Position numbers and translations under genes: made by a program
Notes under the pieces: generated by a model
The model's database searches: none
The model's input: only the letters and a program-made list of their open reading frames with translations
Told to the model about the DNA's origin: nothing
Source of the DNA: Clostridiaceae bacterium
Lineage (GTDB): Bacteria > Bacillota > Clostridia > DSM-8532
Length of the DNA stretch: 45,606 nt
Direction: 5' to 3'
Assembly (NCBI GenBank): GCA_012520615.1
Contig: JAAYNX010000045.1
Coordinates: forward strand, 1 to 45,606
Part shown: in pieces, positions 1 to 45,606 of the stretch
Numbering within the stretch: position 1 is the stretch's first letter
Layout: each line of letters starts with the position of its first letter

Positions 1-259
1 CCAGTCTGCTATTATTTGCATCATCTGATGTCTATTTTGTCATGCGGTTTTCAAGGTTCTAATTTTAATATTAAAAACTTATGTTTTTTAACAAGTATCT
101 ATTGACTTCATATAGTTAGTCTCTTTGTTTATTATTTAACAACCCTTACAGTATAAATATATCACTTGTTAAATTAATAATAAAATGATATTATCTAATA
201 ATAGTTATAGGTAAAACCTATAAGAGATTTTTATTTAGTTCAGAATTGAAGGCGATTAT
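1..259. other. AT-rich intergenic region upstream of the LysR gene
   Basis: This is a non-coding AT-rich stretch at the left window edge. The only distinct structure I see is the perfect palindrome at 205-223, described separately. No complete open frame or RNA gene was recognised, and the upstream neighbour lies outside the window. Confidence 0.5.
205..223. promoter_or_regulatory. Palindromic operator, probable LysR autoregulatory site
   Basis: The site is a perfect inverted repeat, TTATAGGT-AAA-ACCTATAA, centred about 45 bases upstream of the LysR start codon. The inner part fits the T-N11-A architecture typical of LysR-family binding sites, and such sites usually lie just upstream of the regulator gene itself. 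That this regulator binds here is inferred from motif shape and position. Confidence 0.55.
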
Positions 260-1180
260 ATGACGATAAGGCATTTAAGAATATTCATTGAAGTGGTTGA
301 TAGCGGTAAAATGAGCACTGCTGCAACAAGACTTTATATTTCTCAACCTACTGTTAGCCAAGCAATCAGAGAATTGGAACAGCATTATGGAGTACTTTTG
401 TTTGAACGCCTCAACAAGAAGTTATTTATAACGGAAAAGGGTAAGAGGCTTCTTTCCTATGCAAGAAATGTGGTTAAACAGTTTGATGATATGGAAGAAA
501 TGATGTTAACAGATAATTATGTAGAGAAAATTAGAATTGGTGCAACCATTACAGTTGGTAATTGTATTCTTGGCGAAGTAATTAAAAACTTCAAAGAAAC
601 GAATCCACACGTTGAAACATACTCCTATGTAGGTAATACAAGGGACATAGAGGAAAAACTATTAATATCTGAATTAGATATTGGCATTGTAGAAGGAAAG
701 GTTAAAAGTTCGGATTTGATTTCTATCCCTGAAGTAGATGATTTCTTGGTTCTTGTCTGCAGTACAAAGCATCCTTTTGCTAATAAAAAAACTATTAAGC
801 TAAAAGACCTGGAAAGTGAAAGATTTGCTATGAGGGAACAGGGCAGTGGAACCAGAGAGCTGTTTGAAAGATACATGCAGGAAAAAGGAATACCAATAAA
901 AATAGCTTTTGAGGGTAACAGCTCTGCTTCCATTAAAAAATCTGTTATTGATAATCAATGCTTAGCGGTAATTTCTATTCGACTGGTAGAAGAGGAAGTT
1001 AAAAGCGGAAAAATACATGTCATTCAGAATAAAGACAGTGACTGGGATAGATATTTTAACGTTGTATACCATAAAAATAAGGCTGTGACTGATGAAATGG
1101 AGAGCCTCATTGAGGTGGTAAAAAATTATAAACATGTAGATATCCTTAAAGGAATTAATACAGGGAAATTAACAAAATGA
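260..1180 (+). CDS. LysR-family transcriptional regulator
   Basis: This 306-residue protein has the standard LysR length and layout. An N-terminal winged helix-turn-helix (about residues 1-60) carries the family signature with 'STAATRLYISQPTVSQAIRELE'-type spacing. A periplasmic-binding-protein-like co-inducer domain follows (about 90-290). It resembles the CysL/CbbR-like branch of the family, but the ligand cannot be read from sequence. The neighbouring gene, on the opposite strand and ending 19 bases away, is a small YdcZ-type membrane protein, so the two are convergent and not obviously a regulator-target pair. The palindrome at 205-223 upstream suggests autoregulation. The start is ATG after GAAGGCGATTAT. 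The family call is secure; the regulon is unknown. Confidence 0.9.
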   Translation: MTIRHLRIFIEVVDSGKMSTAATRLYISQPTVSQAIRELEQHYGVLLFERLNKKLFITEKGKRLLSYARNVVKQFDDMEEMMLTDNYVEKIRIGATITVGNCILGEVIKNFKETNPHVETYSYVGNTRDIEEKLLISELDIGIVEGKVKSSDLISIPEVDDFLVLVCSTKHPFANKKTIKLKDLESERFAMREQGSGTRELFERYMQEKGIPIKIAFEGNSSASIKKSVIDNQCLAVISIRLVEEEVKSGKIHVIQNKDSDWDRYFNVVYHKNKAVTDEMESLIEVVKNYKHVDILKGINTGKLTK

Positions 1181-1198
1181 AGTACAAGTTCAGCTTTT

Positions 1199-1627
1199 CT
1201 ACTTCTTGAAAACAATAATCCCTGCAATCATAAGAGCCACGCCAATAAGCTTACTCCATTCAAAGCATATCTTTTCGGTGCCGAAAATTCCAAAAGCCTC
1301 AATTAAGCAAGAAACAACAAGTTGAGCCAATAAAATCAGCATTGTCGCATATGCCGGGCCTAAACCAGAAATACTTTTTATAACAGTGAAAGTAATAAAT
1401 GCACCGATTACACCACCGAATAAATATAATTTGTTTTCTACATTAAATACTGATAATAGGTTTTCACGGCCTGTGAAAAACCATATACTTATGCTTACGA
1501 TAAAAGCTGTTAATTGCACCCAGCTATTTGTAGCCCACATATTAGAAGAATCCATTACACGAGTGTTAAAAACGCCTTGTACACTCATTAATAACCCGGC
1601 AAGCAATGCCAATAATATACCAGCCAA
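1199..1627 (-). CDS. YdcZ-type (DUF606) DMT-superfamily small membrane protein
   Basis: This is a four- to five-helix hydrophobic protein of about 142 residues in the YdcZ/DUF606 branch of the drug/metabolite transporter superfamily. Such short proteins are half-size transporters thought to act as homo- or heterodimers; the substrate is unknown. I prefer the TTG start at 1627 over the longer frame from 1672. A perfect AGGAGG lies six bases before that TTG on the minus strand, and the shorter product begins directly with the first membrane helix (MAGILLALLAGLLMSVQGVF). Two further members of this family lie at 22885-23763 in a radical SAM operon. The gene is convergent with the LysR gene and no co-operonic partner is visible. 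Confidence 0.8.
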   Translation of the reverse strand: MAGILLALLAGLLMSVQGVFNTRVMDSSNMWATNSWVQLTAFIVSISIWFFTGRENLLSVFNVENKLYLFGGVIGAFITFTVIKSISGLGPAYATMLILLAQLVVSCLIEAFGIFGTEKICFEWSKLIGVALMIAGIIVFKK

Positions 1628-1704
1628 AGAACGCCTCCTATTAAAACGGTATTCTAGTATAGTGTTCCTCAAAAAATAAAATTAAACAATGTTTTTTAAT
1701 AATC

Positions 1705-1746
1705 TTGATTTAGGTCAATTTAGTTTCTTGATATCATTGCTAAAAT
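1705..1746 (+). promoter_or_regulatory. FNR-like box plus -10 element ahead of the metal/NO stress cassette
   Basis: TTGAT-TTAG-GTCAA at 1705-1718 matches the FNR/CRP-family consensus TTGAT-N4-ATCAA with one mismatch. A -10-like TAAAAT lies at 1741-1746. A start about seven bases after that -10 would put the box centre (1711.5) near -41.5, the classic class II activator position. The -35 region is otherwise poor, as expected for an activator-dependent promoter. This suggests oxygen- or NO-responsive control of the genes from 1794. The regulator itself is not in the window. Confidence 0.55.
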
Positions 1747-1793
1747 AAAATTGTGGAAACTGAAAATATATAAATAGGAAAGAGGGAGATAAT

Positions 1794-2096
1794 ATGTCAA
1801 CAAAATTAACATTTAACCAGGTTAAGGAAAGTCATTTTAAAACATTAGGGCAATATGTACCGATTGTAGCAAGAGTTCATGGAGGTACTCACCCGGAATT
1901 CCATGAAGTTCGCAAATTATTTGATGCAATAATTAAGAAAACAAAAGAAGCCGGATTAGAAAAACCTGAATTAAACGAAGAATTTGCACAATTAAGAAAA
2001 ATAACAGATAACTACACCGTTCCGGGTGATGTGTGCGAAAGCTATGAAGCAGTGTATAACATGTTAGCTGAATCAGATAAAGCCTATCATGCTTAG
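1794..2096 (+). CDS. Short RIC/hemerythrin-like protein (iron-sulfur cluster repair-like)
   Basis: This 100-residue protein resembles part of the RIC/ScdA/YtfE di-iron family, which helps repair iron-sulfur clusters after NO or oxidative damage. The recognisable pieces are 'RVHGGTHPEFHEV' (about residues 27-39) and 'LRKITDNYTVPGDVCESYEAVYNML' spacing near the C-terminus, which match two helices of the RIC hemerythrin domain. It is much shorter than the roughly 220-residue family. It lacks the HxxKEE-type segment and the terminal HxxLEN segment that supply several iron ligands, and it has no ScdA N-terminal domain. A di-iron site may be absent or built by oligomerisation. It has a good RBS (AGAGGGAGATAAT) and is 56 bases before a P-type ATPase behind an FNR-like box. 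The family link is fairly sure; the activity is not. Confidence 0.65.
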   Translation: MSTKLTFNQVKESHFKTLGQYVPIVARVHGGTHPEFHEVRKLFDAIIKKTKEAGLEKPELNEEFAQLRKITDNYTVPGDVCESYEAVYNMLAESDKAYHA

Positions 2097-2152
2097 GTAG
2101 AAAATTAAAAGAATTACCCCGTACCTCAATATTGAATAAAGAAGGTGATGAA

Positions 2153-4006
2153 ATGATTCAGAGGTTTATATTAGGTAAGAAAAATCACATAACATTAGTA
2201 AGTGCAGTTTTAATTGCAATTGCATTTATTAATAAGTGGACAATCGGCAATATGGGTATATTTATTTGGTCGCTGGTTATTGCCTCTGTTTTAGGTGTTG
2301 CACCTATTGTAATCCAAGCGTATCAAGCATTAAAAGTGAAAGTTGTCAGTATCGATGTTTTAGTAACCCTTGCAGTTGTCGGAGCTTTTGCAATCAAGAA
2401 TTTTGAAGAATCGGCGATAGTTACATTCCTATTCCTATTTGGAGCTTATCTGGAACAACGTACCTTGAATAAAACGCGCTCAGCAATTAAAGAATTAACT
2501 CAAATGGCGCCGGAAAGTGCTTTAAAGCAAATGGAAAACGGTGAATTTGAAGAGGTAGAAGTAGATGAAGTCGATGTGGGAGACATTTTACTTGTTAAAA
2601 CTGGTGCAAAAGTGCCTGTTGACGGCACGGTTTTAACAGGGGAAGGGCATATTAATGAAGCCAGTATAACCGGTGAATCTGTTCCGGTAAGCAAGAAAAA
2701 AGACTCACAGGTTTATGCCGGAACCATATTAGAAAATGGAACTATTCAGATAGTGGCTGATCGTGTAGGCGAAGATACTACTTTCGGTAGAATTATTGAA
2801 TTAGTTGAAGAGGCACAGGACTCAAAATCAGAAGCAGAACGTTTCATTGATAGATTTTCTAAATACTACACTCCGGCTGTACTAGTTCTTTCTGTTATTG
2901 TATGGTTGTTTTCACAAGATATTGAGCTAGCAGTTATAATATTAGTTCTGGGATGCCCGGGAGCACTTGTTATCGGTGTGCCAGTTTCAAACGTCGCCGG
3001 TATTGGCAATGGTGCAAGACACGGTGTTCTCCTAAAAGGCAGTGAAGTTATCAACGATTTTAGTAAGGTTGATACAATAGTATTTGACAAAACAGGTACA
3101 TTGACAATAGGAAATCCTAAAGTGGCAGACACAGAAATTTATACGGATAACGCTGATGAAGTATTAAGTTACCTAGCAAGTGTTGAAAATGAATCAGATC
3201 ATCCTTTAGCAAAAGCAGTTGTAGAGCATATTGGAGATACAAAGCTTTATACGGTTGAAAACACAGATGTTGTAAAAGGTGGAGGAATTGTCGCCTATGT
3301 TGACAGTCATAGAGTTGCAGTGGGAAATGTTGCGCTGATGGAACAGGAAAATGTACCTCTGGATGAAAAAGCTCGTGCCGATATTGCTAGATTCGAAAAA
3401 ACTGGAAACTCTCTTGTTTTAACATCAGTAGACGGTCAATTGAAAGCGCTAATGGGTATTCGTGATCAAATCCGTCCGGGAGTAAAAGCAGACCTTCAAA
3501 AGCTTAAAAAAATGGGGGTTAAGAGCCTAGTAGTTCTTTCGGGAGATAATCAGGGAACCGTTGATTTAGTAGCACGAGAACTTGGACTTACAGAAGCTCA
3601 TGGGCACATGTTACCGGAAGATAAATCAGCATATATTAAAGGATTGCAAGCTAAAGGAAAAATTGTCGCATTCGTCGGAGATGGGGTAAATGATAGTCCT
3701 TCACTGGCGCTGGCACAAATCGGTATTGCTATGGGGAGCGGTACAGACGTTGCAATTGAAACTTCTGATGTTGTCTTGATGAATTCAGATTTCAGTCGCT
3801 TACCGCATGCGTTAGGTTTAACAAAAGCGACGGCTAATAATATGCGACAAAACATATTTATAGCAGTTGGAGTTGTGTTAACTTTACTTGCCAGTGTATT
3901 CTTCAGTGAATGGATGAATATGTCAATAGGTATGCTGGTACATGAAGCAAGTATATTAGCCGTTATATTAAATGGTATGAGACTACTTAGGTACAAATTA
4001 AGATAA
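2153..4006 (+). CDS. P1B-type heavy-metal-translocating ATPase with a CPG motif
   Basis: This 617-residue membrane ATPase would pump a transition metal across the cytoplasmic membrane. It has N-terminal membrane helices without any N-terminal metal-binding domain and an actuator TGES. The membrane motif is Cys268-Pro-Gly, followed by the phosphorylation site DKTGT (Asp312), the P1B-specific SDHPLAKA His-Pro motif, the hinge GDGVNDSPSLA, and two C-terminal helices. The CPx motif of Cu and Zn/Cd pumps is normally CPC, so loss of the second cysteine makes metal specificity unclear. ATG at 2153 follows AAGGTGATGAA and is preferred to the in-frame TTG at 2132. The HMA protein just downstream (4058) probably replaces the missing N-terminal metal domain. 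The family is certain; the metal (Cu, Zn, Fe, Co) is not. Confidence 0.88.
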   Translation: MIQRFILGKKNHITLVSAVLIAIAFINKWTIGNMGIFIWSLVIASVLGVAPIVIQAYQALKVKVVSIDVLVTLAVVGAFAIKNFEESAIVTFLFLFGAYLEQRTLNKTRSAIKELTQMAPESALKQMENGEFEEVEVDEVDVGDILLVKTGAKVPVDGTVLTGEGHINEASITGESVPVSKKKDSQVYAGTILENGTIQIVADRVGEDTTFGRIIELVEEAQDSKSEAERFIDRFSKYYTPAVLVLSVIVWLFSQDIELAVIILVLGCPGALVIGVPVSNVAGIGNGARHGVLLKGSEVINDFSKVDTIVFDKTGTLTIGNPKVADTEIYTDNADEVLSYLASVENESDHPLAKAVVEHIGDTKLYTVENTDVVKGGGIVAYVDSHRVAVGNVALMEQENVPLDEKARADIARFEKTGNSLVLTSVDGQLKALMGIRDQIRPGVKADLQKLKKMGVKSLVVLSGDNQGTVDLVARELGLTEAHGHMLPEDKSAYIKGLQAKGKIVAFVGDGVNDSPSLALAQIGIAMGSGTDVAIETSDVVLMNSDFSRLPHALGLTKATANNMRQNIFIAVGVVLTLLASVFFSEWMNMSIGMLVHEASILAVILNGMRLLRYKLR

Positions 4007-4057
4007 CATATTAAATATGTTTAAATAAATAATTAAAAGAAAGAGGAGCGATGAAAA

Positions 4058-4291
4058 ATGAAGAAAGCAACTATTCAATTAGAAACATTCACATGTCCAT
4101 CCTGTATGCAAAAAATCGACAACGCAGTAAAATCAGTAGAAGGCGTAGATAAGGAAAGCGTAAATGTGATGTTTAACTCAAGTAAAGCAAAATTAAACTT
4201 TGATGAAGAAAAGACATCAATCGAAAAAATTGAAAATGCAATTACTGCATTAGGTTATGAAGTAAAAAAATCTCTAGTAAAAGATTTATAG
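4058..4291 (+). CDS. HMA-domain metallochaperone (CopZ-like)
   Basis: This is a single heavy-metal-associated domain of 77 residues with the ferredoxin-like pattern of CopZ and of the N-terminal domains of metal ATPases. The metal motif near residues 11-15 reads TCPSC, against the usual MxCxxC, so the two cysteines are kept and the residue between them is Pro-Ser. It lies 51 bases after the ATPase gene, which has no HMA domain of its own, so the two probably work together as chaperone and pump. The RBS is AGAGGAGCGATGAAAA. It is the last gene of the cassette before a probable terminator. Confidence 0.8.
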   Translation: MKKATIQLETFTCPSCMQKIDNAVKSVEGVDKESVNVMFNSSKAKLNFDEEKTSIEKIENAITALGYEVKKSLVKDL

Positions 4292-4307
4292 AATATGATG
4301 CTTAATA

Positions 4308-4370
4308 ATAATCAAACCGACCTTTGTATGTTAGACCTATAATCTAGCATTCAGGGCCGGTTTTTCTTTT
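4308..4370 (+). terminator. Probable rho-independent terminator after the metal cassette
   Basis: AAACCGACC and GGCCGGTTT can pair over nine bases with one mismatch, and the 3' arm runs into TTTTTCTTTT. The loop is long (about 35 bases), so the structure is less certain than the terminators further along. Its position between the HMA gene and the prenyltransferase gene fits. Confidence 0.5.
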
Positions 4371-4502
4371 GTGCCAGATTGTCTAAAAACCTATTTTCCT
4401 AAAATTAGAGCGGTATTATATACAAGTATCCTAGGAATTGTTTATAAGATGTTTCTCATGGTTAAAATAATTGGTAAAGTGTTTTTTAAGTGGAGGCGAG
4501 AA

Positions 4503-5135
4503 ATGGAATCATTTAAAAGAATACCTGCACATATTGGCATAATACCCGACGGAAACAGAAGATGGGCGGAGCAAAACGGGTTCCAAAAAAAAGATGGGTA
4601 TCAGCATGGTATTTGGCCGGGCTTTGAGCTTTACAAGATTATGATTCAATATGGCATAAAGGAAGCAACATTTTATGGGTTCACCAAGGACAATAATAAA
4701 AGAGAAATGAAACAGCGAGAAGCTTTTACAAAAGCATGTGTGGAGGCTGTCAAACTATTAGAGGATCGAGATGCGAATTTACTGATTATCGGTAATACAG
4801 ATTCCAAAGCATTTCCACCCGAATTATATAAGTATGCCAATAAAAGAGTCCATTTTGGGCGGGGTTTAATAAATATCAATTTCCTTGTAAATTATGATTG
4901 GGAGTGGGATTTAAATAGTCTGATTAATAATAAGCGTTTAGCATCCTATGATATCCCTAGGATTGATTTAATCATAAGATGGGGAGGACGCAGAAGGTTA
5001 AGCGGCTTTTTGCCCGCCCAGTCTGTCTATGCAGACTTCTACATTATTGATGATTATTGGCCAAGTTATAATGAGAGACATTTTCTTGAAGCTATGAGAT
5101 GGTATCAAAATTGCGATGTGACGCTGGGAGGCTGA
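4503..5135 (+). CDS. Divergent cis-prenyltransferase (undecaprenyl diphosphate synthase-like)
   Basis: This 210-residue protein belongs to the cis-prenyl chain elongating enzymes, which add isopentenyl units to an allylic diphosphate. The catalytic-aspartate motif is clear (PDGNRRWA, Asp16). The C-terminal IPP-binding motif is kept but altered: RWGGRRRLSGFLPAQSVYAD stands where UppS normally has RTSGEQRLSNFLLWQxAYAE, so the metal-binding Glu is Asp. The mid-region AFSTENWKRP is replaced by GFTKDNNKRE. The protein is also shorter than UppS (about 230-250). I chose ATG 4503 because GGAGGCGAGAA precedes it; an upstream in-frame GTG (4371) lies in the terminator. It is monocistronic and not next to cdsA or frr as a housekeeping uppS would be. 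Product chain length and role are unknown; it may be a specialised paralogue. Confidence 0.75.
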   Translation: MESFKRIPAHIGIIPDGNRRWAEQNGFQKKDGYQHGIWPGFELYKIMIQYGIKEATFYGFTKDNNKREMKQREAFTKACVEAVKLLEDRDANLLIIGNTDSKAFPPELYKYANKRVHFGRGLININFLVNYDWEWDLNSLINNKRLASYDIPRIDLIIRWGGRRRLSGFLPAQSVYADFYIIDDYWPSYNERHFLEAMRWYQNCDVTLGG

Positions 5136-5469
5136 AAAGCTATTACAGCGTTATATTGTAGTCCCTATTTGCATATAAAAAAATTAATTCCATTTTATAA
5201 GATTGTAGTTTTATAGTAAGTTGTTTTTATGGTATTATACAATTATGATCCTTTTTTCTCGCCGAGAATTTAATGTTGGAAGAACGGTTAAACTCAAATG
5301 TATTATCGGTGTAAACAGAAGAATATCTTTATACGTGATATAAAAATTTTGCAATAGTATATGTAGAATTTTTATATGAATCAATCTAAGTGATTTTATG
5401 AACATAAAACAAATCTAAATAACAATAACATACGAATACAAAAAATAAATTGTATTGGAGTGATAGTAT
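5136..5469 (+). other. Intergenic region before the opine-dehydrogenase operon
   Basis: This is 334 bases of AT-rich sequence without a credible gene. It contains a plausible sigma-A-type promoter, TTGCAA (5349-5354), 17-base spacer, TTATAT (5372-5377), about 90 bases before the first gene. I looked for a cobalamin riboswitch because the second gene is B12-binding, and saw no recognisable B12 box. Confidence 0.4.
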
Positions 5470-6597
5470 TTGGTATCACAAAAAGAAAAAAAAGAATACA
5501 AATTTGCTGTGTTGGGCGCAGGGCACGGTGGAACTGCTATGTCCGGGCATCTTTCTCTGTGCGGCATTGATGTGAGTTTATATAATCGCGGGGAAGACAG
5601 AATTAGAGCAATCAAAGTAGGAAGAGGAATCGAAATTATTTCGAACAGTGATAGTATTCCCCATGGGTTTGCAGAGCTGAAAATTATTACTACGAATATT
5701 GCTGAGGCTATTCAGGGAAGGGATGTCTTAATGGTTGTGCTCCCTGCGACAGGTCATAAGTTTATTGCTGAACAGCTTGTACCACACCTTGTAGATGACC
5801 AGATCATTGTTCTCAATCCGGGAAGAACGGGAGGGGCCCTTGAGGTTTTGAACATATTAAAAGAACAAGGTTGCAAAGCCGATGTTGTTGTGTGTGAAGC
5901 GCAGACTCTTCTTTATGCCAGTCGCTCAATTAATCCGGCCCAAACCCAAATCTTCCGCATTAAAAACAGCGTTCCGGTAGCAGCTATTCCGTCACATCGG
6001 ACCCCTGAAGTAATTAAAGTGCTTCGTACAGCATTGCCGCAGTTTATACCCGGTGATAATGTTATAAAGACCAGCATTAATAACATCGGTTCAATTTTTC
6101 ATCCGGCAGTCACTGTGCTAAATGCAGGGAGAATAGAAAGCACTAATGGTGATTTTGAATATTATACAGAAGGTATAACTCCATCAGTTGCATTGATACT
6201 GGAAAAAATGGACAGAGAGAGGGTTTGTGTTGCCGAGGCTCTGGGATTTCAGGCTATGACAGCTCGAGAATGGTTGTATATAGCTTACGATGCGGCAGGG
6301 CGCACGCTTTACGAGGCAATGCGTAATAATCGTGGTTACGATGGCATTATGGCCCCAAAGACAGTCATGCATAGGTATATTACAGAGGATATTCCAATGA
6401 GCTTAGTTCCCATTGCATCTCTTGGTAGATTTTGCGGTGTACCTACCCCCACCATTGATTCAATTATTTTGATGGGATCCATCCTCCACGAAACGGATTA
6501 TTGGGAAAGTGGGCGAACAGTTGAACGGATGGGGCTTGCTGGAATGACTTTACGAGAAATCCGCAGCTTTATTACAGAGGGCAAGAAATACAATTAA
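5470..6597 (+). CDS. NAD(P)-dependent opine (octopine/nopaline) dehydrogenase family protein
   Basis: This 375-residue enzyme has the two-domain octopine/nopaline dehydrogenase fold. The N-terminal Rossmann domain carries a GxGxxG motif (Gly16-Ala-Gly18-His-Gly20-Gly21). The C-terminal domain contains the family's His region, 'NIGSIFHPAVTVLNAGRIE' (about residues 200-218). Family members reductively condense, or oxidatively split, an amino acid and a 2-oxo acid. The exact opine cannot be read. The start is TTG, preceded by TTGGAGTGATAGTA at good spacing; no in-frame ATG fits better. It heads a tight operon with a B12-binding protein 14 bases downstream and an aldo/keto reductase. The family is confident and the substrate unknown. 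Confidence 0.85.
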   Translation: MVSQKEKKEYKFAVLGAGHGGTAMSGHLSLCGIDVSLYNRGEDRIRAIKVGRGIEIISNSDSIPHGFAELKIITTNIAEAIQGRDVLMVVLPATGHKFIAEQLVPHLVDDQIIVLNPGRTGGALEVLNILKEQGCKADVVVCEAQTLLYASRSINPAQTQIFRIKNSVPVAAIPSHRTPEVIKVLRTALPQFIPGDNVIKTSINNIGSIFHPAVTVLNAGRIESTNGDFEYYTEGITPSVALILEKMDRERVCVAEALGFQAMTAREWLYIAYDAAGRTLYEAMRNNRGYDGIMAPKTVMHRYITEDIPMSLVPIASLGRFCGVPTPTIDSIILMGSILHETDYWESGRTVERMGLAGMTLREIRSFITEGKKYN

Positions 6598-6611
6598 AGG
6601 GGAGATCGACC

Positions 6612-8258
6612 ATGAAAGGAAAAATTATTGCAGGAGCAATAGGAAACTGCGTTCATGTCGCCGGCGTGGTTAGATTTCTGAAGTTGGCCGAAGAAATGGG
6701 TTACGAGACACGGTTTCTAGGTGCGGCTGTTCCAGTTGACGAATTTATACGTGAGATTCGAGCTTTTGAGCCTGATATCATTGGTTTGAGCTATCGGTTA
6801 ACTCCAGAGGTGGCTGAAAAGCTTCTTCAGGATTTCAAGATGAAAATTGGTGAGGATGCGCTTTGTAAATACCGATTCGGATTTGGAGGAACTCCCCCGG
6901 TCTGCCGGGTTGCAGAAGAAACAGGAATATTTGAGCGCTGTTTTACGGGGTTAGAAAACACCTCAAAGGTTATGGAGTTTTTAGGATACAGGCAAGGCGC
7001 CTGTGTGATAAAGCAGAATTGTGATAACCTGATTGAAAGGATGAAAGCAGCAAAGCCTACACCCTTACTCAGACATCATTTCGGCCTTCCCAATCTGGAA
7101 AAGACCATACAGGGAATACGCAAGATCGCCGAGGCTGATGTCCTAGATATTATTTCTATAGCACCGGACCAGAACGCTCAGGAATCTTTCTTCAGACCGG
7201 AAGAAATGGATCCTATGCAAAGCGGCGCCGGTGGTGTCCCGATACGTCAAAGGGATGACTTAATTCGATTTAAAGAAGCGAGCCGGGCAGGAAACTTTCC
7301 CATGCTTCGTATTTATAGCGGTACTAGAGACTTGGTATCATGGGCCGAGCTTTCTAAAGAGACTATTAACAATGCTTGGGGAGCTGTGCCTCTTTGCTGG
7401 TATAGTGTGCTTGACGGTAGGTCAAAACGCATTCCTGAAAGGGCTATACATGAAAACCAGGAAACAATGCGGTGGTACGGGAAAAACGGTATTCCGCTAG
7501 AAGTAAACGAAGCTCACCACTGGAGCCTTCGGGATGCCCATGATGCCATCGCTGTTGTCATGGCGTACTTGGCAGCTTACAACGCAAAAGCTATGGGGGT
7601 CAGGCACTATGTGGCTCAATATATGTTCAATTCGCCGCCCATGATATCACCGGCTATGGATTTGGCGAAGATGCTGGCTAAAATTCAGCTTATAGAATCA
7701 CTACACGACGAAAACTTTACTTCATATAGACAAGTGCGAGCAGGACTGCTCCATCTCTCTCCCAGAGAGAATGTTGCAAAAGGTCAGTTGGCTGCTTCCA
7801 CTGTGCATGCACTCCAGATTAAGCCCGATATTATCCATGTGGTTGGATATTGCGAAGGTGACCATGCTGCAGAGGCTGCTGATGTGATTGAAAGCTGCGA
7901 AATTGTTCAAGGCGTTATTCAAAATTGTGTTACTGGCAATGCCGATTCTAAAGCGGACCCCATAGTAATTGCCAGGAGGGATGAGCTTTTAAGTGAAGCT
8001 TCGGTTATTTTGAATGCCATCGCACAATTGAGCAAGAGAATCGGAAATCCTCAAACAGGAGATCCTTTAACAAATCCTGTGGTATTAGCCGAAGCTATAA
8101 GGGTTGGAATACTGGATGCACCACATTTAAAAGGAAACCCTTACGCTTCGGGCCGATTAGAAACTCGCTGCATAGACGGCGGAATAGATGCATGGAGCCA
8201 TAAGGACGGAAAGAGGCTATTTGAGAAAGAAAGGTTATATGAGTTTATTAATAATTAA
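6612..8258 (+). CDS. Cobalamin-binding, mutase-like protein (fused B12 and large domains)
   Basis: This 548-residue protein has an N-terminal B12-binding Rossmann-like domain (about residues 1-125), followed by a large domain that looks like a TIM barrel of the glutamate-mutase large-subunit type (about 160-540). In the B12 motif DxHxxG the His is kept (His15 in NCVHVAG) but the first Asp is Cys13. His15 is therefore still available as lower cobalt ligand, though its hydrogen-bond partner is lost. In glutamate mutase the two parts are separate proteins; here they are one chain in the order small-large. The assignment of the C-terminal domain rests on overall appearance and is less certain. 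The RBS is AAAGGGGAGATCGACC. It sits between an opine dehydrogenase and an aldo/keto reductase, implying a shared catabolic or biosynthetic pathway for an amino-acid derivative. Confidence 0.65.
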   Translation: MKGKIIAGAIGNCVHVAGVVRFLKLAEEMGYETRFLGAAVPVDEFIREIRAFEPDIIGLSYRLTPEVAEKLLQDFKMKIGEDALCKYRFGFGGTPPVCRVAEETGIFERCFTGLENTSKVMEFLGYRQGACVIKQNCDNLIERMKAAKPTPLLRHHFGLPNLEKTIQGIRKIAEADVLDIISIAPDQNAQESFFRPEEMDPMQSGAGGVPIRQRDDLIRFKEASRAGNFPMLRIYSGTRDLVSWAELSKETINNAWGAVPLCWYSVLDGRSKRIPERAIHENQETMRWYGKNGIPLEVNEAHHWSLRDAHDAIAVVMAYLAAYNAKAMGVRHYVAQYMFNSPPMISPAMDLAKMLAKIQLIESLHDENFTSYRQVRAGLLHLSPRENVAKGQLAASTVHALQIKPDIIHVVGYCEGDHAAEAADVIESCEIVQGVIQNCVTGNADSKADPIVIARRDELLSEASVILNAIAQLSKRIGNPQTGDPLTNPVVLAEAIRVGILDAPHLKGNPYASGRLETRCIDGGIDAWSHKDGKRLFEKERLYEFINN

Positions 8259-8277
8259 TTAAGTGAGGTACAAAAGT

Positions 8278-9285
8278 ATGTATTGTGCAAATTCAGCGAG
8301 ATATTCAGAGATGAAGTATAATCGTGTCGGAAAAAGCGGGCTTAAACTACCTGCGGTATCACTTGGGCTTTGGCATAATTTTGGAGGCATTAACAATATA
8401 TCCAATATGAAAGCTATGGTTACCGGAGCTTTTGATTTAGGAATTACGCATTTTGATTTGGCAAACAATTATGGCCCTCCGCCGGGCTCAGCCGAAGAGA
8501 ATTTCGGCAAAATACTTAGTGAAGAGCTTTGCTCTTATAGAGACGAAATAATTATTTCAAGCAAGGCCGGGTATACTATGTGGGATGGCCCCTACGGTGA
8601 TTTTGGATCAAGGAAATATATTATAGCAAGCTTAGATCAAAGCCTTAAACGTATGGGGCTTGAATATGTTGATATTTTCTATCATCATCGCCCTGATCCG
8701 GAAACACCAATTGAGGAAAGTATGCTGGCGTTGGATGCTACTGTAAGACAAGGAAAAGCACTATATGTTGGATTATCAAATTACAATCGCGAGCAAACAA
8801 AGGCTGCTTATAATATTCTGAAGGAATTGAAAACACCGTTTATTATTCATCAGGACAGATACTCAATATTGGATCGCTGGATTGAGGATGACGGTCTTAA
8901 GGATTATGCATATGAGATAGGTGTAGGAATTATTGCATTTAGCCCTCTTGCTCAAGGTATGCTGACAGACAGGTATCTTAACGGAATACCTGATGATTCA
9001 CGTGTTGCACGTGGTATTTCTAATCATATGCAAAAAGAAAAATTGACCGATAGGCAGATTGCCATGATAACGAAACTTAATAATCTTGCTCAGAATCGTG
9101 GACAGACTCTTGCAGAGATGTCACTTGCTTGGATTTTGAAAGATCAAAAGGTTGCATCTGTTCTAGTAGGTGCAAGTAAGGTATCTCAAATAGAGGACAA
9201 TGTGAAATGTATTAATAAACTCGATTTTAGTGAAGATGAAATTAAGGCAATTGATAAGATTGTCTACGAAGGTAAAGATAAGTAA
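8278..9285 (+). CDS. Aldo/keto reductase, YghZ-like
   Basis: This NADPH-dependent aldo/keto reductase of about 335 residues closely resembles E. coli YghZ (L-glyceraldehyde 3-phosphate reductase) and the Kv-beta-like AKR branch. The catalytic tetrad is visible as Asp60, Tyr65 (DLANNYGPPPG), Lys96 (SSKAGY) and His137 (YHHRPD). The segment 'MWDGPYGDFGSRKY' is typical of YghZ. I chose ATG 8278 (GAGGT eight bases upstream) over the in-frame GTG at 8263. It starts 19 bases after the B12 protein and is the last gene of the operon. It could reduce an aldehyde or ketone made by the upstream enzymes; the true substrate is unknown. Confidence 0.85.
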   Translation: MYCANSARYSEMKYNRVGKSGLKLPAVSLGLWHNFGGINNISNMKAMVTGAFDLGITHFDLANNYGPPPGSAEENFGKILSEELCSYRDEIIISSKAGYTMWDGPYGDFGSRKYIIASLDQSLKRMGLEYVDIFYHHRPDPETPIEESMLALDATVRQGKALYVGLSNYNREQTKAAYNILKELKTPFIIHQDRYSILDRWIEDDGLKDYAYEIGVGIIAFSPLAQGMLTDRYLNGIPDDSRVARGISNHMQKEKLTDRQIAMITKLNNLAQNRGQTLAEMSLAWILKDQKVASVLVGASKVSQIEDNVKCINKLDFSEDEIKAIDKIVYEGKDK

Positions 9286-9351
9286 AAAGTTTGTTCGTAC
9301 CTTTAAAAGTATATATTTCTTTGTATTTTGAGTGTTCAAATATTTTGAGAC

Positions 9352-9380
9352 TTTACTTTTATCGTTGCCTCTATTAGAAT
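9352..9380 (+). promoter_or_regulatory. Promoter of the tyrS T-box leader
   Basis: TTTACT (9352-9357), a 17-base spacer and TAGAAT (9375-9380) form a plausible sigma-A promoter. It would start transcription just before the T-box leader that begins near 9390. Confidence 0.5.
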
Positions 9381-9389
9381 ATAACTAAA

Positions 9390-9682
9390 TTAAGATATTT
9401 TGCGCCTCTCTAGGCGTTGAAAAATCGTGCCAAGGCTATGAAGGGAAGAAGTAGGTCGGTATAACGTTATTAAGAGAGCATTCGGTTGGTGAGAGAATGT
9501 TGACGCACTGATTCAAATACATCCCGGAGCTGCCACCTGAACTAACAGTAGGGTGTGATGGGTGCGCCCAATACAGCGCGCGAGTGTGTTTACACTCATT
9601 GAGGGGAACTCTGCGAAGAATTCCCAAATAAGAGGTGGTACCGCAGTTTTGCCCTCTGTTCCAATAGGAGCAGGGGGTTTTT
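9390..9682 (+). promoter_or_regulatory. Tyrosine-specific T-box riboswitch
   Basis: This leader senses uncharged tRNA-Tyr and controls tyrS by terminator/antiterminator switching. The conserved T-box AGAGGTGGTACCGCAG is at 9631-9646. Its UGGU bulge would pair with the ACCA end of a tRNA with discriminator A, as in tRNA-Tyr. Stem I can be folded: GGGA pairs with TCCC below the specifier loop, and GGTCGGT pairs with ACTGATT above it. This places codon TAC (Tyr, 9518-9520), followed by a purine, as specifier. The terminator hairpin uses CCCTCTG and CAGGGGG at about 9652-9677, followed by TTTTT. All parts agree with the downstream gene. Confidence 0.93.
9652..9682 (+). terminator. T-box intrinsic terminator
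   Basis: CCCTCTG pairs with CAGGGGG (one G-U pair) around a short loop and is followed by a T-run. It is the OFF state of the tyrosine T-box and competes with the antiterminator that includes 9631-9646. Confidence 0.85.
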
Positions 9683-9769
9683 ATGTTGCTCCAGCATTGG
9701 TTCCCGAACGACAAATAGTTAGGAACAAACAGGCAACTTAATATAAATATTATAAAAGGAGTTGTTATA

Positions 9770-10993
9770 ATGACAATTTATGACGAACTGGTGGCTCGTG
9801 GCTTAATCGCGCAGGTTACCGACGAAGAAGGCATTAAAGAGCTTATTAATAACGGTAAAGCAACATTCTATATTGGATTTGACCCAACTGCCAATTCTTT
9901 GCATGTTGGTCATTTTATGGCGCTATGCCTTATGAAGCGTCTGCAGATGGCGGGGAACAAACCGGTAGTTCTTATAGGCGGCGGCACCGCATATATAGGG
10001 GATCCATCGGGTAGGACAGACTTACGTTCCATGATGACACCCGAAACAATTCAACATAACAGTGAGTGCTTTAAGAAGCAGATGGAAAGATTCATTGAAT
10101 TTGGTGATGGCAAGGCAATAATGGTTAATAACGCAGACTGGCTTTTGAAACTTAATTATGTCGATGTCCTTCGTGAAGTTGGAATCCATTTTTCTGTAAA
10201 TAATATGCTGCGTGCAGAATGCTATAAACAGAGAATGGAAAAAGGACTGTCATTCTTAGAATTAAATTATATGATTATGCAGTCCTACGATTTTTATTAC
10301 CTATACCAGAATTACGGATGCAATATGCAGTTTGGCGGTGACGATCAGTGGTCTAATATGCTAGGAGGCAGAGAACTGATTCGACGTATATTGGGTAAAG
10401 ATTCCTACGCTATGACTATTACGCTATTAATGAATTCTGAAGGTAAAAAGATGGGAAAAACTGCGAGGGGTGCGGTTTGGCTTGATCCTAACAAAACCTC
10501 ACCTTTTGAATTCTACCAGTATTGGCGTAATGTTGATGATGCCGATGTTCTTAAATGCTTGCGTATGCTTACTTTCTTACCCCTTGAACAAATTAACGAG
10601 ATGGATAAATGGGAAGGAAGTCAGCTAAATGAAGCCAAAGAGATTCTAGCTTTTGAGTTGACGAAATTGATTCATGGAGAAGAAGAGGCAAAGAAAGCCA
10701 AGGATGCTTCTCATGCACTCTTTGCAGGAGGCACTGATGATGCTAATATGCCATCTACTGAGATTATGGCAGATAAATTGATTGACGGTGCTATCAGTGC
10801 TATGGATCTGATAGTTGAATGCGGTCTGGTACCTTCCAAGAGTGAGGCAAGACGTATAATTCAACAGGGCGGATTATTTATTAATGACGTTAAGGTTGAC
10901 TCCATTGGTTACACTATTACCTTAGAAGAATTGAAAAACGGTATCAAAATTCGTAAAGGAAAGAAAACCTACCATAAGGCATTTATTCGATGA
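9770..10993 (+). CDS. tyrS: Tyrosyl-tRNA synthetase
   Basis: This is a class I synthetase of 407 residues that attaches tyrosine to tRNA-Tyr in the cytoplasm. The HIGH motif is HVGH (45-48) and the KMSKS loop is KMGKT (227-231). The catalytic core has the TyrS signature 'YIGFDPTANSLHVGH'. An S4 RNA-binding domain occupies about residues 340-405 ('SKSEARRIIQQGGLFINDVKV' region). Length and motifs agree with bacterial TyrS. The KMGKT form is characteristic of one of the two TyrS subgroups in Firmicutes. The start follows AAAGGAGTTGTTATA. It is controlled by the tyrosine T-box upstream and ended by the strong terminator at 11021. Confidence 0.97.
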   Translation: MTIYDELVARGLIAQVTDEEGIKELINNGKATFYIGFDPTANSLHVGHFMALCLMKRLQMAGNKPVVLIGGGTAYIGDPSGRTDLRSMMTPETIQHNSECFKKQMERFIEFGDGKAIMVNNADWLLKLNYVDVLREVGIHFSVNNMLRAECYKQRMEKGLSFLELNYMIMQSYDFYYLYQNYGCNMQFGGDDQWSNMLGGRELIRRILGKDSYAMTITLLMNSEGKKMGKTARGAVWLDPNKTSPFEFYQYWRNVDDADVLKCLRMLTFLPLEQINEMDKWEGSQLNEAKEILAFELTKLIHGEEEAKKAKDASHALFAGGTDDANMPSTEIMADKLIDGAISAMDLIVECGLVPSKSEARRIIQQGGLFINDVKVDSIGYTITLEELKNGIKIRKGKKTYHKAFIR

Positions 10994-11020
10994 ATTACTG
11001 CCGAAAAACTCGAACCGATG

Positions 11021-11061
11021 GGGGCTGTCTCAAAACAGTATTTTGAGACAGCCCCTTTTTT
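11021..11061 (+). terminator. Rho-independent terminator after tyrS
   Basis: GGGGCTGTCTCAAAA and TTTTGAGACAGCCCC form a perfect 15-base stem with loop CAGTA, followed by a run of Ts. It lies 27 bases after the tyrS stop codon. Confidence 0.95.
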
Positions 11062-11147
11062 ATACAATCTAACTTACACAGATGTAGCCAAAAGCTGCAG
11101 CAGGATATTAAAAATAGAGGATGGTCAAATCTGCACTATTCCAAAAT

Positions 11148-11165
11148 ACCTATCTTAAGATAGGT
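11148..11165. promoter_or_regulatory. Perfect 18-bp palindrome upstream of the TadG-like gene
   Basis: ACCTATCTTAAGATAGGT is self-complementary over all 18 bases and has no T-run, so it looks more like a dimeric-regulator operator than a terminator. It lies about 80 bases before the TadG-like gene. The binding protein is unknown. Confidence 0.45.
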
Positions 11166-11246
11166 CTGAATTATCAAATTATAGTCATTTTGGTTTATAG
11201 GAGTAAAGTATGCATTCATGTTAAACTTTAAATAGAGGGTGATATT

Positions 11247-12170
11247 ATGCATATTTTATCTAATCATTTTAGAAGCCAAAAGGGTTCAGCAATAATCTTT
11301 TTTACTTTCTGCATGACAGTAGTTCTGGGTATGTGCGCCCTAGTAATCGATTTTGGAATAACTGTACATGAAAAAGTCAGCATTAGTAAAGCGGTAGACG
11401 CAGCAGCTTTGGCCGGGGCACAGGAGCTTATATTCGATAAGGACAATGCAGTAGCCGTGGCAAATAGCTACCTTGAAGCTAATGGTGTGGACCCTCTGGA
11501 TGCCGAAATAGAAATATTTGATTCGGATACAAAAATTAGAGTAACTGTAAATAGTGAAGTAGACTATTATTTTGCTAAAATTTTAGGATTTGACAGTGGT
11601 ATTGTTAATGCAACTGGTGTTGCAATGTGCGGCCCTGTAATCGGTGTGTATGAAGGAGTAAGGCCCTTTGCAATTGAGAAGCAAACACTGGAATTCGGGG
11701 TGGAATATATATTAAAAGAAGGTGGCGGCGGTGGCCATAACGGTAATTATGGAGCTTTGGCATTAAGCGGAAATGGAGCAAGTACATATGTTAACAATAT
11801 TATTGATGGATACGATGGGAGATTGCGTGTAGGGGATTATGTGGAAACAGAGCCCGGAAACATGAGTGGACCTACTCAACAAGGAGTGAATACACTAATA
11901 AGCCGATGCAATCATACCCCGGAATGTACATTTAGTGATTATCATTCCAAATGCCCGCGTATAATAACAGTCATCATGGTTGATAATCTGCAAGTAAACG
12001 GCAGAAGTAATGTCAGAATTGAAGGATTTGCAAGGTTTTTTTTAGAAGAAGTTACGGGGCATGGCAATGAATCAATTGTTACCGGTAGGTTTTTAAATAC
12101 GGTTATGTCCGGTGAGCTTGGTGATATACAAGACGATTTTGGGCTAAAAGGTGTAAAACTAATACAATAG
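11247..12170 (+). CDS. TadE/TadG-like secreted or membrane-anchored protein
   Basis: This 307-residue protein has an N-terminal Flp-pilus TadG/TadE-like segment. A short basic stretch (QKGSAIIFF) is followed by one membrane helix (about residues 13-35) and the typical 'AVDAAALAGAQEL' continuation with periodic Asp/Ala. The rest would be extracytoplasmic: a glycine-rich region near residues 158-165 and several cysteines (including CNHTPEC and KCPR) that may form disulfides or bind metal. Tad pilin-like proteins normally sit in clusters with the TadA ATPase and prepilin peptidase; none is nearby, so this is an orphan. The RBS is AGAGGGTGATATT. The 3' end is convergent with the DUF368 gene. Function is unknown beyond surface location. 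Confidence 0.7.
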   Translation: MHILSNHFRSQKGSAIIFFTFCMTVVLGMCALVIDFGITVHEKVSISKAVDAAALAGAQELIFDKDNAVAVANSYLEANGVDPLDAEIEIFDSDTKIRVTVNSEVDYYFAKILGFDSGIVNATGVAMCGPVIGVYEGVRPFAIEKQTLEFGVEYILKEGGGGGHNGNYGALALSGNGASTYVNNIIDGYDGRLRVGDYVETEPGNMSGPTQQGVNTLISRCNHTPECTFSDYHSKCPRIITVIMVDNLQVNGRSNVRIEGFARFFLEEVTGHGNESIVTGRFLNTVMSGELGDIQDDFGLKGVKLIQ

Positions 12171-12205
12171 TATTTCTACTTTTATTGTTATGCAGAGTTA
12201 TTATA

Positions 12206-13147
12206 TTATTTATTATCCGGGCTATAACGTTCTTCCACACGACTAAACAGCAGAGAAGATACCATGCCTAATGCAAACATTATTATTACCAAAGCCAGAG
12301 CGGTAATAAATGAAAGGCCTGATTCAAACAAGCCTTCAGGCATCAATCCAGGGGCTACCACTGTGGGGAAAATAGCCAAGGAAGAACCTAATACAGTTCC
12401 CAAAATCATATGATACATAATTTCATATTTTCGCTCGAAGAGTATACTCACAATCTTGGCAAAAGCGATAGTTGCGAGCAAAACGCCCAACATCAATGGT
12501 ATTATGACGGAAAAATCCAAGTCTGAAATACCATCAGACATTTTGCTGTACAAACCAAAATAAATCAAGAAGTTTGAAGGTGAAAGTCCAGGTACAATGA
12601 ATCCCAGACCCACCAATACTCCTCCGCCTATCCAAACTAAGAAACTTGGCTCAATAGCCGTCAATTGATTTTCGCCGCTCAACATCAGTATAAGAATTAC
12701 AGATGCTGCCACAATTAAGGCTATATATCCCTGTTTGCCTCTTCCTTTTAATCCGGCTGACTTCCATAAGGAGGGTACAGTTCCGGCAACAAAACCGATA
12801 AAAAGGCTGACAAACTGTGCAGCATACTTACCAAAAGCCGCCGACACCAAACCTGCAAAGAGCAGAATACCCAAAATGCCTCCTATTCCAATCGGAAGGA
12901 AAAAGAAAAAATACTTCTTAAAATTTTTAGGGAAAGTTCCCAAAAATGATATCAGATGATCATATATCCCGAAAACAACCATGAGAACACCGCCTGATAA
13001 GCCGGGTAATATGGCTCCTATGCCAACCAAGGCTCCTTTAATGACTCTAATTAGCCAAGACATGGGAGTTTCACGCATATGCTCCAACCCTGTTTTATTA
13101 TCTTTTGGATTCTCATTTAACTGTTTATTATCAATATTTTTCAACAT
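12206..13147 (-). CDS. popT: DUF368 family polyprenyl-phosphate translocase (PopT-like)
   Basis: This polytopic membrane protein of about 313 residues belongs to the DUF368 family, whose characterised members recycle undecaprenyl phosphate by flipping it back across the cytoplasmic membrane. The family hallmarks are two internally repeated PGLS elements, 'GAILPGLSGGVLMVVFGIYDHLI' near the N-terminus and 'GFIVPGLSPSNFLIYFGLY' in the middle. The C-terminus ends with a short basic cytoplasmic tail. I prefer ATG 13147 (GAGGTGTGT upstream) over the GTG two codons earlier. It has its own promoter on the minus strand. It is one of several polyprenyl- or lipid-related genes in the window, but not adjacent to the others. 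The gene symbol rests on family membership. Confidence 0.85.
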   Translation of the reverse strand: MLKNIDNKQLNENPKDNKTGLEHMRETPMSWLIRVIKGALVGIGAILPGLSGGVLMVVFGIYDHLISFLGTFPKNFKKYFFFFLPIGIGGILGILLFAGLVSAAFGKYAAQFVSLFIGFVAGTVPSLWKSAGLKGRGKQGYIALIVAASVILILMLSGENQLTAIEPSFLVWIGGGVLVGLGFIVPGLSPSNFLIYFGLYSKMSDGISDLDFSVIIPLMLGVLLATIAFAKIVSILFERKYEIMYHMILGTVLGSSLAIFPTVVAPGLMPEGLFESGLSFITALALVIIMFALGMVSSLLFSRVEERYSPDNK

Positions 13148-13175
13148 ACACACCTCAACTATTAATTACCGTTAC

Positions 13176-13204
13176 ATTTTATTATCTTGCACATAAGAAG
13201 TCAA
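13176..13204 (-). promoter_or_regulatory. Promoter of the DUF368/popT gene
   Basis: On the minus strand, TTGACT (13204-13199), a 17-base spacer and TAAAAT (13181-13176) form a near-consensus sigma-A promoter. It would start about 20 bases before the RBS of the DUF368 gene. Confidence 0.75.
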
Positions 13205-13223
13205 TTATTTGGGCAAAAAGCGT

Positions 13224-13304
13224 GACATTTCCTCGGGTGAATTATAAGCAGACATTATCACAAGTGAATCTTAAGGTGACATTATCACAAGTGAACCACA
13301 CAGC
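13224..13304. repeat. Three imperfect 27-bp tandem direct repeats
   Basis: GACATT recurs at exactly 13224, 13251 and 13278. The second and third copies share the 18-base block GACATTATCACAAGTGAA; the first is a diverged version (GACATTTCCTCGGGTGAA). The array lies between the divergent popT promoter and the iorA T-box promoter. It could be a set of binding sites for a regulator, or the solo end of a lost IS21-type element, whose ends carry multiple repeats. No transposase is present. Confidence 0.7.
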
Positions 13305-13317
13305 AAGCAACCATCGT

Positions 13318-13346
13318 TTGACTTTGATAAGACTCAATGCTATAAT
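13318..13346 (+). promoter_or_regulatory. Promoter of the iorAB-paaK operon
   Basis: TTGACT (13318-13323), exactly 17 bases of spacer, and a perfect TATAAT (13341-13346) form a strong sigma-A promoter. It would begin transcription just before Stem I of the T-box leader. Confidence 0.85.
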
Positions 13347-13369
13347 TTTATAATGAAATTTAACCATTA

Positions 13370-13650
13370 AACCGTTGACGTGGAGATCAAAATGTAATAT
13401 GCACTCACAGAGAGTGAGGGTAGGTGGGAGCCTCACAGTAAGCAGTACATTAAATGGACCACTGAGGGTGCAGTCAAAGGATTGATTTAGCAATCTGAGT
13501 ATTCTGCAACGTATCAGCTGCGTAAAGGCTGAGGAATATAATAGTATTCCTATTTGAGGCAGGTTATCCTGCAAAACAAGGTGGCACCACGGGTTATTAC
13601 ACTCGTCCTTGACATTTATTGATGTCTATTGGATGAGTGTTTTTTGTTTG
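13370..13650 (+). promoter_or_regulatory. Tryptophan-specific T-box riboswitch
   Basis: The conserved T-box AAGGTGGCACCACGGG is at 13578-13593. Its UGGC bulge calls for a tRNA with discriminator G, and tRNA-Trp is one of the few. Stem I folds with GTGG (13380-13383) pairing CCAC (13459-13462) and ATGTA pairing TACAT (13446-13450). The specifier loop then reads TAAATGGA, so the codon is TGG (13455-13457), followed by a purine. GTGAG/CTCAC forms the distal stem. Two independent parts of the leader thus indicate tryptophan. The leader should switch on iorAB-paaK when tRNA-Trp is uncharged. Confidence 0.9.
13600..13648 (+). terminator. T-box intrinsic terminator before iorA
   Basis: CACTCGTCC and GGATGAGTG pair over nine bases with one G-U pair and are followed by TTTTTTG. 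It overlaps the region that would otherwise form the antiterminator, as expected for a transcriptional T-box. Confidence 0.85.
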
Positions 13651-13664
13651 TTTAGGAGGTTCAT

Positions 13665-15581
13665 ATGGCAAAAAAACTACTAATGGGAAACGAGGCTATT
13701 GCATTAGGGGCTATGCGTGCGGGAGTCAGCGTTGTGACAGGTTATCCCGGCACACCGTCAACAGAAATTTTGGAAACCGTTGCAAAACATAATGACGGAA
13801 AGTTTTATGTTGAATGGTCTGTAAATGAGAAGATTGCTCTTGAGGTTGCTGCAGGAGCGGCTTACGCTGGTGCTCGATCTATGGTTACAATGAAGCAGGT
13901 AGGTCTTAATGTGGCATCCGATCCCCTTATGAGCCTTAATTACATAGGTATAAAGGGTGGAATGGTTATTGTTGTAGCAGACGACCCCGGCCCTATTTCA
14001 TCACAAACAGAGCAGGATACCAGGCATTTTGGAAAGTATGCTAAAATAGCTGTTTTTGACCCATCCACTCCGGAAGAAGCTTATACAATGGTAGCCGATG
14101 CTTTTGATCACTCTGAAAAATACGGCCGCCCGGTAATATTGAGGCCAACAACACGGGTATGCCATAGCTGTGCATCAGTTGAAATATTAGAGAATATACC
14201 TAAAAAAGTGCCGGAAGGATTTGAAAAGAATAGCAGATGGGTTATATTCCCTAAATTATCCTACGAGAATAAAATAAAAATCGAAGATAATTTAAGAAAA
14301 ATGAGCGATGATTTTTCCGGGTACGAGAGGAATTTTATTACCGGTAACGGAAGGAAGGGCATTGCCACAGGTGGCGTAAGTTATTCCTATGTTAGTGAGG
14401 CACTTAATAACCCATCAGTAGGGTTTGATAGTGTGTCTGAAAATGAATCCGTAAGCACCTTGTCAAGTGGGTGTAAACTGATGAAAATATCAACAAGCCC
14501 TTTTCCTCAAAAATTGGCTCTAGAATTTTTGCAGGGGCTGGATGAAGTGCTTGTTGTCGAGGAACTTGACCCGGTAATTGAAAACGAATTAATCTATCTT
14601 TGCGGATTGCATAATTTAAAGGTCAAAATTTATGGAAAGCTAACCGGACACATTAAAAATGCAGGAGAAAACACCGTAGATAGTGTAATAGCAGCAGTTA
14701 GAAGCTTTCTTGGTGAAAATATGAACGCCAATTTCGAAAATCAAGCCAATTTAATTACTAAAGCTGAGGAAGATGCCAGTGCTAGTACCAATACAAATGC
14801 TAGTACTGATTCTTTAACAGAGCCGCCTGAACTTCCAATTCGTCCACCTGTACTCTGTGCAGGATGCCCCCACAGAGCATCGTTCTTTGCTGTGAAAGAA
14901 GCAACTAAAGGATTAAATGCAGTCTATTCAGGAGATATAGGCTGCTACACCTTAGGAAATGCAATGCCGCTTAATATGGTGGATACCTGCCTATGTATGG
15001 GTGCCGGAATAACTGTTGCACAGGGGCTTCATCGAGTTGAGCAAAATAGAATTAACTTTGCATTTATTGGTGACTCAACCTTTTTCCATACAGGAATACC
15101 GGGTATTATAAACGCAGTTTATAATCAAACCGATATAATTGTGGTTATCCTTGATAATTCCACAACAGCTATGACAGGTCACCAGCCACATCCCGGGCTT
15201 GGAAAGACAATGATGGGAAACATCTCGGATGTGATTAGCATCTATGATGTGGTTTCATCATTAAAGGTTACTAAGATTGTAAGGGCAAACCCTTTTGATA
15301 CTGAAGCTGCCAAAAATGCAGTTAATGCTGTTATTAATGAAAAGGGAGTACGAGTTATTCTATATGAAGCGCCTTGCATTTTTGTTACTAAAAGCAAAGA
15401 ACCATATGTTGTAGATACTGAGAAATGTACCGGGTGCAAGATTTGTATAAATAAGCTGGGATGTCCTGCAATTGAGATGGATGGGAAAAAGGCCAGAATT
15501 AATCCTACTCTTTGTACAGGATGCGGCATATGCGCGGATGTATGCAAGTTTGGTGCAATTGGAGGTAAGCGGAATGACTAA
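13665..15581 (+). CDS. iorA: Indolepyruvate:ferredoxin oxidoreductase, alpha subunit
   Basis: This is the large subunit (638 residues) of the thiamine-diphosphate, iron-sulfur enzyme that interconverts aryl pyruvates (indolepyruvate, phenylpyruvate) and aryl-acetyl-CoA with ferredoxin. The N-terminal pyrimidine-binding region starts 'GNEAIALGAMRAGVSVVTGYPGTPS'. The TPP pyrophosphate region is 'GDSTFFHTGIPGIINAVYN', with 'CAGCPHRASFF' before it. The C-terminal ferredoxin-like domain holds two cluster motifs, CTGCKIC with a later CP (from about 588) and CTGCGICADVC (from about 617). A low-complexity Ala/Ser/Asn/Thr linker sits near residue 370. The start follows AGGAGGTTCAT. It overlaps iorB by eight bases. 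Expression is under the Trp T-box. Confidence 0.95.
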   Translation: MAKKLLMGNEAIALGAMRAGVSVVTGYPGTPSTEILETVAKHNDGKFYVEWSVNEKIALEVAAGAAYAGARSMVTMKQVGLNVASDPLMSLNYIGIKGGMVIVVADDPGPISSQTEQDTRHFGKYAKIAVFDPSTPEEAYTMVADAFDHSEKYGRPVILRPTTRVCHSCASVEILENIPKKVPEGFEKNSRWVIFPKLSYENKIKIEDNLRKMSDDFSGYERNFITGNGRKGIATGGVSYSYVSEALNNPSVGFDSVSENESVSTLSSGCKLMKISTSPFPQKLALEFLQGLDEVLVVEELDPVIENELIYLCGLHNLKVKIYGKLTGHIKNAGENTVDSVIAAVRSFLGENMNANFENQANLITKAEEDASASTNTNASTDSLTEPPELPIRPPVLCAGCPHRASFFAVKEATKGLNAVYSGDIGCYTLGNAMPLNMVDTCLCMGAGITVAQGLHRVEQNRINFAFIGDSTFFHTGIPGIINAVYNQTDIIVVILDNSTTAMTGHQPHPGLGKTMMGNISDVISIYDVVSSLKVTKIVRANPFDTEAAKNAVNAVINEKGVRVILYEAPCIFVTKSKEPYVVDTEKCTGCKICINKLGCPAIEMDGKKARINPTLCTGCGICADVCKFGAIGGKRND

Positions 15582-16173
15582 TATATTAATTGCAGGAGTT
15601 GGTGGGCAAGGTACGGTTCTTGCCTCAAAATTGATTGCGGCGGCAGCAATGAGCAAAGACTTTGAGGTGCGCACTACCGAAACCATCGGAATGGCACAGC
15701 GTGGAGGCTGTGTAGTAAGTCATATTCGTATGGGAAGTAAAATTAATTCACCACTTATTTCTCGCAAAAATGCCCATGCCATTATAGGATTTGAGCCAGC
15801 CGAGGCAGTTAGAATTCTCCCTTATCTTTCGGACGATGGTTTAATGATAGTGTGCGACACAGCTATGAAGCCTGTTACAAGCTCTCTTAAAGGAGATACT
15901 TACAAGGGATCTGATATGATAGATTATCTTAAGAAAAACGTAAAAAAACTTGTAATTATTGATGGAGAGAAGCTTTTAAAGGAATGCGGCAATGCAAAAA
16001 CATTAAATGTAGCACTTTTAGGCACAGCAGTAGAAAGCGGTGTATTTCCTTTTAACGCAGACGAAATGAAGAATGTTTTGCGAGATACACTGCCACAGCG
16101 GTTTTTAGAAATCAATCTCAACTCATTTGAAATCGGAAGGAGAATGTACAATGAAACCCGAAATGCTGGATAA
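15574..16173 (+). CDS. iorB: Indolepyruvate:ferredoxin oxidoreductase, beta subunit
   Basis: This is the small subunit (199 residues) of IOR, the pyruvate-ferredoxin-oxidoreductase gamma-like domain. The start 'MTNILIAGVGGQGTVLASKLIA' with the glycine-rich GVGGQG motif is diagnostic, followed by 'ETIGMAQRGGCVVSHIRMG'. I chose ATG 15574, just after GGAGGTAAGCGGA inside the end of iorA, and not a much longer upstream frame that would run deep into iorA. It overlaps iorA by eight bases and paaK by 23, so the three are translationally coupled. Confidence 0.95.
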   Translation: MTNILIAGVGGQGTVLASKLIAAAAMSKDFEVRTTETIGMAQRGGCVVSHIRMGSKINSPLISRKNAHAIIGFEPAEAVRILPYLSDDGLMIVCDTAMKPVTSSLKGDTYKGSDMIDYLKKNVKKLVIIDGEKLLKECGNAKTLNVALLGTAVESGVFPFNADEMKNVLRDTLPQRFLEINLNSFEIGRRMYNETRNAG

Positions 16174-17380
16174 AATTAAAAGGGCTATTAATAATGCAGT
16201 TAAAGGTAACTTCTATAAGAATCGTTTTAAGGATATCGACATAAATAGTATAAATTCAAAAGAGGATTTTGAAAAACTTCCCTTTACAGATAAGAATGAC
16301 TTGCGAGAAGCTTATCCCCTTGGCCTTCAGGCTGTTCCCGATGAGCAAATCGTCCGTATTCATTCCTCCTCCGGCACAACGGGAACCCCTGTAATAATTC
16401 CTTATACAAAGAAGGATGTTGAAGACTGGGCTATTATGTTCAAACGCTGTTATGAAACAGCCGAAATAACGAACTTAGATCGTATACATATTACTCCCGG
16501 ATATGGATTGTGGACGGCGGGAATAGGATTCCAAGCTGGTGCCGAGTTACTTGGAGCTATGTCTATTCCCATGGGCCCCGGTAATACCGAGAAACAAATA
16601 AAAATGATGATAGATATGAAATCTACGGTACTATGTGCTACCTCATCATACGCACTTTTACTTGCAGAAGAAATAGCAAAACGCGGGTGCAACGACGGGA
16701 TTCACCTTAAAAAGGGCGTAATAGGTTCGGAGCGCTGGGGCGAAAAAATGCGTAACCGTATTGCCAATGAGCTTGGTGTTCAGCTCTATGATATATATGG
16801 GTTGACTGAAGTTTATGGGCCAGGTATCGGTATGAGCTGTAAATATGAGTGCGGAATGCATATGTGGACTGATTATTTATACTTTGAGATTATAGACCCT
16901 AAGACTGGGGAACTTGTCCCTGAAGGTGAAATAGGAGAGCTTGTAATTACAACACTCTGTAAAGAGGGAGCACCCCTTATCCGTTATCGAACCCATGATC
17001 TTACAAGGTTAATGCCAGGCAAATGCCAATGTGGCCTTGAGTACCCCAGAATTGATACAATTTTAGGGCGTTCTGACGATATGGTCAAAGTAAAAGGCAC
17101 AATAATTTATCCGAGCAATGTTGATAAGCTTCTTTCAGGTATTGATGGGGTCAGCAGCGAATACCAGATAATGATTGATCATTTATATGGAAAAGACATT
17201 TTAACTTTATTTTTTGAGACCCCGCTTGAAATAGGTGAAAGCTCCGAAAAATTAGAAAGAATAGTTGTGCAAGAGTTTAAAAATAAGATTGGTATTACTC
17301 CCATAGCAAAGGCAGTGCGTATGTTTGAATTGCCACGGAGTGAAAAAAAGTCAACTAGAGTGTTTGATAACAGATATTAA
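16151..17380 (+). CDS. paaK: Phenylacetate-CoA ligase-like aryl-acid CoA ligase
   Basis: This 409-residue AMP-forming ligase activates an aryl acetate (phenylacetate, indoleacetate) to its CoA thioester using ATP. The P-loop-like motif 'SSSGTTGTPVIIPYT' (about residues 76-90), the adenylate motif 'YGLTEVYGPG' and the C-terminal lid domain ('GRSDDMVKVKGTIIYPSNVD') match PaaK. ATG 16151 is chosen because GGAAGGAGA lies just upstream. PaaK after IOR is common in anaerobes and archaea. Under a Trp-limitation switch the ligase would supply indoleacetyl-CoA for reductive carboxylation by IOR; this is an inference. Confidence 0.9.
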   Translation: MKPEMLDKIKRAINNAVKGNFYKNRFKDIDINSINSKEDFEKLPFTDKNDLREAYPLGLQAVPDEQIVRIHSSSGTTGTPVIIPYTKKDVEDWAIMFKRCYETAEITNLDRIHITPGYGLWTAGIGFQAGAELLGAMSIPMGPGNTEKQIKMMIDMKSTVLCATSSYALLLAEEIAKRGCNDGIHLKKGVIGSERWGEKMRNRIANELGVQLYDIYGLTEVYGPGIGMSCKYECGMHMWTDYLYFEIIDPKTGELVPEGEIGELVITTLCKEGAPLIRYRTHDLTRLMPGKCQCGLEYPRIDTILGRSDDMVKVKGTIIYPSNVDKLLSGIDGVSSEYQIMIDHLYGKDILTLFFETPLEIGESSEKLERIVVQEFKNKIGITPIAKAVRMFELPRSEKKSTRVFDNRY

Positions 17381-17412
17381 TACTAATTTATATCTATAAC
17401 CAAATTGTTAAC

Positions 17413-17452
17413 AAAGCCGGTGTGGGCAATTATTGCCTATACTGGCTTTAAA
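17413..17452 (+). terminator. Terminator-like hairpin after paaK
   Basis: AAAGCCGGTGTGGGCAA and TTGCCTATACTGGCTTT pair over 17 bases, using three G-U or A-C-tolerant positions, around loop TTA. The T-run after it is weak (TTTAAATCTATTTG) but the position, 33 bases after the stop, fits. Confidence 0.75.
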
Positions 17453-17514
17453 TCTATTTGTTGTTTATAGAAAAGTTAAGAACAATATGCGAACAAAGCA
17501 AATAAAAGTAGTAG

Positions 17515-17568
17515 TTGTAAATAAAGTTTGTTATGTATTATAATAACATCTGAAATATTATCCATATA
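17515..17568 (+). promoter_or_regulatory. Promoter segment, near-identical to the one at 20384
   Basis: TTGTAA (17515-17520), 18-base spacer and TATAAT (17539-17544) form a promoter for the lipoprotein gene. The 47-base stretch from the end of the -35 to position 17568 is about 85 percent identical to 20390-20436, including the spacer and the region after the -10. Confidence 0.65.
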
Positions 17569-17583
17569 GTAGGGGGACTATAA

Positions 17584-18369
17584 ATGAAAAAAACCATTGG
17601 CCTTTGCATACTATTAATACTGTTTTCCTCTTGTTCGTTTAATGAATATCAAAACAAAACTGACAAGAAAATTGAATCGGGTAATATTGTGCTAAAAGAT
17701 ATCGCATATAACAAAAAGCTTGAAGAAGCCCATAGTATATATATTCAAGAAGATGAGTCTTATGAACCATATTTGGTTATAGACGGCGATTATGATGGCG
17801 GCGTGCTTTTGCTGCGGAAATATTTGCTTGATGAAGGGATACAGTATAGTGAAGAGATGTCACATCAAACATTCGGAGGTTACTATCCTATAAGTATCAT
17901 AGACGCCTATCTAAACACCACATTTTTGTCAAAGTTCCTACAATCCTTACAGGATAAAATTTTGGATACAACTATAAGTGTTGCCAATAAGGAAACAGTT
18001 GGTTCCGGTGGCTGGATTGATGAAACTGAGAATATAAACCGCAAAATATTTATCCTGTCAGCGACGGAATTAAATATTATGGGAAGCATGAAAGCCACTG
18101 AAGGAAAGCCGCTTGCTTACTATAAAAAAAGAGATGATTTAACTGCACAACTTAAGAGTGGAGCTAACGATGCATATTGGTTACGTACAGCATATCTATG
18201 GGATGACATTCAGGCTTGGGCTATTGGAGCAAACGGTGACATCGGCGGTATATCGGTATCATATACATTATCCTTGCGGCCTGCTTTCTGTTTGGATGGA
18301 AATACTGAGGTGGTTGAAACAGATGAAATTGTTGAAGGGAGGAAAGTGTATGTATTGAAAAATCCATAA
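17584..18369 (+). CDS. Lipoprotein with a DUF6273-like domain
   Basis: This 261-residue protein has a lipoprotein signal peptide ending LFSSC, with Cys17 as the lipidated residue, so it should be anchored outside the membrane. The C-terminal half shows the pattern of DUF6273-type domains common in clostridial surface proteins: 'DAYWLRTAYLWDD', 'AIGANGDIGG' and 'LSLRPAFCLDG'. The function of this domain is not known; it resembles sulfatase-modifying-factor-like or lectin-like surface modules. It is a single gene after the paaK terminator, with its own promoter and RBS (TAGGGGGACTATAA). The promoter segment is shared with the radical SAM operon 2.9 kb downstream. Confidence 0.7.
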   Translation: MKKTIGLCILLILFSSCSFNEYQNKTDKKIESGNIVLKDIAYNKKLEEAHSIYIQEDESYEPYLVIDGDYDGGVLLLRKYLLDEGIQYSEEMSHQTFGGYYPISIIDAYLNTTFLSKFLQSLQDKILDTTISVANKETVGSGGWIDETENINRKIFILSATELNIMGSMKATEGKPLAYYKKRDDLTAQLKSGANDAYWLRTAYLWDDIQAWAIGANGDIGGISVSYTLSLRPAFCLDGNTEVVETDEIVEGRKVYVLKNP

Positions 18370-18428
18370 ACCTTTATATATATTCTACCTCACCTGTATT
18401 CCGTATGAGATTGTTTGGATTACAAAGT

Positions 18429-19190
18429 TCAATCCAACTTGTGTATACCTATGGTAAAATAAAATGAGCTTCCTTGATTTAATGTGCTTTCAGCCCATAT
18501 TTTCCCCCCGTGGTATTCAACGATTTCCTTAGCTATAGCTAGTCCAAGACCGCTACTTTTCATGGATGAATTACGAGATTTGGAGGGTGTATAAAAACGA
18601 TCGAAGATATAAGGAAGGTCTTGTTCCGAAATACCGCAACCTGTATCACTTATTCTGAATACGACCGTATCATTTGAGGTTTCACAGCTTACTGTAATTT
18701 CCCCTTCACGTGTATATTTTATAGAATTAAAAATAAGATTTGAAAAAATCCTTTCAAATTGGCTGATATCTACATTAATACATATGTCCGAATTCTCAGG
18801 AGCGTTTATCTTAAAGAGAAGTCCGGCATTTTCAATATCATATCGATATTTGTTTTCTAATTTTGTAATAATAGTTGATATATTAATCAGTGCAAACTCA
18901 AATTTTTTATTACGAGATTCCAGCTGGGAAAGCTCGAAAAGTTCATCGGTCAGTCGTGTAAGACCGATTATTTTATTCTGTATCAGTTTTAAATATTTAT
19001 GTTGGTATTCCTTGCTGCTAACAACACCGTCCTGAATTGCTTCGGCATAACCTTGAATAAGGGTCAAAGGAGTTCTCAAATCGTGTGATATGTTAGCAAA
19101 CAAACGCTTCCGGGAGAGTTCCATTCTTGAAAGATCAGTAAAGGCTTTTTCTAATTCCTTGTTGGAATATTCCAATTCAATATGAGCCAC
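18429..19190 (-). pseudogene. 5'-truncated sensor histidine kinase (kinase core only)
   Basis: This stretch of 253 codons encodes a complete HisKA dimerisation domain and HATPase domain but no sensor, membrane helix or HAMP. The H-box is 'FANISHDLRTPLTLIQGY', the N-box 'NLIFNSIKYTREGE', G1 'DTGCGISEQDLPYIFDRFY' and G2 'GLGLAIAKE'. The frame opens with a GTG in the coiled-coil that usually follows HAMP. No RBS precedes it, and the same frame meets a TAA about 10 codons upstream, inside the terminator of the preceding gene. No response-regulator gene is adjacent. It looks like the 3' remnant of a two-component operon lost by deletion. A functional soluble kinase is possible but would need an unusual start. 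Confidence 0.75.
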
Positions 19191-19198
19191 CGTACGAC

Positions 19199-19241
19199 AA
19201 AAAAGTGTACATTTCCCTTAATAGAGCTTGTACACTTTCAA
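19199..19241 (-). terminator. Rho-independent terminator of the DUF2935 gene
   Basis: On the minus strand AAAGTGTAC and GTACACTTT form a perfect nine-base stem with a 19-base loop, followed by TTTTTT. It lies about 45 bases after the DUF2935 stop and just before the truncated kinase frame. Confidence 0.75.
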
Positions 19242-19281
19242 ATGCTTTGCAGAGAGTTTTTCTTTCTTAAGAGGATTATTT

Positions 19282-20223
19282 CTATTTCTTTAGGGTGGAC
19301 CGGCATCTTATAACTTCAGGCAGGAGCACTTCAAGCTCGCATAAGAATTTGTCAGCTTCACGTCTGATGTGGTCGAGCAACAACGGGGTGGATACAATGC
19401 TTAACAGTTCGCACAATGTTGCTAATTCGAAAGCAGCAGCTTTAAAGTTGCGTAGCTGAATTGTGTTTCTTACAACGTCTTGGGTAAATCGTACTACAGT
19501 GTTAAAGTTCTTCGGGTTAGTCTCATTCATTGATTCCAAATCTCGGGCTGTCTCCAGTAGACGTGAGAAGGTTTTCCTGAATGCCTCGGCCTGATCTATA
19601 AGTTCTCTCTCAGATGGATCAAGTAAGTGTATTACAAACTCGATATGTTCCTTCATTATACGAAGCCAGAATACCTCTTGCTGTAATAACAAATCTAGGG
19701 AATCTTCAGGAATAGGTTTAAGCAGGAGACCCAAAAAGCGTTCCGCTTCTCTTCGGACATGATCTAAAAGGAGGGGGTAATTGCTTCCGGGGGCTTCTTT
19801 ACACTGGATAATAAGTCTTAATAGCTTGGCCTTGAATTCGATGATTAATTTGACAGCTTTGATCAGATCATCCAGTAAATCGCCTTCAAGTTTGCAAATT
19901 TCATCCAGCCTCTTTCTCAAATCACTAAACAGATTAATGAAAAATTTTGCCTCTATCTGTAGTTTCGGCTGGTCGCAGGGTAACCCGAGCAATATAAAAA
20001 GAGCATGTTCTTCCATTATTCTAGACCAAAAACGTGCTTCCTCAAGACGGTTGTATTGGCATACACATTTCTTGCACTCAGGGCTTTCTGAAATGTCTTT
20101 ACAATCCATTATTTTTACACTGTCATATACTTTGCTCCAGAAACTTGTTGTTTCGGCATCAACAGGCACATATTTATCATCGAAATATTCGGGGTTGTCC
20201 TTTGTATTGTTACATTCGTTCAT
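19282..20223 (-). CDS. DUF2935 domain protein (two tandem hemerythrin-like bundles)
   Basis: This 313-residue protein has two copies of the DUF2935 module, each starting with a characteristic helix: 'EEARFWSRIMEEHALFILLG' (about residue 57) and 'QEVFWLRIMKEHIEFVIHLL' (about residue 186). Each copy also ends with a 'PLLLDHIRREADKFL'-type helix ('LLLDHVRREAERFLGLL' in copy 1). Conserved His and Glu in these helices suggest four-helix bundles that bind metal, as in related Bacillus proteins; the biological role is unknown. A CxxC pair near residues 50-53 (ECKKCVC) is an extra N-terminal feature. The RBS is GGGAGTTTTGCA before ATG. It is monocistronic with its own terminator. DUF2935 proteins are typical of spore-forming Firmicutes. 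Confidence 0.85.
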   Translation of the reverse strand: MNECNNTKDNPEYFDDKYVPVDAETTSFWSKVYDSVKIMDCKDISESPECKKCVCQYNRLEEARFWSRIMEEHALFILLGLPCDQPKLQIEAKFFINLFSDLRKRLDEICKLEGDLLDDLIKAVKLIIEFKAKLLRLIIQCKEAPGSNYPLLLDHVRREAERFLGLLLKPIPEDSLDLLLQQEVFWLRIMKEHIEFVIHLLDPSERELIDQAEAFRKTFSRLLETARDLESMNETNPKNFNTVVRFTQDVVRNTIQLRNFKAAAFELATLCELLSIVSTPLLLDHIRREADKFLCELEVLLPEVIRCRSTLKK

Positions 20224-20534
20224 TGCAAAACTCCCTCTATTAAATTTTTTCTCAACAATATACTCCTGATATATGATATATATTCAGGTCGGATAATGTT
20301 ACTGACAAATAAAAATATTACATTTGACACTCAGATAATCTGTGGTTTTTGTATGTGTAAATTAAAACAATTATATGAAATGGTTGGAAATACAGTTTGC
20401 TATGTATTATAATCACATGTAGAAATATTCTCCATAGAAGAAGCTGCATGGATTAAATTCACTGGATTCGCAGGATAATGGATGGTAGAATTCTATTATG
20501 TTTTAATAACAGGTAAAGGTATTGTGAGAATTAT
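20224..20534 (+). other. Divergent intergenic region with the radical SAM operon promoter
   Basis: This 311-base region separates the divergent DUF2935 and radical SAM genes. It contains the promoter at 20384-20413 for the rightward operon and a CCTGA...TCAGG imperfect palindrome with an alternating AT centre at 20265-20288, near the DUF2935 start. About 115 bases of leader lie between the promoter and the first radical SAM gene; no known riboswitch was recognised in it. Confidence 0.5.
20384..20436 (+). promoter_or_regulatory. Promoter of the radical SAM operon, copy of the 17515 segment
   Basis: TTGGAA (20384-20389), 18-base spacer and TATAAT (20408-20413). Spacer and downstream bases match the promoter at 17515 closely (CAGTTTGCTATGTATTATAA against AAGTTTGTTATGTATTATAA), which implies common regulation or a duplication. 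Confidence 0.65.
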
Positions 20535-21500
20535 ATGAAAACAAAACATCTTATAAAACTAGGGGCTTTTGGCATAAGCACCGTACTATTTAGTAGAAAG
20601 AAAGCCATATTGGGAACAATTATCTTGACTGATAAATGTAATTTGCATTGCAAGCATTGTTCGGTAAACAATTTAACTGCCGTGATGCATCCGTACGCAC
20701 AAATAAAGAAGGAGATGGAAGTGCTCTATAATCAGGGTATCCGTATCCTGTTTTTTTGCGGTGGTGAGACTTTTCTCTGGAATGGTGAGGAAAAGAACAC
20801 CCACCCATCAACTCAATCCAAGATTACGGATGGGCTCCGGGAGCCTTGTCACAATAAAACTCTGCGGGACTTGGTTATTGAGGCAAAGAAAATGGGGTTT
20901 TATATTGTAAACGTAGTAACCAATGGGACATTTAAAATTGATTTACCCGAAGCAGATTTGATTCTCCTTAGTCTTGATGGTGATAGAGAAAGGCATAATA
21001 TAATCCGAGGGGATACATATGATACAATTATGAAAAACATAGACGAAGCCACCTCTGATAATATTTGCTTTTATATGGCCATCAATAAAATCAACCGAGA
21101 CTGTATTAAGCATGTTTGTGAAGTTGCTAAGAATAAGCCCATGGTCAGAGCGGTTTCATTTAATTTTCATACACCGTATCCCGATACAGTGGAGCTGGAA
21201 TTGAATGTCGAAGAGAAGCAACATTGCTGCGACGAAATAGGCAAACTGATTGATCAGGATTATCCCATATTCAATCTAAAGACTGCCTTTCCTTATATAG
21301 TACACAATAATTTTCCAACTCCCTGTTACCAATGCGTTGTGATGGAAAATGGGAAACTTTCCATCTGTGGAAGGTGCATTGATGTTCCGGGCTTGTGTGA
21401 GAAGTGTGGATATTTCTTTGCAGCCGAATATACACTTTTATTCAGCGGGAAAATCAAGATAGCTGTGGATATGCTGAATACTTACTTAAGATATATTTAG
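20535..21500 (+). CDS. Radical SAM protein with C-terminal cysteine cluster
   Basis: This 321-residue radical SAM enzyme has the 4Fe-4S/SAM motif Cys35-x3-Cys39-x2-Cys42 (CNLHCKHC), followed by the SAM-binding 'FFCGGETFLW' region. The C-terminal part has a set of cysteines (CYQC, CGRC, CEKC between about residues 260 and 295) that probably binds an auxiliary cluster, like a short SPASM/twitch domain. An N-terminal hydrophobic stretch (residues 8-20) may associate with the membrane. The reaction is not identifiable; such proteins often modify peptides or lipids. No precursor peptide was found next to it. The RBS is weak. It starts a four-gene operon with a second radical SAM enzyme 15 bases downstream and two YdcZ membrane proteins. 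Confidence 0.82.
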   Translation: MKTKHLIKLGAFGISTVLFSRKKAILGTIILTDKCNLHCKHCSVNNLTAVMHPYAQIKKEMEVLYNQGIRILFFCGGETFLWNGEEKNTHPSTQSKITDGLREPCHNKTLRDLVIEAKKMGFYIVNVVTNGTFKIDLPEADLILLSLDGDRERHNIIRGDTYDTIMKNIDEATSDNICFYMAINKINRDCIKHVCEVAKNKPMVRAVSFNFHTPYPDTVELELNVEEKQHCCDEIGKLIDQDYPIFNLKTAFPYIVHNNFPTPCYQCVVMENGKLSICGRCIDVPGLCEKCGYFFAAEYTLLFSGKIKIAVDMLNTYLRYI

Positions 21501-21515
21501 AGAAAGGAAAGCTTA

Positions 21516-22775
21516 ATGAGTATTTTAACAACTTTAACAAGAGCGTGGCTAACAAGATCTTTCAAACCTTTTCGTTTTACGAATACATACGACAATACAT
21601 TTGACTATAAAAACACTAGAAACCTTGGACTATATGTACATATTCCGTTTTGCAGAACCCTTTGCGATTTTTGCCCTTATTGTAAATACGTTTACGACAA
21701 AGACATTGCAAATCAATATATCGAAGCATTGCTTAAAGAAATTGATATGGTAGGAAGAGCCACCCAAGAGGATAAAAAACAAGTTACGAGCCTTTATTTC
21801 GGCGGCGGAACCCCTGCGCTCTTAGCCTATGATATCAAGCGAATTATTGAGAGAATCAACAAGTATTTTATCATAACTGAGGGAATAGGAATAGAACTCC
21901 ACCCGTATGATGTAACCGAAGAAAAGCTTTCCCTCCTTAAAAATGCTGGTGTAACCAAGATAAGCATTGGAATACAGTCATTCCAGAAAGAATACCAAAA
22001 GCTGCTTGGCAGGCAGGAATTTGATTGTATTGCTATGCTAGAATCATTAAAAAAGGTACCTTTTGAAACAGTTTCGATGGATTTTATTTTCGCTTTGCCA
22101 AACCAGACAGTGGAAACACTGAAAAAAGATATTGAATTTGCATTTGCCAACGGAGCAAATCATATTGCGCTTTATCCTTTTATTGATTTCACTTTTACTA
22201 AACGAAATTTTAATAAAATGTCCAATGGAGATAAGAAAAAGCTGTTGTACGAAATAGTGGACTATTGCCATCAAAAGGGATACGCTCGTGATTCGATCTG
22301 GACATTTTCAAAGCACGGAACATCAAAATACTCCTCAATGACCCGTGATAATTTTCTAGGATTCGGATGCTCTGCTACCACCCTCCTTGAAGGTCAGTTC
22401 AAAATTAATACCTTCGATGTAAAAGAATATGGACAAAGAATTGATAACGGTATTTTACCCACTGCCTTAACATTGCATTTTACACGCAAGCAAAGAAAGG
22501 TCTATTACCTGTTTTGGTCTGCATATACAATGAAGGTTAATCCAAAAGATTTTCATGGATTTTTTGGAGAGAGCCTGGAGCGTAATTATGGGTTTGAAAT
22601 ATGGCTATCTAAAATACTTGGGTTTGTTAAAAAGGAAAATGGTCAATATACCATGACAACAAAAGGGTCATATTATTACCATTACTATGAGCATTTTTAC
22701 ACACTTTCTTACATAGATAGTTTGTGGCATTTGATGAAAAATGAAGCTTTACCAACAGAGCTTGTTATAAGGTAA
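21516..22775 (+). CDS. HemN/HemW-like radical SAM protein
   Basis: This 419-residue protein of the coproporphyrinogen-oxidase-like radical SAM family has 'LYVHIPFCRTLCDFCPYC', giving Cys46-x3-Cys50-x2-Cys53 plus Cys56. It also has 'SLYFGGGTPALL' and 'ISIGIQSFQKEYQKLLGR', typical of HemN/HemW. A C-terminal HemN-type extension is present. HemW family members are haem chaperones or radical methylases, so true coproporphyrinogen dehydrogenase activity should not be assumed. The extra basic N-terminal about 30 residues precede the usual HIPFC start. The RBS is AAAGGAAAGCTTA. It is the second gene of the operon; a haem-biosynthetic context is missing, which points to a specialised role. Confidence 0.82.
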   Translation: MSILTTLTRAWLTRSFKPFRFTNTYDNTFDYKNTRNLGLYVHIPFCRTLCDFCPYCKYVYDKDIANQYIEALLKEIDMVGRATQEDKKQVTSLYFGGGTPALLAYDIKRIIERINKYFIITEGIGIELHPYDVTEEKLSLLKNAGVTKISIGIQSFQKEYQKLLGRQEFDCIAMLESLKKVPFETVSMDFIFALPNQTVETLKKDIEFAFANGANHIALYPFIDFTFTKRNFNKMSNGDKKKLLYEIVDYCHQKGYARDSIWTFSKHGTSKYSSMTRDNFLGFGCSATTLLEGQFKINTFDVKEYGQRIDNGILPTALTLHFTRKQRKVYYLFWSAYTMKVNPKDFHGFFGESLERNYGFEIWLSKILGFVKKENGQYTMTTKGSYYYHYYEHFYTLSYIDSLWHLMKNEALPTELVIR

Positions 22776-22884
22776 GGCATGTAAAGAAGTCTTTCGTTTA
22801 AACATCTAAACTGGGACTAGCTGAAATAGAAAAATATGTGATATCTTTATATTTATGATAACGGCATAAATAAGGGGAGCAAGA

Positions 22885-23307
22885 ATGAATAATTTAATTG
22901 CAGCAATTATAGGTTTTATCGTTGCCTTTATGGTTTTGGTGAATGGAATATTAACGGGTTATACCGATTTATACATGTCTTCAATAATTATTCATATTGT
23001 TGGCCTTGTTTGCATTACAATTGTAATTATTGTCGGAAAACACAAGATTAAAAATCTCAAAGCAGTTCCGCTTTTTCTCTATGCAGGCGGAATACTTGGG
23101 GTTTCAAATGTAGTTCTATCTAATCTATGCTTTACGGAGTTGGGCGTATCCCTAACTCTGGCTTTAGGACAAGTCGGGCAATTTCTTGCATCGGCTGTGA
23201 TTGACCATTATGGATTACTTGGACTTAAAAAAATACCCTTCAACAAGAAAAAAATATGGGGGTTATTAATAGTCTCCATTGGAATTATCATAATGATGTT
23301 TGAATAA
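22885..23307 (+). CDS. YdcZ-type (DUF606) small membrane transporter subunit, first of a pair
   Basis: This 140-residue hydrophobic protein with about five helices belongs to the YdcZ/DUF606 branch of the DMT superfamily. It contains the recognisable 'FLYAGGILGVSNVVLSNLCF' helix and a 'LALGQVGQFLASAVIDHYG' helix. It is separated from the next gene, a homologue, by 12 bases. Together they equal one full-length EamA-type transporter and probably form an antiparallel heterodimer. The RBS is AAGGGGAGCAAGA. Its place after two radical SAM genes suggests transport of their product or substrate. Confidence 0.78.
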   Translation: MNNLIAAIIGFIVAFMVLVNGILTGYTDLYMSSIIIHIVGLVCITIVIIVGKHKIKNLKAVPLFLYAGGILGVSNVVLSNLCFTELGVSLTLALGQVGQFLASAVIDHYGLLGLKKIPFNKKKIWGLLIVSIGIIIMMFE

Positions 23308-23319
23308 CCGGAGGAAAAA

Positions 23320-23763
23320 ATGTTATATATAATACTTGCAATAGTTTCAGGCCTTTCAATAATATTATCCCGAATATTGAACGCAAATTTAGCCATCAAA
23401 ATAGGAATGTATCAAAGCACATTCATGAATTATGTTTGGGGTCTTCTAACATCCATAATACTACTATTGTTTATGCAATCCGGGTTCAATGTAACGAAGG
23501 GGATACCGTTTTGGGCTTATCTTGGCGGTATGATGGGTGTGATTGTAGTCACCTTGTCCAGTTATATAACGCACCGGATTTCTAATTTCAACCTCACATT
23601 GCTAATCTTCGTTAGCCAGTCTGTTACTGCAGCAATTATAGACTTTTTGCTTGGAAGCACCATTTCAACCAGCAAGATTATTGGTGGAGTGGCTATTATT
23701 ATTGGCCTTACTGTTAATATAATAATTGATCACAACGACCCTGCTATGGAAAAGACCGTGTAA
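23320..23763 (+). CDS. YdcZ-type (DUF606) small membrane transporter subunit, second of a pair
   Basis: This 147-residue homologue of the preceding protein keeps the same landmarks: 'FWAYLGGMMGVIVVTLSSYI', then 'LLIFVSQSVTAAIIDFLLG', then a final helix 'IIGGVAIIIGLTVNIII'. The RBS GGAGGAAAAA is strong. The pair is the terminal part of the operon that starts at 20535. A 90-base gap follows with no clear terminator before the L7/L12-domain gene, so read-through is possible. Confidence 0.78.
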   Translation: MLYIILAIVSGLSIILSRILNANLAIKIGMYQSTFMNYVWGLLTSIILLLFMQSGFNVTKGIPFWAYLGGMMGVIVVTLSSYITHRISNFNLTLLIFVSQSVTAAIIDFLLGSTISTSKIIGGVAIIIGLTVNIIIDHNDPAMEKTV

Positions 23764-23871
23764 AATTAGACAATACAAACATTTCGTTGCTATTCTTTGA
23801 ATATTGTGTTAATTTAATAAATGTTAAATTATTGTCATACTTTAACATAATATTTGAAAAGAGGCAGAAAA

Positions 23872-25203
23872 ATGTTTAACGAATTGCAAAAACGCTCTAT
23901 GAAAAAGGTTACTAAATTGGCTCTTATATCAGCTGGCGCACTTCTCTTAATACTCATTATTTTTGGCTCAAGTTTTTTGAAATTAATTCAGGGACCGGTA
24001 GATTTATATTCATTATCTAAAGATGAATTGCTTGGAACTTACGTTGAGGGAGATATCAACGTAATTATCGATAATTTTGCTTCCTATAGCGAACAGGACA
24101 ATTCCGGTAAAAAAAGGAATAGAAAAAACTATTATATAATTCCTATATGTGATGAAGAGCTTATTGCTATAAGCGTATATTCAAATGATTTTAGTTTAGC
24201 AAACCAAATATGTAACGATACATATGATTATATTTTTGGTAAAAGAGACGAACTAACAAAATCTATACACATCAAAGGGACCATCAATAAGCTAAAAGGT
24301 GATGTTAGTGATTATTATTTTGAGTGGTTCGAACAGTCCGGTTTTATGGGTGATGCATCATTAGAAGAAATAGAAAAGTATGCACTTCCCTATGTGTTAG
24401 AGGCAAATACCATTGGTATCTTTGAAGTATCTTATATTTACATAGCATTGCTAGTTTGCAGTTACTTTGCAATATATATGTTGATTATTCTTGTGAAGGG
24501 GTTTACAGGGGCATATCTTTCACAGATAAAAAGGTTCATCAAAGAAAATGAAAGTACTATCAGTGTAGATACAATAGAATTAGATTATGAAAAGGCGGTA
24601 GCCATTGATTCGGTGAAAATTGGTAATCAATTTACTTTCTGTTTTTTAGGGAGTAAACCTTTTATATTGAGAAATGATGATATTATATGGGCATATTTAA
24701 AACGTACTACACATAAAACTTATGGCATTAAAACTGGTGTTTCTACAGCACTTATATTACGTACCACTAATAAGAAAATTCGTGCCATAGACATGACATC
24801 TGAAGAAAATGTTTCTTCAGCTTTAAAAATATACTCTGAAAATAACCCGAATATTATATTAGGATATAGTGAAGAACTATTTAAATGCTATAGAAAAGAT
24901 TTTGAAAAATTTCTAAATATGAGCCGTCAGCAAAAGGCAGCTGCTGCTAATAGAAATGTTTATGTTGAAAAAGAAAGTGCAGAAAGCGGAATGGAGAAAG
25001 CAACTCTGCTAAAAAGCGGCGATAATAAAATTCATGTTATTAAGGTAATACGCGAGTTTCTCGGATGCGGTTTGAAGGAAGCAAAAGATTTAGTAGATAA
25101 TACGCCATCTGTTATAAAAGAAAATATTTCTATGAAAGATGCCCTAGCTATCAAAGCAGAACTTGAAGGACTTGGCGCAACAGTCGAAATAAATAAAGTC
25201 TGA
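23872..25203 (+). CDS. Membrane protein with a C-terminal ribosomal L7/L12-like domain
   Basis: This 443-residue protein has an N-terminal membrane helix (about 13-35), an external domain, a second helix (about 188-212, '[20 protein letters not shown]'), a cytoplasmic region, and a final 60 residues that match the L7/L12 C-terminal domain. The L7/L12 match is '[20 protein letters not shown]' followed by '[22 protein letters not shown]' and '[12 protein letters not shown]'. In the ribosome this domain recruits translation GTPases; here it is attached to a membrane protein and its partner is unknown. ATG 23872 (AGAGGC upstream) is preferred to an in-frame TTG six codons earlier that overlaps the RBS. 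A strong terminator follows at 25269. Confidence 0.75.
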
Positions 25204-25268
25204 TGAATAATCCCGGCATCATCGATTTTGGCACACTAAAACTTCCTAATAAATAATAAAAGAAAAAT

Positions 25269-25297
25269 ATCCCGGTTAGATAATAGCCGGGATTTTT
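25269..25297 (+). terminator. Rho-independent terminator
   Basis: ATCCCGG and CCGGGAT form a seven-base GC-rich stem, extendable by T-A, around a loop of about 11 bases, followed by TTTTT. It ends the L7/L12-domain gene. Confidence 0.85.
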
Positions 25298-25406
25298 GTA
25301 TCCCTTGAAGGTAACATTGAACAAAAACTTTTAGAAAATCTTTAGGATAACTTTATAAAAAACAGAATCAACTAATTTGTTATCACTAAACATTTTAAAA
25401 TAAGGG

Positions 25407-25435
25407 TTGAGAATTTAGCCTTTATAGTCTATAAT
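25407..25435 (+). promoter_or_regulatory. Promoter of pflBA
   Basis: TTGAGA (25407-25412), a 17-base spacer and TATAAT (25430-25435). About 100 bases of leader follow, with a small GCCT-GTC-AGGC hairpin, before the pflB RBS. Confidence 0.75.
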
Positions 25436-25543
25436 TAAAGTAGATAATGTATACAATATACAAAATCCAAATTAACAAAGCCTGTCAGGCGTAGACTTAG
25501 AGGGGTTTATCAATAACAATTAACATAGATTGGAGGGTTTTAA

Positions 25544-27763
25544 ATGCAGAAGAATTTTAACAAGGGAAAATGGAATTCTACAATTGATGTAAGGGATTTT
25601 ATTCAGAAAAATTATACACCTTATGATGGAGATAGCAGTTTTTTAGCAGAGCCTACTAAAAAAACATCGGCACTATGGGCGAAGGTTAAAGAATTTATGA
25701 AGCAGGAGAGAGATAAAGGCGGAGTGCTTGATATAGATAGTCATACCATCTCTACTATTGTATCTCATAAACCCGGATATATAGACAAGGCAAATGAAGA
25801 AATAGTAGGTCTTCAAACTGATGAGCCTCTAAAGAGAGCCATTATGCCATTTGGTGGTATCAGGATGGTTAAAGCCTCTCTGAAAGCCTATAACAGGGAA
25901 ATGGATTCTGGTGTCGAGAATGTATTTAAATACAGAAAGACACATAACGACGGTGTGTTTGATGCATACACTGATGAAATGAAAAGGGCAAGGCATACCG
26001 GAATAATCACAGGGTTGCCAGATGCATATGGAAGAGGAAGAATCATAGGAGACTATAGAAGAGTTCCCCTCTATGGTGTAGATTTTCTTATTAATCAGAA
26101 AAAAGAGGCATTAAAAAATTACGTTTTAGATATTATGAATTCTCCTGCAATTAGGCAACGTGAAGAAATAAGTGAGCAAATAAAAGCTCTACATGAGTTA
26201 AAGGAGATGGCTGCCAGTTATGGATTTGATATAAGCAAGCCTGCATACGATACAAAGGAAGCTATACAGTGGTTGTATTTTGCATATTTAGCGGCTGTAA
26301 AGGAGCAGAATGGTGCTGCGATGAGCCTTGGAAGAGTATCTACTTTTCTTGATATATATGCCAAGAGGGATTTGGAGGAAGGAAAGTATACAGAGAGCGA
26401 AATTCAGGAGTTTGTTGATCACTTTGTAATGAAGCTAAGAATGGTTAGATTCTTAAGAACACCTGCATATGATGAATTGTTTTCTGGAGACCCTACCTGG
26501 GTTACAGAAGCCCTTGCAGGTATTGGTGTTGATGGAAGGCACATGGTCACAAAAATGACATATAGGTTCATGCATACCCTTACGAACTTAGGTCCAGCCC
26601 CAGAACCTAATATGACAGTGCTGTGGTCACCAAGACTACCAGAAACTTTTAAGCAATTCTGCGCAAGACTTTCGATAAAAACTTCATCTATCCAATATGA
26701 GAATGATGATTTGATGAGGCAGGAATTCGGAGATGACTACGGCATTGCGTGCTGTGTTTCCGCTATGAGAATAGGCAAACAGATGCAATTCTTCGGAGCA
26801 AGAGCAAATCTTGGGAAGGCATTGTTATATGCTATTAATGGCGGTAAGGATGAAATAAGCGGTGAGCAGGTGAGTCCAGTATTTGCACCAATTACTTCAG
26901 AATACCTTGATTATGATGAAGTAATGGAGAGATTCAATACCATAACGGATTGGCTATCAAAGCTGTATATAAACACATTAAATATTATTCATTACATGCA
27001 CGATAAATATTGCTATGAAAGAATAGAGATGGCACTTCATGATGAAGAAATTCTTAGAACATCTGCTTGTGGTATTGCAGGGCTATCGGTAGTAGTTGAC
27101 TCCCTTTCCGCAATAAAATACGCAAAGGTCAAACCCATAAGAAATGAAAACGGCCTTGTTGTAGATTACGAAATAGAGGGTGAATTCCCCATGTTTGGTA
27201 ATAATGATGACAGAGTGGATTCGATTGCTGTTGACCTAGTAAAGAACTTCATGAATAAATTAAGCAAGCATAAGACGTATAGAAACAGTAAACCTACTAT
27301 GTCAATACTGACAATTACATCAAATGTTGTTTACGGAAAGAAGACCGGAAGCACCCCTGATGGAAGAAAAAAAGGCGAGCCCTTTGCTCCCGGAGCAAAC
27401 CCAATGCACAAGAGAGATACAAAGGGATGTGTTGCGTCAATGGCTTCTGTTGCAAAGCTTCCATATGAATACAGTGAAGATGGAATATCCTATACATTCT
27501 CCATTGTTCCTGCAGCATTAGGCAAAACAGAGAGTGAAAGATATGCTAATCTAATTGCTCTTATGGATGGCTATTTCAATGAAGGCGGTCATCATATCAA
27601 TGTTAATGTGCTTGACAAGGCAGTACTGCTTGATGCGATGGATCACCCTGAAAAATATCCGCAGCTGACTATAAGAGTCTCAGGGTATGCCGTAAACTTT
27701 ATAAAGCTTACAAGAGAGCAGCAGCTGGATGTAATTAGCAGAACATTCCACGAAAGATTCTAG
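25544..27763 (+). CDS. pflB: Pyruvate formate-lyase (formate C-acetyltransferase)
   Basis: This 739-residue glycyl-radical enzyme converts pyruvate and CoA to acetyl-CoA and formate during anaerobic growth. The adjacent catalytic cysteines are Cys403-Cys404 in '[18 protein letters not shown]', and the glycyl radical is Gly714 in 'RVSGYAVNF', 25 residues from the C-terminus. The CC pair, together with '[11 protein letters not shown]', separates it from glycerol dehydratase and choline lyase relatives. Length is standard (about 740-760). The RBS is GGAGGGTTTTAA. It is followed 101 bases later by its activase. Confidence 0.97.
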
Positions 27764-27864
27764 TACTATTAGTAAGCTTAATTAGCTGAATTGACATTCT
27801 GAGAAAACAGTGTAGCGACCTTCTGCAAAGAATATTAAACTAATAATGAAAGGGGTGTGGCAAT

Positions 27865-28584
27865 ATGGAAGGATATATCCATTCGGTTGAAACCTATGGG
27901 ACTTTAGATGGTCCTGGAATTCGATATATTGTATTTATGCAAGGTTGTGCGTTAAGATGTAAATTTTGCCACAATCCTGATACATGGCGATTAAATGCCG
28001 GGAAAAAACAAACTGTCCACGAATTAGTGGAAGATATATTGAAATATAAAAATTTTATTAAAAGTGGAGGTATGACTCTCTCAGGAGGAGAGCCTCTAAT
28101 GCAGGCTGATTTTGCAGCTGAACTGTTTAAAGAATGTAGAAAACATGGGATTCACACAGCTGTTGATACTTCAGGGGCTATACCTTTAAGTGCATGTAGA
28201 CATGCAATCGATGAAGTTGATCTTGTTTTATTAGATATTAAATCTATTGATACCAATAAAGCTAAGAGTCTTACTGGACTAGGTAACGAGAATGCATTAA
28301 AGCTTCTGGATTATTTGGAGGAAAGTAAAAAAGAGGTTTGGATACGGCATGTAGTGGTTCCAGGTATTACAGAAAACTATGAAGACATAGAAAAAATGGC
28401 TGAATATCTCTCAAAATATAGTGTCATCAGCCGTGTTGACATCCTGCCATTTCATAAGATGGGCGAATATAAATGGGAAGAACTTAATCTGAAATATGAG
28501 CTAAGCGATGTTCAGCCACCGAAAAAAGAATCCATATTAAAAATAAAAGACATCATTAGAAAATATAATCTAAATGCTGTATAA
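27865..28584 (+). CDS. pflA: Pyruvate formate-lyase activating enzyme
   Basis: This 239-residue radical SAM activase installs the glycyl radical on PflB. The cluster motif is Cys28-x3-Cys32-x2-Cys35 (CALRCKFC), with the typical preceding 'YGTLDGPGIRYIVFMQGC' and the 'GGMTLSGGEPLMQ' SAM-binding motif. No additional ferredoxin domain is present, as expected for a PFL activase and unlike GRE activases of other glycyl radical enzymes. The RBS is GAAAGGGGTGTGGCAAT. It belongs to pflB by position and function. Confidence 0.96.
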   Translation: MEGYIHSVETYGTLDGPGIRYIVFMQGCALRCKFCHNPDTWRLNAGKKQTVHELVEDILKYKNFIKSGGMTLSGGEPLMQADFAAELFKECRKHGIHTAVDTSGAIPLSACRHAIDEVDLVLLDIKSIDTNKAKSLTGLGNENALKLLDYLEESKKEVWIRHVVVPGITENYEDIEKMAEYLSKYSVISRVDILPFHKMGEYKWEELNLKYELSDVQPPKKESILKIKDIIRKYNLNAV

Positions 28585-28939
28585 TGCTATTTTAGATTTA
28601 GTTAATCCAAAATCTTATTCTGTGACAGCCCCATTACTGATATACAAAAAAATACAGAACCAAATGACGTCGGATGATTCCTGATCAATAACAAAAAAAC
28701 CCAAAATTATGTTCGCAACAATAAGTGAATACAACTTTCTAACTAATGGAAACCGCAGCCGATGCCATGTGTGAAGCGAAGCATGGATTGCGGAGCGCCG
28801 TGAATAATTTCCGGATAAAATTCCTGAGCGACACACATGACATCGACTAGAGGTCTTAAATATACTGAAGAAATACTCTTTACAAATCAGGTATCAAATA
28901 CAAAGAATAATGCAACAATAATGCCGGAGGTGTTTTGCC
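28585..28939. other. Intergenic region with a GC-richer island
   Basis: This 355-base gap lies between pflA and ku. Most is AT-rich, but about 28745-28855 is visibly richer in G+C. It has short stop-free frames on both strands: a + strand frame from ATG 28747, and a - strand frame whose product contains 'EFYPEIIHGAPQSMLRF'. Neither has an RBS or a family I recognise. It may be the remnant of a lost gene or mobile element. No promoter could be assigned with confidence. Confidence 0.35.
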
Positions 28940-29713
28940 ATGATATCACGTAAATCGGTAATTACTTTCGGCATGGTTGCTATTCCTATCGCAATGTACA
29001 CGGCAACACAGGATAATGATATACATTTTAATCAGCTTCACAAAGAAGATAACAGCCGCATCAGGTATAAAAAAACCTGTGGCCACTGCGGAAAGGAAAT
29101 CAAAGCTGAAGACATTGTGAAGGGTTACGAGTATGATGATGGCAAGTATGTTGTTGTCACAGATGAAGAAATTGAAAAGATAAAGACCGAAAAAGAAAAA
29201 TCTATACAGATTCTGCACTTTGCTCAACTAAATCAGATTTCTCCTGTATACTACAACAGGACATATCAAGCCGCACCAGAAGCAGGTGGTGAAAAGGCTT
29301 TTGAGTTGCTTCGTTCCTCTTTAATGTCTGAACAAAAAATAGCTATTGGTAAAGCTGTTATGGGAACAAAAGATACGCTTATGGCAATTATTCCCCGGGA
29401 GGATGGCATGATAATTGCCACAATGTTCTATGCTGATGATATTAAAGAACTTCAAAAACAGTATTCTAAGCCAAAGGTATCCGAACAGGAAATGAATATG
29501 GCAAAACTATTAATAAACTCGATGGATACACCTTTTGATGCAACGAAGTATAAAGACGAATATCAAGAAAAACTTCGCGAGCTTATAGAAACTAAGATTT
29601 CCGGTAAAGAAATAGTTGCTACTAAGGAAGACAATACGAACAAGGTTATTGACCTTATGGAGGCGCTCAAAGCCAGTGTGGAGAAAGCGAAAAAAGAAAA
29701 GGTAGTAGTATAG
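28940..29713 (+). CDS. ku: Ku protein, non-homologous end joining
   Basis: This 257-residue bacterial Ku homodimer subunit binds double-strand DNA ends and recruits LigD. The start 'MISRKSVITFGMVAIPIAMYTATQDNDI' and the 'YYNRTYQAAPEAGGEKAFELLR' segment are characteristic. The beta-barrel contains a CGHC pair ('CGHCGKEIKAEDIVKGYEY', about residues 47-65) as in many Ku proteins. The C-terminal tail is short and lysine-rich ('VEKAKKEKVVV'). The RBS is CCGGAGGTGTTTTGCC. ligD starts 39 bases downstream. Confidence 0.96.
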   Translation: MISRKSVITFGMVAIPIAMYTATQDNDIHFNQLHKEDNSRIRYKKTCGHCGKEIKAEDIVKGYEYDDGKYVVVTDEEIEKIKTEKEKSIQILHFAQLNQISPVYYNRTYQAAPEAGGEKAFELLRSSLMSEQKIAIGKAVMGTKDTLMAIIPREDGMIIATMFYADDIKELQKQYSKPKVSEQEMNMAKLLINSMDTPFDATKYKDEYQEKLRELIETKISGKEIVATKEDNTNKVIDLMEALKASVEKAKKEKVVV

Positions 29714-29751
29714 AGTACACAAGACATAGACTGTGGTTCTTATAAAAAAAT

Positions 29752-32178
29752 ATGAATATAAAGCTAAGTGAGTATAATGAAAAACGAAATTTTGATAGGA
29801 CAACTGAGCCGGAAGGCATTGCGGTTAATTCTGATGAGCAGTTAAGATTTGTTGTTCAGCATCATATTGCTCGTAAAAATCATTATGATTTTCGTCTGGA
29901 ATGGAACGGAACTCTTTTAAGCTGGGCAGTACCAAAAGGTCCATCCTATAACTCTTCTGACAAGAGGCTAGCTATAAAGGTGGAGGATCATCCTCTGGAA
30001 TACAGGAATTTTGAGGGTACCATCCCCAAGGGGGAATATGGCGGCGGAGTGGTAATGCTTTGGGACGAAGGAATATGGGAGCCATACGGTAATGTGGACG
30101 AAGGGCTAAATGAAGGTGTTTTGAAATTTAACTTGTATGGTGTGCGCCTTAAAGGGAAATGGGCTTTGATTCGTCTGAAAGCCAAAGCGGGTGATTCAAA
30201 GGATAACTGGCTTTTACTCAAAGAAAAAGATGAATATACCAAAACTGAAACCGGAATATCTGAATATACAACCAGTATCAGAACAGGACGCACCATGGAT
30301 GAAATCGAAGCAGGTGAAAATGATAGCTTCACTAAAAACCCATTTAGCACCGCAGAAGTTCAACTTGCAAAGTTGGTGAAAACAGTTCCGGAGGGTGAGA
30401 ATTGGATATATGAAATGAAATATGACGGTTATAGGATAATGGCTTTCGTGGAAGGCAACATTGCCAGGCTTATTACCAGAAACGGTAACGATTATACGAA
30501 GCGGTTCTTTACCGTAGGCAATTCGTTAATCGACTTTGCTAACGGCAAATCCTTTGTTTTAGATGGTGAAATGACAATAATAGATGCCACTGGCAAGACT
30601 GACTTTCAGGCACTTCAAAACCATATGAAAAACCCCATTGGTCAGAGCCTCACCTATATCATTTTTGATTTACTTGCACTGGATGGCGTTGATCTAAGAG
30701 ATCGCCCACTTTTTGAAAGAAAAGAAATATTAGAAAAACTTATGAAGGATGCACCCAAAAACCTTTATTACAGCAGGCATGTTAAAGGAAAAGGTGAGGA
30801 AAGCTTTATTGCAGCCTGTGAGGCAGGTATGGAAGGAATAATCGGGAAAAAATATGATTCGGTCTATAGTGGTACACGAAATGGGGACTGGATTAAACTA
30901 AAATGCGATAAACGTCAGGAATTTGTCATTGGAGGATTTACTCTAACCGATAAAAAGGTAAGCGGTATAAGCTCACTTCTACTCGGTGTGTACGAAAATG
31001 AGAAATTTGTTTATGTAGGACGTGCCGGTACAGGCTTTAACAAACGTAATATCAAAGAGCTTGAGACAAAATTCAAAAGCTTAATTAAAGAAAAGCCTCC
31101 TTTTACGAATCCACCCAAGATAAGGTCCAATGAAAAAATTACTTGGCTTGAACCTGAACTTGTTGCAGAAATTAAATACGCAGAATGGACAGAAGATAAT
31201 CAGTTAAGGCAAGCAAGCTTTAAGGGATTGAGAGAAGATAAGAATTCTAGGGATGTAAAAAAGGAATTGCAGGGCCAAGTATCGGAGGAACCAATGCAAT
31301 CTATGGAATCTATCGAAAGCAATATCGTTATCGGAGGAGTAAAGATTACTAGCCCGGACAAGGTGATATTTGACGATCCTAAAATTACAAAAGCCGATGT
31401 GATAAGGTATTACGAGAAAGTGGCTGAACTCATGCTGCCCTATGTGGAGCAAAGAATCCTTAGTATTGTGCGCTGTCCTAAAGGTGTAGCGCAGACATGT
31501 TTTTATAAGAAACATCCCGGTCCCGGAACCAAGGGTGTAGTCACCATTCCTATATCCAATGACGAAGGCGAATCCGAAGAATATTTTTATATTGAGAATA
31601 TGTTCGGGCTTTTATCTGAAGCACAAATGGGTACATTAGAATTTCATACCTGGGGGAGCCGTGTTAATCAGCTTGAAAAGCCCGATATAATGGTATTTGA
31701 CCTAGACCCTGATGAAGGAATGGATATAGAAAGAGTACGCCAAGGGGTGCAGGACTTAAAAAGTATTTTATCCGAGCTTTCATTAAACTCATATCTTAAG
31801 ACAAGCGGAGGAAAAGGATATCATGTAGTGGTTCCTATAAAACCTTCAGTCAACTGGGATAGATTTCGAGATTTTGCAAGAAGTGTTGTCGAGGTCATGG
31901 AGCAAAAATGGCCTGACCGATATACAAGCAATGTAAGAAAAGCTAAACGGGCCGACTAAATATTCATCGACTGGATAAGAAATGCCAGGGGTGCCACAAG
32001 TATAGCACCCTATTCATTAAGAGCGAGAAAAGGAGCTAAGGTTTCTATGCCAATTGCATGGAACGAGCTTGATGCTATAGCTCCAGACGCTGTCAGCATG
32101 GAAGATGCACTTTTGAAAATCAGGAACGAAGATCCTTGGAAAGACTTTTTCAAAAACAATCAGATGCTAAAAAACTAA
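29752..32178 (+). pseudogene. ligD: ATP-dependent DNA ligase LigD with an in-frame stop
   Basis: This is the multi-domain NHEJ ligase in the order 3'-phosphoesterase (about residues 15-160, 'HHIARKNHYDFRLEWNG'), ligase (about 200-500, nucleotidyl lysine Lys223 in 'EMKYDGYR'), and polymerase/primase (about 525-808, including 'VFDLDPDEG' with its metal aspartates). The frame is broken by TAA at 31957-31959. Directly after it, in the same frame, the conserved end of the polymerase domain continues for 72 codons ('IFIDWIRNARGATSIAPYS', then 'LRARKGAKVSMPIAW') to TAA at 32176. A single T-to-A change would restore Lys (AAA) at codon 736. The truncated 735-residue product keeps phosphoesterase and ligase but loses the end of the polymerase. 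It has no clear RBS. It could be a true nonsense mutation, a sequencing error, or read-through. Confidence 0.9.
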
Positions 32179-32251
32179 ATTACTGTTGTTTGTGACAATT
32201 AATTAATGTCTTGCGTATTGTGCCATAAACATAATGATGCATTCATGAAAC

Positions 32252-32280
32252 TTGAATTTATTGGGAATGAGATATATTAT
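32252..32280 (+). promoter_or_regulatory. Probable promoter of the GSPS-like operon
   Basis: TTGAAT (32252-32257), 17-base spacer and TATTAT (32275-32280), about 50 bases before the first gene of the 32331-35166 operon. Confidence 0.55.
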
Positions 32281-32330
32281 TAATAGGGATTTAAAACAAC
32301 TTTGTAGAAACTTTAAGAAATAGGTCAAAT

Positions 32331-33194
32331 ATGAGAGGGAATATGGACGGTTTTGAGTTTTTAATTTTTATTTTTACCACTTTTTATACTATATTATGTA
32401 TATCTAGCTGGTATAGAAGGCTGATAGATTCCCGGCATCCGAAGAACACAACGGCAAGATTTGTCTTAGCTTTATTACCGATAATCACATTTTTTATAGT
32501 TTTATATACTCTGAGAGAATTGGCATCCTTTGATGTAGTGGATGATTCTATATATATATTATTGTACATATTAATTGGTTATACCTTGGTATTTTTTGGC
32601 TTAAAATTAGTTTTTTGTTTCTTTGATCTTTCATGGATAGATGATGCTTTAAACAATAACAACAAAGCTGCTTTATTTGCAATTACAGGAGCTTTTCTCG
32701 GATTAGTGGTAATATATTCAGGCGCTAATATAGGGGACGGCCCGGGTTGGTGGTGTGTAATATTTGCCGGCGGGTTAGGATTAATCTCCTGGATTCTTCT
32801 TGGAGTGCTTATTAATAAGTACACGCAGGTTTTTGAGCGCATCACGGTAGAAAGGGATATGTATTGCGGAATTCGATTCGGGTTATATCTACTTGCCAGT
32901 GGAATTATTTTAGGAAGAGCATCTGCAGGCGATTGGACTTCTTTTTTCATGACGGTAGTAGAATTCCTAGTCGGTTGGCCGGTTTTACTGTTGGCCTTGT
33001 TGGTTGTGTTGATAGAACGTGCATATATAAATAAGGCAAAAATGAGGGAAAACGTCAATAATTATCTTTATAGCTCCATTTACTGTGGAATCATTTATAT
33101 TCTTATTGCAATAGTTTGTGTAGTTATTTTTCCATTGCCTGAAAATCCAGTCTATGGCAGCATTTCAACGGGTTTTTTAGGAGTTGTTTTATGA
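32331..33194 (+). CDS. Polytopic membrane protein linked to a GSPS-like enzyme
   Basis: This 287-residue protein has about seven to eight predicted membrane helices. A striking motif 'NIGDGPGWW' lies in the loop after the third or fourth helix (about residue 137). It resembles DUF350/YjfL-like membrane proteins, which occur next to glutathionylspermidine-synthase-like genes in other bacteria, but I could not confirm the family by eye. The gene ends in an ATGA overlap with the GSPS-like gene, so the two are translationally coupled. The start is uncertain: ATG 32331 has little RBS, and ATG 32343 follows GAGGGAAT closely. Confidence 0.6.
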   Translation: MRGNMDGFEFLIFIFTTFYTILCISSWYRRLIDSRHPKNTTARFVLALLPIITFFIVLYTLRELASFDVVDDSIYILLYILIGYTLVFFGLKLVFCFFDLSWIDDALNNNNKAALFAITGAFLGLVVIYSGANIGDGPGWWCVIFAGGLGLISWILLGVLINKYTQVFERITVERDMYCGIRFGLYLLASGIILGRASAGDWTSFFMTVVEFLVGWPVLLLALLVVLIERAYINKAKMRENVNNYLYSSIYCGIIYILIAIVCVVIFPLPENPVYGSISTGFLGVVL

Positions 33195-34414
33195 GTAAAT
33201 CAATGGAGTTGGCATTAATACCGGAGAGTAAATATTCCGAATATCGTTATGATGTGATATTTAAGGCATATAAATGGGACCCACAGGTAGGAGACCACAA
33301 TACTATTGCAAAGCAAGTGGTCTTAATGGAAGAAGAAACGGCAAGGCAACTGGAAATGTGGGCGGAACAATTATCGGAAGAAACCATGCAAATGGAAGAA
33401 GCATTGATTAACAAACCGTCACTAGTTAAAAAACTAGGGCTGCCAAGAAAAATTCTAAAAACTCTGGAGAGGCTTTCTGGTTATGATAAAAGACAAAATA
33501 TCAGGTTGATGCGGTTTGATTTTCATCCGACTCCAACCGGTTGGGCAGTTTCGGAGGTTAACAGTGATGTGCCCGGAGGTTTAGCTGAAGCATCTGTTTT
33601 ACCGGAAATAGTATGCAAGTATTTTGATGGATACGCACCTCGTAAGCATATTGCAAAAAGCCTGCTTGAAGCATTTTCAGAGAGAATTAAGGAAAGCGGA
33701 ACAATAGCATTCGTTCATGCTACCTCCTATTCTGATGACCGTCAGGTTATGGAGTTTGTAAGCGACTATTTCCAGGCCTATGGTTACAATACTGTTTTTG
33801 CAGCACCGGACCATATAGTATGGCAAGATAAGAAAGCATTCTGTATATTAGAAGGTAAAGAAGGCCCTTTAGACGGAATTGCACGCTTTTTTCCCTTGGA
33901 ATGGCTAACGAACCTTCCACGCAAATCGAATTGGAAAGGATATTACGATTGTGCTACGCCCTCCTGTAATCACCCTGTTGCCATACTTACCCAGTCAAAA
34001 AGGCTACCGTTGGTCTGGGATGAATTAGGGGTCGATATTCCTGTCTGGAAAAAGCTTTTGCCTGAGACAAAAGCACCTAAAGCTATAAAACAAAAGGATG
34101 ATGACTGGATATATAAGCCTGCCTTAGGAAGGGTAGGGGGCGGTATTTCTATAAATGAAGCAATAACCGAGAAAGAACGTAAACAAATCAAAAAATCCGT
34201 ACAACGGGAACCTAATAGCTGGGTGGCTCAACGCAGATTTACAAGCCAACCTTTAACGGATATGAACAAAGAATCCTATCACTTATGTGTCGGCGTATTT
34301 ACTGTAAACGGCAAGAGCGCCGGGTTTTATGGAAGGATAAGCCCGTACCCGCGAATTGATGATAGGGCAAAAGACATACCATTACTAGTTCGGAAAGCGA
34401 GGGAATCAAAATGA
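33191..34414 (+). CDS. Glutathionylspermidine synthase-like ATP-grasp ligase
   Basis: This 407-residue protein belongs to the glutathionylspermidine synthase C-terminal (ATP-grasp) family, which includes YgiC and YjfC. Members form amide bonds using ATP, but these stand-alone homologues have no confirmed substrate. Visible landmarks are 'MRFDFHPTPTGWAVSEVNSD' with 'VPGGLAEAS' (about residues 107-140), and the ATP-binding 'DDDWIYKPALGRVGGGISI' (about residues 302-320). The amidase domain of full GSPS is absent. Clostridia do not generally make glutathione, so the substrate is probably another peptide or polyamine. The RBS is AGGAGTTGTTTT. It overlaps both neighbours by four bases. Confidence 0.82.
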   Translation: MSKSMELALIPESKYSEYRYDVIFKAYKWDPQVGDHNTIAKQVVLMEEETARQLEMWAEQLSEETMQMEEALINKPSLVKKLGLPRKILKTLERLSGYDKRQNIRLMRFDFHPTPTGWAVSEVNSDVPGGLAEASVLPEIVCKYFDGYAPRKHIAKSLLEAFSERIKESGTIAFVHATSYSDDRQVMEFVSDYFQAYGYNTVFAAPDHIVWQDKKAFCILEGKEGPLDGIARFFPLEWLTNLPRKSNWKGYYDCATPSCNHPVAILTQSKRLPLVWDELGVDIPVWKKLLPETKAPKAIKQKDDDWIYKPALGRVGGGISINEAITEKERKQIKKSVQREPNSWVAQRRFTSQPLTDMNKESYHLCVGVFTVNGKSAGFYGRISPYPRIDDRAKDIPLLVRKARESK

Positions 34415-35166
34415 TGAATAATCTAGATACATATAAAATTTGGGCGCCTGATGATGCATTATGGACACAATGGGCAAAACCTGTTTTATTTATGCATAAG
34501 CCAATAATGAAAAAAGATAGGCTACCTGTTCCCGAGGTAGAATGGATAGAAAACACTGTAAGCAATACAATGATTATAGTTGACCTGCCCGGACAAAGGG
34601 GAGTCACCGAAAGTCTAGCTTTAGCACGATTGGGCTACCGTCCGGTTCCGCTTTACAACGGTGTGAATGCACAATATTCATCAATGGTTGTTCCGGTTTA
34701 TGATATTGTATCGGCCTTATTTAGAGGTGCTAACGAACTTTGCACATTTAATATACGCCCAGACGCCCCTCCGGTATTCATGCTGGATTCCAACAGAATG
34801 AACGAAAGCGGGAAGCAACCCGGCAAATATGATAATCGATGGTGTGTTTTCCCACAAGATATGCCTTCCGCTGCTTTTATTATTAAGGAGGGGATTCATA
34901 AGGTAATAGTTCGCTCTGACTCGATACGAAATGATTTATCTCATATTTTGCACCGCTACCAAGAAGAAGGAATTCCAATATACCTTTGTACCGGTGAAGA
35001 ACTTAAAAAAATACCGGTAGTTAAGCCCTCACGTTATAAAAGTCTGTCATACCGTTTTTTAGCCACTCTGGGCTTGACCAGAAATGCTACCGGCGGCTTT
35101 GGCGGCATGATACCTGAACCAACGCAAAGCAATTATTCAGGATCAGGATATTATAGGTTCGGATGA
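34411..35166 (+). CDS. Unknown protein of the GSPS-like operon
   Basis: This 251-residue soluble protein was not assigned to a family. It has a mixed alpha/beta look: 'MIIVDLPGQRGVTESLALARLGYRPVPLYNG' spacing in the first third resembles a Rossmann-like half, and 'PPVFMLDSNRM' and 'DNRWCVFPQDMPSA' follow. The C-terminus is glycine- and tyrosine-rich (GGFGGMIPEP, SGSGYYRFG). Its start overlaps the GSPS-like gene (ATGATG after GAGGGAATCAAA), so it probably contributes to the same modification. No catalytic motif could be named. Confidence 0.6.
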   Translation: MMNNLDTYKIWAPDDALWTQWAKPVLFMHKPIMKKDRLPVPEVEWIENTVSNTMIIVDLPGQRGVTESLALARLGYRPVPLYNGVNAQYSSMVVPVYDIVSALFRGANELCTFNIRPDAPPVFMLDSNRMNESGKQPGKYDNRWCVFPQDMPSAAFIIKEGIHKVIVRSDSIRNDLSHILHRYQEEGIPIYLCTGEELKKIPVVKPSRYKSLSYRFLATLGLTRNATGGFGGMIPEPTQSNYSGSGYYRFG

Positions 35167-35192
35167 GTCAGGGAACGGTGACTTTGACTCAT
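35163..35192 (+). terminator. Inverted repeat at the end of the GSPS operon
   Basis: ATGAGTCA and TGACTCAT form a perfect eight-base stem with a 14-base loop, starting on the stop codon of the unknown gene. There is no T-run, so it may be a weak terminator, an RNA-stabilising hairpin or an operator for the lipid operon 57 bases later. Confidence 0.4.
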
Positions 35193-35248
35193 GCTGTTTG
35201 CCGTATTAACAAAATATATTATATAAGAAATAGATTAAAAGGTAGAAG

Positions 35249-35836
35249 ATGATAGTTTTAGTTGAAATGTATGTTAGTTTATTGCCTGTTATTCTGGCAG
35301 GCATTCTTAATATGGTTTGGGTGAAGTCCCCATTTATTAACTCTTTAAAAAAGCCAATGGATAATGGTAAAATTCTAAGGGACGGTAAAAGGTTATTCGG
35401 GGATAATAAAACATGGAAAGGCTTTGTGGGAATGATTGTATTGACAATCATTTCTGCTGTAATTTGGGGGCTTGCCTGTGAACTTATGTCTTTGACCCGG
35501 CATAACTATTTATACCGCAATTATGATAATACTCTCATCTATAATTTAATAATAGGTTTTTTTCTTGGACTTGCATATGCAGTGTTCGAGCTTCCCAATA
35601 GCTTTTTAAAAAGAAGAATTGATATTACTCCAGGGAAAGCTATCGGAGGCGCTAAAGGGGTATTTTTTATTTTTTTAGATCAGGCTGATTCCATCTTTGG
35701 ATGCGTTTTGGTTCTGTCATTTGTGTATGAAATGAGTTTCATATTTTACTTATTATATGTTTGCGTAGGCGCAATAACACATATTGTGCTAAATATGCTT
35801 TTATACTTTTTGAGATTAAGAAAAAACATGTTTTAG
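35249..35836 (+). CDS. CDP-archaeol synthase (CarS)-like membrane cytidylyltransferase
   Basis: This 195-residue membrane protein has about five helices and resembles CarS (PF01864), the archaeal enzyme that activates unsaturated archaetidic acid with CTP, and more distantly CdsA. The diagnostic loop is 'RDGKRLFGDNKTWKGF' (residues 44-59), the CarS motif D-G-x-R-x-F-G-x-x-K-T-W-x-G. A second conserved stretch 'ELPNSFLKRRIDITPG' (about residues 113-128) and 'LDQADSIFG' (about 139-147) match the C-terminal CdsA/CarS signature. The RBS is AAAAGGTAGAAG. It heads a seven-gene operon with PSS, PSD and UbiA homologues, so its product is presumably a CDP-activated lipid. Whether the lipid is ether- or ester-linked cannot be seen. 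Confidence 0.8.
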   Translation: MIVLVEMYVSLLPVILAGILNMVWVKSPFINSLKKPMDNGKILRDGKRLFGDNKTWKGFVGMIVLTIISAVIWGLACELMSLTRHNYLYRNYDNTLIYNLIIGFFLGLAYAVFELPNSFLKRRIDITPGKAIGGAKGVFFIFLDQADSIFGCVLVLSFVYEMSFIFYLLYVCVGAITHIVLNMLLYFLRLRKNMF

Positions 35837-35845
35837 GAGAAAAAA

Positions 35846-38353
35846 GTGATATACGATTTAGGTGCAGCTTTTGTAGAAAATGTAGGTAATAAGGCAGGAT
35901 ATTTACTACAAATGAAAAACAACGGGTTCAATGTGCCCGATGGCTTTATTCTAAGTAGCCAAATATACAAGGATATTATCAATTATAACGGGATAGGAAA
36001 AATTATTAATGAAAGTCTATTGAAGTTAAATGCTGCCAATATCGGTGAAATAAGTACTGAATTAGCCGATGTTTTTGCAGATTTAATAATACCTGATAAT
36101 ATACTAGCTGAGTTATCCCGTAGAATTTGCCCAACTAAAAAATATGCCGTACGAAGCAGTGGAACAAAAGAGGATATGAAGTCCTTTTCTTTTGCGGGGC
36201 AATACAGTTCCTTTCTGAATGTTTCCGGGCCTGATGATATCGCTAAGGCAATAATCGGCTGTTACGGGTCCATGTATAACGAAACGAATCTTACGTACTT
36301 ATTTAATAACAAAATTGATTCTAAGGACTTGGATATGGCTGTTATTGTCCAAGAAATGGTGAATGCTGAAAAAAGCGGGGTAGGGTTCACAATAAACCCA
36401 ATAACCGGGGATGATAAGGAAATTGTTGTTGAGGTAGCTGAAGGCTTAGGCGAAAATATTGTAAGCGGCAAGGTACAGCCTGAAAGATATACATATAATT
36501 GGTTTGATGATCAATATACTTCAAACACGGATTATAAACTACTTGAAGAGGCTGAATTGAAGCTTCTTATGGATGTTTTGCTAAAAATACAGATTCATTT
36601 CGGGTATCCATGCGATGTAGAGTTTGCTTTTGAATCAGGAAGCCTATTCATATTGCAAGCGCGTCCAATCTCAAAAATATTCTATTCTATGATCGCTGAT
36701 CAATGGACAACCGCCGATTTCAAAGATGGCGGGGTTTCTGCCACAGTTTGCAAGCAATATATGTGGAGCCTTTACGAATACATATGGGAGATAGTTTTAA
36801 AACGGTTTTTACTGGAGACAAATCTCTTTAAAGCCAATGAACTAAGAAAACTAGGCGAAATGTTTTACGGCAGACCCTATTGGAATCTAAGCGTCGTGAA
36901 AGAAGCTATGGCAAAGATTCCTGGTTATAAAGAAAGAGAGTTTGATAGTGAGCTGGGTGTGAAGATTACCTATGATGGGAATGGACATACCACTAGGGTA
37001 ACCCCTAAATCAATATTTAGAATAATCTTGGTGGCACTTGCCCAGAGTAAAATAACTAAAAAGCAAAACAGTGATATAGAAAATTTAAAAAATGAATTGC
37101 TCGAGAAATACTTTAAGTATATTGAGATGGACTTAAACAAAAAAGCAACTGATGACATAGAACGTGTATGGCGGAATCTTGTCGAAACAGATTACCTTCA
37201 AAGTGAGGGTACATATTTCTGGCAGATATTTATTAATACGGTGCATCAACCTCTGTTCAAACAGAGCTTATCAAGGTACATCAACAGTAGTGAATACTTA
37301 GATATTATCGGCGGGTTGGAAAATGTATCCCATTTATTGCCTTTCTATGATATCTGGGGGATCAGCAGGAAGATACGTAATGCCAAAGAAGCATTGGACT
37401 TTTGGAGTAATGCTGGTTTAGACGAGATTAAGACATATTATCTTGATGGTAGTAACAAGTATTGTATCGGGGAATTGCAAGACCATATCAATAAATTCGG
37501 CTATCATTCCGAGAGAGAGCTGGATGTAACATGTCCATGCTATTTTGAAGATGTTGAGAAAGTAATAAAAATGATTAAGGACTCAATTGCCCTCGATGAT
37601 GCTTTCAGCCCCGATTTGGATAGAAAAAAACAATATAAAAGCTATCATGCCAAGCTTGAGCAAATAAGAAATCAGGTCTCTCCCAAGAAATATAAAAAGA
37701 TACTCAATAAAATTAAGAAAATGCGAAAAATGCTGTGGTGGAGGGAAGAGTTACGGGATATTTCAACAAGGTTTTATTATCTTATCAGAACCTACACTTT
37801 AAGGCTTGCAGAGTTCTACCAAACAAAAGGCATAATTGATTCTGTGGATGATATATGGTATTTAAAGATTAAAGATATATTTGAGTACATGGATAACACA
37901 AAGACTACTGAGGAATTAAAGTCAATTATTAAAAGAAATAAAACATATTATAGTTCATTTAGGAATTTCATGAGCGAAAATGAGATAGGTTCAGCCTTTA
38001 GTCATCCCTCTTCGCAGGAGATAAACGGCACTAACAGAATAATCGGAACAGGCTGCAGCAATGGTATTGTTTCAGGTACAGCCAGAGTAATAGAGAATAT
38101 CGATGAAATAGATAAATTGGAGATTGGAGATATTCTTATCACCAAGTTTACTGATACTGGATGGACAAGCAAGTTTGCCATTCTGAAAGGCATCGTCACT
38201 GAATACGGCGGAATTCTGTGCCATGCCGCCATAGTCTCAAGAGAGTACGGTATACCTTGTATAGTGAGTTGCTACGATGTTACAAAGAAAATCAAAGACG
38301 GTAGCAGTATTACCATCAATGGAACCACCGGCGAAGTGATTATTGATGGCTAG
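35846..38353 (+). CDS. Rifampin-phosphotransferase-type dikinase (ATP-binding/His-swivel), copy 1
   Basis: This 835-residue protein has the three-part layout of rifampin phosphotransferase and of PEP-synthase relatives. The N-terminal PPDK-type ATP-binding domain spans about residues 1-280 ('GNKAGYLLQMKNNGFNVPDG', 'AVRSSGTKEDMKSFSFAGQY', 'FILQARPIS'). A long helical middle region (about 290-720) follows. The C-terminal swivelling domain has catalytic His793 in 'GILCHAAIVSREYGIPC'. There is no PEP/pyruvate-binding TIM barrel, so it is not a PEP synthase. Family enzymes move the beta-phosphate of ATP via the His to a hydroxyl, giving AMP and Pi. The substrate, set by the middle domain, may be a prenol or a glycerol lipid given the neighbours. 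GTG start after TAGGAGAAAAA. Confidence 0.82.
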   Translation: MIYDLGAAFVENVGNKAGYLLQMKNNGFNVPDGFILSSQIYKDIINYNGIGKIINESLLKLNAANIGEISTELADVFADLIIPDNILAELSRRICPTKKYAVRSSGTKEDMKSFSFAGQYSSFLNVSGPDDIAKAIIGCYGSMYNETNLTYLFNNKIDSKDLDMAVIVQEMVNAEKSGVGFTINPITGDDKEIVVEVAEGLGENIVSGKVQPERYTYNWFDDQYTSNTDYKLLEEAELKLLMDVLLKIQIHFGYPCDVEFAFESGSLFILQARPISKIFYSMIADQWTTADFKDGGVSATVCKQYMWSLYEYIWEIVLKRFLLETNLFKANELRKLGEMFYGRPYWNLSVVKEAMAKIPGYKEREFDSELGVKITYDGNGHTTRVTPKSIFRIILVALAQSKITKKQNSDIENLKNELLEKYFKYIEMDLNKKATDDIERVWRNLVETDYLQSEGTYFWQIFINTVHQPLFKQSLSRYINSSEYLDIIGGLENVSHLLPFYDIWGISRKIRNAKEALDFWSNAGLDEIKTYYLDGSNKYCIGELQDHINKFGYHSERELDVTCPCYFEDVEKVIKMIKDSIALDDAFSPDLDRKKQYKSYHAKLEQIRNQVSPKKYKKILNKIKKMRKMLWWREELRDISTRFYYLIRTYTLRLAEFYQTKGIIDSVDDIWYLKIKDIFEYMDNTKTTEELKSIIKRNKTYYSSFRNFMSENEIGSAFSHPSSQEINGTNRIIGTGCSNGIVSGTARVIENIDEIDKLEIGDILITKFTDTGWTSKFAILKGIVTEYGGILCHAAIVSREYGIPCIVSCYDVTKKIKDGSSITINGTTGEVIIDG

Positions 38354-38366
38354 AAAAGAGGGACAA

Positions 38367-38978
38367 ATGTTTATAGGAAAATACAATAAATCTGTAATTG
38401 TAACTTATATAGGTGTAGTATTTTCGCTTCTGGCGATAATTAATGCCTTGGATAACAATATCGGGCTATCCATGATATTTTTGATTCTGGCAGGAATCTG
38501 TGATCTTTTTGATGGTAAATATGCCAATTCATTTAAGCGAACAGAGGAAGAAAAAGAATTCGGGGTTCAGATAGATTCCCTTGCTGATATGATTAATTTT
38601 GTGGCAACACCGGTTATTGTGGCTCTCTGCCTTGGATTGAACAGTTGGTATCATGTAATTATATACAGCCTTTACATACTTGCTGGCATGACCAGACTAG
38701 GATATTTCAATATTCAGGCAAATGAAACCAAAACCCCTGTAACCCATTATAAGGGGCTTCCCGTAACATATGCAGCCCTTATATTTCCGGTCTTTTGGCT
38801 GTTTTCATTGTGGATTCCGGCAAGCACATTTAAAGCCTTATATACACTTGCCATGCCTATTACAGCAATAATGTTCATAATGAATATCAAAATTAAAAAG
38901 CCCAGAGGCATAGCTTACCTGTTTTTTGTATTTTTAGCCGTCGTTTTAATCGGGTTGATTTTAATGAAAGGTATATAG
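38367..38978 (+). CDS. CDP-alcohol phosphatidyltransferase, phosphatidylserine synthase-like
   Basis: This 203-residue membrane enzyme would exchange CMP of a CDP-lipid for an alcohol headgroup, here probably serine. The CDP-OH-P motif DxxDGxxAR-x(n)-GxxxDxxxD reads Asp46-x2-Asp49-Gly50-x2-Ala53-Asn54, then Gly66-x3-Asp70-x3-Asp74, so all four metal aspartates are kept but the Arg is Asn. About six helices are visible. ATG 38367 follows GAGGGACAA at good spacing. An alternative start at 38343 or 38346 overlaps the preceding stop region and adds residues lacking in homologues. The decarboxylase gene begins on the base after its stop, which supports serine as headgroup. Confidence 0.85.
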   Translation: MFIGKYNKSVIVTYIGVVFSLLAIINALDNNIGLSMIFLILAGICDLFDGKYANSFKRTEEEKEFGVQIDSLADMINFVATPVIVALCLGLNSWYHVIIYSLYILAGMTRLGYFNIQANETKTPVTHYKGLPVTYAALIFPVFWLFSLWIPASTFKALYTLAMPITAIMFIMNIKIKKPRGIAYLFFVFLAVVLIGLILMKGI

Positions 38979-39854
38979 ATGGAAATTAAAATATACGACA
39001 GAAAAACAAAAGAGGTTGTTATAGAAAAGCAATATAAGGAAGGCCATTTGAAATTCTTATACAATACTGTTATTGGTAGAGTATTATTAAAGTATATTTT
39101 TGCCCGTAAATATTTTTCGGGAATTTATGCTAAATTCATGATAAGTAAAAGGTCTGTTAAGAAAATTAAGCCCTTCATCGAAAAGTTCAATATTGATATG
39201 AATGAATATGAAGGCGCAGAGTATAAAAGCTTTAATGACTTTTTTATTAGAAAAAGGACATATCTCGCGCCCTTACCCCAATTGAGCAATAACATCCTAA
39301 TTTCAGTGGCAGATGCGAAATTATCAGTTTATAGCATTAATGATGAATTGAAAATAAATATAAAAAATAGCATCTATACTGTTAGCAGCCTAGTAAGGGA
39401 TGAAAAAATCGCAGATGGATACAGAAATGGAACCTGCCTTGTTTTTCGCTTAACTGTTGATGATTGTCACAGATATCTGTATATTGACGATGGTCATGTA
39501 AAAAGCCATAAATCAATTGCCGGGGTATTACATACTGTGGGGCCGATATCATCTTACAGGCACAATGTCTATATTGAGAATCAAAGAGAAGTTTCTGTAC
39601 TGGAAACCGAAAATATCGGTGATTTTGTTCAAATAGAAATCGGCGCTATTCTGGTTGGCAAAATAATAAACCACCCTGTTACTTCCTTTAAAAGGGGAGA
39701 TGAAAAAGGGTATTTTTCCTTCGGTGGTTCCACCATCGTTCTTCTTTTTAAAGAAGGGGCAGTAAAAGTTGATGACGACATCCTTGGCTTTTCGAAAAAA
39801 GGGATTGAAACTAAGGTAAGGCAAGGAGAAAAAATAGGAGAAATAGTAAAATGA
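38979..39854 (+). CDS. psd: Phosphatidylserine decarboxylase-type enzyme
   Basis: This 291-residue pyruvoyl-dependent decarboxylase makes the ethanolamine headgroup from the serine lipid. The self-cleavage motif is 'FGGSTIVLLF', with Ser251 becoming the pyruvoyl group; it reads GGST where most bacterial enzymes have LGST. The His of the Asp-His-Ser triad is in 'DDCHRYLYIDDGHV' and an Asp in 'SVADAKL'. 'YHxR-like HTVGPISSYRHN' follows, as in PSD. Length is typical of the clostridial-type PSD. In an archaeal-like pathway the same fold acts as archaetidylserine decarboxylase. It overlaps the UbiA gene by four bases (ATGA). Lipid backbone specificity is not readable. Confidence 0.9.
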   Translation: MEIKIYDRKTKEVVIEKQYKEGHLKFLYNTVIGRVLLKYIFARKYFSGIYAKFMISKRSVKKIKPFIEKFNIDMNEYEGAEYKSFNDFFIRKRTYLAPLPQLSNNILISVADAKLSVYSINDELKINIKNSIYTVSSLVRDEKIADGYRNGTCLVFRLTVDDCHRYLYIDDGHVKSHKSIAGVLHTVGPISSYRHNVYIENQREVSVLETENIGDFVQIEIGAILVGKIINHPVTSFKRGDEKGYFSFGGSTIVLLFKEGAVKVDDDILGFSKKGIETKVRQGEKIGEIVK

Positions 39855-40756
39855 TAAAAAGGATTAATATTTATTTGAAAGAAATGTATCCGGTATTACC
39901 ACGTTTATTATTGGGCTTTATACTGTTCTTTGAGATATACTTTCTTGTGATACTAACAGCGAATGTTAAAGGCATCAATATTGGATTACAAGAAGTAGTA
40001 GGAGCAATTACAGTATTTACATTTTTGATGTCACTGAGAATTGCAGATGAATTTAAGGATTACGAATCGGATTTAAAATTGTTTCCTGAAAGACCATACC
40101 CGTCAGGCAGAGTAAAGAAGAATGACTTAGTTGTATTGCTTACAGTAATAAGTGTTATCACAGTAGTGCTCAACTTAGCTTTCATGAATAATTTAATATA
40201 CTTTGCTATATTAGTCATATATGGAACTGTAATGTCTTTGTGGTTTTTCAGTAAGCATAAGATACAAAAGAGCCTTCCGTTAGCATTAATCACACATAAT
40301 CCTGTTCAACTTATATTAAATCTGTACATCATATCGTTTGCTTGCTTGAAATACAATCTTCCCATTTTTACTTTTAACAACATTATCATTTTGTTTACCC
40401 TCTATTTTCCCGGGCTGATTTGGGAGATATCCAGAAAAACGAGGGCTCCAAAGGAGGAAACAGAATACATAACATACTCAAAAATATTCGGTTATAAGAA
40501 ACCGACTAAGTTTATTATGCTTGTAATGGCTTTGGATGTGATTACTACCTCCATACTAATGTACCAGCTCTACCCGGTAGCAGTAGTCACGGTGGTAGTA
40601 AGTTATCTCTGGTTTCTAAAACAGGGCATGGACTTTATAAAAAATCCAAATAGATTTAAGCTGGTGGATAAAGTGATAATATATGAGTATGTTACAGAAC
40701 TTACTGTTGTTATTGTAGAAGCAATTTTCATAATTGATAAATTTGCAGGAGTATAG
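39851..40756 (+). CDS. UbiA-superfamily prenyltransferase
   Basis: This 301-residue membrane protein has about eight to nine helices. The first Asp-rich motif is Asp66-x3-Asp70-x3-Asp74 in 'RIADEFKDYESDLKLFPERP', followed by 'YPSGRV', which strongly resembles the UbiA pattern ending in P-x-R-P-x-x-S/G-G. The second motif, usually DxxxD in loop 6-7, is weak: 'WEISRKTRAPKEETEYITYS' occupies its position. UbiA enzymes transfer a prenyl group from a diphosphate to an acceptor (quinone, haem, chlorophyll, or geranylgeranylglyceryl phosphate in archaea). No quinone or haem gene is nearby, while CarS-, PSS- and PSD-like genes are, so a DGGGP-synthase-like role is the best guess. The atypical second motif leaves room for other acceptors. 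Confidence 0.75.
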   Translation: MIKRINIYLKEMYPVLPRLLLGFILFFEIYFLVILTANVKGINIGLQEVVGAITVFTFLMSLRIADEFKDYESDLKLFPERPYPSGRVKKNDLVVLLTVISVITVVLNLAFMNNLIYFAILVIYGTVMSLWFFSKHKIQKSLPLALITHNPVQLILNLYIISFACLKYNLPIFTFNNIIILFTLYFPGLIWEISRKTRAPKEETEYITYSKIFGYKKPTKFIMLVMALDVITTSILMYQLYPVAVVTVVVSYLWFLKQGMDFIKNPNRFKLVDKVIIYEYVTELTVVIVEAIFIIDKFAGV

Positions 40757-40757
40757 G

Positions 40758-43316
40758 ATGAATAGCTTCATAATTGATATAAATAATTATCAAAATTCTA
40801 ATGTCGGAGCAAAAGCATACAATCTATTCCGGATGAAAGAAAACGGTATTAACGTACCGGACTTTTTTTGTATTGATTCCGCATATTTTGATAATTACCT
40901 TAATAACTTGCCAGAGATAAAAAATTCAATTAAACCGGAACGCTTTAATGATGAAGAATATCTAAAATCATTAAGCCTGCAATTTAAGGACTACATAAAT
41001 GAAATAAAATTCGATGAAGATTTTATAGATGTAATAGAACGATATATATGCAATAACTACGAAAATGCGGATTTATTTTCGGTAAGATCAAGCTCTGTTG
41101 TTGAAGATGGAAAGGACAGCTCCTTTGCCGGGCTTTTTGATACCGTGCTGAATGTTTCCAGTGGGCAGCTTTTTGAAGGGATAAAAAGTTGTTTATTCTC
41201 ATTGTTTTCACCCAATGTATTAAAATATTGCCTAGAAAGAAATGCTGATATAAACGAGTTGAAAATGGGAATCATTATTCAGAAAATGATTCCGGCATAT
41301 ATTTCTGGTGTTGCGTTTACGGCCAATCCTAGAGGTTTGCTAAATGAAATAATTATTGTAGCAGGCTATGGGTCTGGTGATTTAATAGTGGAAGATAAAG
41401 TCCCAACTATTACTTACTATTATAATATTACAGACAAAAACTATTACTACGAAAATCAGCCCGGCTCCCCGGTTCTAGATAATGAAAATTTACAAAAAAT
41501 AATTGATGCAATAGACAATGTAAAGGTATTGTATGATGGGCACTTGGATATTGAATATGCGCTTTATCAAAATAATCTATACATATTGCAAGCAAGGCCC
41601 ATAACCACCTTAAAAGTTGATAAAATAATTGTTCTAGACAATAGCAACATCGTTGAAAGTTATCCCAATGTCTCGCTGCCCCTTACCACATCCTTTGCAA
41701 AAGAGGCTTACTATGGGGTGTTTAGGGGCCTTGCAAAAAGATGCTTGTCTAACGGAATATTGGTCAATAAATATGACCATGTACTCAAAGCTATGGTTGA
41801 GAGTGTGAACGGAAGAATGTACTATCAGATTAACAGTTGGTACACACTTATTGAAACCCTGCCGTTTAGCAAGAAAATTATTCCGGTGTGGCAAGATGCC
41901 CTTGGAGTATCAAGCAAAGAATATCACGCTGAAAAGGTTAAAACCGGCGTTTGGCAAAAAATCAAAACTTGGTTTAGTGTTATTAAACAGTTTGTCTCTG
42001 TTCCAAAGCAAATGAACAGCTTAAATGAGCAATTCATCGATGTAAGTGTACACTTTAATGAGAAATACCAAGATAGTCTAAGCAATGACGAATTAAAGGT
42101 GCTGTACGAAAGTATATCCGAAAAGGTCTTAAAAAACTGGGATATTACTTTGCTTAACGATTTATATGCATTTGTTTTTGTTGGACTGTTAAAGAGCTAC
42201 TTTAAAAGAATTAAGGTACCTGACTATGAGGCTGAAGTAAATAAGTATATTTCAGGAATAACCAACATAGAAAGTATGGAGCCTGTTAGGAAACTGATGG
42301 AGCTTGCAATGCTGGGCTGCGATGAGGGAGTCATAGATGATTTATCAGTTTTAGAAAACGATAAAGACCTAGAAGAGTATTTGTTAAATAATCAATCGGT
42401 TTTTTCTGATAAGTTTAAAGAATATATTAAAATGTACGGAGATCGATCATTAGAAGAGCTGAAACTGGAAAGCCACACATATAGGTCTTCTCCGATTACA
42501 TTGGTTAAAAGGATAATCGAATATACAGAAGATAAGGATAAGCTTGATAGCGTAAATCAATCGCTAAATAAAAAAGAAAACAAAGACTTGCCAAATATAT
42601 ATATGAAAAGACATTCTTTTATAAATAGGCTAATTGTAAGGTATATCAGCAATAAAGCAATGAGTGGCATAAAAAATAGAGAGATTTCGAGAATGAACAG
42701 AAGTAGGATTTACGGGATGGTACGAACAATCTTTTTAACTATAGGAGACAACCTGTCAAAGTCCGGATTAATAGAAAGCACCAATGATATTTTTTATTTA
42801 ACAACTGCCGAAGTCTTCGATACTATTTCTGGGATAAAGCTTGAACTTAAAAATATAGTAGATTGCCGGAAAAAAGAGTATATACTGTTTAGAAAGCTGC
42901 CCAATAACTCAAGAATGATTTTTGCCAACAGAATTTTCGATAAAAAGCACATTAATATAAACTCTGAAGATTTGTTAAAAAAACCGGATGAGATATCGGG
43001 AATACCATGCTCCAATGGAATAGTTACAGGGGAGATTTTGGTGGTTGATAATCCGGAAAAAGCAGATAATTACAGGGATAAGATATTAGTAACTAAAACC
43101 ACTGATCCGGGTTGGGTGTTTCTATTAACGCTGGCAAAAGGAATTATAGCTGAAAAAGGCTCTCTGCTGTCCCACACGGCAATTATCTCCAGGGAGTTGA
43201 ATATACCTTCCATTGTCGGAGTTAAAGATGCAACCCGCATTCTAAAGACCGGAGATATTATTAGAATGAACGGTGACACAGGGGAAATTAGAATAGAAAA
43301 GAGTGCATCTGAATGA
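40758..43316 (+). CDS. Rifampin-phosphotransferase-type dikinase, copy 2
   Basis: This 852-residue homologue of the protein at 35846 has the same order of domains. The ATP-binding domain has 'GAKAYNLFRMKENGINVPDF', 'SVRSSSVVEDGKDSSFAGLF' and 'LYILQARPITTL'. A long helical middle domain (about 290-730) follows, then a swivel domain with His806 in 'GSLLSHTAIISRELNIPS'. The middle regions of the two copies differ more than their ends, so they may act on different substrates or in sequence. No PEP-binding barrel is present. ATG 40758 follows GCAGGAGTATAGG; a longer upstream frame runs into the UbiA gene. Two such enzymes in a lipid operon is unusual. Confidence 0.82.
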   Translation: MNSFIIDINNYQNSNVGAKAYNLFRMKENGINVPDFFCIDSAYFDNYLNNLPEIKNSIKPERFNDEEYLKSLSLQFKDYINEIKFDEDFIDVIERYICNNYENADLFSVRSSSVVEDGKDSSFAGLFDTVLNVSSGQLFEGIKSCLFSLFSPNVLKYCLERNADINELKMGIIIQKMIPAYISGVAFTANPRGLLNEIIIVAGYGSGDLIVEDKVPTITYYYNITDKNYYYENQPGSPVLDNENLQKIIDAIDNVKVLYDGHLDIEYALYQNNLYILQARPITTLKVDKIIVLDNSNIVESYPNVSLPLTTSFAKEAYYGVFRGLAKRCLSNGILVNKYDHVLKAMVESVNGRMYYQINSWYTLIETLPFSKKIIPVWQDALGVSSKEYHAEKVKTGVWQKIKTWFSVIKQFVSVPKQMNSLNEQFIDVSVHFNEKYQDSLSNDELKVLYESISEKVLKNWDITLLNDLYAFVFVGLLKSYFKRIKVPDYEAEVNKYISGITNIESMEPVRKLMELAMLGCDEGVIDDLSVLENDKDLEEYLLNNQSVFSDKFKEYIKMYGDRSLEELKLESHTYRSSPITLVKRIIEYTEDKDKLDSVNQSLNKKENKDLPNIYMKRHSFINRLIVRYISNKAMSGIKNREISRMNRSRIYGMVRTIFLTIGDNLSKSGLIESTNDIFYLTTAEVFDTISGIKLELKNIVDCRKKEYILFRKLPNNSRMIFANRIFDKKHININSEDLLKKPDEISGIPCSNGIVTGEILVVDNPEKADNYRDKILVTKTTDPGWVFLLTLAKGIIAEKGSLLSHTAIISRELNIPSIVGVKDATRILKTGDIIRMNGDTGEIRIEKSASE

Positions 43317-44404
43317 ATTATAAATTAATCCGATTCGATAAAGAAGAAAACTATATAAATGATTTTTTACAACTTCCAAAAAAATTGTACTCAAAACTCG
43401 ACATTGTGCAAAATGAGACAGAAGAATTGGATTTGCTTTTGGGAAGACATGTTTTAAGCAAGTATTTCGTGTTACATAAATTAATTGTATATAGCGGAGA
43501 TTTACCCTGTGCCAGATGCGTGATTACAATATATCCGGGGGATTCTGTTGCATATCTGGGACTATTTGAGAGTATTGATGACATTGAATGTGCTAGGCTT
43601 TTATTTCATGAAGGAAGAAGAATATCAATAGAAAATAAATGCAATAAGATTCAAGGCCCTGTTGATGCCAGCTTTTGGGTTAGGTACAGATTGAAAACCA
43701 GTGGATTTCAGAAGAAAGTATTTGTAGCAGAACCTAATAATAAAGAATATTACTTAAAACTATTTCTGGATGCCGGGTTCGAAATATGTGAAAAATACAT
43801 ATCTAACTATTATAAAAGGTTGCCGTTGCTTAGGTTTAATAATAAAAAAGCTAAGGATAGGTATAATCGGTTTATTTCAAAAGGTATCAAAATAATTACA
43901 CCAAAAGCCAAAGATTTCGATGATATAATAAGCGACATTTACAACTTATTGATGGAGTTATATTCTGAATTACCTGTTTTTAAGCCTATCAGCCAAGAGG
44001 ACTTTATAAAGTATTTCAGCAATTATCGACATATTTTAGATTATTCATTTGTAAAGCTTGCATATCATGAAGATAATGCTGTTGGGTTTATTATAGGTAT
44101 GCCTGATTATGGGAATATGCTTTACAGAAGACTTAGTTTCATCGATTATATCAAGTTGTTTCTTAAAAAGATACGATCAAAAAACTACGTAATTCTTTAC
44201 ATGGGTGTGAAAAAGGAATACCGTGGCCTCGGAAATGCAATGATTCAGACCTTGTTCAAGAATGTCCAAAAAAGAAGGTCACACACCATCGGGGCACTTA
44301 TCAAAGAAGGTAAGGCAACCGGCCAATATGTATCCAATCAAATTATTTCAAAGAATACTTATGTTCTGCTGAGTAAGTCATGCGGTAAATTTGATTTATT
44401 GTAG
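43313..44404 (+). CDS. GNAT-type acyltransferase of a lipid-linked family
   Basis: This 363-residue protein has a double GNAT fold. The first half contains 'KIQGPVDASFWVRYRLKTSGF' with the G-P-x-x-x-S-x-W pattern seen in a family of GNAT proteins often found with lipid or sphingolipid genes. The second half has a clearer acetyl-CoA-binding core with 'LYMGVKKEYRGLGNAMIQTLF' (R-G-L-G-N loop, about residues 300-320). Such proteins acylate amines; the ethanolamine headgroup or an amine on the prenyl lipid could be the target. The start overlaps the preceding gene by four bases. It ends the operon; a palindrome and a promoter follow. The specific activity is inferred. Confidence 0.65.
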   Translation: MNYKLIRFDKEENYINDFLQLPKKLYSKLDIVQNETEELDLLLGRHVLSKYFVLHKLIVYSGDLPCARCVITIYPGDSVAYLGLFESIDDIECARLLFHEGRRISIENKCNKIQGPVDASFWVRYRLKTSGFQKKVFVAEPNNKEYYLKLFLDAGFEICEKYISNYYKRLPLLRFNNKKAKDRYNRFISKGIKIITPKAKDFDDIISDIYNLLMELYSELPVFKPISQEDFIKYFSNYRHILDYSFVKLAYHEDNAVGFIIGMPDYGNMLYRRLSFIDYIKLFLKKIRSKNYVILYMGVKKEYRGLGNAMIQTLFKNVQKRRSHTIGALIKEGKATGQYVSNQIISKNTYVLLSKSCGKFDLL

Positions 44405-44421
44405 AAAATCATGGATTATTA

Positions 44422-44456
44422 TTGAGAATTCTACATATTTAATATAAAATATGTAG
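44422..44456 (+). promoter_or_regulatory. Promoter with overlapping perfect 10-bp inverted repeat
   Basis: TTGAGA (44422-44427), 17-base spacer and TAAAAT (44445-44450) precede the lipoprotein gene. CTACATATTT and AAATATGTAG (44431-44440 and 44447-44456, six-base loop) flank and overlap the -10. A protein bound there would block transcription, so this looks like an operator. It could also act as a weak terminator of the lipid operon. Confidence 0.6.
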
Positions 44457-44483
44457 CAATATATATAAATGGAGAGTGTCAAA

Positions 44484-45606
44484 ATGAAAAAATTAACGTT
44501 AGTAATATTTTTTATTGTTTTAAGCCTTTCTCTTGTGTCATGTAAAAAAATTACCAATGAAGAAATTATAGAAACAGTATCGGAGCATTTAGGTGTAGAG
44601 ATTGACAGCGTAGATGTTGTTGAAGAGGAAAAAGATGATGGGAAATGGTTTATTGAAGCAGAATTAACTAAAAATGATGGAATATACACTTCCGTTTGCG
44701 AAGCAGAACTTACATATAAATCAAAAAAAGGTGAATGGGATTTGGTGGATTATGAACCGAAAGAATGGCTTACATATCCTACCGCCAGTGCTGTGGACGA
44801 CAAAGCCTTGTTTATTGACTACCTATCAAAAACTAGTTTTACAACATCTTCTGGTAGTTTGAACTACAATAAGGATTATGTCACTTTGGAAGAGTTGAAA
44901 AGCGTGAATTTAAATCTTAAGGCACCTTACTCAGATGAAATCAGAGGCAAAATTAAATATGATACTCCTAACGGTAGTGGGACTTGTGAAGGTATCTTTA
45001 AAATGATATTTGGCCAGAATCAATGGGTTGTAAGCCAATTTATTCAGGATGCGCCGATGCAATTTGAGTGGAAGCCAGATAAAGGATTTGAAATTGAAGT
45101 CTCAGAACTATTAAGGTCAATGGGTGAAACTTGGAATATAGATCTTGAAGTAAAAGATGAATCAATAAATGAAGTATGTAGAATAAAACCGTCCGATATA
45201 AAAGAAGTAGGTGTAATAAGCCAACCCGCTCTTGTTGCAAATGACGTGGCTGAGGCAAAAGTGCATTTTGTAGCAGACAAAGGTGTGGCTACTGTTGTAA
45301 CGGATGCAATTGTAAGATATAGATTAAGAGATTTAAAATGGTACCTTGAATCGGTTACCAAAGTAAGTGAAAAGCAAAGTATAAAGTATAAAACCGATAT
45401 GCTCGGAACTTGGGACGGGTATTATATAATTGGTGGGAATAAAAGAAATGCAGTTGTAGAATTCACCAACTTTATTAAACATAACAATCTTTATGAGGGA
45501 GTGTTTTCGTTCTCTTCCTCCGACACCTTTGAAAGTCCTTCAGGTAAATTCGAAATAACAGGATACTATGAACTGAATAATAATAGATTTGTTATAAAAG
45601 CAGGCA
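44484..45606 (+). CDS. Lipoprotein of unknown function (partial, runs off the window)
   Basis: The frame is open from ATG 44484 to the end of the window (374 codons) and continues beyond it. The N-terminus is a lipoprotein signal peptide ending LSLVSC, with Cys20 as lipidation site. The mature part is beta-rich and hydrophilic, with repeated 'DxKWY/WxLExV' and 'GEWDLVDYEPKEW' segments like NTF2- or PepSY-like extracytoplasmic repeats. The last visible part, 'LGTWDGYYIIGGNKRNAVVEF', may start a separate beta domain. The RBS is GGAGAGTGTCAAA and it has its own promoter. Several short minus-strand frames across it are shadows. Confidence 0.75.
   Translation, partial: MKKLTLVIFFIVLSLSLVSCKKITNEEIIETVSEHLGVEIDSVDVVEEEKDDGKWFIEAELTKNDGIYTSVCEAELTYKSKKGEWDLVDYEPKEWLTYPTASAVDDKALFIDYLSKTSFTTSSGSLNYNKDYVTLEELKSVNLNLKAPYSDEIRGKIKYDTPNGSGTCEGIFKMIFGQNQWVVSQFIQDAPMQFEWKPDKGFEIEVSELLRSMGETWNIDLEVKDESINEVCRIKPSDIKEVGVISQPALVANDVAEAKVHFVADKGVATVVTDAIVRYRLRDLKWYLESVTKVSEKQSIKYKTDMLGTWDGYYIIGGNKRNAVVEFTNFIKHNNLYEGVFSFSSSDTFESPSGKFEITGYYELNNNRFVIKAG

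Follow-up and report, generated by a model that had tools for sequence, protein, structure and literature searches.

What kind of lipid would a bacterium build with an operon that places relatives of four late archaeal lipid enzymes beside two dikinases and an acyltransferase? The question is raised by a contig of a Clostridiaceae bacterium (JAAYNX010000045.1, assembly GCA_012520615.1), analysed here over 45,606 nucleotides, a stretch hereafter referred to as the window. As late as 2020, isoprenoid side chains were not known from the membrane lipids made by any bacterium (PMC7852524). The operon consists of seven open reading frames, all on the + strand, that span positions 35249-44404 and are separated by at most 9 bp where they do not overlap:

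35249..35836, +, CarS-like CTP:lipid-phosphate cytidylyltransferase (Pfam PF01864, NCBIfam PRK04032)
35846..38353, +, dikinase 1, with ATP-grasp and phosphohistidine domains (PPDK_N and PEP-utilizers)
38343..38978, +, PSS-like CDP-alcohol phosphatidyltransferase (CDP-OH_P)
38979..39854, +, phosphatidylserine-decarboxylase family protein (PSD), clostridial type (PS_Dcarbxylase, PRK00723)
39851..40756, +, UbiA-superfamily membrane transferase of a divergent branch (NF010118, i.e., PRK13592)
40734..43316, +, dikinase 2 (NF004882, PPDK_N and PEP-utilizers)
43313..44404, +, tandem-GNAT acyltransferase (predicted fold; GNAT Pfam match near cut-off)

The seven-gene feature described in the original prediction is confirmed: each of its packed or overlapping genes was recovered as an open reading frame at the same coordinates, and the families are backed by Pfam and NCBIfam matches together with the predicted fold of the GNAT. 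The gathering of CarS-like, CDP-OH-P, PSD and UbiA families in one operon is supported by the same models. A promoter scan rose barely above chance (57 vs 46.9, sd 5.1), and terminator-like hairpins numbered 14 vs 5.5 in shuffled sequences, those listed all lying inside genes and therefore given no weight.

Conservation and genomic setting of the operon

Comparison of gene neighbourhoods across Clostridia, for which the genomes of 84,980 species were scanned, bore out the operon. The identical seven genes occur in identical order in Clostridium lacusfryxellense (L007) and in the uncultured Clostridia SKW257 (L008), six of the seven are found in a metagenome-assembled genome from goat omasum (L010), whose operon is missing the PSS, and a short contig (L009) carries a three-gene fragment. 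Chance does not account for the grouping, since the first two relatives share both gene content and gene order with the window and the third shares six genes; those flanking genes that have matches in the window are not common to the operon loci of these relatives. The ranking of the relatives is the same whichever gene is taken (L008 > L007 > L009/L010), with identities in that order of, for example, 79, 74, and 53% for UbiA and 66, 59, and 40% for dikinase 2. For the operon genes dN amounts to 0.13-0.30 and dS is at least 1.7 or saturated, dN being far below dS in all seven, and by these rates every gene of the operon is evidently under purifying selection.

The draft genome of the host comprises 256 contigs and is 98% complete. 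The contig is considered native to it because tyrS (9770-10993), located on the same contig, is single-copy in the host and 84-88% identical to its counterparts in four genus mates; together with partly syntenic contigs of sister species, this rules out bin contamination. The UbiA model NF010118 is absent from 32 other genomes of the order and from 397 others drawn from the phylum. Genes that flank the operon occur without it on contigs of the sister species G009 and G010, and in G009 the three genes preceding the operon in the window run straight into other genes; the operon was therefore either gained in the host lineage or lost in its relatives. A phage or plasmid origin was rejected, as the window UbiA has no match among viral contigs or plasmids; the non-clostridial version of the module described below is carried by one plasmid. 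Assignment to a defence system was likewise discarded, PADLOC giving no match for UbiA or either dikinase. Upstream of the operon, three tightly spaced genes (32331-35166) encode a DUF350 protein, an ATP-grasp protein similar to glutathionylspermidine synthase, and a protein of 251 aa that belongs to no Pfam family; the trio is also present in G009. Further upstream, positions 29752-31959 hold a DNA ligase D-type non-homologous end-joining gene, unusual in an anaerobe, and the genome also encodes a pyruvate formate-lyase (25544-27763).

Likeness to the archaeal pathway and its limits

The CarS-like protein matches PF01864 with 62.3 bits (cut-off 22; 7.8e-17) and the CDP-archaeol synthase equivalog PRK04032 with 77.6 bits, under the cut-off of 148 (relatives, 74-80). 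A grouping with CdsA paralogues had been envisaged as the contrary outcome; its nearest relative is CDP-archaeol synthase, the sole solved protein related to it by sequence (PDB 5guf). The motifs FG(D/E)NKTWKG, SFLKRR, and DQADSIFG are common to four operons. The PSS-like protein matches CDP-OH_P (51 bits, 3.5e-13) and, below their cut-offs, the archaetidylserine synthase models NF038087 (84.4 bits, cut-off 240) and TIGR04217 (73.3 bits, cut-off 200) and the pssA model (68.5 bits, cut-off 107); its catalytic motif DxxDGxxA...GxxxDxxxD is present, with Asn replacing the usual Arg of the CDP-alcohol motif. The PSD matches PS_Dcarbxylase (PF02666; 142.7 bits, 1.5e-41) and PRK00723 (279 bits) and retains an intact self-processing site (GGST, within GGSTIVLLF); the operon PSDs cluster together in a tree with weak support (63/94).

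The operon copy is the only PSD of the host, which also has an ordinary CdsA gene separate from the operon (at L041), adjoined by genes that we take to be dxr and uppS, and two other CDP-alcohol transferases besides the PSS-like protein. Three relatives with the operon encode one or two further PSDs each, mostly ~40% identical to the operon copy. These relatives also possess an ordinary CdsA and, with it and the additional PSDs, do not depend on the operon as their phosphatidylethanolamine pathway. The proposal that a dedicated, CDP-activated lipid is built beside the ester lipids thus gains support from the CdsA of the host and the extra PSDs of its relatives.

UbiA itself is divergent, scoring 26 bits against Pfam UbiA (cut-off 34) and 416 bits against NF010118/PRK13592 (cut-off 443), although its AlphaFold model (mean pLDDT 87) displays the long helices of the superfamily. 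Motif 1, DExxDxxxD, is present as LRIADEFKDYESD, and the spacing of its Asp residues is retained in 17 of 17 sequences. The aspartates of DGGGP synthase (DGGGPS) motif 3 (Mj D180, D183, and D187) are not found in the UbiA family of the module, which carries ExxRKxRxPxxExxxxTYSxxxG instead; the other UbiA proteins encoded by these hosts mostly retain them. In DGGGPS, D66 and D70 of motif 1 and D180, D183, and D187 of motif 3 are each required, and motif 3 affects the binding of GGGP (PMC9385802). As motif 3 is missing, both donor and acceptor may differ from those of any known UbiA protein, and the basic residues that replace it suggest an altered phosphate site.

Of all solved chains, just two proteins were retrieved by the UbiA family profile, DGGGP synthase (3.4e-6) and chlorophyll a synthase (8e-6). 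Foldseek of the model likewise gave DGGGP synthase as its best hit (E 1.3e-4), and the next protein of another kind followed at 0.02. In VIA-align, the model aligned with DGGGPS 6m31 (Z 18.3, rmsd 3.8, 271 residues aligned), a phosphoribosyl transferase (8j8j; Z 17.0, rmsd 3.6, 266 aligned), a UbiA homologue (Z 16.9) and a second DGGGPS entry (Z 16.7); the lead of DGGGPS is small, and the fold alone therefore does not decide. The nearest protein by profile, and by a narrow margin also by fold, is DGGGPS, which like chlorophyll synthase is an O-prenyltransferase. An ether or ester product is favoured because these nearest solved relatives prenylate oxygen rather than aromatic carbon.

Upstream of UbiA, the archaeal pathway depends on GGGP synthase. 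A search with PF01884, which was positive in the controls (B. subtilis and four archaea), returned from the host only a short match below cut-off (50 of 226 positions), and from 13 other module hosts no match in ten and short partial matches in three. The pcrB/GGGP synthase gene that the original prediction would have placed elsewhere in the genome was thus found in none of the 14 module hosts. The host has two prenyl synthases and G432 has one; as the sisters of the host also have two, acquisition of the operon does not seem to have brought a dedicated prenyl synthase.

Set against the archaeal phospholipid pathway (GGGPS, DGGGPS, CarS, ASS, ASD), the operon likewise contains UbiA, CarS-like, PSS-like and PSD members, i.e., an ethanolamine-lipid set, but it differs in having no GGGP synthase, no DGGGPS motif 3, a clostridial PSD, and an extra complement of two dikinases and a tandem GNAT. 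The claim of archaeal late steps therefore stands insofar as UbiA and CarS are nearest to archaeal enzymes, and falls short on the absence of GGGP synthase, the loss of motif 3 and the origin of the PSD; by the tests made, the operon resembles the late archaeal steps in outline and is apparently not a member of that pathway. The "archaeal lipid" genes of Ca. Cloacimonetes likewise place a bacterial UbiA-type lipid gene alongside ester-lipid genes (PMC7852524). That set comprises GGGPS, DGGGPS, and a polyprenyl synthase without CarS, whereas the operon described here has CarS-like, PSS, PSD, and divergent UbiA genes without GGGPS (PMC7852524).

The dikinases, the GNAT and a core module shared with other phyla

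Both dikinases bear the NCBIfam name PEP synthase, an identity that is excluded by the missing PEP/pyruvate-binding domain: Pfam detects only PPDK_N and PEP-utilizers, with the phosphohistidine mobile domain at the C-terminal end, and finds no C-terminal PEP/pyruvate-binding domain in either protein. What they have in common with rifampin phosphotransferase, PigC and PEP synthase is the combination of ATP-grasp and phosphohistidine domains with a catalytic His (motif GGILCHAAI in dikinase 1 and GSLLSHTAI in dikinase 2); the lack of the PEP/pyruvate-binding C-terminal domain sets them apart from PEP synthase. Dikinase 1 is 65-74% identical in L007 and L008 and 48% in L010, and was seen only together with CarS, in clostridial operons; for this reason it is tentatively assigned to the phosphorylation of a lipid alcohol before CDP activation. 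Dikinase 2 exceeds the NF004882 cut-off (952.7 bits vs 850) and aligns with rifampin phosphotransferase over two stretches, the best being residues 560-854 (the last 295), the middle substrate segment being matched little or not at all. These enzymes may have the proposed roles of prenol or glyceryl-prenyl kinase; phosphorylation of prenols by such a dikinase is not known. The GNAT protein scores just below the Pfam cut-off (20.2 bits), and its AlphaFold model (pLDDT 84) is matched by Foldseek to tandem GNATs (E 1e-12), all general ones that point to no particular substrate.

Distant UbiA relatives (26-32% identity) mostly adjoin a dikinase-2-like gene, and most of their clusters include a GNAT relative, 18-28% identical to that of the operon. 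In all 12 loci compared from other phyla, dikinase 2 rather than dikinase 1 is the better-scoring match of the UbiA-adjacent dikinase. The carriers belong to Verrucomicrobiota, Planctomycetota, Acidobacteriota, Pseudomonadota, Actinomycetota, Melainabacteria, and Rokubacteria, making about eight phyla with Clostridia. Additional products encoded by the non-clostridial clusters are a DUF3419 (BtaA-like) protein, an OleC-like AMP ligase, for which NF006754 is the best model, and a membrane protein of kinase-like appearance; a near-constant cluster of UbiA, dikinase, DUF3419, kinase-like, GNAT, and ligase genes, often led by HMG-CoA reductase, recurs in about seven phyla (L013, L015-L023, and L047). 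From the shared and the differing genes, the clostridial operon divides into a conserved core (UbiA, dikinase 2, and GNAT) and an exchangeable half, which consists of CarS, dikinase 1, PSS, and PSD in Clostridia and of DUF3419 and others elsewhere. The archaeal interpretation, which did not include this core conserved across about eight phyla, is accordingly supported in part and too narrow. Among cyanobacteria, a Roseofilum locus (L012, 9944-13940) has a UbiA of the same branch, upstream of a gene related to dikinase 2 at a distance of ~460 bp, with the rest of the cluster absent, and two other loci have UbiA alone.

Several partner genes of the non-clostridial clusters bear on the nature of the product. 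BtaA converts diacylglycerol and SAM to diacylglycerol-O-homoserine (PMC10685587), and a DUF3419 gene is what the non-clostridial version has in common with betaine lipid synthesis (BtaA/BtaB); the clostridial operon lacks it, and betaine lipid synthesis, unlike the module, involves no UbiA, dikinase, GNAT, or ligase. HMG-CoA reductase is not found in the clostridial operons. In the tested hosts whose clusters include it (G436-G442; L016-L018 and L020-L023), mevalonate-diphosphate decarboxylase was not over cut-off; the reductase may therefore not feed isoprenoids there, and mevalonate itself might be a building block, given the adjacent OleC-like ligase and GNAT. The kinase-like membrane protein resembles dolichol and phytol kinases by eye and has no significant Pfam match; identification of its C-terminal half as phytol-phosphate kinase (DUF92) was discarded as unusable (E 0.42, in one of eight members), and homology between it and CarS was rejected, hhalign finding none. 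The ebo cluster is also a widely scattered bacterial cluster around a divergent UbiA-superfamily protein, EboC; the UbiA protein scores only 20 bits against the EboC model, and the eboB, eboD, eboE, and eboF families (TatD-like, sugar-phosphate cyclase, EboE, and EboF) are not found in the operon by Pfam/NCBIfam.

Candidate product and competing readings

The main reason to regard the product as a polar lipid is that head-group genes are swapped around a fixed core. We consider that there is an even chance that the operon makes an O-prenylated, phosphoethanolamine-headed polar lipid without GGGP synthase, beside the ester phospholipids, with the dikinases supplying phosphorylated intermediates. 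UbiA would prenylate an oxygen atom on a backbone, either a polyol or a lipid, and the GNAT would acylate the same intermediate; with the beta-phosphate of ATP, dikinase 2 would phosphorylate a hydroxyl group on either the acceptor or the prenyl donor. Dikinase 1 would phosphorylate the finished lipid alcohol, CarS would convert the phosphorylated lipid to a CDP-lipid, and PSS would add serine, from which PSD would then leave phosphoethanolamine. The O-prenylation, the order of steps, the substrate of each dikinase, the function of the GNAT and the identity of the product are all inferred. A wider proposal, held more tentatively, is that the core of UbiA, dikinase and GNAT defines a widespread class of bacterial lipids, isoprenoid-acyl hybrids made without GGGP synthase, whose head would be phosphoethanolamine in Clostridia and of homoserine type (BtaA-like) in other phyla.

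The retained fold and motif 1 of UbiA, and a profile that finds only O-prenyltransferases among solved proteins, argue against a non-isoprenoid lipid, in which UbiA would transfer another group or make a small prenylated polyol or aromatic, and CarS, PSS, and PSD would decorate an acyl lipid carrying it. The replacement of motif 3 by basic residues and the presence in the superfamily of a phosphoribosyl transferase that aligns nearly as well as DGGGPS (Z 17.0 vs 18.3) are consistent with such a lipid, as is HMG-CoA reductase without mevalonate-diphosphate decarboxylase beside an OleC-like ligase and a GNAT, where mevalonate could serve as building block; the clostridial operons are without HMG-CoA reductase, and we judge this reading rather unlikely. 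Salvage of prenols, a variant of the preferred reading in which the dikinases phosphorylate free prenols for UbiA as phytol kinases do in tocopherol synthesis, would suit an operon without a dedicated prenyl synthase and the by-eye likeness of the kinase-like membrane protein in other clusters to dolichol and phytol kinases; its one DUF92 match is non-significant and cannot serve as evidence, no such dikinase is generally known to act on prenols, and salvage seems quite unlikely.

An archaeal diether, with GGGP made elsewhere in the cell, UbiA acting as DGGGP synthase, and CarS, archaetidylserine synthase and the decarboxylase leading to archaetidylethanolamine, would explain the four late families in one operon and the fact that UbiA, CarS, and PSS each score closest to archaeal enzymes. 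It is nevertheless very unlikely: PcrB/GGGP synthase is missing from the host and the 13 other hosts, DGGGPS motif 3 is lost, the PSD is clostridial, and such a pathway offers no role for a GNAT or for the pair of dikinases. Finally, CDP-OH-P and PSD families are common and the only PSD of the host lies in the operon, which would fit a further set of ordinary phosphatidylethanolamine genes that merely adjoin unrelated ones; that UbiA, the dikinases, and the GNAT are inherited along with this set in several genomes, that an ordinary CdsA is present, and that the other PSDs of relatives are mostly ~40% identical make this highly improbable.

If the preferred reading is true, archaeal-like late steps combined with bacterial dikinases and no GGGP synthase would constitute a second route across the lipid divide, and a role would be provided, in about eight phyla, for many UbiA and "PEP synthase" proteins that are misleadingly named in databases. 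No paper describing the UbiA-dikinase-GNAT module or the near-constant non-clostridial cluster was found in the open-access literature, and the main interest of the locus lies in a widespread core module whose product is undescribed in open-access papers and one carrier of which is culturable. Because this carrier, the Antarctic Clostridium lacusfryxellense, is a deposited type strain (DSM 14205), the operon is directly testable. Directly downstream of the operon in C. lacusfryxellense lies a large NRPS-like gene (L007, 14833-20346) that is absent at the window.
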